Source: an uncultured archaeon (GTDB lineage Archaea > Thermoproteota > Nitrososphaeria > JACIWG01). Taken from it: 64,000 nucleotides of DNA. Positions 1 through 64,000 of this stretch are shown here, piece after piece. A program made the translations under genes and the position numbers. Under the pieces are notes generated by a model. It worked only from the letters and a program-made list of their open reading frames with translations. It was not told where the DNA came from and made no database searches. Location: positions 1-64,000 of the forward strand of contig CALHLD010000010.1 of NCBI GenBank assembly GCA_938034445.1. The letters run 5' to 3'. The stretch's first letter is position 1. Each line of letters starts with the position of its first letter.

Positions 1-1
1 A

Positions 2-241
2 GTTACAGCACTTGCAATATTGTTTGGAAAAGCCTTTATTGAAATCGCATGCAACTATAATATTCCTCTTGAAGTAAGCTTTGCCTCACTAATTATAGTA
101 ACAATAATTATCACATATATAGCGGTCAAAGTAGACTGGAAGAATGTTGTAGAAGCATACAATAAAAGTATTGGGTTAGGCACAAAAACCCTAATTAATG
201 AGGTCATCAATTCATTTAAACCATATAAAAGTAAAAAATAG
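2..241 (+). CDS. C-terminal end of a membrane protein (partial)
   Basis: The reading frame is open from the first bases of the window and ends at TAA 239-241, so the gene begins outside. About 79 residues are visible. A hydrophobic helix (LIIVTIIITYIAV) is followed by a basic, lysine-rich tail ending in KSKK. This fits the last transmembrane segment and cytoplasmic tail of an integral membrane protein such as a transporter. The family cannot be told from this piece. A TTG at 20 could start a 73-residue protein, but coding continues upstream of it, so I treat it as internal. Confidence 0.55.
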   Translation, partial: VTALAILFGKAFIEIACNYNIPLEVSFASLIIVTIIITYIAVKVDWKNVVEAYNKSIGLGTKTLINEVINSFKPYKSKK

Positions 242-310
242 TGCATATAGCCTCGCTAGCAACTATCAAATTGATAAAAAATAGGAGTACAATTCGCCGA
301 AGTTTAGGAT

Positions 311-483
311 CCTAGACCACTTAATGAGTTTATCAAGAAGGAGATCATTGAAGCTTTAGGGATGAGCAAACTTATATCCTACAAGCATTTAAGGATGCGG
401 AGGAGTTTGGCTTAGTTATTATATCGAGGAGGATCGGTTAGGATATAAAAACAGGTTACAGTAGAGCTGGCAAAGTAGGTTAA
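311..483 (+). pseudogene. Remnant of a winged-helix-like DNA-binding gene
   Basis: No intact gene is present. Two frames read in succession give a pattern like an ArsR-type winged helix. One frame gives KKEIIEALGMSKLISYKHL. The shifted frame gives AEEFGLVIISRRIG, then after a stop TGYSRAGKVG. A frameshift and a stop would be needed to join them. The stretch lies in a gene-poor region with other decayed genes. The assignment rests on pattern recognition only. Confidence 0.25.
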
Positions 484-570
484 CTTTTCCACATACTTAA
501 AGTTGAAATTCGTTAATATAGCTTAAAGAGGACGTTTTAAACTGTAATATAGCATAGAGCGCTTTACTGG

Positions 571-669
571 ATGACTTGGCTTATACAGCCTGAAGGGAAG
601 CCTATAAGGATGGAAAAGCATTCAAGCATACTTCCAAAGATTTATTCATTTTTAACTAAACCAAAGTAA
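571..669 (+). other. Short ORF, possible gene remnant
   Basis: An ATG at 571 opens 32 codons ending at TAA 667-669. The peptide contains KPIRMEKHSSILPKIYSFL, which reads like the tail of a larger protein. No ribosome binding site stands out. It sits between two decayed stretches. It may be a leftover of a lost gene, but no family is recognised and chance is possible. Confidence 0.15.
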
Positions 670-686
670 ATGACTCATGGATTTCT

Positions 687-1308
687 TTATGGAATAACGT
701 TTTCGAAATGTATTGATAAGCTATCACATAATTCTACTTTAAACCAACCCTCAAATTTAGTCCTTTCTCTTGCAAAAACATAAAGTCCAATATTATTTTT
801 CAGTTTTGATATCATCTTTCTAAAGATCAGTTCAGCGAGTTCATCAAACTCCATAATGGACAATCCACCAGTTATACTCATCGATAAGTTTAGCTAAGGT
901 TTTTTTGAACTCTTTACAAATTCCATCTATAATTTCCTTTTCGCTACACCCTCTCTTTGTTGCTTCTTCTTTTAACGCCTCTCCTACTTCTCTCTTAACC
1001 TGCTTTAGGAACTCTAGATAACCCACGTCACTTTCTTCGACTTTATATTTTTTCCTTATATCGTTATCCTACATTACGAAGAGTTCTGGATTAAGCAAAT
1101 TTAAAATCTTAGAGATTACTGTAGAGCAAATCTTAGAGCTACTCTTAGAGCCTTATAACCCTATTATGTGAAAGTCATAGGATTGATTGGACCATAACCT
1201 TTACCTATATTCAACCCTAACTTCATGGCTAAAGTTACGAAACTTTTGGCGGATTCAACCGCCTTAGGTATTGCTTGCTTTATTTCTATAAAATTTTTTG
1301 AATGAACT
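687..1308 (-). pseudogene. Decayed gene of unknown function (frameshift and stop)
   Basis: On the minus strand three coding-like blocks follow one another. The first (about 1308-1164) reads IKQAIPKAVESAKSFVTLAM and ends at a stop. The second (about 1110-844) reads NLLNPELF, an in-frame TAG at 1071-1069, then IRKKYKVEESDVGYLEFLKQ and a charged helix. It ends just after YNWWIVHYGV. The third (881-687) is in another frame and reads FDELAELIFRKMISKLKNN. The last two overlap by 38 bases, as expected for one gene with a frameshift near 860. No intact start or family is recognisable. Confidence 0.4.
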
Positions 1309-1419
1309 TATGCGCAAACACCACTGCCAACTTTAAAAAAGTCAGTGTTATTAACTATTTAAAGCTTTCAAGAAAAGGTTATATTGGCCCAAAAATAAAT
1401 CTTTTATAAGGATGTCACT

Positions 1420-2538
1420 ATGAAATATCAAGACATAATCGAATTAAAGAAACGCATGGAATTTAAAATGACAGAGCCTGAGACATTAGTCAAATTAGTC
1501 AAAGATGCACAAAACAAAGGGGAAAAGATGCAAAAAGATATGGAAAGATTGAGAAATATGGCTTCTAAGCTTACAAAACTTTTCCAGGACAAGGGTCTAA
1601 TTTTTACAGAATCTGTACTTAAAACCATACAGTTAAAACATAAATGTGCTGTTGGAATTGACGGAAGTTTTCAACTTATTGGCGGTGCTGGAGGAAAATG
1701 GTATGCCCCCATTAGTGTGGCTAGAATAATCTTTGAGGAGGGGTTCGGGACTCAACCTAGTGTAGACATCTTTTGGGCTAGTATAGAGGAAATAGAAGAG
1801 TTAGAGAATTATGAACCGAATAGAGTCGCGTCTGTTATGATGCTAAGTGGAGAAACGAAAGCGATCCTTAACTGGGGAACTTTAAACAAAGAGGCTTACG
1901 TTTTTATCGACGGGCCAATTGTTGATCCACCCATAGTAAGTTATGGAGGAAAAGAATACATTAAAGATAGGTGTGAAGGGATAAAGAAATGCATAGAAAA
2001 ATCTATTGCTATAGGATGTGTTAAAAGGTTTCGTGATAAGTTCTATATCGAGTATCTGAAAAACCTAATTTCTGAGGAATCAGAAAAAGAATATCTAAAC
2101 CACTTTCCAAGTGATCAACACCTTATAGCTTATGTTTTTGCTCAGGTGCGCTCTCAAGGCTATTACGGACCTCTATTCACCAAATGGATAGACATAAGCG
2201 CTTCAAATCCTGTGTACGAGTTATATAAGACTGAAGGGGTATATGTTGTCAGTTTATTCTTCCAAAAAGAAGTTAGATCCCAAATTTTGCGATTAGATGT
2301 GCCTTTCTTAGAGCCACCAACTGAAAATGCAGAGAAAATTGGTAATGAAATAGCTCATATAGTTAAGGCAGTAAATGAATGGACTTATCCCGGACAGGAC
2401 TTTCCTCTTCCAGTGCTTTTAGCTCACAATAAATGTAACATCCGCGAAGGATGTGCTGAGGTTCTCTATGAAGAAATAATGACAAGAAGTCGAACAACAG
2501 ATCCTCGTAACCAAACTATACTAACTTGGATAAGGTAA
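1420..2538 (+). CDS. NurA-domain nuclease (HerA partner)
   Basis: Predicted 5'-3' nuclease of the NurA family, which normally works with the HerA translocase in DNA end processing and in several antiphage systems. The NurA signatures are visible: AVGIDGSFQ (residues 77-85, metal-binding Asp81), AYVFIDGPI (159-167, Asp164) and a C-terminal PLPVLLAHNK segment like the family's closing motif. A charged helical region of about 70 residues precedes the domain. At 372 residues it is within the family range. The start is ATG with AAGGATG just upstream. It is the first gene of a five-gene operon; the HerA-like gene begins 6 bases downstream, which supports a nuclease-translocase complex. The link to DNA modification further down the operon is inference. 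Confidence 0.82.
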   Translation: MKYQDIIELKKRMEFKMTEPETLVKLVKDAQNKGEKMQKDMERLRNMASKLTKLFQDKGLIFTESVLKTIQLKHKCAVGIDGSFQLIGGAGGKWYAPISVARIIFEEGFGTQPSVDIFWASIEEIEELENYEPNRVASVMMLSGETKAILNWGTLNKEAYVFIDGPIVDPPIVSYGGKEYIKDRCEGIKKCIEKSIAIGCVKRFRDKFYIEYLKNLISEESEKEYLNHFPSDQHLIAYVFAQVRSQGYYGPLFTKWIDISASNPVYELYKTEGVYVVSLFFQKEVRSQILRLDVPFLEPPTENAEKIGNEIAHIVKAVNEWTYPGQDFPLPVLLAHNKCNIREGCAEVLYEEIMTRSRTTDPRNQTILTWIR

Positions 2539-2544
2539 TGTTTT

Positions 2545-4233
2545 ATGGTTGAAGAAAAAGAGTATGTTGGTGTAATATTAAGCGGAAGTACCACTACAGA
2601 AGCAGTATGTCAACTTCTAGAATCTGCTGAAAGGGGTGGTATAAAGGAAGGAATGTTACTTCTAGTTGAAAGTGGAGAAAGAAAAATCTTAGCAAGAGTA
2701 GCACAAATCATACCCTATAACGATTTTTACACAGAAGGTGATCCTTGGAGCGAAGCAAGGAGGAAAAATCTTCCTATACCAGAAGAGGTGGCAAGACGTT
2801 ATGAAGTTTGTAAACTTGACCTATTAATAGAAGTTCCGAGAGCAGAGATAAGGAATCCTCCACAACCAGGTGATTATGTCTTAAAGATAGACCCGAAAAT
2901 TCACGAAAAAGACATATTTGGTGTTTCCCAGAAAGACCTTAAACATGTTTGGTTTGGCTCTCTGATAGGCTATAAAGATGCACCTATACCTCTTTATATC
3001 GAAAACATTCCAATGCATATGGCAATCTTCGGCGTGACTGGAAGTGGAAAGTCTTTTACTGCAGGCGCGCTTATTGAAAAGCTTGCTGATATTCCTGTAA
3101 AAGAGAATGGTAATGCATCATATCCCATGATCATTATCGACGCTCATGGGGATTATGCTGATTATGTGAGTTATGTAGCCGAGGGAGGAAAACTCGGACA
3201 AATCGGATGGATAAAGAGATATGTTTTTCCAAAAGCTTATGTTCGAACTGATTTTCGACGTTTAGGCAAATTTATTCAACCTATAGGCATAAACTTAGAT
3301 TTAATATCTCAAAGGGAGCTGGCTGAGATTATAGTATTGTTTTATAAAGGGACAACTGAAGGTGCCGAACTGCAAATAGATGCAATCGATAATCTTTTTG
3401 ACAGAATGAAAGCCACTGGCTATGATAAGATACAAGAGATGTTCAGACCTGACCGCTACTTTGAAGATTTGTTAAAGATGTTGGAGCGATTTGCAAAGGA
3501 GACAGATATGCATTCTGCTACGAAAGGGGCAATAAGACGAGCATTAATTAACTTTGTAGTTATCGAAAAAGAGCATAAATTATTATCAACTAAGTCAGAC
3601 TTACAAGATGCAGAAGTTAGAAATGGCATAATCGAACAAGTGAAGTTTGTTGAAGAGATTACAAGAGACGGGGGTATTGCAATTTTTGATTTTTCAGCTG
3701 ATGCGGCTCCCGGTGTGGATCTTAAAACAAAACAATTCGTGATGACTTATTTGGCTTCGCTGTTATTTGAGCAATTTACTAGCTATAAAATAAAAAGGGA
3801 AGACAGATATCTTTTGTTCATTATTGAGGAAGCTCAAAACTTCTGTCCAGATAAAACATACCCTGTGAGCTCTAGCCTCGCACATACCAAACTATCAGCT
3901 ATAGCAACCCAAGGTAGAAAGTTTGGTCTATCCTTATGCTTAATATCTCAAAGGCCATCCTTTGTTGATAGGATAGTTCTATCGATGTGCAATAGTCTCT
4001 TCATACATAGAGTGTCACCAGAAGATGTTAGTTTTGTCAGAAGTATTAGTGGTGGTCTACCATCCTCACTCGTCCCAAAACTTACTACTATGAATCAAGG
4101 TGATCTAATCTTAACTGGTCAGATGAATACTGTACCCTTTCCATTAGTAATTCATGTAGCTGGGCGTCAAGTTAAGCATACAGTTGGAGAGATAAAAGTT
4201 TGTGAGAACCTTGCCAAATTAAGAGGGATTTGA
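2545..4233 (+). CDS. HerA-like hexameric DNA translocase
   Basis: FtsK/HerA-type ATPase expected to pump double-stranded DNA and to feed the NurA nuclease. The N-terminal 150 residues look like the HAS-barrel, with a DPWSEARRKNLPIP segment. Walker A is GVTGSGKS (163-170) and Walker B is YLLFIIEEAQNF (about 422-433), where the second Glu is the usual catalytic residue. ATQGRKFGLSLCLISQRPS is a typical HerA sensor/arginine-finger region. The length of 562 residues is normal. It lies 6 bases after the NurA gene and one base before the giant ATPase gene, so all three are surely co-transcribed. Housekeeping HerA-NurA loci usually also carry Mre11-Rad50; none is seen here, which points to a specialised accessory copy. 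Confidence 0.88.
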   Translation: MVEEKEYVGVILSGSTTTEAVCQLLESAERGGIKEGMLLLVESGERKILARVAQIIPYNDFYTEGDPWSEARRKNLPIPEEVARRYEVCKLDLLIEVPRAEIRNPPQPGDYVLKIDPKIHEKDIFGVSQKDLKHVWFGSLIGYKDAPIPLYIENIPMHMAIFGVTGSGKSFTAGALIEKLADIPVKENGNASYPMIIIDAHGDYADYVSYVAEGGKLGQIGWIKRYVFPKAYVRTDFRRLGKFIQPIGINLDLISQRELAEIIVLFYKGTTEGAELQIDAIDNLFDRMKATGYDKIQEMFRPDRYFEDLLKMLERFAKETDMHSATKGAIRRALINFVVIEKEHKLLSTKSDLQDAEVRNGIIEQVKFVEEITRDGGIAIFDFSADAAPGVDLKTKQFVMTYLASLLFEQFTSYKIKREDRYLLFIIEEAQNFCPDKTYPVSSSLAHTKLSAIATQGRKFGLSLCLISQRPSFVDRIVLSMCNSLFIHRVSPEDVSFVRSISGGLPSSLVPKLTTMNQGDLILTGQMNTVPFPLVIHVAGRQVKHTVGEIKVCENLAKLRGI

Positions 4234-4237
4234 TTTG

Positions 4238-7200
4238 ATGAATTCAACAAAAATTTTTGATAGGTTACCAAGTGATGCAGGAGTAACCTTCGAAGGCTTT
4301 GAAGAAATTAGGATAAAAAGTAGAGAATCTGTCAGAAACAAGTTAGAAGAGTTCATGGAATACTGTAAGAATGCGAAAAAGCCAGCGATACGTGTTATAT
4401 TAGGGGAATGGGGTGAAGGAAAGACCGATGCATACAGAAGATATGTACAGCAAAAATCCCAAGCAGAGGGAAATTATGCCTTTTTTGTATCTGCTTCAAC
4501 CCTATCTAATGGTTATGAAGTTCCTAATATAAGAAAGCTTTTAGAAACAACATCTCTTTCAGCGGTTAGATTCTTAGTAGTCTTGTTTAGTTGTGTAAGG
4601 GAAGAATCAAAAGAAACCAAGATCCCTGGAGTAGAAAAGTACAAAGATTCTTATGCGTATTTAAATGATGTTTTAGCAAATTTAGTTGGTGAAAAGAAGA
4701 CACGAAGAATATTTATTTTCATAGACGAATTTGAGGAACTCCTCCTTAATCCACCAAGACTTAACGATATCATCTCAGGTATAAAAGAGACTATAAATGG
4801 TAGATTTACTTCAATAGACGAAAACGGTGAATATGCGGGATGTACTCATCTTATAATAGCAGCTACTCCAGATGCTTTTTATCGACTTCAGGTAGATGAG
4901 GAAACATCATTAATTTTTGGAGGCCTAGGGAGAAGAGCTGCAGTTATAGATTTACCACAAATACGTAAACAAGAAGGAATGGAGTTTCTTTATGCCCTTC
5001 TCAAGTACTCATATAAAAATAATTTACCTCAACCGCTACCATTTGATAACCTTGGGATATTTCACGCCCTATTTCGGATAACTCAAGGTAACCCTGGCAA
5101 TTTGGTTAGTTTGTTCACACGTCTAATGAATAGCGCGAGAATAGATCATAATCAAATCAAGATTATAGACGGCGAACATCTACTGAAATTTTTAGAGAGA
5201 GAGCAAGTTTTCGTATATGGCGGAACCACAGCATGTTTGGAGACGGAGGCATTCTTTCGAATTCTTAAGGTCGTTGAAGAACAAAGAGTGAAAGAAATTG
5301 GGCAAAAATGTGGAGTTCTGTTAAAGACCCTCTGCGGTGAACTGAAACCATTTTCTACTGAAGAACTAGAAAGCAGATTTGGACGTGATGATATTAAGAA
5401 CCTCATTAGCATAATAAATAACGATTTGAAAAGTAGAGAAGGTATAGAAAGAGCAATACTTAAGGTCAGTCCTTTACGTGAAGGGAAATCATTTCAGGAT
5501 ATTCTTGAGGTTTTCAAAGAATACATAACAATGGAAAGAGGTAGAAAGTACATTAAAATAGATAATTATTCCGAACCACTTGAGGACTTTGAAGATAGGA
5601 TTACTTGGTTTTCAATTAACGGGGACAAGATAATACCTCAAATCTATCTTCCTTCTGAGAAATACAGCTTAATGTCCTTCTTAGAAGGAATAACCTCAGA
5701 GAGGGCTTTAGATATAGAGCGTCTCGTTAATAGAAAATTATGTAAAGACGAATATTATTACCTCGCAAGCGATGAGTTACTCTCTCAAATATTTCCTACA
5801 CCTGTACCAAGGGAGCTTGAATTCATCAAAAATAGAGAATTGAGAATGAAGCTTTGGAGAGAAGTCACAAGAAATTTGGCTGAACAATATGAGATATACA
5901 TGCCGACAGCCTTTATGAACTTACTTGAAATGTCAAAACTGTTTGAGTTAAGAGAGATAGAAAGGCGTGTGTTAAAATCTCCTGCTAGATTTGCTGAACT
6001 TATAATTGATGGAATAAAGGTGAACAGCTTATTCTATTCCATAAACGGTGATGTTAAGGGTTCGGACGTCGAAGAATTAAACCGTTTGATAAGAGGGACA
6101 AAACCACCAATCCACTGTGTAGTACTGCTCTATACAGGAGAAATGACTCAAGAGGCAGAAGACAAAATCATAAACAAAGAACTTGGAAAAGAAGGTGAAA
6201 ACATCATTTTAGACATACATCTACATCCGACCTTAGCCAAACGAATTATTAGTATACACAAGGCAAGCTTTCAACAAGAGGAGTTAAACGAAAGTTTGTT
6301 CCTGTCTGCGATCAAAAAAATTGTTACTCAAGAACTTGATTTTCAAAATAAGGTGAAAGATTGGCTTAATTCACAAGAAAAGAAAGGAGTTGTGATCATA
6401 GACTTATCTATTGAAGCTACTTCAAATCTTAGGGAGTTTGCTGACGCTCTTAAGTTTTATATTAACTTTATGGGGGAGGAACATACAGCCCGAGAAATAT
6501 TCAATAAAAACAGAAATGAGTTACTCAGGTTTATCAAGTACGAGGCTAAAAAAATCAGTATAATCCCCGATATAGAGCTTCCAAAGTTCATAAGATTATC
6601 AGAAGACCTTAAGAATAATGGTTTTTTATCATCATCAAAAGATAGATATCTACTACAGTTTCATCCTGTAGAAAAAAGGATACTTGCTATTCTCAAAAAA
6701 GAAACTGAGCTCTTAGAAAGCGACCTTGCAAATTACTTCATTGTTAAAAGTCCAAGGTTCTTAAAGGATGTTTTCCTACCAACTTTAGAATATAAAGGTC
6801 TCATAAAACGTAAAGGAAACAGTTACCTACTTAATGATAAAAGACAATTGTTTGCTGAGGTTAAGCTTGAATTTCAAAAATTTAAACAATTATCAGAAAT
6901 GGAGAAATATCATGACTATGGCTACGTCTTCATGACCAAGGAGAGAGATTACCGTTTTATTACACTCAGGGAATTCGAGACCTTGGTAGAAAACCTTTAC
7001 CAGAAGACACAAGAAATGGTTGGACTTAATGATGAGGTAGCACTTCAAAAATTATCATTATTGAAGCGATTATTACAACATTTCATGGAAGAATTTTTAC
7101 CTCTCTTTAATGGCGCTAGCAGTAAAGCTGAGGATGTAATAATAGACGTCCGTAGACTTCATTCTAATCTTAAAGAGAGCCTAGACCAGGTTAGAGTTGA

Positions 7201-8464
7201 ATGTGATAAGTGGCTTAAGCTAAAATTCAGCGTTGAGAACATAAGTGAATATAGAGATGTAAAGAGGATATCGGAAAGTGTAGAAGAGTACATAAAGTAC
7301 GGGTATGATGAGGTAATGAAGGTTGTTAATGAGGAGTTCGTAAAAAGTGATGATGCGCTAAACGCCTTCTTCTTCAGGAAGAGTGATGAAGAAGCCTTCT
7401 ATTTTAATCCAAAACTTTACCTAATATCCACACGTAAATCCCAACTTGATCAAATTTTTACAAGGATAGATAAAATTGTTAAAGAAGAATTAAATAATAA
7501 ATTTCGAACTCTTGATCAAAGACAGGATCAAGTCGAGCTTAAAATAAGGGAAAAAGTAGTTCCTGAGAAGAATAGAGTTTCTAACCTGCTTCTGGGAATA
7601 TTGGAGAAATTGGTGAAGAATATACTTCCTGATTTACAGCCAGCAATTTTTGAAACGATAAGCTTAACAGATATAAGAGAGTATGTTCTCCGCGAGATAC
7701 CGTCGATAAATTCGAACTTAGACACTATATCGAGTTGCTTAACTTTTTTTGATAAAGTAGTTGCAAGTGAAAGTTCATTCCTAGCCGTGCTTGAAGAAAG
7801 CAAGAAACTAAGTGAGCACATACTCTTTATTTTTGACGTCAAAGAATACGACGTCATAGCTAAAAATTTTAACTCCATATTAAACAGCGTAGAAAGTGAA
7901 GAATATAACAAGATCTCAGGAGACCTCACCCTCCAAGACGCTCAAACTTTATCACAAAAAATGGAAAATCTAAAACAAATGTTTGATGAACTTACAAAAC
8001 AAGTAAAAGACGAGAAATCATCAATAGACAAGGCATGGTCTAAATATTCAAGAGATTCAATCGAATATCTCGATAACACCGAATATATCCTTAGGTTGTT
8101 AGAAAAACGTTATGGGATTAATATTGGAGAAGTTGTAACTGAGTTAAGGAAGATACGAGAAAGTATTAGTGTGGGACAAATTCTAAATCTTAAACTAAGA
8201 CTTAGCGAAATTGAGCACATGAAAACTCAACTCCGTCAGTATTTTTATGAAGTTATAAAACCAGTATTGAAGGAAAAAGAGCTTCAGCTTTTGGAACTAC
8301 TTGTCAAAAAAACAAGGTTAGAGGGGAAAGAATGGTGGTCTAATCAAGAGCTTTATCAAATTGCCAAAAACGAACTTGGCATCCAATCAGAGGAGACCGA
8401 AGAAATACTTCAGAAACTTATTGAACAAGGGCTTTTTAGACGAGGGGTATCTCTATCCTTCTGA
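4238..8464 (+). CDS. Giant P-loop ATPase with winged-helix and coiled-coil regions
   Basis: A protein of about 1,408 residues whose family I cannot name. Walker A is GEWGEGKT (near residues 56-63) and Walker B is RIFIFIDEFEELL (near 158-169), followed by an AAA-like sensor region (LIIAATPDAFYRL). A winged-helix-like stretch lies near residues 810-860 (EKRILAILKKETELLESDLA). A long charged helical, coiled-coil-like region follows, and a second winged-helix-like stretch closes the protein (LQLLELLVKKTRLEG to the end). The size and architecture recall the large ATPases of BREX (BrxC/PglY) and the ATPases of bacterial dpd clusters, but I see no specific match. ATG 4238 is preferred over TTG 4235 because AGAGGGATTT precedes it. 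It is translationally close to the HerA gene. Confidence 0.75.
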   Translation: MNSTKIFDRLPSDAGVTFEGFEEIRIKSRESVRNKLEEFMEYCKNAKKPAIRVILGEWGEGKTDAYRRYVQQKSQAEGNYAFFVSASTLSNGYEVPNIRKLLETTSLSAVRFLVVLFSCVREESKETKIPGVEKYKDSYAYLNDVLANLVGEKKTRRIFIFIDEFEELLLNPPRLNDIISGIKETINGRFTSIDENGEYAGCTHLIIAATPDAFYRLQVDEETSLIFGGLGRRAAVIDLPQIRKQEGMEFLYALLKYSYKNNLPQPLPFDNLGIFHALFRITQGNPGNLVSLFTRLMNSARIDHNQIKIIDGEHLLKFLEREQVFVYGGTTACLETEAFFRILKVVEEQRVKEIGQKCGVLLKTLCGELKPFSTEELESRFGRDDIKNLISIINNDLKSREGIERAILKVSPLREGKSFQDILEVFKEYITMERGRKYIKIDNYSEPLEDFEDRITWFSINGDKIIPQIYLPSEKYSLMSFLEGITSERALDIERLVNRKLCKDEYYYLASDELLSQIFPTPVPRELEFIKNRELRMKLWREVTRNLAEQYEIYMPTAFMNLLEMSKLFELREIERRVLKSPARFAELIIDGIKVNSLFYSINGDVKGSDVEELNRLIRGTKPPIHCVVLLYTGEMTQEAEDKIINKELGKEGENIILDIHLHPTLAKRIISIHKASFQQEELNESLFLSAIKKIVTQELDFQNKVKDWLNSQEKKGVVIIDLSIEATSNLREFADALKFYINFMGEEHTAREIFNKNRNELLRFIKYEAKKISIIPDIELPKFIRLSEDLKNNGFLSSSKDRYLLQFHPVEKRILAILKKETELLESDLANYFIVKSPRFLKDVFLPTLEYKGLIKRKGNSYLLNDKRQLFAEVKLEFQKFKQLSEMEKYHDYGYVFMTKERDYRFITLREFETLVENLYQKTQEMVGLNDEVALQKLSLLKRLLQHFMEEFLPLFNGASSKAEDVIIDVRRLHSNLKESLDQVRVECDKWLKLKFSVENISEYRDVKRISESVEEYIKYGYDEVMKVVNEEFVKSDDALNAFFFRKSDEEAFYFNPKLYLISTRKSQLDQIFTRIDKIVKEELNNKFRTLDQRQDQVELKIREKVVPEKNRVSNLLLGILEKLVKNILPDLQPAIFETISLTDIREYVLREIPSINSNLDTISSCLTFFDKVVASESSFLAVLEESKKLSEHILFIFDVKEYDVIAKNFNSILNSVESEEYNKISGDLTLQDAQTLSQKMENLKQMFDELTKQVKDEKSSIDKAWSKYSRDSIEYLDNTEYILRLLEKRYGINIGEVVTELRKIRESISVGQILNLKLRLSEIEHMKTQLRQYFYEVIKPVLKEKELQLLELLVKKTRLEGKEWWSNQELYQIAKNELGIQSEETEEILQKLIEQGLFRRGVSLSF

Positions 8465-8490
8465 AGAATTATGGCACTAGTCGATGAACC

Positions 8491-9300
8491 ATGTTGAGTT
8501 TTAGAGCTAAAAGAGGAATTTTATATATGCAGATGCGCAGGGAGCTTTATCAAAAGGTTTCATGTAAGAGAGGCAAAGGTGTAGGGATTAAGTTTTCTCT
8601 TTGCTTTTATAACCCTCATGAAGTTTATGTTGCCTTAACAAAAAATTCTGAGGTTAAAAGATGGTTAAACTTTATATCTAATCACTATCTTCCACCTCGA
8701 GCTAAGGTTCTCTTGATTTATCCTTGCTCAGCGGAAAAACCATATCATAAATCAAGGTCTTATCAACGACTATTTAATACCCTCACAAAGTTAGGAGAAA
8801 TGAGAAAAGAGGTTCACCTGATGACAATTTCTGAACCATTTGGTCTAGTTCCAGAGGAATTTTTTGGGAAAAGGACTCAATGGCATGACTGGGAAAACTC
8901 CTGGTACGATTGTCCTGGACTATTTGAATGGTGGTGTAATAAATACGATCAGCCTTATAGCAGAGAAGAAGTGGACAAATGTATACAAATTTTAGCCTCT
9001 TATGTTGCTCGCTTTTTTCAAAGGGCGAAGTCGAATAACTGCTATTCAAAATTCATCGCTTTTGTCAGAACTTATTCTTCCCACTTAAAGGTAAAAAACG
9101 ACCATACACACAGAAGGATAATCGAGTCAGCTGCAAAGCTTGCCGGTATTCAGATAGACCTGCTTCCACCTAAACATGTTATCGCAAACATAGTATCTGA
9201 AAATGGATGCTTCGCATGGGATATGTATGGGGTTACACATTCAGACGCTCAAAAATATCTACTTAACTATTTGAAGAAAGTGTTGATTAATGAGTTTTGA
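8491..9300 (+). CDS. DUF5591 protein, archaeosine-synthase-like
   Basis: The core motif PCSAEKPYHKSRSYQ (residues 78-92) matches the PCSA-x-KPY-x-x-S signature of the DUF5591 domain in archaeosine synthase ArcS. ArcS changes the 7-cyano group of preQ0 after its insertion into tRNA. Here the domain stands alone (about 230 residues), without the TGT-like or PUA parts of tRNA-acting ArcS. It is followed, with an 11-base overlap, by a DpdA-like transglycosylase. That pairing suggests action on a 7-deazaguanine in DNA, or as a partner in its insertion. The conserved part starts near FYNPHEVY (residue 39), so the true start may be one of the Met codons at residues 13 or 15 rather than ATG 8491. Confidence 0.75.
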   Translation: MLSFRAKRGILYMQMRRELYQKVSCKRGKGVGIKFSLCFYNPHEVYVALTKNSEVKRWLNFISNHYLPPRAKVLLIYPCSAEKPYHKSRSYQRLFNTLTKLGEMRKEVHLMTISEPFGLVPEEFFGKRTQWHDWENSWYDCPGLFEWWCNKYDQPYSREEVDKCIQILASYVARFFQRAKSNNCYSKFIAFVRTYSSHLKVKNDHTHRRIIESAAKLAGIQIDLLPPKHVIANIVSENGCFAWDMYGVTHSDAQKYLLNYLKKVLINEF

Positions 9301-10306
9301 AACACCCTTTTTGTGGTTCACACAGACTTTAAATGGAGCACCTAAGCCTTGGCTATATTTTAAGATAGATGGATTAATGGTGAACGCATACGAAATACTT
9401 CAAAACAAGTCAGCTAATGAAAAGATTAGGGGTGAAGGGATACACGAATATACAAAGTTTGATGATTTAATAATGATGGATTCCGGAGGCTTCCTGTTTA
9501 TGAAAAAGGAAAGTGTTGATGTCACTCCAGAAATGATTTTAAGGCTTTATGAGGATAGTGAACCAAATTTTGGCGTTATCTTAGACCATCCATTGACTCC
9601 TAACTTACCATACACGATTAGTAGGTGGAGGCGGTTGAAGACGCTAAATAATATAAAATGCATGCTCAAAATAAGGCGAACAAATAACCCTGAACTAATC
9701 CCAGTAGTTCACGGCTACAGTATTAAGTCAATAAACTGGTACCTAAAGAAGTTACAGGAGATAGGAGACTTTAACATTTATGGTATAGGAAGCTTAGTTC
9801 CATCAGTTTATAACACTAAAGGCGCAGGCGGAATCTACAACATTATAAGAATTATATCGTGGGTTAAAAAGGCTTTGCCAAATAAACTTGTTCACGTATT
9901 CGGAGTCGGCAGCACTTTAACCATGCACTTAATGTTCTATGCTGGAGCGGATTCAATCGACAGCTCATCCTGGAGGACAAAAGCTGCATTCGGTGCAATC
10001 CAACTACCAGGAATAGGCGACAGGCATATTTCACCAAAAAAAAGGCATAAGAAATATACTCAGCTGAAAAGGGAGGAAATCAAAATACTTGATAAATGCG
10101 AATGTCCAGCCTGTAAGAAAAGCGGAATCGAAGGATTAAAAGAAAGCTTTACTTTAAGAGCATTACATAATGCTTGGGTCTATCAAAAGGAAATCGAAAA
10201 AGTAAGGAAACTTGTTAAAGATAATGAATATAAGGAGTATGTTGAACAGACTATAGGGAAAACAAGATTTTCAAAAGTGTTAGATATTATTAAAGACCAG
10301 CACTAA
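9290..10306 (+). CDS. DpdA-like DNA-guanine transglycosylase (TGT homologue)
   Basis: A TGT-fold protein expected to swap guanine for a 7-deazaguanine base such as preQ0. Visible parts are MMDSGGF (62-68; Asp64 corresponds to the general base of TGT), GADSIDSSSWRTKAAFG (219-235; Asp224 in the nucleophile position) and a zinc site CECPAC with a distant His (Cys270, Cys272, Cys275, His293). Canonical tRNA TGTs carry FDCVxPTR in the nucleophile region. The IDSSSWR version is what I recall for the DNA-acting DpdA family. The protein is short at 338 residues and has no PUA domain, which tRNA-acting archaeal TGTs usually have. It starts inside the end of the DUF5591 gene, so the two are translationally coupled. 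Confidence 0.8.
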   Translation: MSFETPFLWFTQTLNGAPKPWLYFKIDGLMVNAYEILQNKSANEKIRGEGIHEYTKFDDLIMMDSGGFLFMKKESVDVTPEMILRLYEDSEPNFGVILDHPLTPNLPYTISRWRRLKTLNNIKCMLKIRRTNNPELIPVVHGYSIKSINWYLKKLQEIGDFNIYGIGSLVPSVYNTKGAGGIYNIIRIISWVKKALPNKLVHVFGVGSTLTMHLMFYAGADSIDSSSWRTKAAFGAIQLPGIGDRHISPKKRHKKYTQLKREEIKILDKCECPACKKSGIEGLKESFTLRALHNAWVYQKEIEKVRKLVKDNEYKEYVEQTIGKTRFSKVLDIIKDQH

Positions 10307-10364
10307 CATAAGCCCTCATTAGATGGTTTCTTAAATCTCGTAAGGTCTCCTTTTGTTAATTTTG

Positions 10365-10491
10365 CAGAACTATCTACAAAATTACTATTCCAAAGCCCTG
10401 ACTTTCTAACCTTACCACTCCAAGCAAAATTTTCCAACCATTTTTCAGAAGGCTTTTGATTGTAGATAGTTCTGAAAAAAGGTTAGAAAGT
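10365..10491. repeat. Two interleaved inverted repeats (pseudoknot-like layout)
   Basis: A 15-base arm CAGAACTATCTACAA (10365-10379) is perfectly complementary to TTGTAGATAGTTCTG (10460-10474). A 13-base arm ACTTTCTAACCTT (10401-10413) is perfectly complementary to AAGGTTAGAAAGT (10479-10491). The order is A, B, A', B', so the two pairs cross as in an H-type pseudoknot and cannot form a single nested hairpin. The element fills the gap between the DpdA-like gene and the convergent gene at 10559. It could be a structured RNA, a recombination or protein-binding site, or a terminator region. No gene is seen from 10307 to 10558. Confidence 0.6.
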
Positions 10492-10558
10492 TCTTACTCA
10501 CAGATGTTTTTAAGAACTTTAAATTATGTCGCTTTAAGTACAATTTGGTCTTAAAATT

Positions 10559-10822
10559 TTATTCTTTTATCCATTTTCTTATCCTAGTATAGGCTTCTTT
10601 AATGTTACTCAAATCTAGTTTCACCTCTTTCCCATTCTCTGTTAAGAGGATAAGATGATCTTCTCTACAATCAACATCCTTAATCTCTTCTTTCTTGTAA
10701 GTGATGATCCATTCGTTAGGGAGGATGTAGCCCATTATAGGGTCTGGTGAAGATATGGTAATAACCAGCTTGTCGTCTAATAAATGGACTGTTTCCCTGT
10801 AACCTTTAAATTTACTATGCAT
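10559..10822 (-). CDS. Small protein of unknown function
   Basis: An 87-residue protein from ATG 10822, preceded by CTAGGATAA. An in-frame TTG at 10912 would give 117 residues, but it overlaps 43 bases of the upstream nucleotidyltransferase gene and its extra residues look less protein-like. The sequence alternates short beta-strand-like stretches (DKLVITISS, EWIITYKKEE) with a charged C-terminal helix. I recognise no family. It follows the nucleotidyltransferase gene closely on the same strand and may be co-expressed with it. Confidence 0.5.
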   Translation of the reverse strand: MHSKFKGYRETVHLLDDKLVITISSPDPIMGYILPNEWIITYKKEEIKDVDCREDHLILLTENGKEVKLDLSNIKEAYTRIRKWIKE

Positions 10823-10869
10823 CTTATTTATCCTAGTAGATATGCAAAATAAAATTTTGGTATCATGGG

Positions 10870-11589
10870 CTAGATGTAGCCTCTTTCCTTTAATATTTTT
10901 CTTAGCATCCAATTTTTTGATGCTAGCTTTGAAAGTGTTTCCTCGATTCTGTCTTGTGGTGGAACAGTAAATTTTATGAACGTTCCTGTACGCCCGAATT
11001 CGTCTCTTTTTCCCAGCACTCTTTTCCTCTCAATAACCGTTTCTAAAGAGATGTTTAGTTCTCTAGCTACTTCAGCCTCTTTTCCGATTATGGACCTTTC
11101 TATGTGCCCAAATTCTTGTGGAAGTATTAGAAGGAGTCTTTTATTTACACCCTTTTTTCTAATATTATCTTCTATTTCCTTTAGATCGATGGTTCCACCG
11201 AACCCATAAAATTCTATTTCATTTTTCAACATTTTGGCCAATGGAAATGAGACACACGTTTTCTCATAGGGGTCTAGGTAAATGTACGCTTTAGGAGTCG
11301 AATTTGGTGTCGCCTGTACCACTTCCCTCCTATATATTGTGTACTCTTTTTCTAGTACAAACTCGATCTTATAGGATGGAATATATTCTGTAAAAAATAC
11401 GTCGATGTCACTATTTTTGTTCACATCTCCTCTTGCAATGCTTCCGTAGGTTCTACCGTAAATGCTGTTATCATGTAAGAGTTTGATAAGTTTCTTTGCA
11501 GTTTCCCTTTTCTCTTTAAATATCTTCCACCTATCTTCATCATAGAATACTGTTCTCTCTACACCGCCTTTCTCTATCTTTTTACCCAT
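10870..11589 (-). CDS. Predicted archaeal nucleotidyltransferase (COG1665-like)
   Basis: A pol-beta-type nucleotidyltransferase. The motif YGSIARGDVNKNSDIDVFF (residues 48-66) is the GS-x(8-11)-D-x-D signature with both metal-binding Asp residues. A third acidic position is plausible in KAYIYLDPYEKT. The C-terminal part holds a helix-turn-helix-like stretch (EAEVARELNISLETVIERKR), and GTFIKFTVPPQDR is typical of a conserved archaeal family. The substrate is unknown. At 239 residues it is complete. A small unknown gene follows in the same direction. Confidence 0.75.
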   Translation of the reverse strand: MGKKIEKGGVERTVFYDEDRWKIFKEKRETAKKLIKLLHDNSIYGRTYGSIARGDVNKNSDIDVFFTEYIPSYKIEFVLEKEYTIYRREVVQATPNSTPKAYIYLDPYEKTCVSFPLAKMLKNEIEFYGFGGTIDLKEIEDNIRKKGVNKRLLLILPQEFGHIERSIIGKEAEVARELNISLETVIERKRVLGKRDEFGRTGTFIKFTVPPQDRIEETLSKLASKNWMLRKILKERGYI

Positions 11590-11679
11590 TCACATGAATA
11601 ACCATTTATCGCCCCTATATAAATAATGTATTTAATATGCAATGTTTATATTATAAGCGTACAATTATCTATTTTAAGA

Positions 11680-12861
11680 ATGTCCTCGATCGAGTCTTTA
11701 GGCCAAAAAATTTTGCTAGGAACCTCAGGATGGGATTATGAAGATTGGGTTGGGCCATTTTATGTTTCCAATGAAAGAAAGCTTTCTCTGTACTCGCAGG
11801 TTTTTAAAACAGTTGAAATTGATTCAACATTCTATTCTTTTCCTACACCTAATTTTATTAGAGGGATTTCTAGAATTGTTCCAAAAGATTTTAAGTTCTC
11901 TGTCAAGCTTCCCAAAGAGATAACGCATAAGAAATTGTTGGATGTTAAGGAGGGTGCTTTAGATGACCTAAATAGATTCTTGCATATTTTATCCCCTCTT
12001 GAAGAGGATGGCAAATTGGGTGCGCTCTTAATCCAAATGCCGCCGAAGGAAAAGTATTTAATGTTCAAAAACTTTAAGGAGTTTATAAGCGATATTGATG
12101 TTGAAAGATATGATTTTGTAGCAGAGTTTAGGGATAAAAGTTGGTTAGATGATGAAGTTTTAAAACTGTTGAGGGCTTATAAGGTCTCATTTTGTGTTGT
12201 TGATGAACCTCTATTGCCACCTTTGCTTGAGGTTACTGGAAGAATTGCTTATGTTAGGTGGCATGGTAGGGGTAATAGGCCATGGTATTATTACGAATAT
12301 CGTGAGGAAGAGTTGGTTGAATGGGTTCCAAGATTAGTGAAGCTTGTTCAGGACGTAGAAGTATTATATGGGTACTTTAATAATCATTTTAGAGGTTATG
12401 CGCCCAAAAATGCTTTGCAGATGCTAAAACTTTTGGGTATCGCTAATACTAGTCAAGAGGAAGTGTTGAAACAAGTTTTAGGCTATTTTGATAAACAGTT
12501 TGTTAACCATATAAAGGAGAGGGGTTCTGATGTCCTTTCTAAGGATGACCTTAACTTAATGCTTTCACTGTTTATTGATAAAAGGAGATTAGAGCGGGCT
12601 ATTGAAGATATTGATAAAGTTAGAGTTACTGAAATTGGATGCGAGATTATTTGTGGAACTGTTAAAGAGTACGTTTTCGAAATAAGTTTGAAGGAGAAAA
12701 GAATTTTTCACGACTGCGAAGATTGGAAGAAGAGGGCTTCAGCAAAACAGTTTTGTAAGCATATTGGAAGCGTTCTCCTATATCTTTCAAAAGAGATTTC
12801 GATTAACATTTTGAAAGACATTATCAGAAACATAGATGATTGGACTTTCCAAACGTCATAA
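11680..12861 (+). CDS. DUF72 protein with C-terminal SWIM-like zinc finger
   Basis: The first 250 residues are a DUF72 (COG1801) TIM-barrel: LLGTSGWDYEDWVGPFY at the start, then EIDSTFYSFP, FVAEFRDKSW, YVRWHGRG and YGYFNNHFRGYAPKNA. The biochemical role of DUF72 is not settled. About 140 further residues end in a SWIM-like finger, HDCEDWKKR ... QFCKH. There a His replaces the first Cys of the usual CxC-n-CxH ligand set. SWIM fingers bind nucleic acid or protein partners. I choose ATG 11680 (MSSIES) rather than ATG 11626, because the domain starts soon after it and the extra residues are low quality. The gene is convergent with FEN-1. Confidence 0.8.
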   Translation: MSSIESLGQKILLGTSGWDYEDWVGPFYVSNERKLSLYSQVFKTVEIDSTFYSFPTPNFIRGISRIVPKDFKFSVKLPKEITHKKLLDVKEGALDDLNRFLHILSPLEEDGKLGALLIQMPPKEKYLMFKNFKEFISDIDVERYDFVAEFRDKSWLDDEVLKLLRAYKVSFCVVDEPLLPPLLEVTGRIAYVRWHGRGNRPWYYYEYREEELVEWVPRLVKLVQDVEVLYGYFNNHFRGYAPKNALQMLKLLGIANTSQEEVLKQVLGYFDKQFVNHIKERGSDVLSKDDLNLMLSLFIDKRRLERAIEDIDKVRVTEIGCEIICGTVKEYVFEISLKEKRIFHDCEDWKKRASAKQFCKHIGSVLLYLSKEISINILKDIIRNIDDWTFQTS

Positions 12862-12870
12862 AAAATTTGT

Positions 12871-13893
12871 TTAGAGCCAATCTTTTAAAGACGGACTTCC
12901 AATATGCCTATAAAATTTTGTAAGCCTTTCAACTATCTTATCTATGTTCCTTTCTGAAAAGTTTCTTTGCCTAAAAAATTCTATTAGCTCATCTACTTCA
13001 GGTTCTTTAAACGCTATTGAATATTCGGTAACTATTTTAGGTTGCAAGAAGATTTTCCGTATCACCTCAAAATTATTGATTTTTCCCCTAACCTTACTAT
13101 TTGGAATCTTTTCTATGCAACCATATTCTTTTATTAAATTATAAGCTTTTTTTGGTCCAATCTTTGGTACACCCTTATTGAAGTCGGTTCCGCTTAAAAT
13201 TGCTACATCAATTAACTGTTCTCTACTCAATTTAAGGTGCTTTAAAGTTTCTTCTAAACTAACTAGTTCTGGAACTAAAGGTTTAATCATCATCTTTGAT
13301 GGAAGAAATTCTGTACCCTGGATAGTAACATATCTAACAATTCTGGGGGCGCCGTATAATAGAGCGTCATAATCTTGTGTAGCAACAGCCCACACATCAT
13401 TTCTAGAACACATGTAAGATGCTTGTGCTTCTGCATCCTCTGGAGCAAAAATTATGGGAACACCCATTAACTTGAACATGTTTACAGCATCTTCAACAAG
13501 ATCCTTGTCTAAGGTTGCTGAAACAACAGCTTTAGAAAATGCTTTTCTCAAGTCCCCCTTTTCTATTTCTTCCTTCCATTCCTTAAGCGCTTTAGCCCTT
13601 TGTGCTTTTCTTTCTTCGAGTGTTTTCAATTTTAGAACATTTGGTATACCATCGAAGACCATTACCGGTTTTATACTATATTCGGCCATCAATTTTGTGA
13701 TTCTTAAGGAGGCGCCAAGTAAATGTGAAGTTATTCTTCCACTATTATCTTTTAAGAGTGTGCCATCAGGCATTCTAACGAGTGCAAGAAATTGGTATAG
13801 GAGATTATTTGCGTCGAAGGCTATAATCTTATTTGATAAAGTAGATAATTTTATCTTTTTAGCTTTAACTAACGTGGAAAGTCTTGCTCCCAA
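12871..13893 (-). CDS. fen: Flap endonuclease 1
   Basis: Structure-specific 5' flap endonuclease that removes RNA primers and repair flaps. The XPG-type catalytic acids are visible: Asp27 (IIAFDANN), Asp81 (VMVFDG), Glu152 and Glu155 (APEDAEAQ), Asp174 and Asp176 (TQDYDAL), and the helix-2-turn-helix region GTDFNKGVPKIGPKKA. The 340 residues match the archaeal family. The C-terminus ends SPSLKDWL, which resembles a PCNA-interacting peptide but lacks the usual leading Gln. The protein begins MGARLSTLV, close to the family's MG-x-L start. The gene is single and ends 9 bases from the DUF72 gene. Confidence 0.95.
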   Translation of the reverse strand: MGARLSTLVKAKKIKLSTLSNKIIAFDANNLLYQFLALVRMPDGTLLKDNSGRITSHLLGASLRITKLMAEYSIKPVMVFDGIPNVLKLKTLEERKAQRAKALKEWKEEIEKGDLRKAFSKAVVSATLDKDLVEDAVNMFKLMGVPIIFAPEDAEAQASYMCSRNDVWAVATQDYDALLYGAPRIVRYVTIQGTEFLPSKMMIKPLVPELVSLEETLKHLKLSREQLIDVAILSGTDFNKGVPKIGPKKAYNLIKEYGCIEKIPNSKVRGKINNFEVIRKIFLQPKIVTEYSIAFKEPEVDELIEFFRQRNFSERNIDKIVERLTKFYRHIGSPSLKDWL

Positions 13894-13997
13894 AAACCTT
13901 ACCTAGCTGGATTTAGTGTGTCTAAAATTTTAATTTTACCAAAAAATAAATGTTGTGGAAAAATTGCCTTGACTATTCTATTCCTATTCACTAGATC

Positions 13998-15842
13998 CTA
14001 GGATATTTGGCCGTATAGGTCTTTGGCCACATATTCTAGACCGTATCTTTTAAGTGTCTCCGGTAAAGGCTTGCCAGAAAGATCCCATCCCATTCCAGTA
14101 TAGTATCTGTCGAGCATTTTGTCCCATACGTCCTTTAAGCTTCTTCCACTTGCTGGTCCAGCATCTGGTTCTGAACCATATCTTGGAGAGGGTCTATCAG
14201 CTTCTCTATGATTTATTCCATTGCGAACGTTGAAGGCTCTGAGAAGGTGCACGATCCTCCTGCCAACCGTCATACAGTCTTCCCAAGTAAAGTTCCATCC
14301 AGTAACTGCATTTAATGCTTGACTTAAGAGTTCAACATTTGTACGAGTATTGAACCTGCATGTTACAAGAGAATCCTCGAACATCATTGCACCCTTATCA
14401 TGCAACATTGAATCAACCAACTCCTCCCAATTTGGTGTTGGACCTATAGGTAACATTGCTCCCCAAGTCTCTAGTGTACCTGTGTTAGAGGTACATGTAT
14501 CGAATTGTTCTGTCCACCTATTACGATGATCGTGGCCTCTAGGTGTATTACCCTTTAATGTGTGTATTGCAAGATTTACCGCCTCTCCTCCAATTTTTTT
14601 AGCAGTCCTCATTACACCTTCTGCTAAAATGTCTCCAAAACCTTTACGTTTAGCTATCATCTCCAAAAGTCTTCTTACTCCGTCAACATTCCCCCAATAA
14701 AGTTCTATGCCATCCAACATTTCTTTGGTTAAAATGCCCTTTTGATAACATTCCATTGCGAAGCCTACAACCCAGCCTGCCTCATTTGTTTCAAGCCCAA
14801 GACAGTCTACATCTTTGCTAAGAATCATTGCACCAGTTATATCATCATTTCCGATATTTGGAGACCATGCTGCAAGCTGCTCATATTCTGGTTCCTCCAA
14901 TATTTCTCCAGAATAAGGCCCTTCAGTTATCTTCATAATATAGCAGTGATGCAACTGACATGCCCAACAATTGTTTCTTTTTAAAGAAAATGTCTTTCTA
15001 ATATAGTCTCCGCTAAACTTTATCCATCTGTCCTCAGGCAAAGTCCATTTACTGGTAGTATAATTCTTTACAGGTAATTGGAAGACTTTTGCATTATTAT
15101 GGATTCCAGTTAAAGTACCATACTCATATATTTCTCTATATTGAGTTTTTACATTATCCAAAAGTTTTCGCGCTATTTCACTAACTCGCTTGATATCTTT
15201 TATTGGCACCCTATTTTTTCCAGGTTTAATAGCTATAGCTTTAAGCCTTTTAGAGCCCATGACAGCGCCAAGCCCATTATGTGATGCTGAATGGCCGTAG
15301 TCAAAGAATATGCCGGCAAATTTTACAAGATTTTCTCCAGCAGGACCAATTGATGCAACACACATTTGCCTCTCCTTGCAACCATGCCTTTCTTTTACTG
15401 CATCAGATGTCTTATATGTGTCCATTCCAGAAAGCCATTCAGCATCCTTTAACTCAACATTTTCAGAATCTATATACAAGTATTTTAGACTATTAGCCCT
15501 TCCTTGAACGATAATTCCAAAAAGGTTGCATAGTCTTAGATACGCTCCAAAGAAACCATTAGCTTGGCTTGTACCTGCACCATTTGTTAATGGCCCTTTA
15601 GAAATAACTGAAACAGAGCCTGAGCCGTTTATTGGTGTCGCGTTAAGTGGGCCTGCAGCAAATATTAGCCTATTTCTTGGGTCACACCATTCTACTTCTG
15701 GGGGTACTTCATCGTAAAGATATTTGGCGCCTAATCCTGTTCCGCCGACAAAATTTTTTAATGTCAATTCGTCGACAACAAATTTGTCGATTTTTTCTTT
15801 TTCAAGGTCCACACGTAACATGTATCCAAAATATTCCGACAT
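13998..15842 (-). CDS. aor: Aldehyde ferredoxin oxidoreductase (tungsten/molybdopterin type)
   Basis: Oxidises aldehydes, or reduces acids, with ferredoxin as electron partner, using a bis-pyranopterin tungsten or molybdenum cofactor and one [4Fe-4S] cluster. N-terminal family signatures are VGGTGLGAKYLYDEVPPEV and RLIFAAGPLNATP. The cluster motif near residue 290 is CWACQLHHC, spaced CX2CX4C rather than the CX2CX3C of the Pyrococcus enzyme; a further Cys lies in LVTCRFN. EEPEYEQLAAWSPN and NDDITGAMILSKDVD are typical of the family. The full length of 614 residues suggests a working enzyme. The substrate cannot be told. A MobB gene for the cofactor lies far away at 53 kb. Confidence 0.9.
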   Translation of the reverse strand: MSEYFGYMLRVDLEKEKIDKFVVDELTLKNFVGGTGLGAKYLYDEVPPEVEWCDPRNRLIFAAGPLNATPINGSGSVSVISKGPLTNGAGTSQANGFFGAYLRLCNLFGIIVQGRANSLKYLYIDSENVELKDAEWLSGMDTYKTSDAVKERHGCKERQMCVASIGPAGENLVKFAGIFFDYGHSASHNGLGAVMGSKRLKAIAIKPGKNRVPIKDIKRVSEIARKLLDNVKTQYREIYEYGTLTGIHNNAKVFQLPVKNYTTSKWTLPEDRWIKFSGDYIRKTFSLKRNNCWACQLHHCYIMKITEGPYSGEILEEPEYEQLAAWSPNIGNDDITGAMILSKDVDCLGLETNEAGWVVGFAMECYQKGILTKEMLDGIELYWGNVDGVRRLLEMIAKRKGFGDILAEGVMRTAKKIGGEAVNLAIHTLKGNTPRGHDHRNRWTEQFDTCTSNTGTLETWGAMLPIGPTPNWEELVDSMLHDKGAMMFEDSLVTCRFNTRTNVELLSQALNAVTGWNFTWEDCMTVGRRIVHLLRAFNVRNGINHREADRPSPRYGSEPDAGPASGRSLKDVWDKMLDRYYTGMGWDLSGKPLPETLKRYGLEYVAKDLYGQIS

Positions 15843-15912
15843 AATATGGAGTATGTAGAAAGTGTATATAAAAAAATTTTAATGCATAAAGAAGAAATGC
15901 CTATTGTAGGAT

Positions 15913-16119
15913 ATGAAGGTTACAAATAAGGGAACAATTATAGTAATAGAATGGAATATAAACAGTACTGATGATGTAAAGGAGGCAAAAGAATATTTCA
16001 ATAGTCTTACAAGGCAGGGGTGGATTGCTGTAGTAGAAAATGGTAAACTGCATAGGCTATTAGAATTTAAAAAAGATGTGGGCAAAATATTATTTATTCC
16101 ATTAGTGGAAGGGGGCTAA
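15913..16119 (+). CDS. Small conserved protein ending in a PLVEGG motif
   Basis: A 68-residue protein divergent from AOR. The pattern is: acidic residues and AKEYFNSLTRQGWIAVVENG, then FKKDVGKILFIPLVEGG at the C-terminus. From memory, short proteins ending in a similar P-x-x-x-GG tail are common in archaeal and bacterial virus or provirus gene sets and also occur as single chromosomal genes. Function unknown. The start is ATG 15913, and its upstream region is shared with the divergent AOR promoter. There is no neighbouring viral gene in this window, so a mobile origin is only inferred. Confidence 0.55.
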   Translation: MKVTNKGTIIVIEWNINSTDDVKEAKEYFNSLTRQGWIAVVENGKLHRLLEFKKDVGKILFIPLVEGG

Positions 16120-16231
16120 AAACATTATTTCATTTAATGACTCTATATACTATTCTATAATATGGAGTTTGGTGGAAATCTTTTAAAGAAACCGGTCTAA
16201 TAGTCTTGCGTCTATACTTCGAAAAGTAAAA

Positions 16232-16606
16232 ATGAAGTGTATTCTGATTATTGCATCGGTTGTAGTAGCTATAGTATTTGTTGCAGGATTTTTATCAGGA
16301 TATCCGCCCATTGTAGGAAAATGGTTGTTGAATCGGCATCCGTTGGAAGTATACTATTATCGATTCCATTAACTTCTGAGGAATGGTCCTTCAACCCTGA
16401 TAGGACTTTTCAATACCATATGATAGTGTTCAAGGAATGCGAAATGGGGTCTAAAAGATGATAGGCTGACATTGATTTTAGGGAACACATCTATTTCTTT
16501 TACAGTAAAATTTTCAGAGAATAACAATAAAATGATGTGGGTTTACGAAGCAGATGTGCTTGGAACTAAAATATTGATTACATTAAACTTTAACAGAATT
16601 ACATAA
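16232..16606 (+). pseudogene. Frame-broken secreted lipocalin-like protein
   Basis: ATG 16232 opens a signal-peptide-like start (MKCILIIASVVVAIVFVAGF) followed by GYPPIVGKW, but this frame stops after YYYRFH. The next frame over carries PLTSEEWSFNPDRTFQYHM, and the original frame then resumes with WGLKDDRLTLILGNTSISF to TAA 16604-16606. Joined, the three parts make a plausible small secreted beta-barrel protein of the lipocalin-like type (GKW start, DRTF strand, closing ILITLNF strand). Two compensating frame changes are required. They may be real mutations or sequence errors. Confidence 0.45.
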
Positions 16607-16663
16607 ATTCTAAAAAAAGGTTTTAGGTGGGAAGACTAACCTTCTTCCCCTATAAGTACACTC

Positions 16664-17302
16664 TTATGTAAATGATGGTTCTCCAGTCGGTGCGCCTGTT
16701 GGAAGTTCTGGAAACTTTTCCTTCATTCTCTGTTCTGCTACAGCTGAGGCTTCCGCTAAAATCTTTTCAGCATCCTCGTTTGCTGCCTCAAAGTTTAGTG
16801 TGGAACCACTTACTTGTCCAGCTTCTACAAGTATACTACTTAAAAGGTTACCTATTTCTCCTATTTCTTTTTCAGCTTCTGGTAATACTGAAATTATACC
16901 TTTCTTAACATTGTTCAATATTGACATAGCTGGAGCTAATGTTACTGCTATATCGCCAAGTTCAGTTATTGTATTAAGCCTGAGTACTATCTGTTCGAGA
17001 GCAAGTTTTGATGAGGTTACAGTCTTAATCATTTTTCTTATTTCAGCAAGCTCGTTAGCGTAAACGTTAGCATGTTCAGTATCATGTTTTTGTAATGCCA
17101 TTACAACCTTATTGAAGATTATTGCATCTCTTTCCTTAAGTTTTGATGCTGTCGCATCAAGTTTTGAAATCTGAGCCTGTATAGCTCTAGTCGCATTCTC
17201 AAGTTTTGGCTTTAATGGACCAGAAGGTACTATAGCTTCCCTAACTCTTTCACCCACTCCTGGCTTCTTATCACTTACCCACTTTTGCTCAAATTTAGAC
17301 AT
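16664..17302 (-). CDS. ESCRT-III / CdvB-family (Snf7) protein
   Basis: A polymer-forming membrane-remodelling protein used in archaeal cell division. The 212 residues are almost wholly helical. A basic N-terminal region (SDKKPGVGERVREAIVPSGP) and LKPKLENATRAIQAQISKLDA match the CdvB core, followed by the alpha-helical hairpin. The C-terminus (KFPELPTGAPTGEPSFT) is short. It lacks the winged-helix domain of main CdvB, so this looks like a CdvB1/B2-type paralogue. No CdvA or CdvC (Vps4) gene is adjacent. An ACCACT-A-AGTGGT palindrome lies 7 bases before the start codon. Confidence 0.88.
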   Translation of the reverse strand: MSKFEQKWVSDKKPGVGERVREAIVPSGPLKPKLENATRAIQAQISKLDATASKLKERDAIIFNKVVMALQKHDTEHANVYANELAEIRKMIKTVTSSKLALEQIVLRLNTITELGDIAVTLAPAMSILNNVKKGIISVLPEAEKEIGEIGNLLSSILVEAGQVSGSTLNFEAANEDAEKILAEASAVAEQRMKEKFPELPTGAPTGEPSFT

Positions 17303-17308
17303 ACACTT

Positions 17309-17321
17309 ACCACTAAGTGGT
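17309..17321. promoter_or_regulatory. Palindrome ahead of the ESCRT-III gene
   Basis: ACCACTAAGTGGT, with 6-base arms and a central A, lies immediately upstream of the start codon of the minus-strand ESCRT-III gene. On that strand the bases between it and the ATG read AAGTGT. It could be an operator or a small hairpin covering the ribosome binding site. A second imperfect palindrome, GTTACCACGGTGAC, lies some 50 bases further upstream. Function is inferred from position only. Confidence 0.35.
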
Positions 17322-17490
17322 GGTTTAGACGCCTATCCAAAATAATGGATGTAACTGTAGCTTATGTTACCACGGTGACAAGGCAATTGGTGACAGTTTA
17401 TGGAAAAATTCGAATTAAACTCAATGTTATATTATATATTATTATGGTTGTAAGGAATTTTAATATACCATTGAATGAATGTACTATGTA

Positions 17491-17853
17491 ATGATTAAGA
17501 TAGAATATAAGCAGGTAATAGTAGTTAGAACTGACATACGTATGGGTAAAGGAAAGCTTGCAGTACAAGTCGCGCACGCTGCTGTCTCAGCATCAGAAAA
17601 TGCTAGAAAAAGTAGACCTGAATGGTATGATGAGTGGCTTAAATCGGGTCAGAAAAAGGCTGTTTTAAAGGTGTCCTCATTGGAGGAATTGATTGAATTA
17701 AAAAATAAGTGTGAATTTTTAGGTTTACCGTTTTCATTGATTGAGGATGCTGGTCTAACGCAACTTGAACCAGGAACAATTACTGCATTAGGTATAGGGC
17801 CGGCTCCAGAGCATATAATTGATTCAGTAACAGGCAAACTTAAACTATTTTGA
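17491..17853 (+). CDS. pth2: Peptidyl-tRNA hydrolase Pth2
   Basis: Releases tRNA from peptidyl-tRNAs that drop off the ribosome. The archaeal/eukaryotic Pth2 signatures are clear: [16 protein letters not shown] near the N-terminus (catalytic Lys and conserved Gln and His), [20 protein letters not shown], and [18 protein letters not shown] near the end. The 120 residues match the family. An in-frame ATG at 17479 adds four residues; ATG 17491 (MIKIEYKQ) fits the family better. Confidence 0.95.
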
Positions 17854-17857
17854 CATT

Positions 17858-17945
17858 CTCCACAACTTAAGCCAAGAACTTCCGGTTTGTCGCTCTTAAG
17901 GGTTCATCCTACTGAGTTCCGGGCTCTGTCAAGGTAGCTACATCT
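17858..17945 (+). other. Possible right-end remnant of an IS200/IS605-type element
   Basis: The gap after pth2 is unusually G+C-rich for this window and contains AACTTCCGG, GGTTCATCC and GAGTTCCGGG in order. As I recall, similar strings mark the 3' ends of archaeal IS605/IS1341-type elements, where the TnpB guide RNA is encoded. No tnpA or tnpB gene is present, so at most this is a scar. It could equally be an unrelated structured RNA. Confidence 0.22.
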
Positions 17946-17991
17946 GCTAACTTTTGTTAGTAAAAAATATAAATAGTATTTTCTTGAATGT

Positions 17992-18507
17992 ATGAACATG
18001 TCTTCTAAATTGATGAAGGAGGATATTGCTAAAATGTTTCTTTGTTCAAGTATTCTCGAAGAACGTGTTTTAAAAGCGTATCAGAGCCTTGCTGACCGCG
18101 TGATGGATAAGCGAGTGTCAAAACTTTTGGAGATAATGGTGCACGATGGTAGAAAACATTCTGTTTTACTAAAACTTTTAAGCGAAAGCATTGCAAAAGT
18201 CGACGTTAATGAAATCGAATGCGAAAAACTGTTTGGTGAATCATGGAAAATCGTAGACGATCTAGCAAAGGCTGAAGTATACAGTGTCCCAGAAAAAATG
18301 GATTTGGCTACCTTGATAAAGAAAATGGCTACTTTAGAAAGCTATGTGAGTGAAGAGTATATGACATCAGCTCATCTTGTTTTAACAAGAATGGCGGCAG
18401 AAGAAATTGGTTTACAACTTGATATAATAAAAGATTTTATAGACTGGATTATAGTGGATGAAGGAAGGCATGTGAAAATAGTGGAAATAATTTCAAAATT
18501 GACTTAA
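17992..18507 (+). CDS. Ferritin-like (rubrerythrin-type) protein
   Basis: 171 residues, all helical, with four-helix ferritin-like spacing of acidic and His residues. SSILEERVLKAYQSL is helix 1 with its Glu, MVHDGRKHSVLLKLL supplies D..KH, LESYVSEEYM supplies E..., and DEGRHVKIVEII is the final E..H pair. Such proteins bind a di-iron centre and act in peroxide or iron handling. Ligand spacing is somewhat unusual, so metal binding is likely but not certain. The start is ATG 17992 or ATG 17998. A TATA-like AAATATAAATA stretch lies 25-30 bases upstream. Confidence 0.7.
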   Translation: MNMSSKLMKEDIAKMFLCSSILEERVLKAYQSLADRVMDKRVSKLLEIMVHDGRKHSVLLKLLSESIAKVDVNEIECEKLFGESWKIVDDLAKAEVYSVPEKMDLATLIKKMATLESYVSEEYMTSAHLVLTRMAAEEIGLQLDIIKDFIDWIIVDEGRHVKIVEIISKLT

Positions 18508-18672
18508 AATAAAATTATGGAAGTTTAAACAATGAGTATCCAATCTTTAATCTATGAATAGAATTATATTTTCAAGCTCGTATAAAAAGCATATTTTTGT
18601 ATAATTGGATATTTTTATAATTATAGGTAGGATTATTGCATTATAAAAAAAATTTTGGGTTGTTAAAAATAT

Positions 18673-19452
18673 TTAGTCCCATGGAGGCCAGTACTCAGGG
18701 AACCATGTTAACTTATCGGGATACGCATATGCAAATATGTAATATGGGTTAAGGTAATAGTAGTCTTCAGGGTACCCTCTTAACTTTAAGGTATGTGTTT
18801 CTATTCTTCCAGTCGGAAGCCACTGACCATTTTCCCGATCAAATTCGTAAACTTGTCCTGTTAACTTTACTGTTAAACTTATATAATATACTGGTGGGCC
18901 ACTAGCACAAATATATGATCCACTTATTGTAGCCTTTGATCCATATACATCTTTTGCACTAATTTTAAAGACAACCTTTTCCCAATCAGCATAGTCTGGA
19001 CCGGACACAGGCCTTACAGTAAAGGAGCCCCCTCCAGAAACCCTATATTCTTCTTCCTGTGTTGGAGTCCAATAGCTCCAGCCCCCATCATCTTCTTCCC
19101 CTTCCACATACTTTAGGGTACCAAACACTATAGTTTCAACAAATTCACTTCCTTTTTCTAAATCATAGCCAGCAATTATATGAGATACTGCAAAAAGTTC
19201 GAAATCATTTAATCCAGCCTTTCCTACTGGAGGATCAAGGTCTCTTATAGCGAAAATCCATGCCTCATAGTATATTATTCTTCCCATAGGTGGTGGTTCG
19301 CTCTGTGCTACAGTATACTAATATGCATAAAAGAGTGTGTTAGGTCCGTATACTTCATTTAAGACACCATTCGCTATTGGTATGCTGCTAAACAATAAGA
19401 AGGATATTAATAGTGTGATAGACACAGAATACTTTAATTTTTTTATTCTCAT
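18673..19452 (-). pseudogene. Secreted protein interrupted by an in-frame TAG
   Basis: From ATG 19452 the minus strand encodes a signal peptide (RIKKLKYSVSITLLISFLLF, then SSIPIANG) and runs in frame to TAA at 18673. Codon 45 (19320-19318) is TAG, so 44 codons are cut off from 215. The mature part is rich in Tyr, Gly and Pro with beta-type strands (GGGSFTVRPVSGPDYADW, YYISLTVKLTGQVYEF) and ends PEYWPPWD. An ATG at 19287 could start a 204-residue cytosolic version, but the preserved signal peptide argues that the long form is ancestral. No family recognised. Confidence 0.6.
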
Positions 19453-19499
19453 AGCTTTAAGTTACAGCAGTTATTGTATTTAAGTATTTTATATTTTAA

Positions 19500-20507
19500 T
19501 TAATACATAAGTGAAAATATTAGTAGTATTAAATAATATAATGCTAATGTTGTGAAGATTTCCCTATTTTTCTCCGGCAAGTTCTTTTTGAATAACTTTT
19601 TTGTAGGATAGGTTAGAATTTTTGTAATCTTTTTGGGCAACGGTATTAAAAAGTTTGTTCTATCACGATATTGGATATATTCTATTCCATGATATTTTAT
19701 CATGTCTTTTTCTTCATATAATGCTAATGCTATAATTATCATTATCATGCTCAGCCATAGTAGGGGTGGTGGTGCAAAATATCCTCCTTTTGGAGGAGTA
19801 AAAATGTACTTGTCATATAATAGTAATGCATATGTCCATAGTATGAAACTTAAGTATTGTGGGTGCCGAGAGTATTTGTAGATTCCTGAAGTTATAATAT
19901 TTTGTTTGATGAATTTGTTGTAAAGCCAGGTTGCACATGCTAAAAAGAAGATTGTTGCACTTAATAATATTATTATGAAGAAGAATATGATGTCGAATAG
20001 ATTTGCTAAGTCTGTGTTGTTACTTAAAAAGCCAATAAAACCTACGACAAGTCTTATGATATCATAGGGTAAGTACACTATATCGCCTAGTTCGAATATA
20101 TTTTTTGCAAAATATATTTTTTCTGGCCATGTTTCTCCAGGAGATAATTCTATTATTGGAAGCCATAGAATTCTAAGGATACCGATACCTGCTAGAAAGA
20201 ACATTGTTGAAGCAAAGTAGCTGAATGTTGGAAGATATAATGCTAAAGAGCCAAGAAAAGAAATTTTTCTATTCTTTGAAACAAATCCTAAGACGATTAG
20301 GCTCAATGTAATTATTAAACCGAAGTATCCGATAGGTTTTATTGTTTCAATAAATTTTTCTGCATCCTGCCAGTTTAGACCATAATCAATAAACTGTTCT
20401 CTTAAAAACTCATTAACTAATATTGGAAGTTGTAGCGTAGAATATAGTATTGTAATTGCAAAAATTGCTGACAATATTATTGAATATAATATCAGATTCT
20501 TTTTCAT
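19500..20507 (-). CDS. Membrane methyltransferase, isoprenylcysteine/phospholipid type
   Basis: 335 residues with about eight hydrophobic segments. The C-terminal third carries the PEMT/ICMT-family signature: TSGIYKYSRHPQYLSFILW (the GxYxxxRHPxY motif), then EEKDMIKYHGIEYIQYRDR, the EE..L...G..Y..Y element that binds S-adenosylmethionine. The N-terminal 190 residues are extra membrane segments not needed for the core. The substrate (a lipid or a prenylated or thiol compound) cannot be inferred. The gene stands alone between the interrupted secreted protein and nrdJ. Confidence 0.8.
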   Translation of the reverse strand: MKKNLILYSIILSAIFAITILYSTLQLPILVNEFLREQFIDYGLNWQDAEKFIETIKPIGYFGLIITLSLIVLGFVSKNRKISFLGSLALYLPTFSYFASTMFFLAGIGILRILWLPIIELSPGETWPEKIYFAKNIFELGDIVYLPYDIIRLVVGFIGFLSNNTDLANLFDIIFFFIIILLSATIFFLACATWLYNKFIKQNIITSGIYKYSRHPQYLSFILWTYALLLYDKYIFTPPKGGYFAPPPLLWLSMIMIIIALALYEEKDMIKYHGIEYIQYRDRTNFLIPLPKKITKILTYPTKKLFKKNLPEKNREIFTTLALYYLILLIFSLMY

Positions 20508-20735
20508 ACTTGTATTTTTTTAAAGTAGTTTTATAATTCTATATTTTAGAACATATTCTTTTTTAGGAACAATGTTTTAAAAGAGAAGGTGACGTTATTT
20601 AAAGATTGGATTTATTGGAGCACCGACTTTTCTTCAAAATATATTGTAAGGTATGGATTTTAGGTCAAATCAGCAGGATTAACATCTATACTACTCACAA
20701 TTTTATAAATTGTGTTAATTTAGTAATTTTTTATT

Positions 20736-23378
20736 TTAGGATGTGGGGCATGCAACCCAACCACAATCAAGACACTTTATACACTCATCTTGGAAGATGA
20801 GATTTTTGCTTCCACATTCTTGACATGTTTCAAACTTTTTTCTCTCATGTGCTATGCTTCTTTCTTCTGTTAGGAGTTTAGGCTCCTCTAGTAACACGTG
20901 CTTTTTCACAGCTTCCTCAACAACTTTTTTGCCTAGTATGTTTGTTATGTCTATTCCCAAGTTTCTCATTATCTCTATTGTCTTGTTTTCTGTTAATGTA
21001 GTGTATGTGCCCTGTTTTTGTGATGGTGTAACAAGTACTTGAATACTTTTTGAAGTGTCCCGATATATTGTTAGACTCTTTAACCCTATCTTGTAGCTGA
21101 ACAAGTATGCTTTTTCGACATCTTCCACAGTAACCCATTTTGGCATGTTTACTGTCTTGCTTATTGATGCGCATACCCATGTCTGCGCCTCTGCTTGTGC
21201 CCTTATGTGATCCCACCATGGTATATCATATGCTACAAGGAACACTTTCCTAATTTCTTCTGGAATTTCTTCAATACCTTGTAGTGAGCCTCCGTTGTCA
21301 GCAACCTTTTTTAGAATCTTTTCATCATATAATCCCCTTTCTTTTAATGCTCTTTCGAATTCTATATCAACGTAAAAGAACTTTCCGACAGTAACCCTTT
21401 TTTCGTAAACTAGAGCAAACTGTGGTTCGATTCCAGATGAAACATCAAATATCATAGAGATTGATCCTGTTGGTGCAACAGTTGTCACTTCAGCATTTCT
21501 AATACCATGTGCTTTTATCCCTTCTAAAATCATGTTCCAATCTAGTGTCCAAATTTCTCTACGGTAAAAACCTTCAAATGGCATCTCTCCATCAACGTAA
21601 GCTGAATTCTTGTATAATGGAAACACACCCCTTTCTTTAGCCCGTTCAATTGAGGCTTTCATCGCATAATATGTTAAGTTTTCTGTTAATGTTCTAATAA
21701 AGGAGAAGCCTTCCTCACTATTATAGGGTATATTTAAGGCGAAGAGGGCGTCAGCTAAGCCCATAAAACCTAAACCAACTTTCCTACTACGTTTTGTATA
21801 CTCTTCAATCTTTTTTGTAGGATACTTGTTTACATCAACAATGTTATCGAGAAAATGTAGGGCTTTTACAACAGTTTCTCTAAATCCCTGCCAATCGAAA
21901 GTATTATCTTCCTTCACGAAAGCGTACACATTAATTGAACCGAGATTGCATGATTCGTAAGGATATAAAGGCTCTTCTCCACATGGGTTTGTCGTCCTTA
22001 TTTCACCCAATGCTTTTTTTAGAATATTTCTCCTATTGATGTGGTCTAAGAAGATTACTCCAGGGTCTCCTGTCCTCCAAGCCATTTCAGCAATTTGGTG
22101 GAAGAGCGACTTTGGGTTAACTTCTTTCCAAACCTTTCCGTCTCTCGGGTTTCTTAGTGGATATGGTTTTCCTTCTTCATAATATTTCCAGAAATCCGGT
22201 GTTATTAGGACTGAAAGGTTGTAGTTTGTAAGTTTCCCTTCCTCTCCTTTTGATGTAATGAATTTTTCGATGTCAGGATGCCATATTTCGAGTATACCCA
22301 TGTTTGCCCCTCTTCTTTTTCCACCTTGTTTGATGACATCTGTAACTTTATCGATTATTTGCATGAAGCTTGTTGGACCTGATGCTACTCCTCCTGTTGA
22401 GAATACTGTGTCACCTTCTGGCCTAAGTTTTGAAAAGTTTATTCCAACTCCTCCACCTGACTTGAAGATTAATGCAGCATCTTTTGCGGTATCCATGATA
22501 GAATCGATGCTATCTTCTACGTCTAGAACAAAGCATGCAGAAAGCTGACTTAATCTTGCACCTGCATTAAATAAAGTTGGAGAATTTGGGAGGAACCTTT
22601 TTTCAACCATTAAATTATAGTATTCTTGAAAATTTTGGTAGTATTTTTCAAACTTTCCTTCTAAAATCATGTTCCAAAATTTGTTCCATGGAATTTTCAT
22701 TTTGCCTGCATTATTTAATTCATCATATAATGTTTTCATTCTTTCAAGATGGTGTTTATTCCATTTGAATGCAAAACCATTACTATTTTTTCCTAAACCA
22801 ACCTTGTTACTCCATTCCTCAAAATTAAATTGTTCAAAGGGATGGGGTGATAGTGTTTCTTCCTTTGAAAAAACTTCTTCATCGTATAATATGTCGGGTA
22901 TGACGACTAATGCTGCAACACGTTTAAACATTCCCTTGGGATCTTCTATAAGTTTACCTTCTTCATTTCTTAAAAGATATCTTGAAACAATAAGCCTTAT
23001 GGCATTCAAACTTAATTTCTTATCGACTTCGTCAACATAATCCTTTTCAAGTAAAATCATCTTTTCCTTTCTAATATTCTCCCTCTCCCTTCTGTATAGA
23101 ATATAGGCTTTAGCAACCTCATATAGACCATATTTTACAAGAGCTAACTCAACTATATCCTGTATTTCTTCTACATGAGGGTATGTTTCAGCTTCTCCAA
23201 ATTTTTCATTAATAACTTTTAAAACATGCTGTACAACTTTCTTCAAACTTTCTTTATTATATTTTCCAACACTTACCATAGCCTTTTTTACAGCATTCTC
23301 TATTCTAGATGCATCAAAATCGACAACACGTCCATCCCGCTTAACAACTTTTTTTACTCTAGGTACTGGATACGCCAA
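20736..23378 (-). CDS. nrdJ: B12-dependent ribonucleoside reductase (class II)
   Basis: Makes deoxyribonucleotides with adenosylcobalamin. An N-terminal ATP-cone (VKKVVKRDGRVVDFDASRIE, then about 90 residues) allows allosteric control. The barrel carries NSPTLFNAGA, KSGGGVGINFSKLRPEGD and TTNPCGEEPLYPYESCNLG near residue 460, which holds the N-x-C-x-E catalytic site. APTGSISMIFDVSSGIEP is the loop near the C-terminus of the barrel. The C-terminus is a zinc ribbon (CQECG ... CIKCLDCGWVACP). 880 residues without an intein is the expected size. The start is TTG 23378 before GCGTATCC. ThyX lies just upstream on the same strand. Confidence 0.95.
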   Translation of the reverse strand: MAYPVPRVKKVVKRDGRVVDFDASRIENAVKKAMVSVGKYNKESLKKVVQHVLKVINEKFGEAETYPHVEEIQDIVELALVKYGLYEVAKAYILYRRERENIRKEKMILLEKDYVDEVDKKLSLNAIRLIVSRYLLRNEEGKLIEDPKGMFKRVAALVVIPDILYDEEVFSKEETLSPHPFEQFNFEEWSNKVGLGKNSNGFAFKWNKHHLERMKTLYDELNNAGKMKIPWNKFWNMILEGKFEKYYQNFQEYYNLMVEKRFLPNSPTLFNAGARLSQLSACFVLDVEDSIDSIMDTAKDAALIFKSGGGVGINFSKLRPEGDTVFSTGGVASGPTSFMQIIDKVTDVIKQGGKRRGANMGILEIWHPDIEKFITSKGEEGKLTNYNLSVLITPDFWKYYEEGKPYPLRNPRDGKVWKEVNPKSLFHQIAEMAWRTGDPGVIFLDHINRRNILKKALGEIRTTNPCGEEPLYPYESCNLGSINVYAFVKEDNTFDWQGFRETVVKALHFLDNIVDVNKYPTKKIEEYTKRSRKVGLGFMGLADALFALNIPYNSEEGFSFIRTLTENLTYYAMKASIERAKERGVFPLYKNSAYVDGEMPFEGFYRREIWTLDWNMILEGIKAHGIRNAEVTTVAPTGSISMIFDVSSGIEPQFALVYEKRVTVGKFFYVDIEFERALKERGLYDEKILKKVADNGGSLQGIEEIPEEIRKVFLVAYDIPWWDHIRAQAEAQTWVCASISKTVNMPKWVTVEDVEKAYLFSYKIGLKSLTIYRDTSKSIQVLVTPSQKQGTYTTLTENKTIEIMRNLGIDITNILGKKVVEEAVKKHVLLEEPKLLTEERSIAHERKKFETCQECGSKNLIFQDECIKCLDCGWVACPTS

Positions 23379-23500
23379 AGCTAAACACTAACAATAGTAA
23401 CAAATATAATGTTTTTAAAACTTACCTATTAATAAACTCACGCTAAAAATAAGACTTATATTCCCAAACCTAATATAGTTGAATGTTTTAAAACTAAAAT

Positions 23501-24313
23501 TTATAGCTTTACTATTAAAGCTTTCACGATATGTTCTAATTCAAATTTTTCTAGATTTAGCTCAAAAACTTTTCCAGAATCAAGTTTTTCAAAGTCATTT
23601 CTTTGTTCGTCAACTATGTTTTTTAATTTTTCTAGCTTCAATAGAGTTGCCTTAGAATTTTTTGCAGGCGCATCAAATGTTGAAAAAATGTTTGGTGCAA
23701 TAAGATAGGATAGTGCAAGCATCGTCCAGCATACATCCCTTATCTCCCATTGTGCCGAAGGATCACATCTTAGACTGTATATGTGCCTTAATTCTCTTGG
23801 ATTTGCGGTCAAAGTTATGTTGGTCACGGTAGCATTGGGTAATAGGAATCTTGCATCCTCTTTGTTCACCTTATCTAAGAGTATTTTATAATATTCTGCT
23901 GATATTCTCATGAAATCGTCGTAGGATAAATTTAATTTAGAGTCACCTAATTTTATTTTTGCTCTGAAGTCTTTTATTGACGGTGGTGTAATATACCATT
24001 TTCCTTCACCTTCTATGTTCACATGCCTTTGGCTTTGTTGAGAGAAGCTTGCCATTCTATGTCTAACAAGTTGATGTGTTAAAACTCTACTGACTCCTTG
24101 TAGAGAAAAGGTTAAGACACCATGTTCTAATACACTATAATGTCCAAGTTCAACTGCTTTATTAATCAGTTTCTCTACCATGAATTGTGTAAAATTTTCT
24201 TGATCAAGATAAAGTTCGTGAGCAGCCTTGCTTGAATAGCAGCTTCTCATAGCCGCGGCACATAGCCTTTCAATTTTTGGAGTATATGACATTAAGCAAA
24301 CTTTTGTATCCAT
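23501..24313 (-). CDS. thyX: Flavin-dependent thymidylate synthase
   Basis: Methylates dUMP with methylene-tetrahydrofolate and FAD. The ThyX motif RHRMASFSQQSQR is at residues 84-96. SVLEHGVLTFSLQGVSR precedes it, and RELRHIYSLRCDPSAQWEIR is the substrate and flavin-binding region. 270 residues is normal. The gene precedes nrdJ on the same strand with a 122-base gap, so both DNA-precursor enzymes could share regulation, though each may have its own promoter. Confidence 0.96.
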   Translation of the reverse strand: MDTKVCLMSYTPKIERLCAAAMRSCYSSKAAHELYLDQENFTQFMVEKLINKAVELGHYSVLEHGVLTFSLQGVSRVLTHQLVRHRMASFSQQSQRHVNIEGEGKWYITPPSIKDFRAKIKLGDSKLNLSYDDFMRISAEYYKILLDKVNKEDARFLLPNATVTNITLTANPRELRHIYSLRCDPSAQWEIRDVCWTMLALSYLIAPNIFSTFDAPAKNSKATLLKLEKLKNIVDEQRNDFEKLDSGKVFELNLEKFELEHIVKALIVKL

Positions 24314-24371
24314 AACATAATTCTAGCCTATTTTTAAAATTATAAACTTTTGGAGTTATTCCGGATTCTTT

Positions 24372-25691
24372 TTAAACTTTTATTCCTGCTTTATCATTTA
24401 CTCTCTTTAAGTTGATGCAATATGTAGGATATAATATTGTTCGAACGCTTATCTTATTTCTAAAATTTTTTATAAGGCTTTCCTCTTCCTCAAAAGCCCA
24501 TTTTGTTAAACTAAATAGTTCTTCTTTTCCAACCTTTTTATCCAGATACAAACTTATAATCCAATTTGTGTGAGCTATTATTTTCTTTTGTACCTCATTT
24601 TTAGATTTTAGGAAGACTCTCATATTATATCTATAATCTGTTTGAATCATTCTATGAATTTGTTCATGTACCCACCAATATGAGTTGCTATCAAACTTGT
24701 TTGTAGGCTTCTTTCCTAAATCCGGTAATCCTGTTTCAAAAAATATTGGCTTAAATAGGCTCATGCAAGGTAATGATGTTCCAGTAAACCAATGGATTTG
24801 CATTTTATCGCTAATCTGTGATATTTGGGATGAAGCAGTTTGAGATGGTCTCGTTAACCCTCCATAGTGCATGCATATGTCTCTCATGGAACCTTTTTCT
24901 GGGCTAAAAGGCTTTTTATTATGGACATTTAATATGCTAATAATGTATTCTAGGTTAATTTTTCCTTCCTTTTCTTTAAGCATTTTATAGGTGAATGTTC
25001 TCCTTTCTTTACCGTGAGCAAAATAGGTATAGAATCTATCTGAATAGCATTTAGCAAAACTAAAGTCTTTATCATCTTTACACCATTTCTTTTCAATCGC
25101 GTGTTCTATAACATTTTTTGATGCAAGATCCCAATCTTTGTCGATTGTTAGCGCATTCGAAATACTATATACTGTCTCAATCTTTTTTGCAACCCAATAT
25201 TTACCTGCAGTTTCAATAACCCATGCCTCTTTCTTATCCATGATGACAAATGAATTATGATATAATAACTTACGTTCGTAACTTCCACTACCACCCTGTC
25301 CATATTCTTCAATAACGGCAATTATAAAGTCAAGAGCTTCTCTAGAATTTTTTGTCCTCTCCAACGCAAGTCTAATAATGTCCATACCTAAGATTCCAAC
25401 CTCATTATAAGGTTCTTTAGTAAACACTGCAGTATTACCGATAACAAGTCCATGCTCGTTAGCTCCCATTTCTGCACCCCACATCCACCATGGTCTTGAA
25501 ATGATAATCGAATATGTTTCCCTTACTTGGGGAAACTCTACATATGTAAGCTTCATCTTTTCTTCTTCATGCTGTTGTCTAGGATAAAACTCTATAACTT
25601 GCGCCTCATTTGGGTCTCTATCACTGTTTTTAGCAAATATCATTTCACCATTTTCAGTCACTGAGGAAGTAGCTACCAGTATATCACACAT
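24372..25691 (-). CDS. Peptidase C69 / secernin-family Ntn hydrolase
   Basis: Predicted dipeptidase or amidase with an N-terminal nucleophile. I choose ATG 25691 so that Cys is residue 2 (MCDILVATSSVTENG); the TTG at 25697 would bury the Cys. GEMIFAKNSDRDPNEAQ, WWMWGAEMGANEHGLVIGN and GSYERKLLYHNSFVIMD follow the family, as does CMHYGGLTRPSQTASSQ. About 439 residues matches archaeal members. It lies 57 bases after the PPC-domain gene on the same strand, so both could be one transcript. Confidence 0.85.
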   Translation of the reverse strand: MCDILVATSSVTENGEMIFAKNSDRDPNEAQVIEFYPRQQHEEEKMKLTYVEFPQVRETYSIIISRPWWMWGAEMGANEHGLVIGNTAVFTKEPYNEVGILGMDIIRLALERTKNSREALDFIIAVIEEYGQGGSGSYERKLLYHNSFVIMDKKEAWVIETAGKYWVAKKIETVYSISNALTIDKDWDLASKNVIEHAIEKKWCKDDKDFSFAKCYSDRFYTYFAHGKERRTFTYKMLKEKEGKINLEYIISILNVHNKKPFSPEKGSMRDICMHYGGLTRPSQTASSQISQISDKMQIHWFTGTSLPCMSLFKPIFFETGLPDLGKKPTNKFDSNSYWWVHEQIHRMIQTDYRYNMRVFLKSKNEVQKKIIAHTNWIISLYLDKKVGKEELFSLTKWAFEEEESLIKNFRNKISVRTILYPTYCINLKRVNDKAGIKV

Positions 25692-25748
25692 ACTCAAATA
25701 GATTTGATGATAAAATAAATAAATTTTTAAAAATAATGAATTAGCCGA

Positions 25749-26234
25749 CTATGCAAAAAGTTGAAAGGTTTTTGTTTCCGTGTCAAACCCTTTTTTCATT
25801 AATATACTCTCTATTTCTATAATCACTATTTCAGCGAAACCGAATATTGTGCAACCTTCAATTACATGCCCACCTACAACTTGAATACTTGTGCCATTAT
25901 AATAAGAAAGAGTTGCATGAAGATGTACCGAAGGTTTGTCCTCAATAAGAGAAATATTTCCAGACAAAGAAAGAATTTCTAGAGGCCCATCAAACGAAAC
26001 TATAATCCTATGCTCATCCGAAATGGGAAACTTTTCAGGAAAAATTTTAACGTTTCTAATACGAGCTTTTTCAAGTAATCCCACTCCTGAAATTATGACA
26101 CCAGCTTTTATCTCATTTTCTTCAACAATTTTCTTTAAAGACAGAAGCAAATCGTTTCCTGTCTTTAATCTGGCGACTAAAATCTTACCTGCAGTACCAA
26201 ATCTATAAATGGGATCATTAATCAAAGTTCTCAC
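25749..26234 (-). CDS. PPC (DUF296) domain protein
   Basis: 161 residues forming one PPC domain (plants and prokaryotes conserved). GDLLLSLKKIVEEN-type helix and IKAGVIISGVGLLEKARI start the fold. PSVHLHATLSYYNG and VVGGHVIEGCTIFGFAEIVI are the trimer-forming signature with the His positions. Prokaryotic PPC proteins bind metal or nucleotides in some cases; the role is generally unknown. The start is GTG 26234. It is followed by the secernin-like peptidase gene. A second protein with PPC-like strings is found at 55120-56040. Confidence 0.8.
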   Translation of the reverse strand: MRTLINDPIYRFGTAGKILVARLKTGNDLLLSLKKIVEENEIKAGVIISGVGLLEKARIRNVKIFPEKFPISDEHRIIVSFDGPLEILSLSGNISLIEDKPSVHLHATLSYYNGTSIQVVGGHVIEGCTIFGFAEIVIIEIESILMKKGFDTETKTFQLFA

Positions 26235-26334
26235 ACCAATTGATTAGCTTAAAGGAATAAAAAAACTTAATTTTTAGTAAAAAAATTAATACTTTTATAC
26301 AAAGAAGATTATTACTTATTATGAGGTAGATACG

Positions 26335-26736
26335 TTGAATGTTGCAGAATTAGTTGTTGGATTAATCACATCCATTATTTTTGGAGCGATTATTGGTTTA
26401 GAAAGGGAGATTACTCATAAGCCTGCTGGATTAAGAACACATATGCTAGTTTGCCTTGGTTCATGCCTTTTCACCATTGTATCTTTAAAGTTTGGAATGG
26501 ATCCTGCAAGAATTGCTTCTGGAATTGTTACGGGAATCGGCTTTATAGGTGCTGGAACAATAATTGCTGAGCAGGGAAAAGTTGTTGGGATAACGACTGC
26601 AGCAAGTTTATGGGTTACAGCTGCTATAGGCTTAACAATAGGTATGGGTGAGTACATATTAGCTGGAGTGTCAACATTACTAGTTTTTCTTATATTAACT
26701 TCAAAAATCATTTCAAAAAAGCTATTTAATCTTTAG
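26335..26736 (+). CDS. MgtC/SapB family membrane protein
   Basis: 133 residues with four transmembrane stretches. GAIIGLEREITHKPAGLRTHMLVCLGSCLF is split here as GAIIGLEREITHKPAGL and RTHMLVCLGSC and is the MgtC family hallmark. Further signs are GIVTGIGFIGAGTII and GITTAASLWVTAAIGLTIGM. Only the membrane domain is present; the cytosolic ACT-like tail of Salmonella MgtC is absent, which is common. Members influence ATP synthase or phosphate and magnesium balance. The start is TTG 26335, the only codon that includes the full first helix. It is a stand-alone gene. Confidence 0.9.
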   Translation: MNVAELVVGLITSIIFGAIIGLEREITHKPAGLRTHMLVCLGSCLFTIVSLKFGMDPARIASGIVTGIGFIGAGTIIAEQGKVVGITTAASLWVTAAIGLTIGMGEYILAGVSTLLVFLILTSKIISKKLFNL

Positions 26737-26825
26737 CGATTTTTCATAGTTCATAAGGTTGAACGTATATTAATTTCTTTTGTGGCCACATTATATTTAT
26801 AGTATAGGATTAAAGAGTGATAAGC

Positions 26826-27992
26826 TTAAAAGTCAACTTCTGTACAATTAAAAGCATATGTGAAGAGTCTTTTTAATTCTTCTTCGTCTGGAATTCTTGG
26901 GTTAGTGATAGTCTCAGAGGAGACCATAGCTCTATTAATTAATTCATCCAGTTCACTTGCAAATGTTTTCCAGTCTAAGCCCATGTCTTTAATAGAAAAG
27001 GGCACACTCACCTTTTCCATTAAATCTTTTACTGCTTGAATAAGCGTTTCTATATATTTTTGATTCGTGTTAGCTTGGATGCCGATTGATTTTGCAATCT
27101 CGACATACAGTTCAGCTGTTTTCCCAACATTATATTTAATAACATAAGGTAAAAGCATACCAACAGTTCTACCATGAGGAATCTTGAAGATTGCACCTAA
27201 TGCATGGCCCATAGAATGAGCGAGTCCTGCCTGAGAATTACCGAAAGCGAGTCCAGACATTGTTGCTGCAACATGCATTTTTTCTCTTGCTTCTATGTCA
27301 TCTGGATTATTGTAAGCTCTTGGAAGGTATTCAAAAATAATCTTGATCGCGCCTATGGCCATAGCGTTTGAGAAATCATTCCTCCACTGGTTAACATAAG
27401 CTTCCATAGAATGTACAAGTGCATCCATGCCGGAGTCGCTAGTAAGTCTGGGAGGCATAAACTTGGGAAATTGTGGGTCAAGAATAACTATGTCAGGAAC
27501 TAATTCTTTTGAAGCCAATTCTAACTTTGTTCGGCCGGCACTATCAGTAATTATCGTGGCCCATGTTGCTTCTGAACCAGACCCGCTTGTTGTTGGAATA
27601 CATATTAACTTAGCTTTATTTCTAAGTCCTAATTTTTCCAACGGAGAAATTGCACCTACTTCCATATCCGGACGTTCATAGAGAACCCATATTGCCTTTG
27701 CAGCGTCCATGTTACTGCCACCGCCTAGGCCTATGAGCCAATCAGGACCATATTCTTTAGCTAGTTTAGCGCCTTTTACTATGGTTTCAATAGATGGCTC
27801 AGGCTCAACTTCGTCAAAGGTTTTTGTCTGAAGTCCTGCTTCCTCTAAATACTTTGACACTTTCTCTGCAAATCCAAGTTTCTTAACAGTCTTACCTGTT
27901 ATTATTAGTGCTTTATTTCCCTCTATCTCCTTAAGATATTCCAGTGCATCTTCGCCAAAGAGTATCTTCCTTGGGCTTGTAAATTCCCACAA
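26826..27992 (-). CDS. Iron-containing alcohol dehydrogenase
   Basis: Group III NAD(P)-dependent dehydrogenase. Signatures: GGGSNMDAAKAIWV for the nucleotide loop, PTTSGSGSEATWATIITD, SDSGMDALVHSMEAYV, and the metal ligands in GLAHSMGHALGAIFKIPHG. 388 residues is full length. The start is TTG 27992 (MWEFTSPRKILFG). It begins 14 bases after the SCP2-domain gene, so the two form an operon. The substrate could be a lipid-derived or short-chain alcohol; this is inference from the partner. Confidence 0.9.
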   Translation of the reverse strand: MWEFTSPRKILFGEDALEYLKEIEGNKALIITGKTVKKLGFAEKVSKYLEEAGLQTKTFDEVEPEPSIETIVKGAKLAKEYGPDWLIGLGGGSNMDAAKAIWVLYERPDMEVGAISPLEKLGLRNKAKLICIPTTSGSGSEATWATIITDSAGRTKLELASKELVPDIVILDPQFPKFMPPRLTSDSGMDALVHSMEAYVNQWRNDFSNAMAIGAIKIIFEYLPRAYNNPDDIEAREKMHVAATMSGLAFGNSQAGLAHSMGHALGAIFKIPHGRTVGMLLPYVIKYNVGKTAELYVEIAKSIGIQANTNQKYIETLIQAVKDLMEKVSVPFSIKDMGLDWKTFASELDELINRAMVSSETITNPRIPDEEELKRLFTYAFNCTEVDF

Positions 27993-28006
27993 TATGTTTC
28001 ACTTTA

Positions 28007-28426
28007 TTATAGAAATCTGGTTGGAACTCGATTGCAGTTTTTTGCCAACTCTGATGCAGCTTTCACATTCCTCATAATTTTAGACATACTTCCTGACAAT
28101 TTAAATTTACGAACAAGTAGTGCCTTTATGGGATCCAGTTCTCCTTTAGCAAGCTTTTCCCAATTTTCATAAGATCCTTCAAAAATAAATTCGGTTTTCT
28201 TAGCGCTTCTATCGGGTAATATCTTATAGTCTTGACATTTGCCATGCCAGAGGTCAAGGTAAAGTATGATTTCAGATTTAACTTTAGGTCCAGTGTTAAC
28301 TATAAAGAGAAAGTCACCTTCCCAATCTTTGGCAGCCTCAAAGTAGATTTGATTCTTATTGAGTTCCTCTACAAATCGTTTAACCCATTCTTCGCTTAAA
28401 AAAAGTAATTTTTCCTCATAGCCCAT
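28007..28426 (-). CDS. SCP2 sterol-carrier-like domain protein
   Basis: 139 residues matching the SCP2 fold: FLSEEWVKRFVEELNKN at the start, a DLWHGKCQDYKILP strand, then FEGSYENWEKLAKGELDPI and KFKLSGSMSKIMRNVKAAS, which are the lipid-cavity signature. In bacteria and archaea these domains bind acyl-CoA or other hydrophobic ligands. It directly precedes the Fe-alcohol dehydrogenase gene and may present a hydrophobic substrate to it (inference). ATG 28426 is the start. Confidence 0.8.
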   Translation of the reverse strand: MGYEEKLLFLSEEWVKRFVEELNKNQIYFEAAKDWEGDFLFIVNTGPKVKSEIILYLDLWHGKCQDYKILPDRSAKKTEFIFEGSYENWEKLAKGELDPIKALLVRKFKLSGSMSKIMRNVKAASELAKNCNRVPTRFL

Positions 28427-28538
28427 GATTATAGTAGGTAAAGACTTATTATTAAACTTATGTTTTAGTTTAAGTTCATGAATAAATAATCAAATTTAAT
28501 ATAATTTATTCAAGAAAAATAATAGAAAAAGTTTTATA

Positions 28539-30238
28539 TTAAACATTTATTATTTTTTCAACATAAATTTTTATTATGTCTGTTGCAGTTATGACACCTT
28601 CCATAATTTTATCTTCACTATTATTTACGATAAACGCATGGTCTTCCTCGGCTTCCAACATCCTTTCAACTATTTCAATTAATGTTTGTTCTTTAGTTGC
28701 TAAAAGAGGTTTTTTCATTTCCAGGCTCGAAACAGGTATAATCCACTTATCTTTTTCTACAGTGAAAATTGATTCTATGTCAATAGAGCCTATTATTTGA
28801 TTTTTATTATTAACAATCGGATAAGTTCTATAAACTTTTGCTCTAACAGTTTTTAATGCCTCTTTGATAGTTGTATCTGCTTTAAAGCATATTGGTTTAT
28901 TCAACTTTAGTGAAGAAATATTTAAATTTGGTATTAGACTTTTCCTAAAAATTTCCTCTAATTCAAGTAAAGCTTCCATTTTACTTGAAGGTTTTTTATT
29001 CAATTGGCTTTCATAAAACGAGTAATTTCCGGTTATAAAGTAGCTTATCGAAGCTGAGAGCACTATATACATTATAGGACTTGAGCCTATGGTTTCTGTT
29101 ACAAAGGCTATTCCTGTAAGTAGACTTTTTGATGCCGCAGCAAGAATGGAGCCCATGGCTATTATGGCAAATAATGATTCTGGATTTAATCCGAAAATTT
29201 TTGCATATATTAGTCCACACATACCTCCAACATACAATGATGGTATAAAGAGACCTACATTTCCTCTTGATGCAATTGTTAATGAAGTCGTAATAATTTT
29301 TAGTACAAGTAATGTTAAAAGGGTTTGAATTGTAATATTATAATTTGATATGTTACTGATTTCTCTTATTATTTCGTAGCCTATTCCAAGAACTTGTGGA
29401 TAAAAGAATCCTATTAGTCCAATAATAGTACCACCGACTATGACTGAAAGCAGCGTGTTTAATTTAGAGCCGATAACCTGTATAAGGGTCTTCGTATTAT
29501 CCAATACTTTTATAAACACTATTGCTAGGATTGAAGTGATTATTCCTAAAAATATTGTATGAAATAATAGGTTTGTTGATATTTCTACATTTATTCTTGT
29601 GGAAAAAATACTTTCTCCTCCAAAAAATAGTACTGAGAAAATATATGCTGAAATCGAAGATAATGCTGCTGGAATAAAAGCGTCTTTTTCAAGATCCTTC
29701 TTATATGGTATTTCAAAGCTAACAGTATCCCTGTTAGAGGCGCTTTAAATAATGCAGTAAAACCAGCAGAGGCACCACATAGATATAATAATTTAATTTC
29801 CTTCGGCTTAAGTTTCTGCAGTATATATGATGATATACCACCGCCTAAAAGAAGGCTGGGCCCTTCTAAACCACCACTACCACCAAATCCTAATGTAATT
29901 GTTGAAGAAAAAGTTTTAACCAAAACATCTTTTATCTCAATTATTCCGTTTCTGTGATGATATGATTCTATCATTAGGTCTGTTCCACATCCACTTTCCT
30001 TGTATTTTGCAAAAAAATGGTTTAGAGTGAAGGATAAAATTAGACCAAGCAGCGGAAAACAGATTATTAAATAATATGAGAAGTCAACTATTATTGTTCG
30101 GAAAATATAATTAAATACGTTATATAATTGAAGCATTAATGCTACAGCTGCTGCTGAAGTGAATCCCAGAAATATGGGTACTAGCGTATATTTGTATAAT
30201 TCGAAGCCTTCTATTTTTATCATAAATCTGTTATCCAC
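28539..30238 (-). pseudogene. ClC chloride channel with CBS domains, frameshifted
   Basis: The N-terminal piece (30238-29591) has FGGSGGLEGPSLLLGG and KAPLTGILLAL, the selectivity-filter motifs of ClC channels or exchangers. It then runs into nonsense. The other frame picks up with FEIPYKKDLEKDAFIPAAL and continues through NVGLFIPSLYVGG to two CBS domains at the C-terminus (SLKLNKPICFKADTTIKEAL ... ATDIIKIYVEKI). A single missing base at about 29714, in the string expected to read TTGGAAATACC, explains the break. Both parts are otherwise intact, so the event is recent or a sequencing error. GTG 30238 or ATG 30223 starts the gene. Confidence 0.85.
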
Positions 30239-30283
30239 CCTTTATAGAATCACTAGCTTTATTCATACTTCATTAACTTATGT

Positions 30284-31357
30284 CTAAGGCTTTATGACAA
30301 CCCTTAAAGCATACCTACAATTGATTGCTATGTCAAATGCTTTTTGCCATTCGCTTAAACTAAAAACATGTGAAATCAATGGCTTTAATTTAATCTTTCC
30401 TGTTGAAATTAATTTGATTGCCGTTTCCCAAGAATGCCATATATGGGATATTTCACCTAATATTGTTATTTCTTTGGTAATCAAATCATAGGTATCTAAA
30501 GTGACATTAATTCCACCCACTATTCCACCACCTGAGACCACAATACGACCACCCGGTCTAACAGACTTATAGCCCAACAGTACTGCATCTCCTGTTCCTG
30601 CAGCTTCAACAACAACATCAGCACCCCAACCATGTGTTGAATCCTTAACCATTTTAACCAAATCTTCTTCATTTACATTGACAACAACATCGGCACCCAA
30701 CTCTTTTGCTAAAGGAAGCCTCTTTTCCTCATCAAAACTTGTTCCTGCAACTATAATAGGCCAAGCACCAATTGCTTTAGCAACCTGTAATAAAATTAAA
30801 CCTCTTGGACCTGGACCTATTATTAGAACAGATTCGCCAGCTACTAATTGCGCTCTCTCTATTAGCGAATGTACACATCCGGCTGTTGTCTCAACTAAAA
30901 CTGCTTCTAGTTCCCCTATATTATCTGGTAGTTTATGTAAAGAGTAAGCAGGCCAAGCCGCATATCTGGCAAAGCCCCCTCCAGTTGTATAGTGTACCCT
31001 TTGTTCTTTTACAGGAATGTTGCAGCATATGTTTATTTTACCTTGCTTACAATTAACGCAGTTACCACAATAGAATGTTACTATTTCGCCAACAACTCTG
31101 TCGCCTGGCTTAAAATCCTTTACATTTGCGCCTACATCTTTTACTACTGCTGAAATTTCATGCCCCATTATACTGGGCTTCTTAGGTCCTTCAACTTCCC
31201 TTCTGTGTTTCCAATAATGTAGGTCACTTCCACATATACCACAATATTTTATTTCTAAAATTGTATCATTTGGAGCATATGGGTTTTCACCTATTATTGG
31301 TTCTTTAACTTCCTCTAGTTTAAACTCAGAATTTGGGTAAAGTAGTAGAGCTTGCAC
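30284..31357 (-). CDS. Zinc-dependent dehydrogenase (threonine/sorbitol type)
   Basis: Medium-chain dehydrogenase/reductase. The catalytic zinc region is YCGICGSDLHYW with GHEISAVV. The structural zinc lobe is CGNCVNCKQGKINIC, with all four Cys. The Rossmann motif is SVLIIGPGPRGLILLQVAKA, slightly altered from GxGxxG. 357 residues is full length. The substrate is probably a polyol or amino-alcohol (inference). GTG 31357 is the start. It is divergent from a second zinc dehydrogenase at 31506, and tandem ATCAAGCTTGAT palindromes lie between them. Confidence 0.88.
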   Translation of the reverse strand: MQALLLYPNSEFKLEEVKEPIIGENPYAPNDTILEIKYCGICGSDLHYWKHRREVEGPKKPSIMGHEISAVVKDVGANVKDFKPGDRVVGEIVTFYCGNCVNCKQGKINICCNIPVKEQRVHYTTGGGFARYAAWPAYSLHKLPDNIGELEAVLVETTAGCVHSLIERAQLVAGESVLIIGPGPRGLILLQVAKAIGAWPIIVAGTSFDEEKRLPLAKELGADVVVNVNEEDLVKMVKDSTHGWGADVVVEAAGTGDAVLLGYKSVRPGGRIVVSGGGIVGGINVTLDTYDLITKEITILGEISHIWHSWETAIKLISTGKIKLKPLISHVFSLSEWQKAFDIAINCRYALRVVIKP

Positions 31358-31395
31358 ATGATAGCCTTCTTCTTCTAATTAATTTAACCTTAATT

Positions 31396-31419
31396 ATCAA
31401 GCTTGATATCAAGCTCGAT
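31396..31419. promoter_or_regulatory. Tandem 12-base palindromes between divergent dehydrogenases
   Basis: ATCAAGCTTGAT (31396-31407) is a perfect palindrome and is followed without gap by ATCAAGCTCGAT (31408-31419), one base off. They lie 39 bases upstream of the minus-strand dehydrogenase start and about 90 upstream of the plus-strand one. The same double palindrome occurs at 36590-36613. This fits a two-dimer operator of a local regulator. Confidence 0.55.
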
Positions 31420-31505
31420 ATAAGCATCATGCTGATAAAAATAGCGTTATTTGATTACCAAATTATATATGATGGCACTTAAGCTATTTTGTTGGTGGCA
31501 GGATT

Positions 31506-32519
31506 TTGAAAGCTATGGTTTTGAAACAGATTTCGAGGGTAGAAGATATGCCTTTACAATTGGAGGAGGTGCCGAAACCAGATTTACAATCGAATGAAAT
31601 TTTGGTTAAGATTACCGCTTGCGGTATTTGCCGTACTGAGATAGATGAAATTGAAGGGAGACGTGTGCCTAAGCTTCCTATAATTTTAGGTCATGAAATT
31701 GTTGGTAAAATTGAATCTTTAGGTCCTTGGGCTAAAAAATTTAATTTGGGCGATAGAGTCGGTATAGCATGGATATATCATGTATGTGGACAATGTACCT
31801 TTTGTTTAAGTGGACAAGAAAATTTATGTGACCAATTTAAGGCAACAGGATGCGATGTTAATGGAGGCTATGCAGAATACATAAAGGTTAAAGAAGATTT
31901 CGTATACCCTATTCCTGAAAAATTTGATGATTCACATGCTGCTCCACTATTATGTGCGGGGGCTATAGGCTATAGGGCCCTAAAACTTACTGGTCTAAAA
32001 GATGGTGAGACTATAGGCCTTTTTGGCTTCGGTGCTTCTGCACATCAAGTTTTCCAGCTTATAAGACATTTGTATCCAAAATCTAAAATATTTGTCTTTA
32101 CAAGAAGGAAAGGTGACGCACCAAGTGTTCTTGCCAAAGAAATGGGCGCGGATTGGGTTGGAGAGACTGGTGAAGAGCCGCCTGAAAAGTTTAATAGGGC
32201 AATAGATACAACACCTGTAGGACGGCCTGTTATTGAAGCATTAAAGCACTTGAGTAAGGGTGGTCGACTGGTTATAAATGTTATAAGGAAAGAGGAGTTA
32301 ATACCTCAAATTATATATGAACAGCATTTATGGTATGAGAAGGAGGTAAAAAGTGTTGCAAATATTACTAGAAAGGATGTACAAGAATTTCTTAAAATAG
32401 CCGCAGAGGTTCCAATAATACCTGAGATTAGAGAATTTAAGCTAGAAGAAGCTAATAAAGCCTTACTAATGTTAAAACGCGGTGAATATCGTGGTGCTGG
32501 TGTATTAAAAATAGGGTAA
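31506..32519 (+). CDS. Zinc-dependent alcohol dehydrogenase
   Basis: 337-residue medium-chain dehydrogenase. ACGICRTEIDEIEG and ILGHEIVGKI provide the catalytic zinc site. CGQCTFCLSGQENLC is the structural zinc lobe. GLFGFGASAHQVFQLI is a nucleotide-binding loop of the AdhA-like group, and CAGAIGYRALKLTG precedes it. The start is TTG 31506 with GGCAGG upstream; it restores the MKAMVL start usual in the family. Alcohol or aldehyde conversion with NAD(P)H is expected. It is divergent from the dehydrogenase at 30284 and may share its operator. Confidence 0.9.
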   Translation: MKAMVLKQISRVEDMPLQLEEVPKPDLQSNEILVKITACGICRTEIDEIEGRRVPKLPIILGHEIVGKIESLGPWAKKFNLGDRVGIAWIYHVCGQCTFCLSGQENLCDQFKATGCDVNGGYAEYIKVKEDFVYPIPEKFDDSHAAPLLCAGAIGYRALKLTGLKDGETIGLFGFGASAHQVFQLIRHLYPKSKIFVFTRRKGDAPSVLAKEMGADWVGETGEEPPEKFNRAIDTTPVGRPVIEALKHLSKGGRLVINVIRKEELIPQIIYEQHLWYEKEVKSVANITRKDVQEFLKIAAEVPIIPEIREFKLEEANKALLMLKRGEYRGAGVLKIG

Positions 32520-32567
32520 CCTTTCTACTTCAAAACTATCTCAATAGTTATCATTAAAACTTTTATA

Positions 32568-32601
32568 GTTCTGGGGCAGAACTATGGTTCTGGGGTAGAA
32601 C
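32568..32601 (+). promoter_or_regulatory. Twin GTTCT-N5-AGAAC palindromes touching a start codon
   Basis: GTTCTGGGGCAGAAC (32568-32582) and GTTCTGGGGTAGAAC (32587-32601) differ by one base and are 4 bases apart. Each has 5-base inverted arms around a G-rich centre. The second copy ends exactly before the TTG start (32602) of the ATPase gene. A bound protein, or a hairpin in the transcript, would block initiation, so autoregulation is likely. Confidence 0.55.
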
Positions 32602-33645
32602 TTGATATTTGATGCTAGACCAAAAATGAAAAGAGAAGACTTATTCGATAGAGAAAAGGAGCTTGAAGACTTACATAATAATCTTGATGTACCTATGATA
32701 ATAATTACAGGTATAAGACGAATTGGTAAATCATCAATTTTAAATGTATTCTTGAATGAGATTAATTATCCTACCATAGTGCTAGATTTAAGAGCATTAA
32801 GAAATAACTATGGCTTAAAAGAATTTTACGATATACTTTCTCAAAGCATTTCTTCTAAGATTGAAAAGCTTATTGATGTTATTAAAAGTATAAGTGCGAT
32901 AAGAATAGCTGGAAACGAAATAGAAATAAAATGGAAAGGGAAAGGTGCTTTAAATCTTACTTCATTTTTTGATCACATTAATAGAAAGAGAATTATAATA
33001 GCTTTTGATGAAGCACAAAAATTAAGGGGACCTAGATCCAATGAAATTCTTAATGCAATTGCTCATGCATACGATTATGATAAAAACATAGGCTTCATCT
33101 TTACAGGTTCCGAAATTGGTTTACTTTACGATTTTTTAAAAATTAAAGATACTACTTCACCACTATATGGCAGATATTATTATAATTTAACTGTTGAACG
33201 TTTTTCTAAAGATATTGCAAAAGATTTCTTAAGGTCTGGTTTTAAAGAATATGGGATGGTCGTAGATGAGAACACCTTAGAAGAATGTGTTTCGTTCTTT
33301 GACGGTATACCGGGCTGGTTGACATTTTATGGTAATGAAGTTGTGAGGGGGCATAAAAGATTTAACGTTATAAAGGAAATGGCGGTAAATTTGGCAAAAA
33401 ATGAGCTTAGGAATTTAATTAAAAATAGGGGAAGTAAAAGGTACGCGACGGTATTACAAGGGATAGCATTAGGTAAAAATTCATGGAGTAAAATTAAGGA
33501 ATATGTGGAAGAGAGGGAAAAGACAACAATCTCAAAAAGTATATTGTATAATATTTTGAATAACTTAGAAGAATTAAGTATAATTAAAGACTATGAATTC
33601 ATGGATCCAGTTTATAGGGAAGCTGCTAAAAGACTTAATTATTAA
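32602..33645 (+). CDS. Archaeal-type P-loop ATPase (PF01637-like)
   Basis: STAND-like ATPase of the family that is greatly expanded in archaea. DREKELEDLHNNL leads to Walker A GIRRIGKSS and to Walker B IIIAFDEAQKL. FIFTGSEIGLL is the sensor-1 region with the typical GSE string. DGIPGWLTFYG and a C-terminal winged helix (KTTISKSILYNILNNLEELS) complete the family layout in 347 residues. The start is TTG 32602 because MIFDARPKMKREDLFDREK matches the usual N-terminus. Such genes are often linked with mobile or defence loci; HEPN/MNT genes follow. Twin palindromes abut the start codon. Confidence 0.88.
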   Translation: MIFDARPKMKREDLFDREKELEDLHNNLDVPMIIITGIRRIGKSSILNVFLNEINYPTIVLDLRALRNNYGLKEFYDILSQSISSKIEKLIDVIKSISAIRIAGNEIEIKWKGKGALNLTSFFDHINRKRIIIAFDEAQKLRGPRSNEILNAIAHAYDYDKNIGFIFTGSEIGLLYDFLKIKDTTSPLYGRYYYNLTVERFSKDIAKDFLRSGFKEYGMVVDENTLEECVSFFDGIPGWLTFYGNEVVRGHKRFNVIKEMAVNLAKNELRNLIKNRGSKRYATVLQGIALGKNSWSKIKEYVEEREKTTISKSILYNILNNLEELSIIKDYEFMDPVYREAAKRLNY

Positions 33646-33792
33646 AATTCTTTTTAAAGACGATTATGGAACTTAATGAGTAGAAGTATTGTCACCAAGC
33701 TGTTAGAAAATATTCTGTTTAAGAACCTAGAAAAGCTTGACAAGGATGAAGATTATAGAAATGGAAAAACTTGCTTTCTAGAGCATGTAGTA

Positions 33793-34101
33793 TTAAACTT
33801 CAACCAGTTCTTCTTTTATAAACCTTTTATACCAATGCTCGAATTTTTCAATAGAAGTTATATGAAGTTCTATAGGTGCTTCAGTGCTCATGTACACTTG
33901 AGCTTTGACTTTATACTCTTCATCCTTTGAAATATTCTTTTCAAGTACTACTAAAATATCTATGTCGCTCACTGCAGTATATTTACCTTTAACAACAGAA
34001 CCGAAGACATAAACTTTTGAGTTTGGCCAATGTTTCAACACCAGCCTTTTTACTTCCTCAGCTACGGCTTTGTAGTTTTCTAGACTCTCAAGTAAGTGCA
34101 C
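33793..34101 (-). CDS. MNT-type nucleotidyltransferase (antitoxin-like)
   Basis: 102 residues of a minimal nucleotidyltransferase: VYVFGSVVKGKYTAVSDID carries the GS-x(9)-D-x-D motif. The C-terminal IELHITSIEKFEHWYKRFI is usual for MNT proteins paired with HEPN. It follows the HEPN gene by 19 bases on the same strand. In proven pairs MNT adds AMP to HEPN and blocks it. The start is GTG 34101. Confidence 0.85.
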   Translation of the reverse strand: MHLLESLENYKAVAEEVKRLVLKHWPNSKVYVFGSVVKGKYTAVSDIDILVVLEKNISKDEEYKVKAQVYMSTEAPIELHITSIEKFEHWYKRFIKEELVEV

Positions 34102-34120
34102 TCTATAATCTAATAACTTA

Positions 34121-34507
34121 TCATATTCTTTCGATTGCAGGCTTAAACACCTCTTTTACAAACTTAAGTATCTCCTCGACCTCTACTTTCTCATACTTCC
34201 TTGGCAAATACCTTGATCCTATATAGGCATCTTCTATTTTAGTTAACATGACAACCCATTTACTATCGAGTAATAGATCTTTCAGGCTACTCGTTAAAGT
34301 TGAAAGATTTCTTAACAAGCCTATTAAAGAATGAGTTCTTGGATATGTACCAACTTTTACTAACAAACAATATTTTAGAATCAGCTGGCAATATTGTTCC
34401 ACGTTAAATGCAGCTAAATCGTAGTTTCCTTTTGCAGCTAATTCTTCTGCATTAGCAAGAAAACTTTCAGCACGTTCTCGCAAAAGTTCTGCTTCCTCAA
34501 AACTCAC
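34121..34507 (-). CDS. HEPN domain protein (toxin-like)
   Basis: 128 residues, all helical. ERAESFLANAEELAAKGNYD and AAFNVEQYCQLILKYCL match the PF05168-type HEPN fold, and YPRTHSLIGLLRNL is the G-x-x-P-x-T-H-S region. The RX4-6H ribonuclease motif of many HEPN toxins is not seen; the only His lies in RTHS. So RNase action is uncertain. It is paired with the MNT gene downstream. GTG 34507 is the start. Confidence 0.82.
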   Translation of the reverse strand: MSFEEAELLRERAESFLANAEELAAKGNYDLAAFNVEQYCQLILKYCLLVKVGTYPRTHSLIGLLRNLSTLTSSLKDLLLDSKWVVMLTKIEDAYIGSRYLPRKYEKVEVEEILKFVKEVFKPAIERI

Positions 34508-34633
34508 TTATACCACCGATATAGTTACATACTCCTATAATATAATTTTTGGCTTTCATTTAAAAAACAGTGTTTCACTATACGTTTAACCACTCTGTGA
34601 GTTAATAAACTGCATTATCAAATTCATCCTGAA

Positions 34634-34750
34634 CCATAATTAAAATGTCAGTTTTGAATAAGTCAACTTATGTCTATTCAGAGATACTAAATTATCAATT
34701 ATGTACTTGTAAAAATCACTTGTTATGACATGGGCCTTGTTTGCAACTAT
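34634..34750 (-). other. Short coding-like fragment in a 359-base gap
   Basis: Between the HEPN gene and the ribbon-helix-helix gene (34508-34866) no intact gene is seen. On the minus strand an open stretch without a good start reads ANKAHVITSDFYKYIIDNL and ends soon after. It looks like a small leftover of a nuclease-type gene, but the match is weak. The rest of the gap holds the TGATA palindromes described separately. Confidence 0.2.
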
Positions 34751-34760
34751 TGGTTATTAG

Positions 34761-34822
34761 TGATAGTTTTATATCATATAGGGGTTAGCTTCCTTTTTAG
34801 GTTTAGTGATAGTAAAATATCA
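34761..34822. promoter_or_regulatory. Pair of TGATA-N6-TATCA palindromes
   Basis: TGATAGTTTTATATCA (34761-34776) and TGATAGTAAAATATCA (34807-34822) are near-identical 16-base sites. Each has TGATA/TATCA arms, and they start 46 bases apart. Both are preceded by TTAG, so the direct repeat is about 20 bases. They lie downstream of a ribbon-helix-helix gene and upstream of the HEPN/MNT pair on the same strand. Operator sites for that regulator are the simplest reading. Confidence 0.45.
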
Positions 34823-34866
34823 TATTTTTATTGATATCCAGTCTAATCTTTATTTAAAAGTTTTTG

Positions 34867-35043
34867 TTACTTAGAGCTTTCTTTTAAGATCGCTTTTTCT
34901 AAAAGTTCCTCGATTAAACTGCTTCTGCTAGATTTTATATCATTGCCATATTCTAGTTCCTTAATTTGTCTTTGTCTAACAAGTTCATCTATTTTTTTTA
35001 AAAGCTCTTCTTTTATTGATATAGTTACCTTAACCTTTTTCAT
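34867..35043 (-). CDS. Ribbon-helix-helix (CopG-like) regulator
   Basis: 58 residues from ATG 35043: KKVKVTISIKEELLKKIDEL is the beta-strand and helix A, and KSSRSSLIEELLEKAIL is helix B of an RHH fold. The ATG at 35067 would add eight residues, but a TATA-like box (AAAATATAAAAG on the minus strand, 35079-35068) about 27 bases upstream of 35043 suggests a nearly leaderless message from the inner start. Three direct copies of ATACC at 8-base spacing (35042-35062) cover that start and may be its own operator. It may regulate the HEPN/MNT genes downstream. Confidence 0.72.
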   Translation of the reverse strand: MKKVKVTISIKEELLKKIDELVRQRQIKELEYGNDIKSSRSSLIEELLEKAILKESSK

Positions 35044-35084
35044 ACCGTAATACCATAATACCTTCATACTTTTATATTTTAATA

Positions 35085-35103
35085 TTACACCATGGTATCA
35101 TAA
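35085..35103. promoter_or_regulatory. ACACCATGGTATC operator-like site
   Basis: TTACACCATGGTATCATAA is a near-palindrome around CCATGG, just upstream of the TATA-like box of the ribbon-helix-helix gene. It matches the site at 47643-47661 in 16 of 19 positions. The repeat in two distant promoter regions suggests a shared DNA-binding protein. Confidence 0.4.
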
Positions 35104-35163
35104 TACTCAAAATTCAAGACAATCACCATTTTCTTAAAAATCTCATATTTATGATATAAAATT

Positions 35164-36060
35164 TTAAGGTATTAAATAAAAAGGAACATACTTAGACCTA
35201 ATAATTATAATAATTGCACCTATTAACGGCCTTATTGAAACATTACCAATTTCCTTGGAATAAAAATGCCCTAAAAGATATATAAATAGAGGCTGCGAAT
35301 TTATTATTGGTGCTACCTTAGAAACATCACCACAGCTTAATGCATAAAAAGTAAATATCCATGCCAAAGCCATAACAATGCCAGAAACCCACATAAGTTT
35401 AAAATCATTCCATGTAATTGGTCTAATTTTTCTACTTTTAAAAATGTAGACTAGGTAATATAGTATAAGGGCTGCTAAATTTGCGACAACCGTTCCAAGA
35501 AAAGGTTGATTTGAAATATTTAGAGCAATTTTTCTTATAGAATCACCTAATCCACCCATCAGTACACCTGACATTGGTAATATTATATAGGCAACTTTTG
35601 TTTTTTGGCCATTATTCCTGCTTATACTAGTTTCTATTATTATCGCACCAACTATTATTGCTAAGATACCTATCCAAAGGTTTGGAGGGAACATTTCTGA
35701 AAGAACTATTACAGCAGATATTGCTGATATTATGGGTTGAGATGGCATTATGGATGATGTGATTAAGGCACCAACTTTTTGTAAGCTCTGAAAAAATATT
35801 AGCCTAGCCAAACCTGGCGCAATAAGACCACTTAAGGTGAACAAAAATATGCTTATCATATTTATTTGGCTAAAGTCTACAAAAAATAGGAAAGGAATAT
35901 AGGTTGCACAGCTAATAGCAGAAACAAGCAAACTACATGATAAGTAATCCATTTTTTGTAATCCCCTTTTTATACCAATTACATTATATGCAAATGTGAA
36001 AGACGAAAGGATCGCAAATACTATCTCAATCATATTATGGTAATAGGGGTGCTTATTCAA
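35164..36060 (-). CDS. EamA/DMT-family transporter
   Basis: 298 residues with ten hydrophobic segments in two repeats of five, the drug/metabolite transporter layout. APGLARLIFFQSLQKVGALI and SSIMPSQPIISAISAVIVLS are the family's first-repeat signature; the second repeat has ALSCGDVSKVAPIINSQPLF. Substrate unknown. The ATG at 36060 or the one at codon 10 (MIEIVFAIL) could start it; the latter begins directly with the first membrane helix. Confidence 0.85.
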   Translation of the reverse strand: MNKHPYYHNMIEIVFAILSSFTFAYNVIGIKRGLQKMDYLSCSLLVSAISCATYIPFLFFVDFSQINMISIFLFTLSGLIAPGLARLIFFQSLQKVGALITSSIMPSQPIISAISAVIVLSEMFPPNLWIGILAIIVGAIIIETSISRNNGQKTKVAYIILPMSGVLMGGLGDSIRKIALNISNQPFLGTVVANLAALILYYLVYIFKSRKIRPITWNDFKLMWVSGIVMALAWIFTFYALSCGDVSKVAPIINSQPLFIYLLGHFYSKEIGNVSIRPLIGAIIIIIRSKYVPFYLIP

Positions 36061-36156
36061 TGCATATTTGTTTTAAACATTAAATCTAAAGTTAGGTAGA
36101 ACAAATTAAAAGTTTTAAATACAAGAAATTTTTAATAAAATAAGATTAGCTTGAGT

Positions 36157-36576
36157 ATGCCAAAAGGTTTGAATTTAGAAGAAAGTGAAAAACCTGTTTG
36201 GTATGGTCGTATGAGTTGGAAGGCGAACTGGTTTCTAATATTACTTGCGATATTAACAATTTGGTTTTTTGGATTAGGTCTTATTTTCCTTTTATTAGGT
36301 CTCCTTAGAGTAAAGTCAACAGAATATTTTATTTCGGATAAAAGGATTTTTGTTAGGTATGGTCTTTTCAAAAAAACTGTTTTGCAAATTAGGAATGAGT
36401 GGATCTCAAGTTATCTTATAAGTCAAAGTTTCTTCGGAAAGATATTCAATTATGGCCGAGTTTGGGTTAGCACGCCAGGATATTTTAGTGGTGTAACTGT
36501 TATAAAAAATGTTTCTAACCCAAATTTTTTTAAAATAGTATTAGAACGTTTGCTCGAAAAGCAGTCAGTTAACTAG
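36157..36576 (+). CDS. Bacterial-type PH domain membrane protein
   Basis: 139 residues: SEKPVWYGRMSWKANWFLIL, two adjacent membrane helices, then RVKSTEYFISDKRIFVRYGL, which is the bPH2/DUF304 signature, and GRVWVSTPGYFSGVTVIKNV. Such proteins are small membrane-anchored PH folds of unclear role. ATG 36157 is preferred over TTG 36151. A tandem palindrome like that at 31396 lies just after the gene. Confidence 0.78.
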   Translation: MPKGLNLEESEKPVWYGRMSWKANWFLILLAILTIWFFGLGLIFLLLGLLRVKSTEYFISDKRIFVRYGLFKKTVLQIRNEWISSYLISQSFFGKIFNYGRVWVSTPGYFSGVTVIKNVSNPNFFKIVLERLLEKQSVN

Positions 36577-36589
36577 CTAAAATAATTAT

Positions 36590-36613
36590 ATCAAGCTTGA
36601 TATCAAACTTGAT
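36590..36613. promoter_or_regulatory. Second tandem ATCAAGCTTGAT palindrome pair
   Basis: ATCAAGCTTGAT (36590-36601) followed directly by ATCAAACTTGAT (36602-36613). The first half is identical to the site at 31396 and the second differs at two positions. It lies after the PH-domain gene and about 150 bases upstream of the gene at 36761, for which it may act as operator. The gap also has A+T-rich TATA-like stretches. Confidence 0.5.
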
Positions 36614-36760
36614 AATCGAATATGTTAGGTAATTGTATAAAGACATTAAAATTAATGTAATGAGATAAAAAAACATGTATTCAAGCACAAATTTTTTTAT
36701 AAGATGATTAGAAAAAATTGTCCTTATATCATATAATTTAAGAAAAAACTTTAAAACCTC

Positions 36761-37093
36761 ATGTCATACAATGGAACTCTATCTGAGCAACAGATTAAAA
36801 TAAAGAGTGCTCAAATAATAAATTATAGCTTGTCTTTTTTGGGTGAAAACGCTAAAAACGCTATATTTTATCATTTTATGAGAAGTAGGAATCTAAATAA
36901 AGTAGAAGAAATAATTGATTACATTGATGAATTTGAAGACTTTTTAATTGGAATATTTGGGTATGGTGCAACATTTATACTACCAATTATAGTTAATAGA
37001 CTTTACAACCAGTTTAAGGTTGAGCCACAATCTTTTGCTCAGATTAGTCTATCTTATGCACTAAAAGAGATAAGAAGAAAGATGGTTCAATAA
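36761..37093 (+). CDS. NitrOD5-like small protein
   Basis: 110 residues, helical. NYSLSFLGENAKNAIFYHF, an acidic middle, and FEDFLIGIFGYGATFILPIIV resemble the NitrOD5 output domain known mainly from Nitrososphaeria and related archaea. Its function is unknown. The match is from memory of the L-G...A-I-Y-H and F-G-x-G-A pattern, so family membership is moderately sure. A LAGLIDADG-derived gene follows 38 bases downstream on the same strand and may be co-transcribed. Confidence 0.6.
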   Translation: MSYNGTLSEQQIKIKSAQIINYSLSFLGENAKNAIFYHFMRSRNLNKVEEIIDYIDEFEDFLIGIFGYGATFILPIIVNRLYNQFKVEPQSFAQISLSYALKEIRRKMVQ

Positions 37094-37131
37094 AAAAATT
37101 TTAAATATTAGCTTAAGATGTATTATTGTAA

Positions 37132-37662
37132 ATGGACAAAATAGATCCAAGTTATATATTAGGAATTGTCGATTGTCTTGGCCATTTTACCTTATACAAT
37201 TATAATAATTATTGTTATCCAAAGTTTGTAGTTTACACTAAAAATAAAGACATAGCATATCTATTACATTCATTCTTTAATATAGGTAATGTAATAACAA
37301 AATCAAAGAATAGAAATAAACCCCTTTACATATATTTTGTATCAAAGTATAATGAGTTAAAGCAAATAATCGATTTTTTTGAAAACCATAAACTTAATAT
37401 CAAATATAACGAATACATTCGCTTCAGAAACTTCCTTACCAAATGGCATCCTAAAATACAAAGAAGAAGCAAGGAAGAGAGTATCAAAGCATTAGAAACA
37501 GCAATAAAAATGTATAAAAAAGGTTATCCTGTAAAAGAAATAATCCTAAAGACAGGAGTAAGCCTTAATAGATTATACATAGTTCTAAGATCTTACAATC
37601 TTAAGAGGTATAATAAGGTCAAAGATGAAGGAGTTATCCTGTATTCAAAGGTAAGGAGCTAG
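37132..37662 (+). CDS. LAGLIDADG-derived protein with C-terminal helix-turn-helix
   Basis: YILGIVDCLGHFTLY (residues 8-22) aligns with the LAGLIDADG helix of homing endonucleases, and the following beta strands (KFVVYTKNKDIAYLLHSFF) and the KQIIDFFENHKL helix fit a single domain. The last acidic residue of the motif, which binds the catalytic metal, is Leu here (DCLG instead of DADG). So cleavage is unlikely. The C-terminal 50 residues (ALETAIKMYKKGYPVKEIIL ... SLNRLYIVLRSYNL) read as a resolvase-type helix-turn-helix. I infer a domesticated DNA-binding protein, possibly a regulator. It is convergent with, and overlaps by 4 bases, the OsmC gene. Confidence 0.65.
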   Translation: MDKIDPSYILGIVDCLGHFTLYNYNNYCYPKFVVYTKNKDIAYLLHSFFNIGNVITKSKNRNKPLYIYFVSKYNELKQIIDFFENHKLNIKYNEYIRFRNFLTKWHPKIQRRSKEESIKALETAIKMYKKGYPVKEIILKTGVSLNRLYIVLRSYNLKRYNKVKDEGVILYSKVRS

Positions 37663-38090
37663 CTTTCTTCTACTATTTCATATGACGTTGCTATCTCAGC
37701 CGCTTTCTTTAACATTCCTCCAACTGAACAATACTTTTCATGTGAAAGTCTGATCGCGTTTTCAACAAAATCTTTATTAATATTTACACCCTTAATAATA
37801 TACTTGAGACTTATGTTTGTATAAATTTTCGGATCCTCATCCCTCCTTATACCTGAAACTTCAACCGTTAACCCCCTAATATCTTGTCTCTTCTTTTTAA
37901 GTATCAAAACAACATCAATGCTACTACATGCAGCTAAACATGCTAAAAGAGTCTCCATAGGCGAAGGTGCTGTACCATGTCCACCCCTTTCAATAGGAAC
38001 ATCAAAATTGACTGTAAGCCCATTTTCATTTTTTCCAACAAATTTTAGGTCGCCTAGCCACTCTAAAGTCATTTTCTTTATAGTTGGCAT
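37659..38090 (-). CDS. OsmC-family peroxide-handling protein
   Basis: 143 residues with the OsmC/Ohr fold: GGHGTAPSPMETLLACLAAC contains the conserved Cys of helix 2, and RLSHEKYCSVGGMLKKAAEI holds the second Cys. The two Cys reduce organic peroxides in characterised members. ATG 38090 is the start. A single gene. Confidence 0.9.
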   Translation of the reverse strand: MPTIKKMTLEWLGDLKFVGKNENGLTVNFDVPIERGGHGTAPSPMETLLACLAACSSIDVVLILKKKRQDIRGLTVEVSGIRRDEDPKIYTNISLKYIIKGVNINKDFVENAIRLSHEKYCSVGGMLKKAAEIATSYEIVEES

Positions 38091-38166
38091 AAAAGGACCA
38101 TAAAAATATAGTCTATAAAAGCTTTAAAAAGACTGATCCGCCTAGAGTTTGTTCATATTTATGAAC

Positions 38167-39114
38167 TTAAATCAATTTTATTCCACAGTTAGGGCAAAAC
38201 TTTGGTGTTGTCGGTAAGTTTCTAAGGTCTGTTCCACAGTTTGGGCAGAAGTTTATTTTTTGAACTGTTACCGGAGCTTGTTGTGTAGAGGGGGAACTTG
38301 TAGGTTGTGTTTGTGCTGTAGGCGCTGGCATTGGTGTTGGTTGAGTTTGTTGTTGGGGTTGCATTATTGGGGGTATGATTACCATTCCAGCGCCTAGGGC
38401 TGCACCTGGTGATTTTGATAGAGATTCTGCTACAGATTTTGCTGTATCCATTTGTAGGACTGTTGTTGCGCTTGCTTGTTTTAGCCAGAATAGTCTTTCT
38501 CTGTATTCTGGTGTTGTGTCTATTCCTTCGAATTTTAGGTCTATAAGTTGCAGGCCTATTCTTGAAAGTTCTTCTGATATGGCTGTTTTTACTTTAAATG
38601 ATACTTCTTCTAGTTTACTGAATACTGTTACTAGATCATATTTTGAGAGTTGGGAGATTAGTCTTTCGTTCATGTATCCTCTTAGGAATTCGTTAACTTG
38701 TGGTGTTTCAAAAATACTTTGTCCACCTACAACTTCCATTACAAATATTTTTGGGTCTGAAATTTTGAACCAATATGATCCATAAAATTTTAAGGGCGCC
38801 AGGTCTGTTGTTTGCCCGCTTGCACCGTAAAGTCCTTTAAACTGTTTTGTTGAAACAAATATAACATCTGCTGTAAATGGGGATCTATCGAAACCGGATA
38901 TTCTACTTAGTATTGTAGTTAATAGAGGTAGATTTTGGGTTGTTATTGTGTGTCTTCCAGCTTGAAATACGTCGTATGCTTTGCCGTCTCTAAAGAAAAC
39001 TGCAATCTGATATTCTCTAACTATCAATTGGCTGCCCCACGTTATTATATTTTTTGGGTATCTATATACTATATCATTTTCATCCTGTATTGCCCATTCT
39101 ATAATATCAGGCAT
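38167..39114 (-). CDS. SPFH-domain protein with C-terminal double zinc ribbon
   Basis: 315 residues. The first 215 form an SPFH/Band-7-like domain of the YdjI type: PKNIITWGSQLIVREYQIAV, AGRHTITTQNLPLL, YWFKISDPKIFVMEVVGGQ and IGLQLIDLKFEGID. A Pro/Gln/Thr-rich linker follows (about 250-285), then two CPNCG knuckles (FCPNCGTDLR, FCPNCGIKLI). Such proteins lack a membrane helix and are linked to membrane or virus stress. The start codon overlaps the stop of the upstream gene (TAATG), so the two are coupled. Confidence 0.85.
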   Translation of the reverse strand: MPDIIEWAIQDENDIVYRYPKNIITWGSQLIVREYQIAVFFRDGKAYDVFQAGRHTITTQNLPLLTTILSRISGFDRSPFTADVIFVSTKQFKGLYGASGQTTDLAPLKFYGSYWFKISDPKIFVMEVVGGQSIFETPQVNEFLRGYMNERLISQLSKYDLVTVFSKLEEVSFKVKTAISEELSRIGLQLIDLKFEGIDTTPEYRERLFWLKQASATTVLQMDTAKSVAESLSKSPGAALGAGMVIIPPIMQPQQQTQPTPMPAPTAQTQPTSSPSTQQAPVTVQKINFCPNCGTDLRNLPTTPKFCPNCGIKLI

Positions 39115-39626
39115 TATTTGATCACCTCAAAGATCACGTCATTCCTTTGATTAAAGGTATTTTCAAATTCTAAAAGTTTTTTTCTAAAGTCTTCTAATGC
39201 TAACTTCTTATTTTCTTGACCATAAATGTTGTTTGCTATATCTTTTAAAGACTTAATATTTTCTAAAATATTATAATCGAATTCTAATAGTTTATCAAGC
39301 TTTTCTTCTTTAACTTTGACTGCGTCAAAAAATCCAGAATATCCATAATTTGCATGTTCTATCTTGTTGATAAGTCTATCCAATACAGCAGATACACGAT
39401 TTGCGGTAGAAAAGGTTTCAACATCATTAGAGTCCGCTATTTTCTGGAAAACATCATTTAATATCATTTTTATCTCATTAAGTTTTTCAACCAAACATTT
39501 TCTGACCATCTTATCTGCCTCACGCCTTAACTCTTTCTCCTTATAACCATGATAGCCAGGAACATATGATGCAATTTTTTCTAATAGGGTTTGTTCGTCT
39601 CTTACTCTGCCAATTATATTTGACAT
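39114..39626 (-). CDS. Coiled-coil partner of the SPFH protein
   Basis: 170 residues, highly charged and helical. LLEKIASYVPGYHGYKEKELRREADKM is given here in parts: SYVPGYHGYKEKELRREA is the conserved-looking start. The rest is long helices (DVFQKIADSNDV, NIYGQENKKLALEDFRKKLL). The gene ends in the TAATG overlap that starts the SPFH gene. I recall the PGYxGYxxKE-R-R-AD start from other SPFH-linked genes, but no function is assigned. A cytoplasmic adaptor is likely (inference). Confidence 0.65.
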   Translation of the reverse strand: MSNIIGRVRDEQTLLEKIASYVPGYHGYKEKELRREADKMVRKCLVEKLNEIKMILNDVFQKIADSNDVETFSTANRVSAVLDRLINKIEHANYGYSGFFDAVKVKEEKLDKLLEFDYNILENIKSLKDIANNIYGQENKKLALEDFRKKLLEFENTFNQRNDVIFEVIK

Positions 39627-39686
39627 CTATATATCCTACCTAGAATTTTTGAAAAATGGTGTATTTAAGTTTTCATGATAAAAATT

Positions 39687-40550
39687 TTATTTTACAAGAT
39701 TAGGATGTGTGTGCTCAATTGGTAGAAACTTTGGATCATAACTTGTTCTAGGAACAAGTTTTCTTGCATTATTTGGGCACCTATAGACACATAATCCGCA
39801 ACCCATACATTTGTCAGGGTCAACATAGGCTTTACCTTCTTGGTCCCTAAATATAGCATTAAACGTGCATATGTTAACGCATACACCACAATTATCTAAA
39901 CCCCTACATTTTTCAGAATTAACAACAGAATATAATGGTCCCGGATACACGCCTTCTCCAGCAATAAGCTGGCTTCTTGTTGGCATACAATATCTTGCAT
40001 CACAATTGCAAATTACAAAAGCCCAACGTTTCGCCTTAAAACATGCAAACACTTCATGAATTAGATTGTGGTCACGGAATTCTTTTAAAAGTCGCTTTGC
40101 CTCTTCCTTAGTTATGTATGTGTATTCTTCAGGATCCGCAGCCTTATATGCTTCAGCACCATACATAATAACCATATCTGTGACATAAGGTTCTTCTTTG
40201 ACACCAATAGATTTTTTACAAACACAGGGGCCGACAGCAATATGTGTTCCATTTTCAGGTAAACTGTCAATCAGGCGTAGAGCTGCCTCATGTTCTATCA
40301 CAACACCATGAGGCAAAAACCATAGAAGTTTTCCTGTAACCTTTAAGAAAAATCTACCTGGCCTTGTACTGTTCAAAAGTCTGTTTTTTAGTAGCCTATC
40401 AATTATTCTAACAACTGTGGGCTCTATTTTTGCATAGAAAGTATGTAACTTCTTTTGTAGATAGGATTCTTCACCAAAATTTCCATTTTGAAATATATGT
40501 GTGAAGACGATAAAAGCAAAGAGTGTTGAAGATAGAGTAAACAGATACAT
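39687..40550 (-). CDS. 4Fe-4S ferredoxin-type protein with extra Cys motifs
   Basis: 287 residues. A hydrophobic N-terminal segment could be a membrane anchor (FTLSSTLFAFIVFTHIF). The middle carries GPCVCKKSIG and ICNCDARYCMPTRSQ, two Cys motifs that may hold another cluster. The C-terminal 70 residues are a two-cluster ferredoxin: CRGLDNCGVCVNIC and CMGCGLCVYRCP. It could pass electrons to a redox enzyme; no partner is adjacent. I know similar ferredoxin-like proteins in anaerobic bacteria and archaea, but no defined role. Confidence 0.8.
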   Translation of the reverse strand: MYLFTLSSTLFAFIVFTHIFQNGNFGEESYLQKKLHTFYAKIEPTVVRIIDRLLKNRLLNSTRPGRFFLKVTGKLLWFLPHGVVIEHEAALRLIDSLPENGTHIAVGPCVCKKSIGVKEEPYVTDMVIMYGAEAYKAADPEEYTYITKEEAKRLLKEFRDHNLIHEVFACFKAKRWAFVICNCDARYCMPTRSQLIAGEGVYPGPLYSVVNSEKCRGLDNCGVCVNICTFNAIFRDQEGKAYVDPDKCMGCGLCVYRCPNNARKLVPRTSYDPKFLPIEHTHPNLVK

Positions 40551-40668
40551 ACTCTAATGCTTGCTATAAAATCTTTTTATCTTTTACTTTAAGAAAGCCC
40601 TTTTTAATTTAATTTAAACATTCATGATTTTTTAGAACTATTAAATGAGGCTCAAACATTACAAAAAG

Positions 40669-40678
40669 TTTATATATA
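40669..40678 (+). promoter_or_regulatory. TATA box for the 40.7-kb leader/micro-ORF
   Basis: TTTATATATA preceded by ACAAAAAG forms a strong archaeal BRE/TATA combination. Transcription would begin about 25 bases downstream, near 40699-40703, that is at or next to the TTATTGGGG that opens the structured element. Confidence 0.55.
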
Positions 40679-40694
40679 AGTCTAATATATTATA

Positions 40695-40808
40695 TTTATT
40701 GGGGCAATAGTCCTGGAGGTGACTCCTCTATGGGATTGCCTTCAAAGACTATTGTCTCCGACATGTCCTTAACAAACCTGAATTACTTGACACACCCCCT
40801 CCAATAAA
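40695..40808 (+). ncRNA. Structured RNA element enclosing a micro-ORF
   Basis: TTTATTGG (40695-40702) pairs perfectly with CCAATAAA (40801-40808), closing the element. CAATAGTC (40705-40712) pairs perfectly with GACTATTG (40747-40754). Inside lies GGAG-GTGA-CTCC (40715-40726), a hairpin with a GNRA-type loop. A strong TATA box precedes it and a T-run follows. Either this is a stable small RNA or it is the regulated message of the 25-codon ORF inside it. Confidence 0.5.
40730..40807 (+). CDS. 25-residue micro-protein with strong Shine-Dalgarno
   Basis: ATG 40730 begins 25 codons ending at TAA 40805-40807. The near-perfect ribosome binding site GGAGGTGA (40715-40722) lies 7 bases upstream. The peptide is mildly polar (MGLPSKTIVSDMSL, then NLNYLTHPLQ) without a clear membrane helix. 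The same GGAG bases form a hairpin with CTCC, so translation could be switched by melting or by a ligand. Hsp20 is convergent next door. No family known. Confidence 0.45.
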   Translation: MGLPSKTIVSDMSLTNLNYLTHPLQ

Positions 40809-40831
40809 CTTTTTTTTAAAAAAAGGGGGGG
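40795..40831. terminator. Bidirectional terminator between micro-ORF and hsp20
   Basis: A run of 5 C (40795-40799), then 8 T (40810-40817), 7 A (40818-40824) and 7 G (40825-40831) can pair C with G and T with A. Read on the plus strand it ends the micro-ORF transcript with a T-run; read on the minus strand it gives a stem and T-run after hsp20. It is a plausible shared terminator. Confidence 0.5.
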
Positions 40832-40847
40832 TAAGACGATAGTTTGT

Positions 40848-41444
40848 TTAGTCTATCTTTATTGGCTCACCTTTTGGTTTTTCCTCTTTCTTTGGTAGAG
40901 TAACTTCCAGAATTCCGTTACGATAAGATGATTTCGCCTTCTTCGGATCAACTTTCGTAGGTAAGTCTACTTCCTTATAATATTTTCTTTGTGGGGTGTC
41001 AACTGAAATTGTAAGCGAAGTTTCTGTACCATGAAGTTTTATATCCTCTTTCTCTACACCTGGTATTTCTGCAATAACCTTAACTTCGCCGTTTGTTGTA
41101 AGAACGTCAACAATGGGTTCTCTTTCAACTTTAAAGTCTATGCTAGGTCTTCCAGGTCCAGGAGCTACCTTAAGGTTTCCGAAAGTTCTTACTTGCGGCT
41201 TACCGTCTGGCCCAATAGTAACACTGTATCCGTAAACGAATGGCCCCCATTCTTTAACTTTGCTTCCGTCAGGCAGTGTTCTTTCCCTTATAAGTTCTTT
41301 GGGCACCATTTCGCTTAACGCTTTAAATTCACGTTCCATTTCTTCCTCTAATTCTTTAAAAAACTCATCTATATCTTCAAAGAACCAGCTTCTGAAAAAG
41401 GGGAAACGCCTTCTCCTAAATGGACTCCACCAATCTTCATTCAT
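40848..41444 (-). CDS. hsp20: Small heat shock protein Hsp20
   Basis: An ATP-independent holdase chaperone. The alpha-crystallin domain (about residues 100-190) shows PIVDVLTTNGEVKVIAEIPG, the A-x-x-x-N-G-x-L region as SSYRNGILEVTLPKK, and the closing KKEEKPKGEPIKID tail carrying an I-x-I-like PIKI motif. The N-terminus is rich in Arg, Phe and Trp (WWSPFRRRRFPFFRSWFF). ATG 41444, with AAAGGTGG upstream, is preferred over GTG 41453. Heat induction is likely but no operator is evident. Confidence 0.92.
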   Translation of the reverse strand: MNEDWWSPFRRRRFPFFRSWFFEDIDEFFKELEEEMEREFKALSEMVPKELIRERTLPDGSKVKEWGPFVYGYSVTIGPDGKPQVRTFGNLKVAPGPGRPSIDFKVEREPIVDVLTTNGEVKVIAEIPGVEKEDIKLHGTETSLTISVDTPQRKYYKEVDLPTKVDPKKAKSSYRNGILEVTLPKKEEKPKGEPIKID

Positions 41445-41499
41445 AACGACCACCTTTAAAAGTAATAGGATTTATCTTATATATAAATTTTTATATTTT

Positions 41500-42294
41500 T
41501 TAAAATATTTTTTTCATATCGTTAACGCTTTCTAAAATTATGTCAGGATAATACTTTTCCGGTATTTTCCCCAAATCTTCAGCTTTCGTGACGCCAGTTA
41601 AGACGAGCACGGATTTCATTTTCGCTCTCTTTGCAGCGATGATGTCTGTTTCAACCTTGTCTCCGACGATTAAAACTTCATCCTTTCTCAACCCAGAATA
41701 TTTAAGTGCCATATTTATTATTATTTTTGATGGCTTTCCTATTAGAAAAGGTTTTACTTTTGTGGCAGCTGTGATTGCAGCAGCCATTGCACCAGCACCA
41801 GGCAAGTAGCCATCTTCAACAGGCAGAATCATATCCAAGTTTGTTGCAATAAATTTAGCGCCATATTGTATAGCGTAACATGCTGCCTTAAGACGGTTAA
41901 AATTAAATTCAGGGTCAAAACATGATACAACAAAATTCGCTTCCATTGCATGTTCTTCGTCAACTACTGTGAATCCTTTTTCTTTAAAAAGAGTTTTAAG
42001 CGCATTTCCGCCTACGACATAAACCCTATTATTGGATCCAAATTTTCTGTAAATGTATTCAACTGCTGCCATTCCAGAAGTATAAAATTCACTTTCTATA
42101 GCGTCTAAACCCATTTTCCTAAAATGTTCAACATATTCTTTTTGTGATCGTGAAGCATTGTTTGTTAAATAAATTATTTTTAACCCCCTACTTTTTAGGT
42201 AAGATATTGTATCCTTTACACCTTCTATTGGAGTGTGCCCCCTATATATACAGCCGTCTAAGTCAAAAAATATTCCCTTGATATCAGCTAGCAT
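41500..42294 (-). CDS. HAD-superfamily IIA phosphatase (NagD-like)
   Basis: 264 residues. Motif I is FFDLDGCIYRG, motif II is IIYLTNNASRS, and motif III/IV is GKPSKIIINMAL with LIVGDKVETDIIAAKRA. The cap (about 90-190) is of the C2a type. Archaeal members act as p-nitrophenyl phosphatases or as phosphoglycolate-like or sugar phosphatases. The true substrate is unknown. Confidence 0.88.
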   Translation of the reverse strand: MLADIKGIFFDLDGCIYRGHTPIEGVKDTISYLKSRGLKIIYLTNNASRSQKEYVEHFRKMGLDAIESEFYTSGMAAVEYIYRKFGSNNRVYVVGGNALKTLFKEKGFTVVDEEHAMEANFVVSCFDPEFNFNRLKAACYAIQYGAKFIATNLDMILPVEDGYLPGAGAMAAAITAATKVKPFLIGKPSKIIINMALKYSGLRKDEVLIVGDKVETDIIAAKRAKMKSVLVLTGVTKAEDLGKIPEKYYPDIILESVNDMKKIF

Positions 42295-42414
42295 ACAATT
42301 AACCTCCTATTTACTAATATATTAAAATTGTAAAGCAATTTGGAGTCTTGAACAATTTTAAAAATGTTCATCCTTAATTAAATATTTATAAATATTTTTT
42401 AAAAATCTCTTTGC

Positions 42415-43026
42415 ATGAGCAATTTATCCGGTATCCTATTATCAGATTTAATTATAGCATTTCTATTGTTCTCAATTATCGTTACTACAGTACTTTTAAC
42501 AAAAAAATTCTCCAACATTTGGATAAACAGGAAAATGATACATCTTTCAGTAGTACCAGCTATTTTATGTTACATGTATGTATTTAATGAACCTTATATA
42601 TTCTTCATATTTGCTATCTTCTTCGTAGTATTCCTAATATTACCACATGTAAAATCGAAGGAATTAAGTTGGTTTCAAGAAAAGAAAAATTATGGAGAAG
42701 TGTTTTTCTGCCTAAGCTTTGCTATACTAGCTATCCCATGCTGGGAAAATTATAGGATATTAGCTGGTGTTGCAATGCTTTTTATGGCCGTAGGTGATTC
42801 GGTGACAGGAATAGTTAGATCACGCTTTCTGAAAAATAGAGGAAAACATTGGTCCGGTAGCATTGCCATGTTGATCACGTGCCTATTTATAGGATTATTT
42901 TTCTTAAGCTATAAAGGAATAGTACTTTCTATCCTTGCCACATTGCTTGAATATCAGCCTTGGATAGACGATAATCTCACAGTTCCACTTTTAACCGTAT
43001 TATTTGGCATGATTTTGCCCGTATAG
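42415..43026 (+). CDS. Dolichol/phytol kinase-like membrane protein
   Basis: 203 residues with about six membrane helices. NRKMIHLSVVPAI (the R-K-x-x-H start), MAVGDSVTGIVRSRF (the GDS-x-x-x-x-x-G signature) and KHWSGSIAMLITCLFIG (the K-x-x-x-G-S motif) match the SEC59/DGK1/VTE5 family of CTP-dependent lipid kinases. It could phosphorylate geranylgeraniol or dolichol for archaeal lipids or glycosylation. The start is ATG 42415. Confidence 0.85.
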   Translation: MSNLSGILLSDLIIAFLLFSIIVTTVLLTKKFSNIWINRKMIHLSVVPAILCYMYVFNEPYIFFIFAIFFVVFLILPHVKSKELSWFQEKKNYGEVFFCLSFAILAIPCWENYRILAGVAMLFMAVGDSVTGIVRSRFLKNRGKHWSGSIAMLITCLFIGLFFLSYKGIVLSILATLLEYQPWIDDNLTVPLLTVLFGMILPV

Positions 43027-43074
43027 TTTAAAAGCACAATATATTTTGGTAGAGGAGTAAAAGGGGAATCGATT

Positions 43075-43683
43075 ATGAACTTTATACTTTTGATTAGACA
43101 TGGAGAAAGTGAAAGTAATGTTAAGCATTTGATAAGTCATGATGTTGAAAGTTATCCCTTAACTGAAAAAGGTGTTGAGCAGAGTAGGATAATCGCTGAT
43201 GGATTAAAAAAGTTAAAAATAGATGTAATATATTCAAGTCCAGTTTTGAGGTGTAGACAAACAGCTCAAATTATTTCAGAATCTCTAAAATGTCATATAA
43301 TATATGATGAGCGAGTAAAAGAAAGGTTTTTTGGAAAATTTAACAATAAAAGGATAGATCCTCTTGATTGGAAAACTTTCTTGGTTGATGAAGCATCAAA
43401 AAAATGTGTTGAAGGATGGGATGAAATATATTTGAGAATCTATGATTTAATAAAGAATGTGAAAGGTAAGAATGCTGTTATAGTTACGCATTATGATCTA
43501 ATTAGAGCTTTTATAGCAAAACAGTTCGGTCTCGAAGATGAACTGAGCGCATGGGGTATTGTAATTCCTAATGCAAGCCTAACGATAGTTTTGAATAAAA
43601 ATGAAAGTTATAAGGTTAAAGCGATAGGGATACCTCCAGTTGAAGAATTAATTTCTAAAATTATACAAGATTTAAACATCTAA
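43075..43683 (+). CDS. Histidine phosphatase superfamily protein
   Basis: 202 residues of the phosphoglycerate-mutase-like branch. LLIRHGESESN holds the catalytic RHGE, SSPVLRCRQTAQIISESL the second Arg, and VIVTHYDLIRAFIAKQFG the second His. ERFFGKFNNK supplies the catalytic acidic residue region. The substrate is unknown; small members of the family act on phosphosugars, phosphoserine or cobalamin precursors. A GAGGAGTAAAAGGGG stretch lies upstream of ATG 43075. It is convergent with the rhomboid gene with a 4-base overlap. Confidence 0.88.
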   Translation: MNFILLIRHGESESNVKHLISHDVESYPLTEKGVEQSRIIADGLKKLKIDVIYSSPVLRCRQTAQIISESLKCHIIYDERVKERFFGKFNNKRIDPLDWKTFLVDEASKKCVEGWDEIYLRIYDLIKNVKGKNAVIVTHYDLIRAFIAKQFGLEDELSAWGIVIPNASLTIVLNKNESYKVKAIGIPPVEELISKIIQDLNI

Positions 43684-44261
43684 TAATATTCAACCTTAAC
43701 CAAGTATCTTCTCAGGTAGACGCCAAATAATATTCCAACAATTAGGCCTGCCAAATGAGCACTATGTGCAATGGTTGAAGGTGAGAAAAGGCCAGCAAAA
43801 TCAATTATGGCCCATAATATAACCAACAATATTAATGGAATAGGAAGAAGCCCATATAAGAAAACCCTTCTAAAAGGTGTTAGAACAACTAGTGTTCCAA
43901 CAATACCATATATGGCGCCAGAAGCACCAATTCCTGGAATACTAGAGGATGGGTCAGCGATCAAATATCCCACATTGCCAATGATACCAGATAGTATGAA
44001 TATGATAGCAAAAAGTTTTCTTCCCACTATATTTTCTAGGCTTAAACCAAAAAAGAAAAGGGCGATCATGTTAAACAATAAATGTTCAAAGTCAGCGTGA
44101 AGGAAGATTGAAGTTATGAATGACCAAGGCATTTCAAGCGCATAGGATGGAAAAAATGCGAGATATATCCAATATACTGTAAGATTTTGGAAAATAAACA
44201 TTGTAACACATGAGAGTATGAATATGTAGGTCCAGATTGGTTTTTCAATAAATGAATGCAT
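43680..44261 (-). CDS. Rhomboid intramembrane serine protease
   Basis: 193 residues with six membrane helices. FLHADFEHLLFNMIALFFFG is the H..H..N region of helix 2. GIGASGAIYGI carries the nucleophile Ser114, and HSAHLAGLIVGILFG carries the catalytic His169. It cleaves membrane-anchored substrates. Start ATG 44261. Confidence 0.92.
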   Translation of the reverse strand: MHSFIEKPIWTYIFILSCVTMFIFQNLTVYWIYLAFFPSYALEMPWSFITSIFLHADFEHLLFNMIALFFFGLSLENIVGRKLFAIIFILSGIIGNVGYLIADPSSSIPGIGASGAIYGIVGTLVVLTPFRRVFLYGLLPIPLILLVILWAIIDFAGLFSPSTIAHSAHLAGLIVGILFGVYLRRYLVKVEYY

Positions 44262-44274
44262 TTAATCAAACTCT

Positions 44275-44793
44275 TTATGTGTATAATGAGTATATTCCCC
44301 TATTCATCATAAGCTTTTGAAGTTCATACCTTAATTTTAGGTCTAAGTCAACCTGTTTCTCTGAAACAAGAGGCAGTTTTTGAGAGTGAATAACCGGCCC
44401 GTGTAAAATCATCCTATTTTTTTCCACCTCATCTAAAGGCTTTGGCTCACTCTTTAGTATACTGTTAATAATATTAACTGGAACCTCGTTTTTGGAAAGA
44501 GATTCAAGAATATGTTTAGCAATTTTATCTTCAACTGGTCTAAAACCATAATGTGGACTTTCTATCTTTTCTACAAATTCACTGTTTTCATTTTTAAAAC
44601 TTAATCCTACACATAGAGGGTTAGGCTTATATAGGCTGTCTAACTTTATTTCCCATACTTCTTCTGGTGAATAAAATAGTATTGTTGGAAACCCTTTATC
44701 ATCCTTACTAATAAACACTTTCCAACCTAAAGGGTTCCTATTATAGGCTACATGAATCTTTCTTAAAATACTTTCAAAACCTTCTATGCTCAA
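44275..44793 (-). CDS. Protein of unknown function
   Basis: 172 residues. An alternating N-terminal half (NPLGWKVFISKDDKGFPTIL, EEVWEIKLDSL) suggests a small alpha/beta domain; the C-terminal half is helical (DEVEKNRMILHGPVIHSQ, DLDLKLRYELQKLMM). No signature is recognised. The start is TTG 44793. It lies 13 bases before the rhomboid gene on the same strand, so the two are probably co-transcribed. Confidence 0.6.
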   Translation of the reverse strand: MSIEGFESILRKIHVAYNRNPLGWKVFISKDDKGFPTILFYSPEEVWEIKLDSLYKPNPLCVGLSFKNENSEFVEKIESPHYGFRPVEDKIAKHILESLSKNEVPVNIINSILKSEPKPLDEVEKNRMILHGPVIHSQKLPLVSEKQVDLDLKLRYELQKLMMNRGIYSLYT

Positions 44794-44854
44794 TGCACCA
44801 AATAATTTTTAAGTATTATTTAAAAATTTTTCTAATAAAAGTTAGAAGGTAAAG

Positions 44855-46375
44855 CTAAAATTCAGGATAAGTTGAAAGAAGCATACCTTCAACAACTATT
44901 GGACGACTACTATTACATATAGAAATTGCCTCTTGAAGTTTAGTAGCACGTTCAGCATATATTTCCATTAGAACTTGGCCTTTTTCAACCTTATATCCTT
45001 GTTTTGCATAAATCATTATACCAGCACCCTTTTCAAGAGGGGCGCCAGCAGCTCGTCCTATAGCATTAATCACGGTATTATCAACTAAAGTTACGTAGCC
45101 ATCAGATTCAGCTAAAATCTCATACTTGTAGCTACCAACTGGAATATCATTAGGCTTAATGTTAGGATTACCACCTTGATTCTCAATAATTTCTCTAAAC
45201 TTTTTCAAAGCCCTACCGCTCTTTAATATTTCCATAGCCAGTTTACTACCCTCACCTTTAAACGCGTAACCGGTCATTTCAAAAATAAGCCCAGCCAATG
45301 AAACAGACTTTTCTACAAGACTCTTAGATGCATCCTCCGGACGTTCAAGTGCACTTAGAGCCTCCCTAGCTTCTAATGCTGGGCCAACAGCCTTCCCAAT
45401 AGGTTGACCTCCATATGTTACGCCACACCTCACATTAATTCCCATCCTTTTACCAAGTTCAACAAAATCTTGGGCTAAAGAAAATGCTTCTTCCCTTGTT
45501 TTAACCTTTGCACCTCTACCAGTTGGTAAATCAACTACCAGATAAGAGATTCCTTCTGCAGCCTTTTTAGACATAATACTTGCAAGCATCTGGGACCTAG
45601 GATCAATTTTAAGGGGATATTCGACTCTAATAAAAATGTCATCCGCTGGAGCCAGATTTAAGGCGCCGCCCCACACAATTGCACCACCAACTTTCAAAAC
45701 TATCTTCCTAAGCTCTTCTATGGAAAACTCAACATTTGCTAACACACTCATTGTGTCTGTTGTTCCGGAAGGGCTTGTTATTGCCTTAGAAGATGTTTTT
45801 GGAATAAGGAGACCCGTTGAAGCAACAATGGGCACAATTAGCAATGAAACCTTATTTCCAGGTACACCGCCTATACTATGCTTATCAACAGCCTTCCCCG
45901 GTAAATCTAGAATATCACCTGTCTTTAACATACTTTTTGCTAAAGCTTCAATTTCATCCATGCTCATTCCATAAAAATCTTGTGCAAGAAGAAAGGCTGC
46001 AATTTCCAATTCATTTAAGTTTAGAGAAACAGCATCTTGTATAATGCTTGAAATTTCTTCCGCAGACAATTTTTCTCCTCTAAGTTTTTTCCTAATATAA
46101 GTTACACTTTGAGGAGTTTTAGCTATTTCAATATTAACTACTTCACCATTTAGTGCACCCAATTCAAGAGCAATTTCTTTGTATAAACCTATTTGGCCTT
46201 GTGGAACAAGTTCAGGCTCTTCACTAATTTCAACTAAAGCTGTTGTAATTTTGTTTTCATGAACAATCCTTATTCTATCGTAAACATTTATCCCTAAGCT
46301 TTCTGCATCAAACTTGTTTAAGATAGCCGCTCTCTTACCAGACAATATATTTAATACTCTAACAGATAGTGACAT
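44855..46375 (-). CDS. deoA: AMP phosphorylase
   Basis: Archaeal AMP phosphorylase of the thymidine-phosphorylase family: AMP plus phosphate gives ribose-1,5-bisphosphate and adenine, the entry to the archaeal type III RuBisCO AMP pathway. An N-terminal beta-domain of about 85 residues is typical of the archaeal branch. KHSIGGVPGNKVSLLIVPI, KAITSPSGTTDTMSVLA and GGALNLAPADD are the substrate and phosphate motifs. The C-terminus has the pyrimidine-phosphorylase-like barrel (GAGIMIYAKQGYKVEKGQVL). 506 residues is full length. No RuBisCO or R15P isomerase gene is in the window. Confidence 0.92.
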   Translation of the reverse strand: MSLSVRVLNILSGKRAAILNKFDAESLGINVYDRIRIVHENKITTALVEISEEPELVPQGQIGLYKEIALELGALNGEVVNIEIAKTPQSVTYIRKKLRGEKLSAEEISSIIQDAVSLNLNELEIAAFLLAQDFYGMSMDEIEALAKSMLKTGDILDLPGKAVDKHSIGGVPGNKVSLLIVPIVASTGLLIPKTSSKAITSPSGTTDTMSVLANVEFSIEELRKIVLKVGGAIVWGGALNLAPADDIFIRVEYPLKIDPRSQMLASIMSKKAAEGISYLVVDLPTGRGAKVKTREEAFSLAQDFVELGKRMGINVRCGVTYGGQPIGKAVGPALEAREALSALERPEDASKSLVEKSVSLAGLIFEMTGYAFKGEGSKLAMEILKSGRALKKFREIIENQGGNPNIKPNDIPVGSYKYEILAESDGYVTLVDNTVINAIGRAAGAPLEKGAGIMIYAKQGYKVEKGQVLMEIYAERATKLQEAISICNSSRPIVVEGMLLSTYPEF

Positions 46376-46439
46376 CGCTTTAATTTTGTTTGCAATTAAA
46401 TAAAAACATTAAGATACAAATTTAGGGGAAGGATATAGT

Positions 46440-47054
46440 ATGAGTAACGATGCTATTAAGCTAATGGAAAAATGGGAGAAAAGGAAGACCTCGTTTTATA
46501 ATAGAATGAAGAAAGATATTATATCAGGCTATTTTGATAAGGAAATGGAGCATGTTATAAGGTCACTTTTTAAGGTAAAAGAGGCATATCCTACAAGTAG
46601 TTGTTCTGGAAGACTTTTGATTATATCTTCACGAGTTCCGTGGAAGAAAAGGAATGTGAAAATAGTTTATAAAACTCATGAAATAAATGAAAGTTTAAAG
46701 CAAGAAGTGTTGGATAAAATTTTTGAATCGGAGGATGAAAATTTATGGCTGTATCTTCAGCCTCCAATAATACATATATCATGTTCTAACTTGGAGACTG
46801 CAACAGAATTAATAAAGCTAGCTAGGAATACTGGGTTTAAGGAAAGCAAGATTTTTATGAAAACGGGGACTGGGTGGCATCTGGAATTAAAGGGTAAAGA
46901 GTTACTGGTTGTTCCTATTAAATTAGAAGGCACACTTTTGTTTGAAAAAGAAAAATTAGAAATGGTTATTGAAGAGACTTTAAGAATATTTAATGATTTC
47001 AAGGATAAGATAATAAAATTTGAAATTGCAATTAAAAATACTTTAATAAAATAA
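46440..47054 (+). CDS. taw3: tRNA wybutosine-derivative methyltransferase Taw3
   Basis: S-adenosylmethionine-dependent N4-methylation step in wyosine formation at G37 of tRNA-Phe. Signatures: WEKRKTSFYNRM, then YPTSSCSGRLLIISSR (SSCSGR is diagnostic), LQPPIIHISCSNLETATEL and KSKIFMKTGTGWHLEL-type strand region. 204 residues matches the TYW3/Taw3 family. Start ATG 46440. Other wyosine genes are not in the window. Confidence 0.9.
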   Translation: MSNDAIKLMEKWEKRKTSFYNRMKKDIISGYFDKEMEHVIRSLFKVKEAYPTSSCSGRLLIISSRVPWKKRNVKIVYKTHEINESLKQEVLDKIFESEDENLWLYLQPPIIHISCSNLETATELIKLARNTGFKESKIFMKTGTGWHLELKGKELLVVPIKLEGTLLFEKEKLEMVIEETLRIFNDFKDKIIKFEIAIKNTLIK

Positions 47055-47072
47055 AAAAAGGAGGGGGCTGTA

Positions 47073-47492
47073 CTATATTTCTTCTAGTGCTGAAGTGAAA
47101 AAGTCGTGGTGCTCTTCTTCATCTTCTAAAATTTCTACAAAAATGTGTGCTGTTGTTGTGTCACCTTCACTTTTAGCTTTTTCGATTATTGTTTTATACA
47201 GTTTTATAGCATTTTCCTCGTCTTTGGCATCTTGTGTAAGCATGTCCTTTAAACTTTCGCCAACAAATATTGGATCAGGTTTTGTTGTAGGAATACCTCC
47301 AAGATAGAATAGACGTTCAGCGATCATTTCAGCATGCTTCATTTCTTGAATTGCAATTTTCTTAAATTCTTCATTTACTGCAAACGCTTTAACCCCTCTC
47401 CATTGAACATGCTGCCACATGTATTGTATGCTAACTTGAAGTTCTCTGGCAATAGCAGCATTTAACAGGTTTTTTAATTCTTCAGACACCAT
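47073..47492 (-). CDS. Bacterioferritin-like protein
   Basis: 139 residues forming a four-helix ferritin-like fold. LNAAIARELQVSIQYMWQHV gives the first Glu, FKKIAIQEMKHAEMIAERLF gives E..KHAE, and IFVEILEDEEEHHDFFTSAL gives the second E..EEH. Iron storage or oxidation is expected. It is divergent from an Fe-S protein gene, with a CCATGG palindrome in between, so iron-dependent control of both is an attractive idea (inference). Confidence 0.85.
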   Translation of the reverse strand: MVSEELKNLLNAAIARELQVSIQYMWQHVQWRGVKAFAVNEEFKKIAIQEMKHAEMIAERLFYLGGIPTTKPDPIFVGESLKDMLTQDAKDEENAIKLYKTIIEKAKSEGDTTTAHIFVEILEDEEEHHDFFTSALEEI

Positions 47493-47642
47493 ACTATATC
47501 ACGTAAAATAATTCATCAATTACGCTTATATAACCATTTCTATTTATCTAGTTAATTTAATATTAAAATTTTTACTTTGATATAATTTAAATATTTTAGT
47601 GTCTAAAGTTTAAGGGCTAATGGAAATATTAAAAAATATGAT

Positions 47643-47661
47643 TGACACCATGGTGTCTTAA
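47643..47661 (+). promoter_or_regulatory. Perfect palindrome GACACCATGGTGTC before a start codon
   Basis: GACACCATGGTGTC (47644-47657) is a perfect 14-base palindrome lying 4 bases before ATG 47662. The 19-base string TGACACCATGGTGTCTTAA matches 16 of 19 bases of the site at 35085-35103. Its place over the start region suits a repressor site for the Fe-S protein gene, and possibly for the divergent ferritin gene. Confidence 0.5.
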
Positions 47662-48708
47662 ATGCATTTTATACAAGAATTGCATGCAAAAATGCCTTTT
47701 GAAGATTGTGGCCTATGTGGCCATGTAAGCTGTAGAAAGGCAGCATTAGCTATAGCTAGAGGAGATCTTGATCCAGAAGCATGTCCCATACTTTTAAATG
47801 AAAAAAAGGATGCGTTAGATGAGATATATAAGTTTATTGATGAAGGTATAAAGGATGACGTCGTAGAAGAAAGAACAGGTATTTCAAGTATAACACCATG
47901 TTCTTCAGACCCGTCGAGAGTAATGATAGTTTGTTATCCTAAGAAAGTTGAGGGACTAAAAATAAACCCTTTTCACGAAAAGCTTCTAAAGGTATTATTT
48001 GATAAAGCTACGACATTATATTCAAAATTTTCACCCGAATTAAGTGTATTAAGGGTTGAGAAAGATGATGGAGAATATTTACTATTTTTTGTTAAGGGAA
48101 AGATTGTGGTAAGGCAAGCTGTTTCTGAAGAAAGTGGAAAAAAATTTTTGCAGAAAATATTGAATGTAGCCTGGCTTTCAAAAACATCATGTGTTCAAGG
48201 ATACACAATTCTAGATGGACTGTATAATTTATGTAACTGCAGCCAAACGGTAGCAGCAATAGAAGAAGGCCCAGACAACATATTTTATACGACAAAAAAT
48301 TTTCAAGGAGAAAAGAATGTCACAGAATTTTTTGAGAAATTTAATCATGCAATTTTTGAAAATTTGACTACAAGCACTGTAAACAAATATTTACATATTT
48401 GTGGATTCAACTTTAAAGAACATCTAAAAAATCTTCAGACATCAGAGACAAGGGAGGAAGCAATATATTGGGCAAAACTTACGGCAAAATGGCTTGCAAT
48501 AAATGAGACACTTTCGACTTTCGCAACCAAATATAGTTTTAAAGAGCAAACGAAAATTCTAACAACAATATTCAAAAGTATGTTATCTAATGAAATTGAA
48601 TATTTGGACAATCTTTTAGTAACTGCGAGAGACTATTGTTGGCCAAAAAACTTTGTTGTATCAAAAATGGTTTCACATGCAAAAAGATACTTTTCAGTAA
48701 AAATTTAG
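47662..48708 (+). CDS. Fe-S cluster (PF04060-type) protein
   Basis: 348 residues. The N-terminal FEDCGLCGHVSCRKAALAIA and DPEACPIL give the CX2CX4C...C motif of the four-Cys Fe-S domain found in CO dehydrogenase/acetyl-CoA synthase corrinoid subunits, RnfB and redox-sensing proteins. The middle (about 95-200) looks like an alpha/beta domain, and YNLCNCSQTVAAIEEGPDN adds two Cys. The C-terminal 130 residues are helical. No catalytic motif is visible. It may be a redox or electron-transfer protein. ATG 47662 follows the palindrome. Confidence 0.65.
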   Translation: MHFIQELHAKMPFEDCGLCGHVSCRKAALAIARGDLDPEACPILLNEKKDALDEIYKFIDEGIKDDVVEERTGISSITPCSSDPSRVMIVCYPKKVEGLKINPFHEKLLKVLFDKATTLYSKFSPELSVLRVEKDDGEYLLFFVKGKIVVRQAVSEESGKKFLQKILNVAWLSKTSCVQGYTILDGLYNLCNCSQTVAAIEEGPDNIFYTTKNFQGEKNVTEFFEKFNHAIFENLTTSTVNKYLHICGFNFKEHLKNLQTSETREEAIYWAKLTAKWLAINETLSTFATKYSFKEQTKILTTIFKSMLSNEIEYLDNLLVTARDYCWPKNFVVSKMVSHAKRYFSVKI

Positions 48709-48763
48709 ATACAAAAAATAAGTTTTTATTTTTAAAAATATTGACCTTACGCTTGAGTGTAAA

Positions 48764-49720
48764 TTGAAAGATAGTGAGAGAGAAAAGCTTCTAAAAACTA
48801 TTATAAAGGATCCATCAATTAAGGAAGTCAAACATTTAGAAGATCTTATAAAATTGTACACTAAAATTTGGGGGTTTTCTGCAGCAGACCTTATCAAAGC
48901 TTCAGAAATTTTTGCAGACATGATTAAAGATAAAGATTGTGTAAAGTTTTTTTCATTTACAGGCAATCTAGTGTCAACTGGATTTAGAGGCCTTATAAAG
49001 GACGTAATTAGGGAAGGGCTGGTTGATGTTATAGTAACCACTTGTGGTTCGATAGATCATGACATAGCAAGAACATCGGGTGAAGGCTACTTTACGGGAA
49101 CATTTGATGTAGATGATAGATATCTTGAAGAGTTACAAATTCACCGATTAGGTAATGTGTTTATTCCATTAGAAAACTATGGACCTATAGTAGAAAAAAT
49201 AGTTTACAGAACACTTTCTAAACTCGATAAAGAAAAATATTATGGTATAAGAGAGATAATTGACTTTATTGGTGAAGAACTAGGAAATGAAGATTCGTTC
49301 ATATATTGTGCGAGAAAAAGGAATGTACCAATATATGTTCCAGGGTTCTTGGATGGTGCGTTCGGTACTGCAATGTTCACGTATTCGACAACAAACAAGA
49401 TATTGATTGATCCATTCAGGGACCAAAAAGAGTTAGCTGACATAGTTTTTAAGGCAAAAAAGAGTGGGGCAATAATTGTTGGTGGTGGCATTAGTAAGCA
49501 TCATACAATATGGTGGAATCAGTTTAAAGAGGGCTTAGATTACGCAGTATACATTTCAACTGCACAAGAGTTTGATGGAAGCTTAAGTGGTGCTAGGCCT
49601 AGAGAAGCGATTACATGGGGTAAAATAAAGCCAAAGGCAGAATATTGTTTTGTTAATGGTGATGCTACAATAGTATTTCCGATATTACTGATAATGGTTA
49701 AATCACTAATTTCTATTTAA
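48764..49720 (+). CDS. dys: Deoxyhypusine synthase
   Basis: Transfers the aminobutyl group of spermidine to the aIF5A lysine. FFSFTGNLVSTGFRGLIKDV and IVTTCGSIDHDIARTSG are NAD and substrate sites. VGGGISKHHTIWWNQFKEGLD holds the catalytic Lys in GGGxxKHH; it is given here in parts as VGGGISKHH and NQFKEGLDYAVYI. AQEFDGSLSGARPREAITWG closes the active site. 318 residues is normal. TTG 48764 is the start. Confidence 0.94.
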   Translation: MKDSEREKLLKTIIKDPSIKEVKHLEDLIKLYTKIWGFSAADLIKASEIFADMIKDKDCVKFFSFTGNLVSTGFRGLIKDVIREGLVDVIVTTCGSIDHDIARTSGEGYFTGTFDVDDRYLEELQIHRLGNVFIPLENYGPIVEKIVYRTLSKLDKEKYYGIREIIDFIGEELGNEDSFIYCARKRNVPIYVPGFLDGAFGTAMFTYSTTNKILIDPFRDQKELADIVFKAKKSGAIIVGGGISKHHTIWWNQFKEGLDYAVYISTAQEFDGSLSGARPREAITWGKIKPKAEYCFVNGDATIVFPILLIMVKSLISI

Positions 49721-49770
49721 TATTCGATGTAATATATTGATAGGTAAGGCTTGTCAATTAATGATGTCAT

Positions 49771-49826
49771 GCAGGTCAAGTTTGGAAGAATTATGCGACC
49801 GTCTTATAATTCTAGGTTCTACCTGC
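49771..49826. repeat. Nested hairpin element between convergent genes
   Basis: GCAGGT (49771-49776) pairs with ACCTGC (49821-49826). Inside, AGAATTAT (49787-49794) pairs perfectly with ATAATTCT (49806-49813) around an 11-base loop. The two stems are joined by internal loops of 10 and 7 bases, like a guide-RNA pocket. It lies downstream of the deoxyhypusine synthase gene and downstream of the convergent GatZ-like gene. It may be a terminator, a small RNA (an H/ACA-type shape but without a clear ACA box) or a miniature element. Confidence 0.45.
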
Positions 49827-49925
49827 TTGCATTAGATTTAATTTAATCAAGTTGATACTAACAAAATCATATTCATACCGGATAGAACTTTTTAGAAACC
49901 TTTCTGAACCTCTTCATTAAGATTT

Positions 49926-51215
49926 TTAACCTATTAACCTATTTAATTTTAATATTCTATTGTTCAGGTTTCCTAACCTAAATGCTTTAAAAAATCTTGA
50001 CATGGCACGGTTAAGGCTGTTTAAAACAATTTTTTCACCATCCACTCCATTAAGTTTTAAGTTACTGTATAAATGTTCTCGTGCTCTTTTCACATCTTCT
50101 TTCATCCAAACATATCTTGCACCAGTTTGCAAGAGCCATTTCTTTCTCATTTTAGTAAGTTCTTCAAATCTTTTACCCTCCTCATGCTTGAAAAGCCATT
50201 TTCTCCAACGTCCACTTTCTACAATTGAATCATAAAGTACCTTAATAAAATTCGAAGCTTGAAAACTTTTTTCTTGTGATAAGTTCTGCTCTATTTGCTC
50301 CAGTCTTTCAAGTGTATCAAATTCAACTTGAGTGAACTTAGGACCAACATTAGCACCACCCATGCCAGCCTCTGGATAAAGTTCCAAGTTTTTGACAAAA
50401 TCAGTATAGTGTCCTTTAACAAAACAATCATATTTACCGGCAACACTAACTAACTCTTTCGCCCTATTAAAGTCAAGCTTAGGCTCATAAAGACTTGTTC
50501 CAATATCACCTACAACAAAACAGGGCCAAACATCAATTTGTTTCTCAACCAATTTTCTCCTAAGCTTAACAAGAAATTCTTCAAACCTTTCAATAGAAGT
50601 TAGACCTCCACTAACTTCTTCGGTGCCTACTTCATAATCTATTTTGGGAAAACCTTTACTTTTTCTAACTTCCTCAGAAAACTCTATCATTTCAACAGTT
50701 CTTGCAACAATTTTGTCAACATCAAGCACCTCATTTTTATGTAATTCTATATCCTTAGTCATATCAATATGCAAGAGATCGTAGCCCGCGTCGATGCATG
50801 CTCCAATAGACTTCTGTAGCCATTTTATACACTCGTCGTAAGACCATCTTTCAACAATCTGCCTATCTTTAAGCCATGGACCATAGTGGTCTGAAGCCAA
50901 AATTATTGGGCCCTCAAATTCTGCCTTCTTACTTTCTTCTAACACAATTTTAACAAAATCATATTGATTCCATCCAGTATATCCTCCATCCAAGTCAACC
51001 TGATTTAATGTTGTAATAAAAATTATGGGCGCATCATATCTTTTAGCGGTCGCTAACGCAGATTTTATGGTTAAAATAGAGTTTGCATTTACTGCAAGGA
51101 GGGTGAATCTACTTTTATCCATAAGACTGTTGAATTTTAAAATAAATCTTGTTATCGGTACACCCTTTTCTAAAGCAAAGGACCTAATTCTACTCTTATC
51201 TATAGACTCATTCAT
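49926..51215 (-). CDS. GatZ/KbaZ-like tagatose-bisphosphate aldolase subunit homologue
   Basis: 429 residues related to COG4573, the non-catalytic subunit of class II tagatose-1,6-bisphosphate aldolases. TTLNQVDLDGGYTGWNQYDF and IILASDHYGPW match the NQVnxxGGYTGmxPxdF and GGDHLGPxxW signatures, though Gly-Gly becomes Ala-Ser. DIELHKNEVLDVDKIVARTV and YEVGTEEVSGGL follow. The C-terminal 120 residues are helical and basic and look archaeal-specific. No catalytic GatY partner is nearby, so the role is open. Confidence 0.75.
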   Translation of the reverse strand: MNESIDKSRIRSFALEKGVPITRFILKFNSLMDKSRFTLLAVNANSILTIKSALATAKRYDAPIIFITTLNQVDLDGGYTGWNQYDFVKIVLEESKKAEFEGPIILASDHYGPWLKDRQIVERWSYDECIKWLQKSIGACIDAGYDLLHIDMTKDIELHKNEVLDVDKIVARTVEMIEFSEEVRKSKGFPKIDYEVGTEEVSGGLTSIERFEEFLVKLRRKLVEKQIDVWPCFVVGDIGTSLYEPKLDFNRAKELVSVAGKYDCFVKGHYTDFVKNLELYPEAGMGGANVGPKFTQVEFDTLERLEQIEQNLSQEKSFQASNFIKVLYDSIVESGRWRKWLFKHEEGKRFEELTKMRKKWLLQTGARYVWMKEDVKRAREHLYSNLKLNGVDGEKIVLNSLNRAMSRFFKAFRLGNLNNRILKLNRLIG

Positions 51216-51303
51216 AGTATAAATGTATCTTTTGACCCCTTATAAACCTCTTTGCTTCAGGCAATAGAAAAGAATTTATTGAACTATAAAAAAATGGTCT
51301 AGT

Positions 51304-51849
51304 ATGAAGAATGATGTAGATTTAAGAAAAGCATACAGCCTATTACATCCAAGACCAGTAGTGCTAATTTGTACACAGGATAGGAATGGTAAAATAAATG
51401 TAATGAGTTGCTCGTGGATAACACCTGTAAGCGATGAACCACCATTAATAGCAGTATCGCTTTGGACAAAAGGCTATACACACAATATAATTGATGAAAC
51501 TAAAGAGTTTACTGTAAACATCCCGTCTTCGAAGCTAGTGAAACAAGTTTGGCTTGCTGGAACAAAAAGTGGAAGAAAAGTTGACAAGACAAAAATTTTA
51601 GGCCTAAAATTCACGGGATCAAAAACAGTATCACCTCCAGCCATTGAAGAATGTGTTGGTGTCTTAGAATGTAAGGTGAAAGAAAGAATAATGTTAAATG
51701 AACAAGTACTATATATTGCTGAAATCCAAAGAGCTTGTGCCGAAGAAAACCTATTCAAGAACGACATTTGGATAGATGAGGCAAACATACTATTACATAC
51801 TGGTGGAAAAATTTTTTCAACACCAAAATCTGTTAAAGAATTAGAATAA
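51304..51849 (+). CDS. Flavin reductase-like domain protein
   Basis: 181 residues with the FMN-binding split barrel of the flavin reductase family: LLHPRPVVLICTQDRNGK, VMSCSWITPVSDEPPLIAVS and FTVNIPSSKLVKQVWLAG. HTGGKIFSTPK is the typical C-terminal strand region. It probably supplies or uses reduced FMN. A single gene with ATG 51304. Confidence 0.9.
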   Translation: MKNDVDLRKAYSLLHPRPVVLICTQDRNGKINVMSCSWITPVSDEPPLIAVSLWTKGYTHNIIDETKEFTVNIPSSKLVKQVWLAGTKSGRKVDKTKILGLKFTGSKTVSPPAIEECVGVLECKVKERIMLNEQVLYIAEIQRACAEENLFKNDIWIDEANILLHTGGKIFSTPKSVKELE

Positions 51850-52062
51850 TAAAATTTTAATTCAATACTTAAGGATAATGTTATAGCAAGGGACTCCTTG
51901 ACAGAAACCAAAACTCGGTATAATGAAGCTATTTATGTGAAAAACTACAAACTTTAGTTGTAGAGAGTGTCAAATGCCATTTAAAACATTTTTCATAAGA
52001 ATAAATGTTTTCAACAGATAAAATTATATAGGTGTATTATAAGTTCTATTATCTGGTGAACA

Positions 52063-53256
52063 ATGGCCTTTATTCTAGCCTTTTTTCTCGCGGGACTTAT
52101 ATTGATAGCAGGTTTTCTTTCTGACATTCTCTTTAAAAAAACAAACTTTCCAGACATCTTGATAATGATCTTCTGCGGCTTCTTGCTTGGGCCTCTTCTA
52201 AAAATTATTGATCCTGAAGATTTAGCCCCAATAACGCCACTTTTGGCCTCACTTGCACTTCTTATTATCTTGTTTGAAGGAGGTTTAAACTTGGACCTAT
52301 TCAAGGTTTTAACTGAAGCGCCTAGAGCTGTTGTCTTAGCTATTTCAGGAATGATTGCATCCATTTTAGTCACATATGCGTTTACATTCTACTTTCTCAA
52401 ATGGGATCTTCTGAGCTCAATTTTGCTTGGAACAATAGTAGGTGGCACCTCTTCTTCGATTGTTATTCCAATGGTAAGACATGCTAATGTTGCTGAAAAG
52501 GTTTATACGACATTGTTCTTAGAATCTGTTTTCACAGATGCATTTGTTGTCGTTCTTGGTATAACTTTGCTTCAAATTTTGAAAACACCTACGGTAGGTG
52601 AGAACATGTTTTCTACTGCAGCCGTACAGATAACTGCACAATTTTCTACAGGAATAGTTTTTGGAGCCATTATTGGTGTTAGCTGGCTGAGGGTTTTAAG
52701 GAGTATAAGAGGTAAACCTTATGATGATATAATGACGTTAACAATTGTACTACTCTTTTACTCAATAGTAGAATTTTTAGGAGGAAACGGTGCAATCTTC
52801 TCACTAACCTTCGGTCTCATACTTGGAAATGGTAGGGAAATTTGTAGAATGCTAAAAATTCAGGAAACTATTGAGGCAACAGAAATTATGAAAAAATTTG
52901 AGTATCAGATTTCATTTCTTTTAAGGACATTCTTCTTCGTTAACCTAGGGCTCATTCTTTCAGTCTACGATTTTAAACCATTCTTGTATGGAATAATTTT
53001 GACTGGATTACTTTTCATTGGAAGATATGGTGCTGCAATTCTTTCCTCTATAAAGAATCCTGTTTTAAGTAATGAGAGAACGCTTATGGCAGTTATGATG
53101 CCTCGTGGACTTGCTGCCGCGGTAATGGCTCAGATTGTTTCAACTTCAGGTTTGGAAAATGGTAGTATGTACTATGATATAACAATTGCTGTAATAATAA
53201 TGAGTGTTATATTGACATCTATAGGATTCTATTTAGTGACAAAAAAACGTTCATAA
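52063..53256 (+). CDS. Monovalent cation/proton antiporter (CPA family)
   Basis: 397 residues, about twelve membrane helices. ALLIILFEGGLNLDL is the helix-4/5 region, TIVGGTSSSIVIPMVRHANV and ESVFTDAFVVVLGITLL the ion-site helices, where an ESxxxD(A) pattern is seen with Thr-Asp instead of the more usual Asn-Asp. MMPRGLAAAVMAQIV is the P-R-G-x-x-x-A motif of CPA1 exchangers. There is no cytosolic TrkA-N domain. Start ATG 52063. Confidence 0.88.
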   Translation: MAFILAFFLAGLILIAGFLSDILFKKTNFPDILIMIFCGFLLGPLLKIIDPEDLAPITPLLASLALLIILFEGGLNLDLFKVLTEAPRAVVLAISGMIASILVTYAFTFYFLKWDLLSSILLGTIVGGTSSSIVIPMVRHANVAEKVYTTLFLESVFTDAFVVVLGITLLQILKTPTVGENMFSTAAVQITAQFSTGIVFGAIIGVSWLRVLRSIRGKPYDDIMTLTIVLLFYSIVEFLGGNGAIFSLTFGLILGNGREICRMLKIQETIEATEIMKKFEYQISFLLRTFFFVNLGLILSVYDFKPFLYGIILTGLLFIGRYGAAILSSIKNPVLSNERTLMAVMMPRGLAAAVMAQIVSTSGLENGSMYYDITIAVIIMSVILTSIGFYLVTKKRS

Positions 53257-53847
53257 GTTACTTAACATATTTTCATTAAATTCACGTAAATTTACTTTTA
53301 ACACAAGCTCCCTTTCCATGCTATCTATACCCTTTAAAGTGGAAATAAATCCAATTAACATCGATATAATTGCTTTTTGTATATATGGCTTTATGTTTAT
53401 CCTTTTTCCGTCAACATATAATTGGGTCGAATCAGCTGGCAATCTAAATATTGCCTCCAAAACCGGCTCTATAGTTTCCCCAACATTCCATTTAGCAATA
53501 TAATTTTCTCTAATTACATCGGTTTCTCCAACCAAGACTTTTGGACAAATAAATTCCTTACCTCCTTCAACGATTAAGAAATCTACTGGAGGAACAAGCC
53601 TTTTAATATCCTCTAAATCTCTTTTGCCAAAAAAAGCTACCGTTTCATTTTCAGCCAATCCTATTGCCATGGATGCGCCAGAAGCTAGGTGACGAGCTGT
53701 GTCTTTTCCTTTTAAGTCAAAACTTTCAAAATGAGTATGCTTCACGGTACATACAGAATAGCCTTTTGAGGTTAAAGCTTTTGTTAACTGCTCCACTAAT
53801 GTTGTCTTCCCCTTACCTGATTCACCGACAACACAAAACACTCTCAT
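53251..53847 (-). CDS. mobB: MobB-like molybdopterin-guanine dinucleotide protein
   Basis: GTP-binding accessory of molybdenum/tungsten cofactor maturation. Walker A is GESGKGKTTLVEQL; TVKHTHFESFDLKGKDTARH is the conserved K-H-x-x-H region, and VDFLIVEGGKEF is the switch region. The C-terminal 80 residues form an archaeal extension (YVDGKRINIKPYIQKAI) like that in other archaeal MobB proteins. It could serve the AOR at 14 kb. It is convergent with the antiporter gene, overlapping 6 bases. Confidence 0.86.
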   Translation of the reverse strand: MRVFCVVGESGKGKTTLVEQLTKALTSKGYSVCTVKHTHFESFDLKGKDTARHLASGASMAIGLAENETVAFFGKRDLEDIKRLVPPVDFLIVEGGKEFICPKVLVGETDVIRENYIAKWNVGETIEPVLEAIFRLPADSTQLYVDGKRINIKPYIQKAIISMLIGFISTLKGIDSMERELVLKVNLREFNENMLSNL

Positions 53848-53925
53848 ATATAGTCGATTGATGATATAATATTATACTTTATATATTTTAAAAAATTTTT
53901 AAAAAAATTATAAAATTGTGTTTAT

Positions 53926-55077
53926 ATGGAAAAGAGGGCTTGGAAAACTGGTATGCTCTACCATCATAATTTTTTCAATAAACTGGGAAACTCAATCATA
54001 CCATTTTATCTATTTTCATTCTGTTCAGAAACTGCAATGGTCTTAATATCTATATATCTCCCCTACTATTCATACCAACTTAAGGCTACAGAAATTGAAG
54101 TAGGCTTAATAGGTGCAGCTTCAGGAATACCCTACATTTTTATCCCATTTGTAGCAGGCAACCTTTCTGATAAGATTGGAAGAAAGAAGGGGTTAATAGT
54201 AGGAACATTAATTGTATTGATATGTTATATTTTATTCTTCTTAATTTCAAGTCCACTTATATTCATTCCAGTTAGAGTTATTGAAGGTGTAGGCTGGTCT
54301 TTTGTTTGGCCGTCTATGGAGGCAATATTAGGTGGAGATAAGAGAAAGTTGCAGGTATATAATATTATGTGGGGGATTGGTGCTACTGTTGCACCATATT
54401 TAGGGGGCACTTTTTACCAAATTTTTGGTGCAAAAAATATTCTTTTATTAACAATTGGTCTTATGCTGTCAGCAATATTATTATCTAGACTGGGAAAATA
54501 TAACATAGATATTAGTTATGTCAGGGGAAATAGGGTGGAGATAAATAATTTTAAAGTTAATAGCATTTTATTCTTTCCATTCGTTTATGGAATTATCAGC
54601 TTCATAATGCTCACCTTCTTTCCAATTTATGCTGAAGAAACAGCAATTTCTTTAAATGTTTCAGGACTAGTTCTAAGTTTAATGAACTTGGGACGGTTAA
54701 TAGCGTTTATCGTGTCAAACAACAAAGTGTTCGAGAAAGAAACAGTGCAATCAGCGCTCACCATATTTTTAGGCCTACTACCTCTAGGGCTAGTGTTTTA
54801 TGCAAATGAACTATTTTTACTTCCACTCTTTTTTTCAATAGGCTTCTCTTTGGGCATAACATATGCACAAGCATTATCAAAAATTCTATCAATTTCAGAA
54901 GTGAAAAGAGGATATTATGCAGGACTTTTTGAATCATTTCTAGGATTAGGTGCCTTCCTAGGCCCTTTCGTAGGTGGTATCATAGCAAATATTTCAATAA
55001 GTTACATCTTCATCACACCAACGATTATTGTAATTCCTTTCATAATATTAAAGAAAGCAAAAAATTTTATGCATTAA
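53926..55077 (+). CDS. Major facilitator superfamily transporter
   Basis: 383 residues, twelve membrane helices. GNLSDKIGRKKGLIVGTLI is motif A between helices 2 and 3; EGVGWSFVWPSMEAILGGDK lies near helix 4-5. EVKRGYYAGLFESFLGLGAF resembles the second-half repeat. Substrate unknown. A TATA-like TTTATATATTTT lies at about 53879-53890, about 40 bases upstream of ATG 53926. Confidence 0.88.
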   Translation: MEKRAWKTGMLYHHNFFNKLGNSIIPFYLFSFCSETAMVLISIYLPYYSYQLKATEIEVGLIGAASGIPYIFIPFVAGNLSDKIGRKKGLIVGTLIVLICYILFFLISSPLIFIPVRVIEGVGWSFVWPSMEAILGGDKRKLQVYNIMWGIGATVAPYLGGTFYQIFGAKNILLLTIGLMLSAILLSRLGKYNIDISYVRGNRVEINNFKVNSILFFPFVYGIISFIMLTFFPIYAEETAISLNVSGLVLSLMNLGRLIAFIVSNNKVFEKETVQSALTIFLGLLPLGLVFYANELFLLPLFFSIGFSLGITYAQALSKILSISEVKRGYYAGLFESFLGLGAFLGPFVGGIIANISISYIFITPTIIVIPFIILKKAKNFMH

Positions 55078-55119
55078 AAGTTTTTATTTAGGAATAGTGG
55101 ATTCTGTTTTTGAAAGTTA

Positions 55120-56040
55120 TTGAAGCCACTATTTAATGTTATAAAAGATTTAGGAAAAGAAATAGAGGGAGACTTTATTACAGTAGAAAAGAAAGAAGAG
55201 CATATAAAATTTGATACTGGACTGCATACATCAATTATAAAGGTGGAAAAGGAAATTATTAGACATCTTAACTTTAAAGACAATTCATTAACAAATAAAA
55301 TTTTTGAAAACTTGGATGTTAGGCAAGGATACATATTATGTGATGGTGGTTTACTTTATGATGTATGTATTGCATTTTTTCTAACCAAGCATAAGCCTAC
55401 ACCCACTTTTGCAAAAGCAACCGTTAAAGGAGCTAATCAGGTACAAAGCATTACAGGGTTTTTTCTTCCAATATATGATTCAAAAAATTTAAGATATAAT
55501 ATTGTATCTCATTTGCATATCGTTTTTACAAATATTGGAAGTGGACAAACTTTTAGTGGCCATTTAGTAGACGCGCCAGCTGGAAAACTTAAAGTCAAAA
55601 TCGTTCCCATTTCTGGAAAGTCGCTTAAAAGAGATGTTGACCCTAACACAGGACTAATGTACTTAAGAGCACATCCTGTAGGAGATTTTAGCCCAAAATC
55701 AGGTGACACAATTCTTTTCGCATGTGGCCCAAAAGAAATTTTTCCATTAAAGCTCATCAAACATTTTAATAAATTTAATGTGAAAAGAGCGAAAATTATT
55801 TTTGCTGTAGGCACTCTAACATCAGCATGCATACTTAATTCTAATAACAGTATTATGATAAAGCCTAAGGAAGGACTTGAGCTAGCGCGAACCCAAGGAG
55901 AAATCTTATTAAAAGAATATTTTAATGAGTATAAGATAAATGTCCATTTAACAGATAGGTGTGGAATACAGCATAAAGGCTTGCTTGCATATGGTAGGGT
56001 TAAAGAGCTTGTAGAAGGCTTATTAAAAGTTGAAGTCTAG
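55120..56040 (+). CDS. Unknown protein with PPC-like strings
   Basis: 306 residues. The middle reads VSHLHIVFTNIGSGQTFSGH then LVDAPAGKLKVKIVPIS, which resembles the HLHA...GGHLxEG pattern of PPC (DUF296) domains. The N-terminal 110 residues are alpha/beta without a known motif. The C-terminal 90 (IIFAVGTLTSACILNSNNSI, LTDRCGIQHKGLLAYGRVK) are also unassigned. The PPC link is a guess. It starts at TTG 55120 and ends 6 bases before the RNase Z-like gene, so the two are co-transcribed. Confidence 0.6.
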   Translation: MKPLFNVIKDLGKEIEGDFITVEKKEEHIKFDTGLHTSIIKVEKEIIRHLNFKDNSLTNKIFENLDVRQGYILCDGGLLYDVCIAFFLTKHKPTPTFAKATVKGANQVQSITGFFLPIYDSKNLRYNIVSHLHIVFTNIGSGQTFSGHLVDAPAGKLKVKIVPISGKSLKRDVDPNTGLMYLRAHPVGDFSPKSGDTILFACGPKEIFPLKLIKHFNKFNVKRAKIIFAVGTLTSACILNSNNSIMIKPKEGLELARTQGEILLKEYFNEYKINVHLTDRCGIQHKGLLAYGRVKELVEGLLKVEV

Positions 56041-56046
56041 TAGGTC

Positions 56047-56811
56047 ATGGGTTTAAATGGGTGTTTTATTTTGGTTCGAGTAGTTTTTTTAGGTGTTGGT
56101 GGTTGGATATCTGAACCAAGCTTAGGCCACACATCAATTCTTATAGAAAGTTCTAGAGGAGAGAGGGTTCTTTTAGATGCTGGCGAAGGAGTTTATTTCA
56201 TGTTAAAGCGTTTTGGCTACGATATTGAGGATATCGACTATGTTATAATAACCCACGCTCACGGTGACCATATACTTGGTTTACCAACCCTAGTACAGAT
56301 GCGCATTCATAGTAGACTAGAAAAACTTTGTATTATAACACTTAATGAGGCTGTAGAGGCAGTGAAAACCATACTTAGAGTTACTGGCTATAATAATGCT
56401 GAAAATTTTGTAGAAATAATTGAGCTAGAACCTTATAGAGAATTGTATATTGAAGGATATAAGATAACATTTATCGAGGCACCCCATACGATTCCAGCCG
56501 TATCGGTTAAAGTGGATGTTGATGGAAAATGTATAGTTTATAGTGGTGACACTATATATAATCCAAAACTTATAGAGTTTGCTAGAAAATGCAATTTATT
56601 AATACATGAGGCATCTGATTACTCTCAGGAAGCGTACAAGTATGGACATAGCTCATACCAGGATGCTATAAAAGTAGCTGCAGAAGCGAACGCTGACACA
56701 CTGGCACTCGTACACTTCTATCAAAAACCACAGCCAATTGAAGTTAAAAAAATTTTGGATAAGCCTAAAAAGATTTACATACCGTATCCGGGCATGTTTT
56801 TAGAAATCTAA
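56047..56811 (+). CDS. Metallo-beta-lactamase hydrolase, RNase Z-like
   Basis: 254 residues. VIITHAHGDHILGLP is the zinc site (HxHxDH), GHTSILIESSRGERVLLDAG the fold start, IVYSGDTIYNPKLIEFA the bridging Asp, and HEASDYSQEAYKYGHSSYQD ... LALVHFYQKP the last His ligands. This is the RNase Z/arylsulfatase-like branch, but the exosite arm of tRNase Z is not clear, so tRNA 3' processing is uncertain. ATG 56047 is taken; the TTG at 56071 (VRVVFLGVGG) would fit the domain start even better. Confidence 0.82.
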   Translation: MGLNGCFILVRVVFLGVGGWISEPSLGHTSILIESSRGERVLLDAGEGVYFMLKRFGYDIEDIDYVIITHAHGDHILGLPTLVQMRIHSRLEKLCIITLNEAVEAVKTILRVTGYNNAENFVEIIELEPYRELYIEGYKITFIEAPHTIPAVSVKVDVDGKCIVYSGDTIYNPKLIEFARKCNLLIHEASDYSQEAYKYGHSSYQDAIKVAAEANADTLALVHFYQKPQPIEVKKILDKPKKIYIPYPGMFLEI

Positions 56812-56816
56812 GATAA

Positions 56817-58025
56817 TTAAACATATTCTATTAAAAGGTAGCAGAATAGAAACTGTACAAGGTATACAAGTATCGATGATGGAACAAGCCACTTAAACAC
56901 TTCCTTAATCTTTGATTTAAAGAAACCAACTGTTAAAATAAGACATAGGTGTAATGGGGAAGTAAAGTATGCTAGAAAACTGCTCACATATAGTAAGGCA
57001 ACCTGTTCAGGCAAAATGGTTACAAAGGCGTCAGAAACCAGTGAAGCACTCATTATAGCGGAGGTCTGAGGTTCCGCAGTAATAAACCCAAAAATTAATG
57101 GGATGAGAGAGAAGAAGGCTAGTGTAGGAAAACCGAGCGCGATCGCATTTTCTACTATAAAAGTGTCTACGTGCATGTATTTTATAATATTTCTAAAATA
57201 TAGTGCGCCAAGAACAGATGCTACAAGCTGCCATCTAAAACCCTTCCTAATAATTTCTATAAAATTCGATAAATTTACTTTACCCAACAATATTGCAGAA
57301 AATATTCCTAAAAGCAAGGAGATAATTAGATGCACACCTAAAACATTTGTCAAAATCGTCACAGTAATGGGGAAAACACCTTTCAAAAATGAGTATGAAA
57401 ATGATCTTCTGCCATTATGGGAACTAGAAACCCTTATTGGCCTAATCAAAAAGATGTAGCCGAAAACAACATATAAAATAAATGCGGGAACATTAACAAT
57501 AATAATATCGTATATGTTTTTGTTAGTGATTTTGCAAACAACAATCAAAGTAGTAACTAGTGGAGAAATAAAGAACCACATGTGCCTAAACCACAAGTTA
57601 ATCAAACTTCTTCTTTCACTATCAACTTTAAGCTTTCCAGCTTCACCGTCTATAAGTGGTGCAGAAACTAGTGCACCACCCATCATTGGAAAAAGGCCGA
57701 AAACAGACGGAATAATCGCCAACACAGCCCTTTGAGACAGCATCATCTTTAAGCCGGCGATAAGTTCGTCAATCAACTTACTTTCTATCATAGCCTGTGC
57801 AAATATAGGTATTAGAGCGACAGCTAAAACAAGCTCGTAGGTGATCCGTTCACTTGCGGTAATTAAAAGAGTTGATATGATACCCATAATGTCTATTCCA
57901 AAAAGCATTCCCAAAACAATAGCTCCAGAAAATAAGGCGAGACCATAATTTACATGCTTAATAACCAAGACGATAACGAGACCATAACTTAATGCAAGTG
58001 CAAGAAAACCTAATAGTACATCCAA
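56817..58025 (-). CDS. DUF401-family membrane permease
   Basis: 402 residues, about eleven membrane helices. The repeated hallmarks SVFGLFPMMGGALVSAPLID and NLWFRHMWFFISPLVTTLIV match DUF401 permeases, related to GntP-type carriers. Later GFITAEPQTSAIMSASL and YFTSPLHLCLILTVGFFK correspond in the second half. Substrate unknown. Start TTG 58025. Confidence 0.82.
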   Translation of the reverse strand: MDVLLGFLALALSYGLVIVLVIKHVNYGLALFSGAIVLGMLFGIDIMGIISTLLITASERITYELVLAVALIPIFAQAMIESKLIDELIAGLKMMLSQRAVLAIIPSVFGLFPMMGGALVSAPLIDGEAGKLKVDSERRSLINLWFRHMWFFISPLVTTLIVVCKITNKNIYDIIIVNVPAFILYVVFGYIFLIRPIRVSSSHNGRRSFSYSFLKGVFPITVTILTNVLGVHLIISLLLGIFSAILLGKVNLSNFIEIIRKGFRWQLVASVLGALYFRNIIKYMHVDTFIVENAIALGFPTLAFFSLIPLIFGFITAEPQTSAIMSASLVSDAFVTILPEQVALLYVSSFLAYFTSPLHLCLILTVGFFKSKIKEVFKWLVPSSILVYLVQFLFCYLLIEYV

Positions 58026-58096
58026 CTCTATCGCTAAAGCCTAAAATTGTGTAAAATAAATATTTTAAAAATTTTAACGCATTTTATAAAAAGCTT

Positions 58097-59377
58097 CTAA
58101 ACAACTTGTTCCTGTAAGCCTTGCTTGAGAACGGGTACAATAACTTCATTGTTAAGGTTATTCATAAGCTTAATTGTACTTAAATGTACTGTGTCAACTT
58201 CATCATTAACTTGTGTTAAGATAGTCAACGTCATTTCAGGGTCGACATGTATTATTAGTCCAAAACCTTTAACCATATCCTTATATCCTAGTGCAACAAA
58301 CATCCTATTAAGAGCATAGGAACTGAAAATAATCTCGTTATTCCTTAAATCGTATAATATGCATTGAAGGTCAAGAGGTCTTATTTTAAGGTTAAATCCT
58401 GCATCATTTAACTTACAAATACTATAGTTTCCAAAAAAGGAGCCTCTATTCAAATAAAAATTTTTGTCCAAAAATTTTATATTTAAATTAAAGAGGTTAA
58501 GGGATCTAGGTTTTCCCTTTCTCAAAAATCTTCGATACTGGTTTAGTCTCCTATAAAGTCTTTCCTCACGACTTTTTTGCTTAACCTTAGCCATCTTAAG
58601 CGGGACAACCTTTCCATGATACACTGAAGAAATAGACTTGAAAAGACCTAAACTATTCAAATTACTATCATCTCCAAGACAGAGTACTACATCTGGTTTG
58701 AACTTTAAAATCGAATTAACCTTATATTCTAGACCCCTATCTTTAACATAGCCATCAGTATTAACTATAAGCATGTCCACTGAACGTTCAAGTGCAAGAG
58801 ATTTTAAACGAATAATAGAGTCTATAACATGTTCCTCAAAACCTCTTGGAGAAATGACTCCAATAAACTCGTAATAATCTGCCGTCAACTCCCTTAAATC
58901 GAAAAAGCTCTTTTTAACAAATTTAAGCCCAATACAGCCTGGTGGAGCTAGATCACCTTGCCCAAGGTCTCCATCAAGCACACAAGGCTTTAGACCCCTA
59001 GACAAAGCATAATTTGCCAAGTAAGTGGACAGTGTCGATTTACCTGAATCAGTTTCGCCTACAATCATTACCTGCAAAGGTTTTGCTTCCAATAAGAGCT
59101 TACCAAAAACTTTTTCCACTTCACTAGACCAAATTTTTACACCACATTCAAAGTCATTTAACCAATATTTTCCACCATCTGATACTATCACTGAAACAAG
59201 AGCACCATCACTAGATTCTACTGGAACAAGCCTATTCCTTCTAACATTAACCCTTTCATTGGGATAAAGTTTTACACCTAAAATTTCGACAAAATTCTTC
59301 AATACCTCAATTTCCGCTGGACCTTGCACCATTAACGTTGTCTTTGGATCAACGGATATAACTTCTTCTGAAAGCAA
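58097..59377 (-). CDS. Polynucleotide 5'-hydroxyl kinase (Clp1/Grc3 type)
   Basis: 426 residues. Walker A VGETDSGKSTLSTYLANYAL near residue 107, GLKPCVLDGDLGQGDLAPPG as the Clp1 D-G-D-x-G-Q-x-x-x-x-P-G motif, and LIVNTDGYVKDRG as the T-D/N-G-W-like region. N- and C-terminal beta domains flank the P-loop core. Characterised archaeal members phosphorylate 5'-OH ends of RNA and DNA, with roles in RNA repair or tRNA splicing. Start TTG 59377. Confidence 0.88.
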   Translation of the reverse strand: MLSEEVISVDPKTTLMVQGPAEIEVLKNFVEILGVKLYPNERVNVRRNRLVPVESSDGALVSVIVSDGGKYWLNDFECGVKIWSSEVEKVFGKLLLEAKPLQVMIVGETDSGKSTLSTYLANYALSRGLKPCVLDGDLGQGDLAPPGCIGLKFVKKSFFDLRELTADYYEFIGVISPRGFEEHVIDSIIRLKSLALERSVDMLIVNTDGYVKDRGLEYKVNSILKFKPDVVLCLGDDSNLNSLGLFKSISSVYHGKVVPLKMAKVKQKSREERLYRRLNQYRRFLRKGKPRSLNLFNLNIKFLDKNFYLNRGSFFGNYSICKLNDAGFNLKIRPLDLQCILYDLRNNEIIFSSYALNRMFVALGYKDMVKGFGLIIHVDPEMTLTILTQVNDEVDTVHLSTIKLMNNLNNEVIVPVLKQGLQEQVV

Positions 59378-59498
59378 CTTCTAATGTCACAAAACTAAGG
59401 GAAACGCACCTTTTTAACCTTTCCAAAACATTATAATTGGAAATTTTTGGTATGCTACAAACTTTATATTATCGCGTATCATTAAATTAGTGACCTTT

Positions 59499-60551
59499 AT
59501 GAGTAAAGGGGTTAGTTTAAAAAATGTAGTATTAGCTTCAACTATTTTTGTAACAGTTTTTTTAGCCAGTTTCCTGGGAACAGTAGCATACTACAATTCT
59601 ATAATAGGCAAAAAGAATATAGAAATTAAATCACTTTTAAAAGAAAAGGAACAAATACAAACTTGGCTAGATAAAAATGTAACCCTACTTAATTCATTAA
59701 TCAAGGAAAAAGATAATCTACAACAAGATAATATTAGATTACAAGATTGGTTAAATAAAAACATAACCTACTATGAACAGAAGATAACAATATTACAAAA
59801 TCAGATAATTGACATGAACAATAAGATAGCAGAACTACAGTATATGGTCAATTCATATCAAGCTTACAAACAGGAATACCTATCATTTGAGGAAGCTTAC
59901 GAGAGGCTTAGAAGCATTGTGAACCAAAGAGTTAAGCACAAAAACGTAACATCATTCATAACACCATATGATTTAGCAGTAAAAGAGACTGTTTATAAAA
60001 TAACTGGTGGGTGGAGCAATCCTTCAGATATAAGCGAGTTTTGGAAAGATGTTAAAGCACTCTACAATTGGATTGTTAACAACATTGAATATAGGTATGA
60101 CGGCTTATATCCCATACTTCCACCTAAACCATATGAAAAAGTAGATTTTGAGAACGAAATGTGGCAATTTCCAAACGAAACATTAGAACTTAAAAAAGGA
60201 GACTGCGAGGACATGGCTATACTCTTATGTTCGATGATAATATGTTACGTAGACGGCAAATATCCAATAGAAGTGATTACAATATGTAGTGAGAAGTCAG
60301 GCCATGCTGCAGTACAGATACCTGTTTCAGGCTACAAGCTTGTAATATTGGATCCAGCAGGAAAATATTATAGCCAAGATATATGGGGCAATATAATGGC
60401 AAACGATATAAGATCTGAAATTAACAGATGGCTAAATTATTGGAAGCCTAAAATGGGAGGGGATATTCAAGTCTGTAGAATATTTTCGGATAAAATAGAT
60501 AAAGAGTTTACTTCAACAAACGAGTATATCGAATGGATGTATAGTAGGTAG
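59499..60551 (+). CDS. Membrane-anchored coiled-coil transglutaminase-like protein
   Basis: 350 residues from ATG 59499 (GTG 59490 is possible). A single N-terminal membrane helix (VVLASTIFVTVFLASFLGTV) is followed by a coiled coil (about 35-125) with repeated WLDKNVT/WLNKNIT units. A transglutaminase-like core then has LKKGDCEDMAILLCSM (catalytic Cys near 237), GHAAVQIPVSG (His) and LVILDPAGKYYS (Asp). The catalytic domain would face outside. Cleavage or crosslinking of surface proteins or peptides is possible; the substrate is unknown. A stand-alone gene. Confidence 0.8.
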   Translation: MSKGVSLKNVVLASTIFVTVFLASFLGTVAYYNSIIGKKNIEIKSLLKEKEQIQTWLDKNVTLLNSLIKEKDNLQQDNIRLQDWLNKNITYYEQKITILQNQIIDMNNKIAELQYMVNSYQAYKQEYLSFEEAYERLRSIVNQRVKHKNVTSFITPYDLAVKETVYKITGGWSNPSDISEFWKDVKALYNWIVNNIEYRYDGLYPILPPKPYEKVDFENEMWQFPNETLELKKGDCEDMAILLCSMIICYVDGKYPIEVITICSEKSGHAAVQIPVSGYKLVILDPAGKYYSQDIWGNIMANDIRSEINRWLNYWKPKMGGDIQVCRIFSDKIDKEFTSTNEYIEWMYSR

Positions 60552-60640
60552 ATGCAAAAAATTAGAAAAAGTTTAATAACATTGTAACATTTTATAATAA
60601 GTTTATATCTGTGCATAGTCTGTGTATAAATTGTGATATT

Positions 60641-60864
60641 ATGGGCTATAAAACGATAAGCCTTTCTGACAAGGCATACAAAAAACTTGCTGCTTTAAAA
60701 AGAGAGGGTGAATCTTTCACGGACGTGATACTCAGATTATGTTCTACTGCATCAAAAAACCTTTGACAAGCTTCGCTGGCGCTTGGGACATGTGCGAAGA
60801 AGAGGAAAGGGAAATTTTTGGCTTAATATCGGAGTTGTGGAGAAAATATAAAAAATATGCTTAG
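60641..60864 (+). pseudogene. VapB-type antitoxin with frameshift
   Basis: ATG 60641 starts KTISLSDKAYKKLAALKREG then ESFTDVILRLC, a VapB (DUF217-type) antitoxin, but the frame stops after 41 codons at TGA 60764-60766. One base more in the six-A run at about 60754-60759 would let it continue as PLTSFAGAWDMCEEEEREI to LWRKYKKYA and TAG 60862-60864, which is the usual length of about 74 residues. So it is broken by a single-base deletion in a homopolymer, or the run is a slippage site or a sequencing error. Confidence 0.6.
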
Positions 60865-61166
60865 ACACTGATTTCTTAGTCGCTTTATTTAGAAATCATC
60901 CTGATGCGGTAAAAAGGGCTGAAGAATATGATACAATGAATGTAGAGGTTTCTACAACATCAATAAATGCTTTTGAAATATATTTTGGTGCCTTCAGGTC
61001 AAAGAATGCTATAAAGAATGTTAAAAAAGCAGATGAACTATTTAATTCTATAAAAGTTATAGAATTAACTTTAGAAAGTTCTAAAAAATCCGCTGAAATC
61101 TTATCTGAACTATTGCGTAAAGGGACGCCTTTTCCAAATCACCATTTTTTCCAGACGCTTTACTAG
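60863..61166 (+). pseudogene. VapC PIN-domain toxin remnant
   Basis: The frame LDTDFLVALFRNHPDAVKRA is a PIN-domain N-terminus with its first Asp. EVSTTSINAFEIYFGAFRSK holds the Glu region. No start codon exists in this frame after the preceding stop; ATGCTTAGAC at 60859 would need one base removed to give M-L-D-T-D. After LLRKGTPF the sequence departs from the normal VapC end (G-x-x-x-x-x-D-x-x-I-A) and stops at TAG 61164-61166. An in-frame ATG at 60936 would lack the catalytic Asp. Confidence 0.6.
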
Positions 61167-61498
61167 GTTTAATGCTTTTTAAAAAAAGAGGATATGCAAC
61201 TGGAATAATATCTAATACTGAAAAGAAGCTTATCAGAATAACTTTAGCTGGAGTAGAAGACCTCTTCGACTACGTTGTTACAGCAGAAGACACAGGCTTC
61301 TATAAGCCAAATAAAAACGCTTTTATAAAAGCTTATAAGATAATGGGTGTAGACTTAAAGGATGTGGTTCATGTTTCAGCCTACCCGCAATATGATTTAG
61401 AAACGGCGTCTAAGCTTGGTGTTGAAACCGTTTGTTTGGATAGGTATGGTTACAGTTGGAAGAGAAGAGTGCATACGCTTGACGCGCTTGAAATCTAA
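61150..61498 (+). pseudogene. C-terminal fragment of a HAD hydrolase
   Basis: PDALLGLMLFKKRGYATGII then SNTEKKLIR carries motif II (ISNT) of the 2-haloacid-dehalogenase group, and DTGFYKPNKNAFIKAYKIM carries the motif III Lys (KPN). HVSAYPQYDLETASKLGVET corresponds to the motif IV region (usually GDxxxxD), here with Ser-Ala instead of the first Gly-Asp. The N-terminal half with the nucleophile DxD is missing. It is joined to the VapC remnant, overlapping it by a few codons. ATG 61172 could start a 108-residue product, but it would be inactive. Confidence 0.6.
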
Positions 61499-61552
61499 CC
61501 AAAAGGGTTACGCTAAAATATTTGGAAATGTTGGGTAACATGAATTATTATT

Positions 61553-62803
61553 TTAAAAAAGTTTAGCTTTATAGCATAAGTCAAAGAGTGGGATTATCTT
61601 TATTTCGTCAACCTGTCCAAATTCGTTTCCAAGATATATTAATATTCCTTCTTTCATATCAAATTTTTTTATCACATATTTTAAATTTTTTAAGTCCCAG
61701 TCATAGACTTTTCTTCCAGCCTTAACTTCTATTGGAAGCCTTCCAACAATAAAGTCAATTTCTTTACTACCATCCCTCCAATAGTATTTTGCATCAAATA
61801 ATGATGCTACAATACATTCATAAAACTTTCCAGGTTCGATTTCATCTTTGTTAAATAGGCTGTAAATCAGGCACCAGTGATATGGATAAACTTTTCTCAG
61901 CTTTCTCGAGGTAACTAAAAGAGAACTTCTCAAATTCTTCACTATCCTGATAAGGTAAGAATTTTCAAGATAGTTAATATGTTCAATCAACGTCTTCTTT
62001 GATACTCTCAAGCTAGAAGAAAGCGAATCCAGATTAAGAATAAGTCCAGGCTGTGAATAGAAGATTTCCAACAAATTCAATAATAGACTTGAATTAACGT
62101 TCCTAAAGATTTCAGGTAAATCTTTTCTAACAACTTTTTCAACAACATTCGACCTTATATACTCTCTAACAAGTTGTTCACTCCATTCAACAACTTCAGG
62201 TAACGGTTTAAGAAGGTATTCCTCAAAAACCAGTTTAACATCATTCCTCCAAACATCCAGGTTATCTATTTTTCTTCCCTTTTTCAATTCAAAGAACTCT
62301 ATTAGGGAAAGAGGCTCCATTTTTATCAAAAAATATCTTCCAGCCAAATTTGATAGAGCTTCCTCTTCTATTAAGATGCTCGCTGAACCGGATACGATAA
62401 TTTTTAAATTTGGGAAATTGTCATAAAGTAATTTGATCTTCGAACTCCAATCCTTAAGCTTCTGAATTTCGTCAAAGAATAGGTAAACTTTCTCTTTCCT
62501 CCAATCAAATTTTGTTAAACTAGAGTATGTGTTTAAAAGATCAAATAAATCTTCAACCCTTTCATCAAAAGAGAAATAAAATATCCTTCTTGCTTCGACA
62601 CCATATTTAATCAAGTGTTCAATTAACTGGAAAATTAGGACACTTTTCCCAACCCTTCTTAAACCAGAAATTATAACAATCTGCCTATATTTTTCATTAA
62701 TAAAATCTAAAGCATTTTCAAAGACGTATCTCTTATACTCCTTTGCCTGTCTAACCTTTCCGTCGATCCACCATTCGTTTAATAGGGAAACTAATTTTTC
62801 CAT
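61553..62803 (-). CDS. AAA_14 / DUF4143 ATPase with nuclease-like C-terminus
   Basis: 416 residues. Walker A is SGLRRVGKSVLIFQLI, Walker B is VYLFFDEIQKLKDW, and IIVSGSASILIEEEALSNLAGRY is the sensor region, split here as IIVSGSASIL and NLAGRYFLIKMEPLSL. A winged-helix-like part is near LSSSLRVSKKTLIEHINYLE. The C-terminal DUF4143 ends with EIDFIVGRLPIEVKAG, a PD-(D/E)xK-like E-x(n)-E-x-K pattern. Such proteins are common in archaeal accessory regions; the role is unknown. It is close to the broken VapBC locus. Confidence 0.88.
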   Translation of the reverse strand: MEKLVSLLNEWWIDGKVRQAKEYKRYVFENALDFINEKYRQIVIISGLRRVGKSVLIFQLIEHLIKYGVEARRIFYFSFDERVEDLFDLLNTYSSLTKFDWRKEKVYLFFDEIQKLKDWSSKIKLLYDNFPNLKIIVSGSASILIEEEALSNLAGRYFLIKMEPLSLIEFFELKKGRKIDNLDVWRNDVKLVFEEYLLKPLPEVVEWSEQLVREYIRSNVVEKVVRKDLPEIFRNVNSSLLLNLLEIFYSQPGLILNLDSLSSSLRVSKKTLIEHINYLENSYLIRIVKNLRSSLLVTSRKLRKVYPYHWCLIYSLFNKDEIEPGKFYECIVASLFDAKYYWRDGSKEIDFIVGRLPIEVKAGRKVYDWDLKNLKYVIKKFDMKEGILIYLGNEFGQVDEIKIIPLFDLCYKAKLF

Positions 62804-62822
62804 TAAAAGTTTTTTATGGAAA

Positions 62823-63020
62823 CTAATATTTAAATTTTAAGTTCCATATAATTTTATTAAAGATTAATGGAAGATTTGCATGCATCCAAATATCTCCTGA
62901 TCCTTTACTCGTCCTTCCACCAAAGTACTTCCTAACATAAATCACCGTTTTCGTATCGATTTTGCTTATTTTTAGGGCCACATACCTTATATGCAATACT
63001 ACTCTTCTATCATATTTCAA
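62823..63020 (-). CDS. Small basic protein or gene fragment
   Basis: 65 residues from TTG 63020, 32 bases after the unknown gene upstream. It is basic and strand-rich (RRVVLHIRYVALKISKI, TKTVIYVRKYFGGRTSKGSG). It reads as a possible C-terminal fragment of a larger protein. There is no good ribosome binding site and no family known. Confidence 0.3.
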   Translation of the reverse strand: MKYDRRVVLHIRYVALKISKIDTKTVIYVRKYFGGRTSKGSGDIWMHANLPLIFNKIIWNLKFKY

Positions 63021-63052
63021 GCCTTTTTTGTTTGATTCAACCTATTTTAGTC

Positions 63053-63613
63053 TTATATTTTCTCCCAAATATTTTCTGTTAAACCTTTTAACTCAAGTTG
63101 GCCCTTAAGCTTTTCAATGATAGGTTGAAGGTTTTCCCACTCCTCTTCATTTAAAGGTGGAACACCCACCTTATCCACTATCGTTTTAATTAACCTTTTC
63201 GTATTCTCCTCCCCAGCCTCTGTTTTTGGTACAACAAGCCAAATATCGTAGAAGAGTGATGGCCTTAAAGCTCTAGGTATCTCAGCGAGAAGCTCCAAAA
63301 TTATGCTATCTTCGGTTTCGATTCCAGACCTGTAATGGACCTTCTTCATCGCCGCCAACACTAGGCTACCTGGGACAAAGAAGACGATCGCCATTTTTTT
63401 GATGAGTTGACTAACTGAAACCGCGACACCCTTCAACTCTATCCCTTCAAGGGCTGCTTTAGCCTCTTCTCTCTCGAGCTCCTTAAACGAAACATTCATT
63501 TTCTTTAGGATTTCTACTAAAGGCTTTCTAACAATGAATCCTAAACTAAAGCTCTTAGAGGCCTTATCGAGGAACCTCTTACTAACATATAATGTAAAAG
63601 GTTCTACTGGCAT
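63053..63613 (-). CDS. Protein of unknown function
   Basis: 186 residues from ATG 63613. The N-terminus (MPVEPFTLYVSKRFLDKAS) and KPLVEILKKMNVSFKELERE are followed by a hydrophobic stretch (MAIVFFVPGSLVLAAMKKV) and DSIILELLAEIPRALRPSLF. The C-terminal 60 residues are helical and acidic. It looks like a complete soluble protein with good codon use. I recognise no domain. A small ORF follows on the same strand. Confidence 0.55.
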   Translation of the reverse strand: MPVEPFTLYVSKRFLDKASKSFSLGFIVRKPLVEILKKMNVSFKELEREEAKAALEGIELKGVAVSVSQLIKKMAIVFFVPGSLVLAAMKKVHYRSGIETEDSIILELLAEIPRALRPSLFYDIWLVVPKTEAGEENTKRLIKTIVDKVGVPPLNEEEWENLQPIIEKLKGQLELKGLTENIWEKI

Positions 63614-63769
63614 ACTCTTATTATTTAAGATGTAGATTTAAATTTTATCATATTTTTATCGAAAATTGCGCTAAGCTAAAAATATCACTATATAATCGCC
63701 CTAGCTTGTTTAAGACCGAAGCTTGAATAATTCATCTCAAACAATCTTCTTTCATAAAACACTATTTTT

Positions 63770-63785
63770 AACTTTGATCAAAGTT
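63770..63785. promoter_or_regulatory. Perfect 16-base palindrome AACTTTGATCAAAGTT
   Basis: The site lies in a 335-base gap (63614-63948) that holds no gene I can support. It is about 155 bases upstream of the minus-strand start at 63613 and 164 bases upstream of the plus-strand start at 63949, near the middle of the divergent region. A regulator binding site is the likely reading. Confidence 0.4.
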
Positions 63786-63948
63786 TTCTAGAAAATATGC
63801 TTGAATCTCTTACAATTGATTCCTTTAATTACTGTTCATTTTGAAGATGATCTGGAGAATGGGGGTAGAAACCTAAAATTGGAAACCATGCTAAAAATTT
63901 TTTAAAAAAGAATATATTTATTAAAGAGTCTAACCATTTCCTGTAAAC

Positions 63949-64000
63949 ATGTATAGAGAAAGGCTTGAGGAGGCAAAGGAATTTGATGAAATTTTCTCTT
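63949..64000 (+). CDS. N-terminus of an unknown protein (partial)
   Basis: ATG 63949 opens a frame that runs off the window after 17 residues (MYRERLEEAKEFDEIFS). A TATA-like AATATATTTATTAAA at 63911-63925 lies about 30 bases upstream, which fits a leaderless message. Too short to identify. Confidence 0.4.
   Translation, partial: MYRERLEEAKEFDEIFS

What the first reader, a model, noticed from the sequence alone, without database searches (positions are those of the whole stretch)
1420..10306. Candidate archaeal DNA 7-deazaguanine modification and restriction operon (NurA-HerA-giant ATPase-DUF5591-DpdA)
Five plus-strand genes with gaps of -11 to 26 bases form one operon: NurA-like nuclease (IDGS, IDGP motifs), HerA-like translocase (GVTGSGKS), a P-loop protein of about 1,400 residues, a free DUF5591 protein (PCSAEKPY motif) and a short TGT homologue with DpdA-like nucleophile region (IDSSSWR) but no PUA domain. 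Known: DpdA in bacterial dpd clusters inserts preQ0-type bases into DNA and is linked to restriction genes; HerA with nucleases serves antiphage defence. Inference: the last two genes mark self DNA with a 7-deazaguanine, and the first three degrade unmarked DNA. I do not know a described system with this exact composition.
Basis: partly seen in the sequence, partly recalled or inferred. Interest (0 to 1): 0.92.

Follow-up and report, generated by a model that had tools for sequence, protein, structure and literature searches.

The report
Archaeal base-swapping DNA restriction operon
An archaeal five-gene operon, found again in the same order in a Korarchaeon and in a related form in a family that is probably Sulfolobaceae, pairs enzymes predicted to swap and decorate guanines in DNA with a DNA pump, a nuclease and an origin-recognition-type ATPase; it is best read as a new kind of self-marking defence, and some Sulfolobus viruses carry only the marking half.

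Summary
The five genes are there as described (1420-10306, + strand): NurA, HerA, a 1409-residue ORC/Cdc6-like AAA+ ATPase, a free DUF5591 (ArcS-core-like) protein and a PUA-less TGT homologue. The same five-gene order occurs in Ca. Methanodesulfokora washburnensis at 54-75% identity, while a flanking housekeeping gene (FEN1) is only 40% identical between the two genomes, so the cassette appears horizontally transferred. The same parts in other orders occur in G133 and a Desulfurococcales MAG, with a PCNA-like clamp gene beside the TGT. A family inferred to be Sulfolobaceae carries a six-gene version (TGT-DUF5591-HerA-ATPase-coiled coil-NurA). There the second TGT, DUF5591 and this HerA are all present in the same 11 of 19 genomes and all absent from the other 8. 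Sulfolobus viruses STSV1, 2 and 4 carry only the TGT-DUF5591 pair, nested among host copies: a modification half without a restriction half. Grouping with archaeal tRNA TgtA is rejected (AU p=0.0002). The protein also misses the DpdA membership cut-off, so 'DpdA' is a functional analogy. Best reading: a new variant of 7-deazaguanine DNA restriction-modification. The DNA base itself is unmeasured, and the host genome lacks a recognisable QueC.

The parts
1420..2538 (+). NurA-family 5'-3' nuclease, accessory paralogue (372 aa); the acidic and His positions conserved in NurA relatives are kept
   Evidence: PF09376 6.8e-9; GIDGS, E in SGETKA, FIDGP and LAHNKC conserved with relatives. The housekeeping NurA is a separate gene on contig C6 with HerA and Mre11/Rad50-like genes
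2545..4233 (+). HerA/FtsK-type DNA translocase (562 aa), Walker A GVTGSGKS
   Evidence: PF01935 2.3e-24; PADLOC HerA 3.6e-33; 74.5% identical to the Korarchaeal homologue; below the CedD and repair-HerA cut-offs
4235..8464 (+). Giant ORC/Cdc6-like AAA+ ATPase (1409 aa, TTG start or ATG at 4238), Walker A GEWGEGKT, Walker B FIFIDE, possible C-terminal winged helix
   Evidence: Motifs; best folds ORC/Cdc6 for residues 1-470, model pLDDT 54; distant profile match to BrxD-like ATPases, probability 83.5, E 8e-6; weak WHD_MCM8 at 1350-1400, 0.0059, below cut-off
8527..9300 (+). Free DUF5591 protein (ArcS catalytic-core-like), 257 aa from the likely start ATG 8527 (the longest ORF starts at 8491)
   Evidence: PF17884 4.4e-15; nearest NCBIfam match ArcS 1.9e-16, below its cut-off; model pLDDT 84 with best PDB match AF0587 (2q07) 4.4e-5; PCSxxKPY and WYDCPGLFEWWC conserved in five relatives
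9290..10306 (+). Short TGT (base-exchange transglycosylase) homologue, 338 aa, no PUA domain; D64, D99, D224 and the Zn site C270/C272/C275/H293 kept; H141 in place of arcTGT Gln169
   Evidence: PF01702 2.7e-27; alignment to arcTGT 1iq8; residue table; trees and AU tests

Best explanation
The operon is a restriction-modification-like defence system. The TGT homologue cuts guanine out of host DNA and inserts a preQ0-type 7-deazaguanine (inferred). The DUF5591 protein then adds an amine donor to the nitrile in the way ArcS adds lysine (inferred), giving an archaeosine-like or amino-acid-bearing mark on self DNA. The ORC/Cdc6-like ATPase loads on or senses DNA that lacks the mark, HerA pumps it, and NurA degrades it (inferred). 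Shown here: the genes, conserved catalytic residues, conservation of the gene set across distant archaea, horizontal transfer of the cassette, strict co-occurrence of the two halves in one family, and virus carriage of the marking half alone.
For: Same five-gene order in Korarchaeota, with 54-75% identity against 40% for FEN1 of the same genomes, so the cassette moves horizontally. Same parts reordered in G133 and a Desulfurococcales MAG. A six-gene version TGT-DUF5591-HerA-ATPase-coiled coil-NurA, contiguous in 9 genomes of family f23. In 19 f23 genomes the second TGT, DUF5591 and HerA are all present in the same 11 and absent in the same 8; p=1.3e-5 ignoring phylogeny, 0.018 by genus. Window-type HerA occurs only in genomes that also have the giant ATPase, 9 of 9, even when unlinked. 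STSV1, STSV2 and STSV4 carry TGT-DUF5591; no HerA or ATPase match in 50,697 phage records; virus TGTs nest in the host clade. The TGT keeps both catalytic aspartates and is not a tRNA TgtA. Relatives sit beside sliding-clamp-like genes, a PLD nuclease and BrxD-like ATPase, or Mre11/Rad50-like genes: DNA rather than tRNA contexts. T. kodakarensis ArcS adds lysine to free preQ0 nucleoside without tRNA (PMC11298593).
Against: No measurement of modified DNA or of immunity. The host genome (95% complete) has no recognisable QueC, QueF or VUT-type transporter, so the precursor must be salvaged or differ. His replaces the base-recognition Gln, so the inserted base may not be preQ0. The ArcS-type final His after PCSxxKPY is Tyr in the window family. 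NurA-HerA and ATPase sets also occur without an adjacent TGT, and within f23 the system looks largely vertically inherited, which is less typical of defence. The precise tree position of the window TGT differs between two analyses.
Confidence: 0.6

Rival explanations
1. Genome maintenance rather than immunity: the TGT pair marks replicated DNA (hence the clamp-like partner), and the NurA-HerA-ATPase complex uses the mark in end resection, fork repair or recombination.
For: NurA-HerA is the archaeal end-resection machine (PMC4351679, PMC9960219). Relatives of the TGT lie beside PCNA/Rad9-like genes, Mre11/Rad50-like genes, and a gene of the archaeal Nre family. f23 inheritance looks mostly vertical.
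Against: The genome already has a NurA-HerA-Mre11/Rad50-like set on C6. The cassette is patchy and transferred between distant lineages. Viruses carry only the marking pair.
Confidence: 0.16
2. Modification-dependent (type IV-like) defence: the TGT and DUF5591 proteins recognise or strip 7-deazaguanine marks on viral DNA and NurA-HerA-ATPase destroys marked DNA.
For: STSV-type viruses encode a TGT-DUF5591 pair and so probably mark their own DNA. All catalytic residues are kept, so exchange could run in reverse.
Against: A type IV system would not need its own copy of the same enzyme pair as the virus, and the virus pair would then make the virus more vulnerable. Virus TGTs nest among host ones, suggesting the same chemistry.
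Confidence: 0.08
3. The TGT-DUF5591 pair modifies RNA (a second tRNA or rRNA site) and only shares a transcript with an independent NurA-HerA-ATPase defence or repair module.
For: The folds are those of tRNA archaeosine enzymes. This genome has no other intact DUF5591. NurA-HerA also occurs without an adjacent TGT.
Against: A canonical 526-535 aa TgtA is on C3. The window TGT lacks the PUA region, and grouping with archaeal TgtA is rejected. The two halves co-occur perfectly in f23 even when unlinked. Viruses carry the pair.
Confidence: 0.12

Closest known systems
Dpd systems of bacteria (DpdA-K; dPreQ0/dADG in DNA)
   Same: A TGT homologue as presumed DNA base exchanger, genetically coupled to nucleases and ATPases
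   Different: TGT not over the DpdA cut-off. No DpdB/C, YprA-type helicase, PLD nuclease or que genes in the operon. Uses a DUF5591 protein and NurA-HerA instead. A genuine DpdA lies elsewhere in this genome
BRC, BREX-related capture systems (PMC12839542)
   Same: HerA translocase, ORC/Cdc6-type AAA+ ATPase and, in a subset, a TGT predicted to mark self DNA
   Different: BRC has PglZ, DUF6079, DUF4007, STAND and GNAT; none of these appears in this operon, which has NurA and DUF5591
BRIGADE (PMC12458937, haloarchaea)
   Same: Archaeal defence prediction combining 7-deazaguanine genes with nucleases
   Different: BRIGADE is defined by YprA helicases with PLD or PD-(D/E)XK nucleases; none here. 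The genome's C40 locus (DpdA plus BrxD-like ATPases) shares parts with Haloarcula locus L098
HerA/FtsK capture systems coupled to Orc/CDC6 ATPases (PMC10853773)
   Same: HerA plus ORC/Cdc6-type ATPase plus nuclease, mobile neighbourhoods
   Different: Published versions have active and inactive REase domains and no base-modification genes; here NurA is the nuclease and a TGT-DUF5591 pair is present
ArcS / TgtA archaeosine tRNA pathway
   Same: DUF5591 catalytic core with PCSxxKPY, TGT catalytic fold
   Different: Two separate small proteins, no PUA; Tyr instead of the final His of the ArcS-type motif; His instead of base-recognition Gln in the TGT

Membership tests
Dpd (bacterial 7-deazaguanine DNA R-M) | DpdA equivalog | tested here: not met
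   NF041059 54.6 bits against cut-off 200; AU test does not reject grouping with DpdA, p=0.23
Dpd (bacterial 7-deazaguanine DNA R-M) | DpdB, DpdC and YprA/PLD restriction genes in the cluster | tested here: not met
   None among the five proteins in PADLOC or Pfam; a DpdA fused to a DUF6884/DpdC-like domain is on C40
Dpd (bacterial 7-deazaguanine DNA R-M) | preQ0 or ADG deoxynucleoside in host DNA | not testable with these tools
   needs mass spectrometry
BRC (BREX-related capture) | HerA/FtsK translocase | tested here: met
   PF01935 2.3e-24
BRC (BREX-related capture) | PglZ, DUF6079, DUF4007, STAND NTPase | tested here: not met
   No Pfam match in the operon over cut-off; the giant ATPase is only distantly BrxD-like
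BRIGADE | two YprA-family helicases | tested here: not met
   no helicase of this type among the five proteins
HerA/FtsK-ORC/Cdc6 capture systems | HerA coupled to an ORC/Cdc6-type AAA+ ATPase and a nuclease | tested here: met
   9 of 9 window-type HerA genomes hold the giant ATPase. The fold model is low confidence
HerA/FtsK-ORC/Cdc6 capture systems | REase and inactive REase inserted before the wHTH | tested here: inconclusive
   No REase Pfam hit; the middle of the 1409-aa protein was not modelled
Archaeal tRNA TgtA | TgtA equivalog with PUA domain | tested here: not met
   TIGR00432 108.8 bits against cut-off 350; 338 aa, no PUA match; AU rejects grouping with archaeal TgtA, p=0.0002
TGT superfamily enzymes | catalytic Asp pair and Zn site | tested here: met
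   D64, D224, C270/C272/C275/H293
ArcS (archaeosine synthase alpha) | DUF5591 core with PCSxxKPY motif | tested here: met
   PF17884 56.3 bits against cut-off 26; motif in five relatives
ArcS (archaeosine synthase alpha) | full-length TGT-like + core + PUA architecture | tested here: not met
   257-269 aa free protein; NF040592 59.8 bits against cut-off 440
Housekeeping NurA-HerA-Mre11-Rad50 repair operon | linkage to Mre11-Rad50 | tested here: not met
   No such genes in the operon; the housekeeping set is on C6

The most novel reading that the evidence does not exclude
A distinct archaeal class of restriction-modification in which host DNA carries an amino-acid-conjugated or archaeosine-type 7-deazaguanine made by a TGT plus a free ArcS-core protein, enforced by a NurA-HerA-ORC ATPase machine, with tailed spindle viruses stealing only the marking pair. 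It would have a sister version in a family that probably includes genetically tractable Sulfolobaceae.
Probability: 0.4. Interest if true: 0.92.

Novelty: new variant of a known kind. Interest (0 to 1): 0.82.

Why it matters
It would extend DNA 7-deazaguanine restriction-modification to Thermoproteota with a different marking chemistry (a free ArcS-core enzyme) and a different attack machine (NurA-HerA plus an ORC/Cdc6-like ATPase). It gives a function to the many PUA-less TGT paralogues of Thermoproteota, and a reason why STSV-type Sulfolobus viruses carry a 'queuine tRNA-ribosyltransferase' gene. The prediction is directly testable: the marked base can be looked for in DNA of strains that have or lack the pair, and in STSV virions.

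Tried and rejected
Viral contig scans for the window-type DUF5591 and TGT found nothing; the f23-type DUF5591 scan returned only STSV2 and STSV1. Considered that the f23 HerA might be CedD of the DNA-import system: rejected, 61-70 bits against cut-off 600. Considered contamination: FEN1 on the same contig is archaeal. PDB sequence search of the giant ATPase and of NurA gave nothing useful. No paper mentions DUF5591; no paper found describes this gene set. QueF absence is uninformative for archaeal QueF-L because no archaeal control rang with that model. The original STSV1 paper is not held, so whether STSV1 DNA is known to be modified was not checked; one search fetched an unrelated paper through a wrong DOI.

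Full report
What is there. Five plus-strand genes lie at 1420-10306: NurA (PF09376 6.8e-9), HerA (PF01935 2.3e-24), a 1409-residue ATPase without a Pfam family over cut-off, DUF5591 (4.4e-15) and a TGT homologue (2.7e-27). Quoted motifs and coordinates are correct. Comparison with relatives moves the likely DUF5591 start to 8527. The window is the first 64 kb of a 73.8-kb contig of a 1.8-Mb genome, 95% complete; flanking genes (FEN1, aldehyde ferredoxin oxidoreductase, ribonucleotide reductase) are ordinary. GC of the operon is 0.363 against 0.339 for the rest.

The enzymes look active. NurA keeps the acidic and His positions shared by NurA proteins. HerA has Walker A. The giant ATPase has GEWGEGKT and FIFIDE; the best PDB folds for its first 470 residues are ORC/Cdc6 proteins, although the model is weak, pLDDT 54, and profile comparison links it to BrxD-like ATPases. 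DUF5591 models well (pLDDT 84) and its best PDB match is AF0587. The TGT keeps the arcTGT catalytic aspartates and the zinc site. One signature stands out: arcTGT Gln169, a base-recognition residue by established knowledge of TGT structures, is Gln in every tRNA TGT and every DpdA sampled, but His in the window protein and in nearly all short archaeal TGTs. The inserted base may therefore not be preQ0 itself.

Relatives. A scan of 84,980 species with the DUF5591 alignment found three loci. Ca. Methanodesulfokora washburnensis (Korarchaeota) has exactly NurA-HerA-ATPase-DUF5591-TGT. A Desulfurococcales MAG and genome G133 have TGT-PCNA-like-DUF5591-HerA-ATPase, with NurA last in G133. A Nitrosopumilus MAG has DUF5591-TGT beside a PLD nuclease and a BrxD-like ATPase. 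G216 has NurA-HerA-ATPase running off its contig. Identities to the Korarchaeal proteins are 61, 75, 54, 70 and 65%, while FEN1 is 40%, which argues for horizontal transfer of the cassette.

A second, larger branch. In family f23 (names withheld by the tool; I infer Sulfolobaceae because Sulfolobus virus genes nest inside it) nine genomes have TGT-DUF5591-HerA-ATPase(~1015 aa)-coiled coil(~230 aa)-NurA in one run. In others the marking pair and the HerA block are both present but apart. Among the 19 f23 genomes examined by all three searches, a second TGT, DUF5591 and this HerA are present in the same 11 and absent from the same 8 (1/C(19,11)=1.3e-5; by genus 5 against 3, 0.018). These p-values ignore shared ancestry. 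The f23 ATPase is only distantly related to the window one. This HerA is not CedD. Across 398 phylum genomes, the nine with window-type HerA are all among the eleven with the giant ATPase, in several cases hundreds of kilobases apart.

Viruses. STSV1, STSV2 and STSV4, which are related tailed spindle viruses, carry adjacent TGT and DUF5591 genes, 60-62% identical in DUF5591 to f23 hosts. No phage record matches the f23 HerA or ATPase. Virus TGTs nest within the host clade. A virus that carries the marking half without the attack half is what is expected if the mark protects DNA from the attack half.

DNA or RNA. The genome has a canonical TgtA on C3. An AU test rejects a clade of the window TGT group with archaeal TgtA (p=0.0002) and does not reject one with DpdA (p=0.23). 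Placement relative to other short TGTs differs between the careful and the quick tree. Neighbours of related TGTs are DNA proteins: PCNA/Rad9-like, Mre11/Rad50-like with HerA on a cyanobacterial plasmid, PLD and BrxD-like, and QueE/QueD with BrxD-like on a Haloarcula plasmid. T. kodakarensis ArcS adds lysine to preQ0 nucleoside without tRNA (PMC11298593), so a free DUF5591 protein acting on preQ0 in DNA is chemically plausible.

Weak points. No QueC, QueF or VUT-type transporter was found in the host genome; apparent QueC hits include argininosuccinate synthase- and MnmA-like proteins, judged by reading their N-termini. The same lack applies to canonical TgtA, so salvage is the simplest explanation, but it is unproven. 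The window DUF5591 family has Tyr where f23, viral and haloarchaeal proteins have His after PCxxxKPY; the ArcS motif itself is quoted from memory.

Known systems. Bacterial Dpd, BRIGADE (PMC12458937), BRC (PMC12839542) and HerA/FtsK-ORC capture systems (PMC10853773) each share part of this design. None described in the papers searched has TGT + DUF5591 + HerA + NurA + ORC-like ATPase. Verdict: a new variant of DNA-base-exchange restriction-modification, probably defensive; chemistry and immunity remain to be shown.

Noticed in passing
G000 contig C40, locus L131:2438-13319: Second candidate 7-deazaguanine DNA-modification locus in the same genome: a 573-aa true DpdA (PADLOC 1.9e-89) with a DUF6884/DpdC-like tail, divergent from a BrxD-like ATPase, a second short TGT and a 287-aa protein, then two more BrxD-like ATPases; NurA-HerA genes at the contig end.
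   Followed up: partly
L065 (G281), L066 (G231), L051 (G133), L095 (Desulfurococcales): Divergent PCNA/Rad9-like sliding-clamp genes sit directly beside short TGT genes (PDB PCNA profile match 2.7e-28 for two of them), hinting at replication-coupled base exchange.
   Followed up: partly
L097 (Aulosira laxa plasmid6) 2781-9999: HerA-like, Mre11-like and Rad50-like genes followed by a short TGT on a cyanobacterial plasmid: the theme outside archaea.
   Followed up: partly
L104 (Haladaptatus plasmid) 8815-13514: Two TGT-DUF5591 fusion proteins (673 and 654 aa) near a 1462-aa AAA protein.
   Followed up: no
L060 (G270), L023 (G304), L034 (G117), L038 (G123): HerA followed directly by a short TGT in two other archaeal families (f14, f26), without DUF5591, NurA or giant ATPase detected nearby; in G270 an archaeal Nre gene lies two genes upstream.
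   Followed up: no
G000 contigs C6, C7, C10, C11, C31, C40: Six NurA-domain matches in one 1.8-Mb genome, at least four of them next to HerA-type genes.
   Followed up: partly
L094:11843-12694: In the Korarchaeal locus a possible Cas4/PD-(D/E)XK-type nuclease gene (weak Pfam match) directly follows the TGT; it has no counterpart in the window.
   Followed up: no
L194 (G404):10296-10865: DUF5591 gene in an f23 genome with no TGT or HerA within about 10 kb, in a genus whose other sampled members lack DUF5591: possible remnant or provirus.
   Followed up: no
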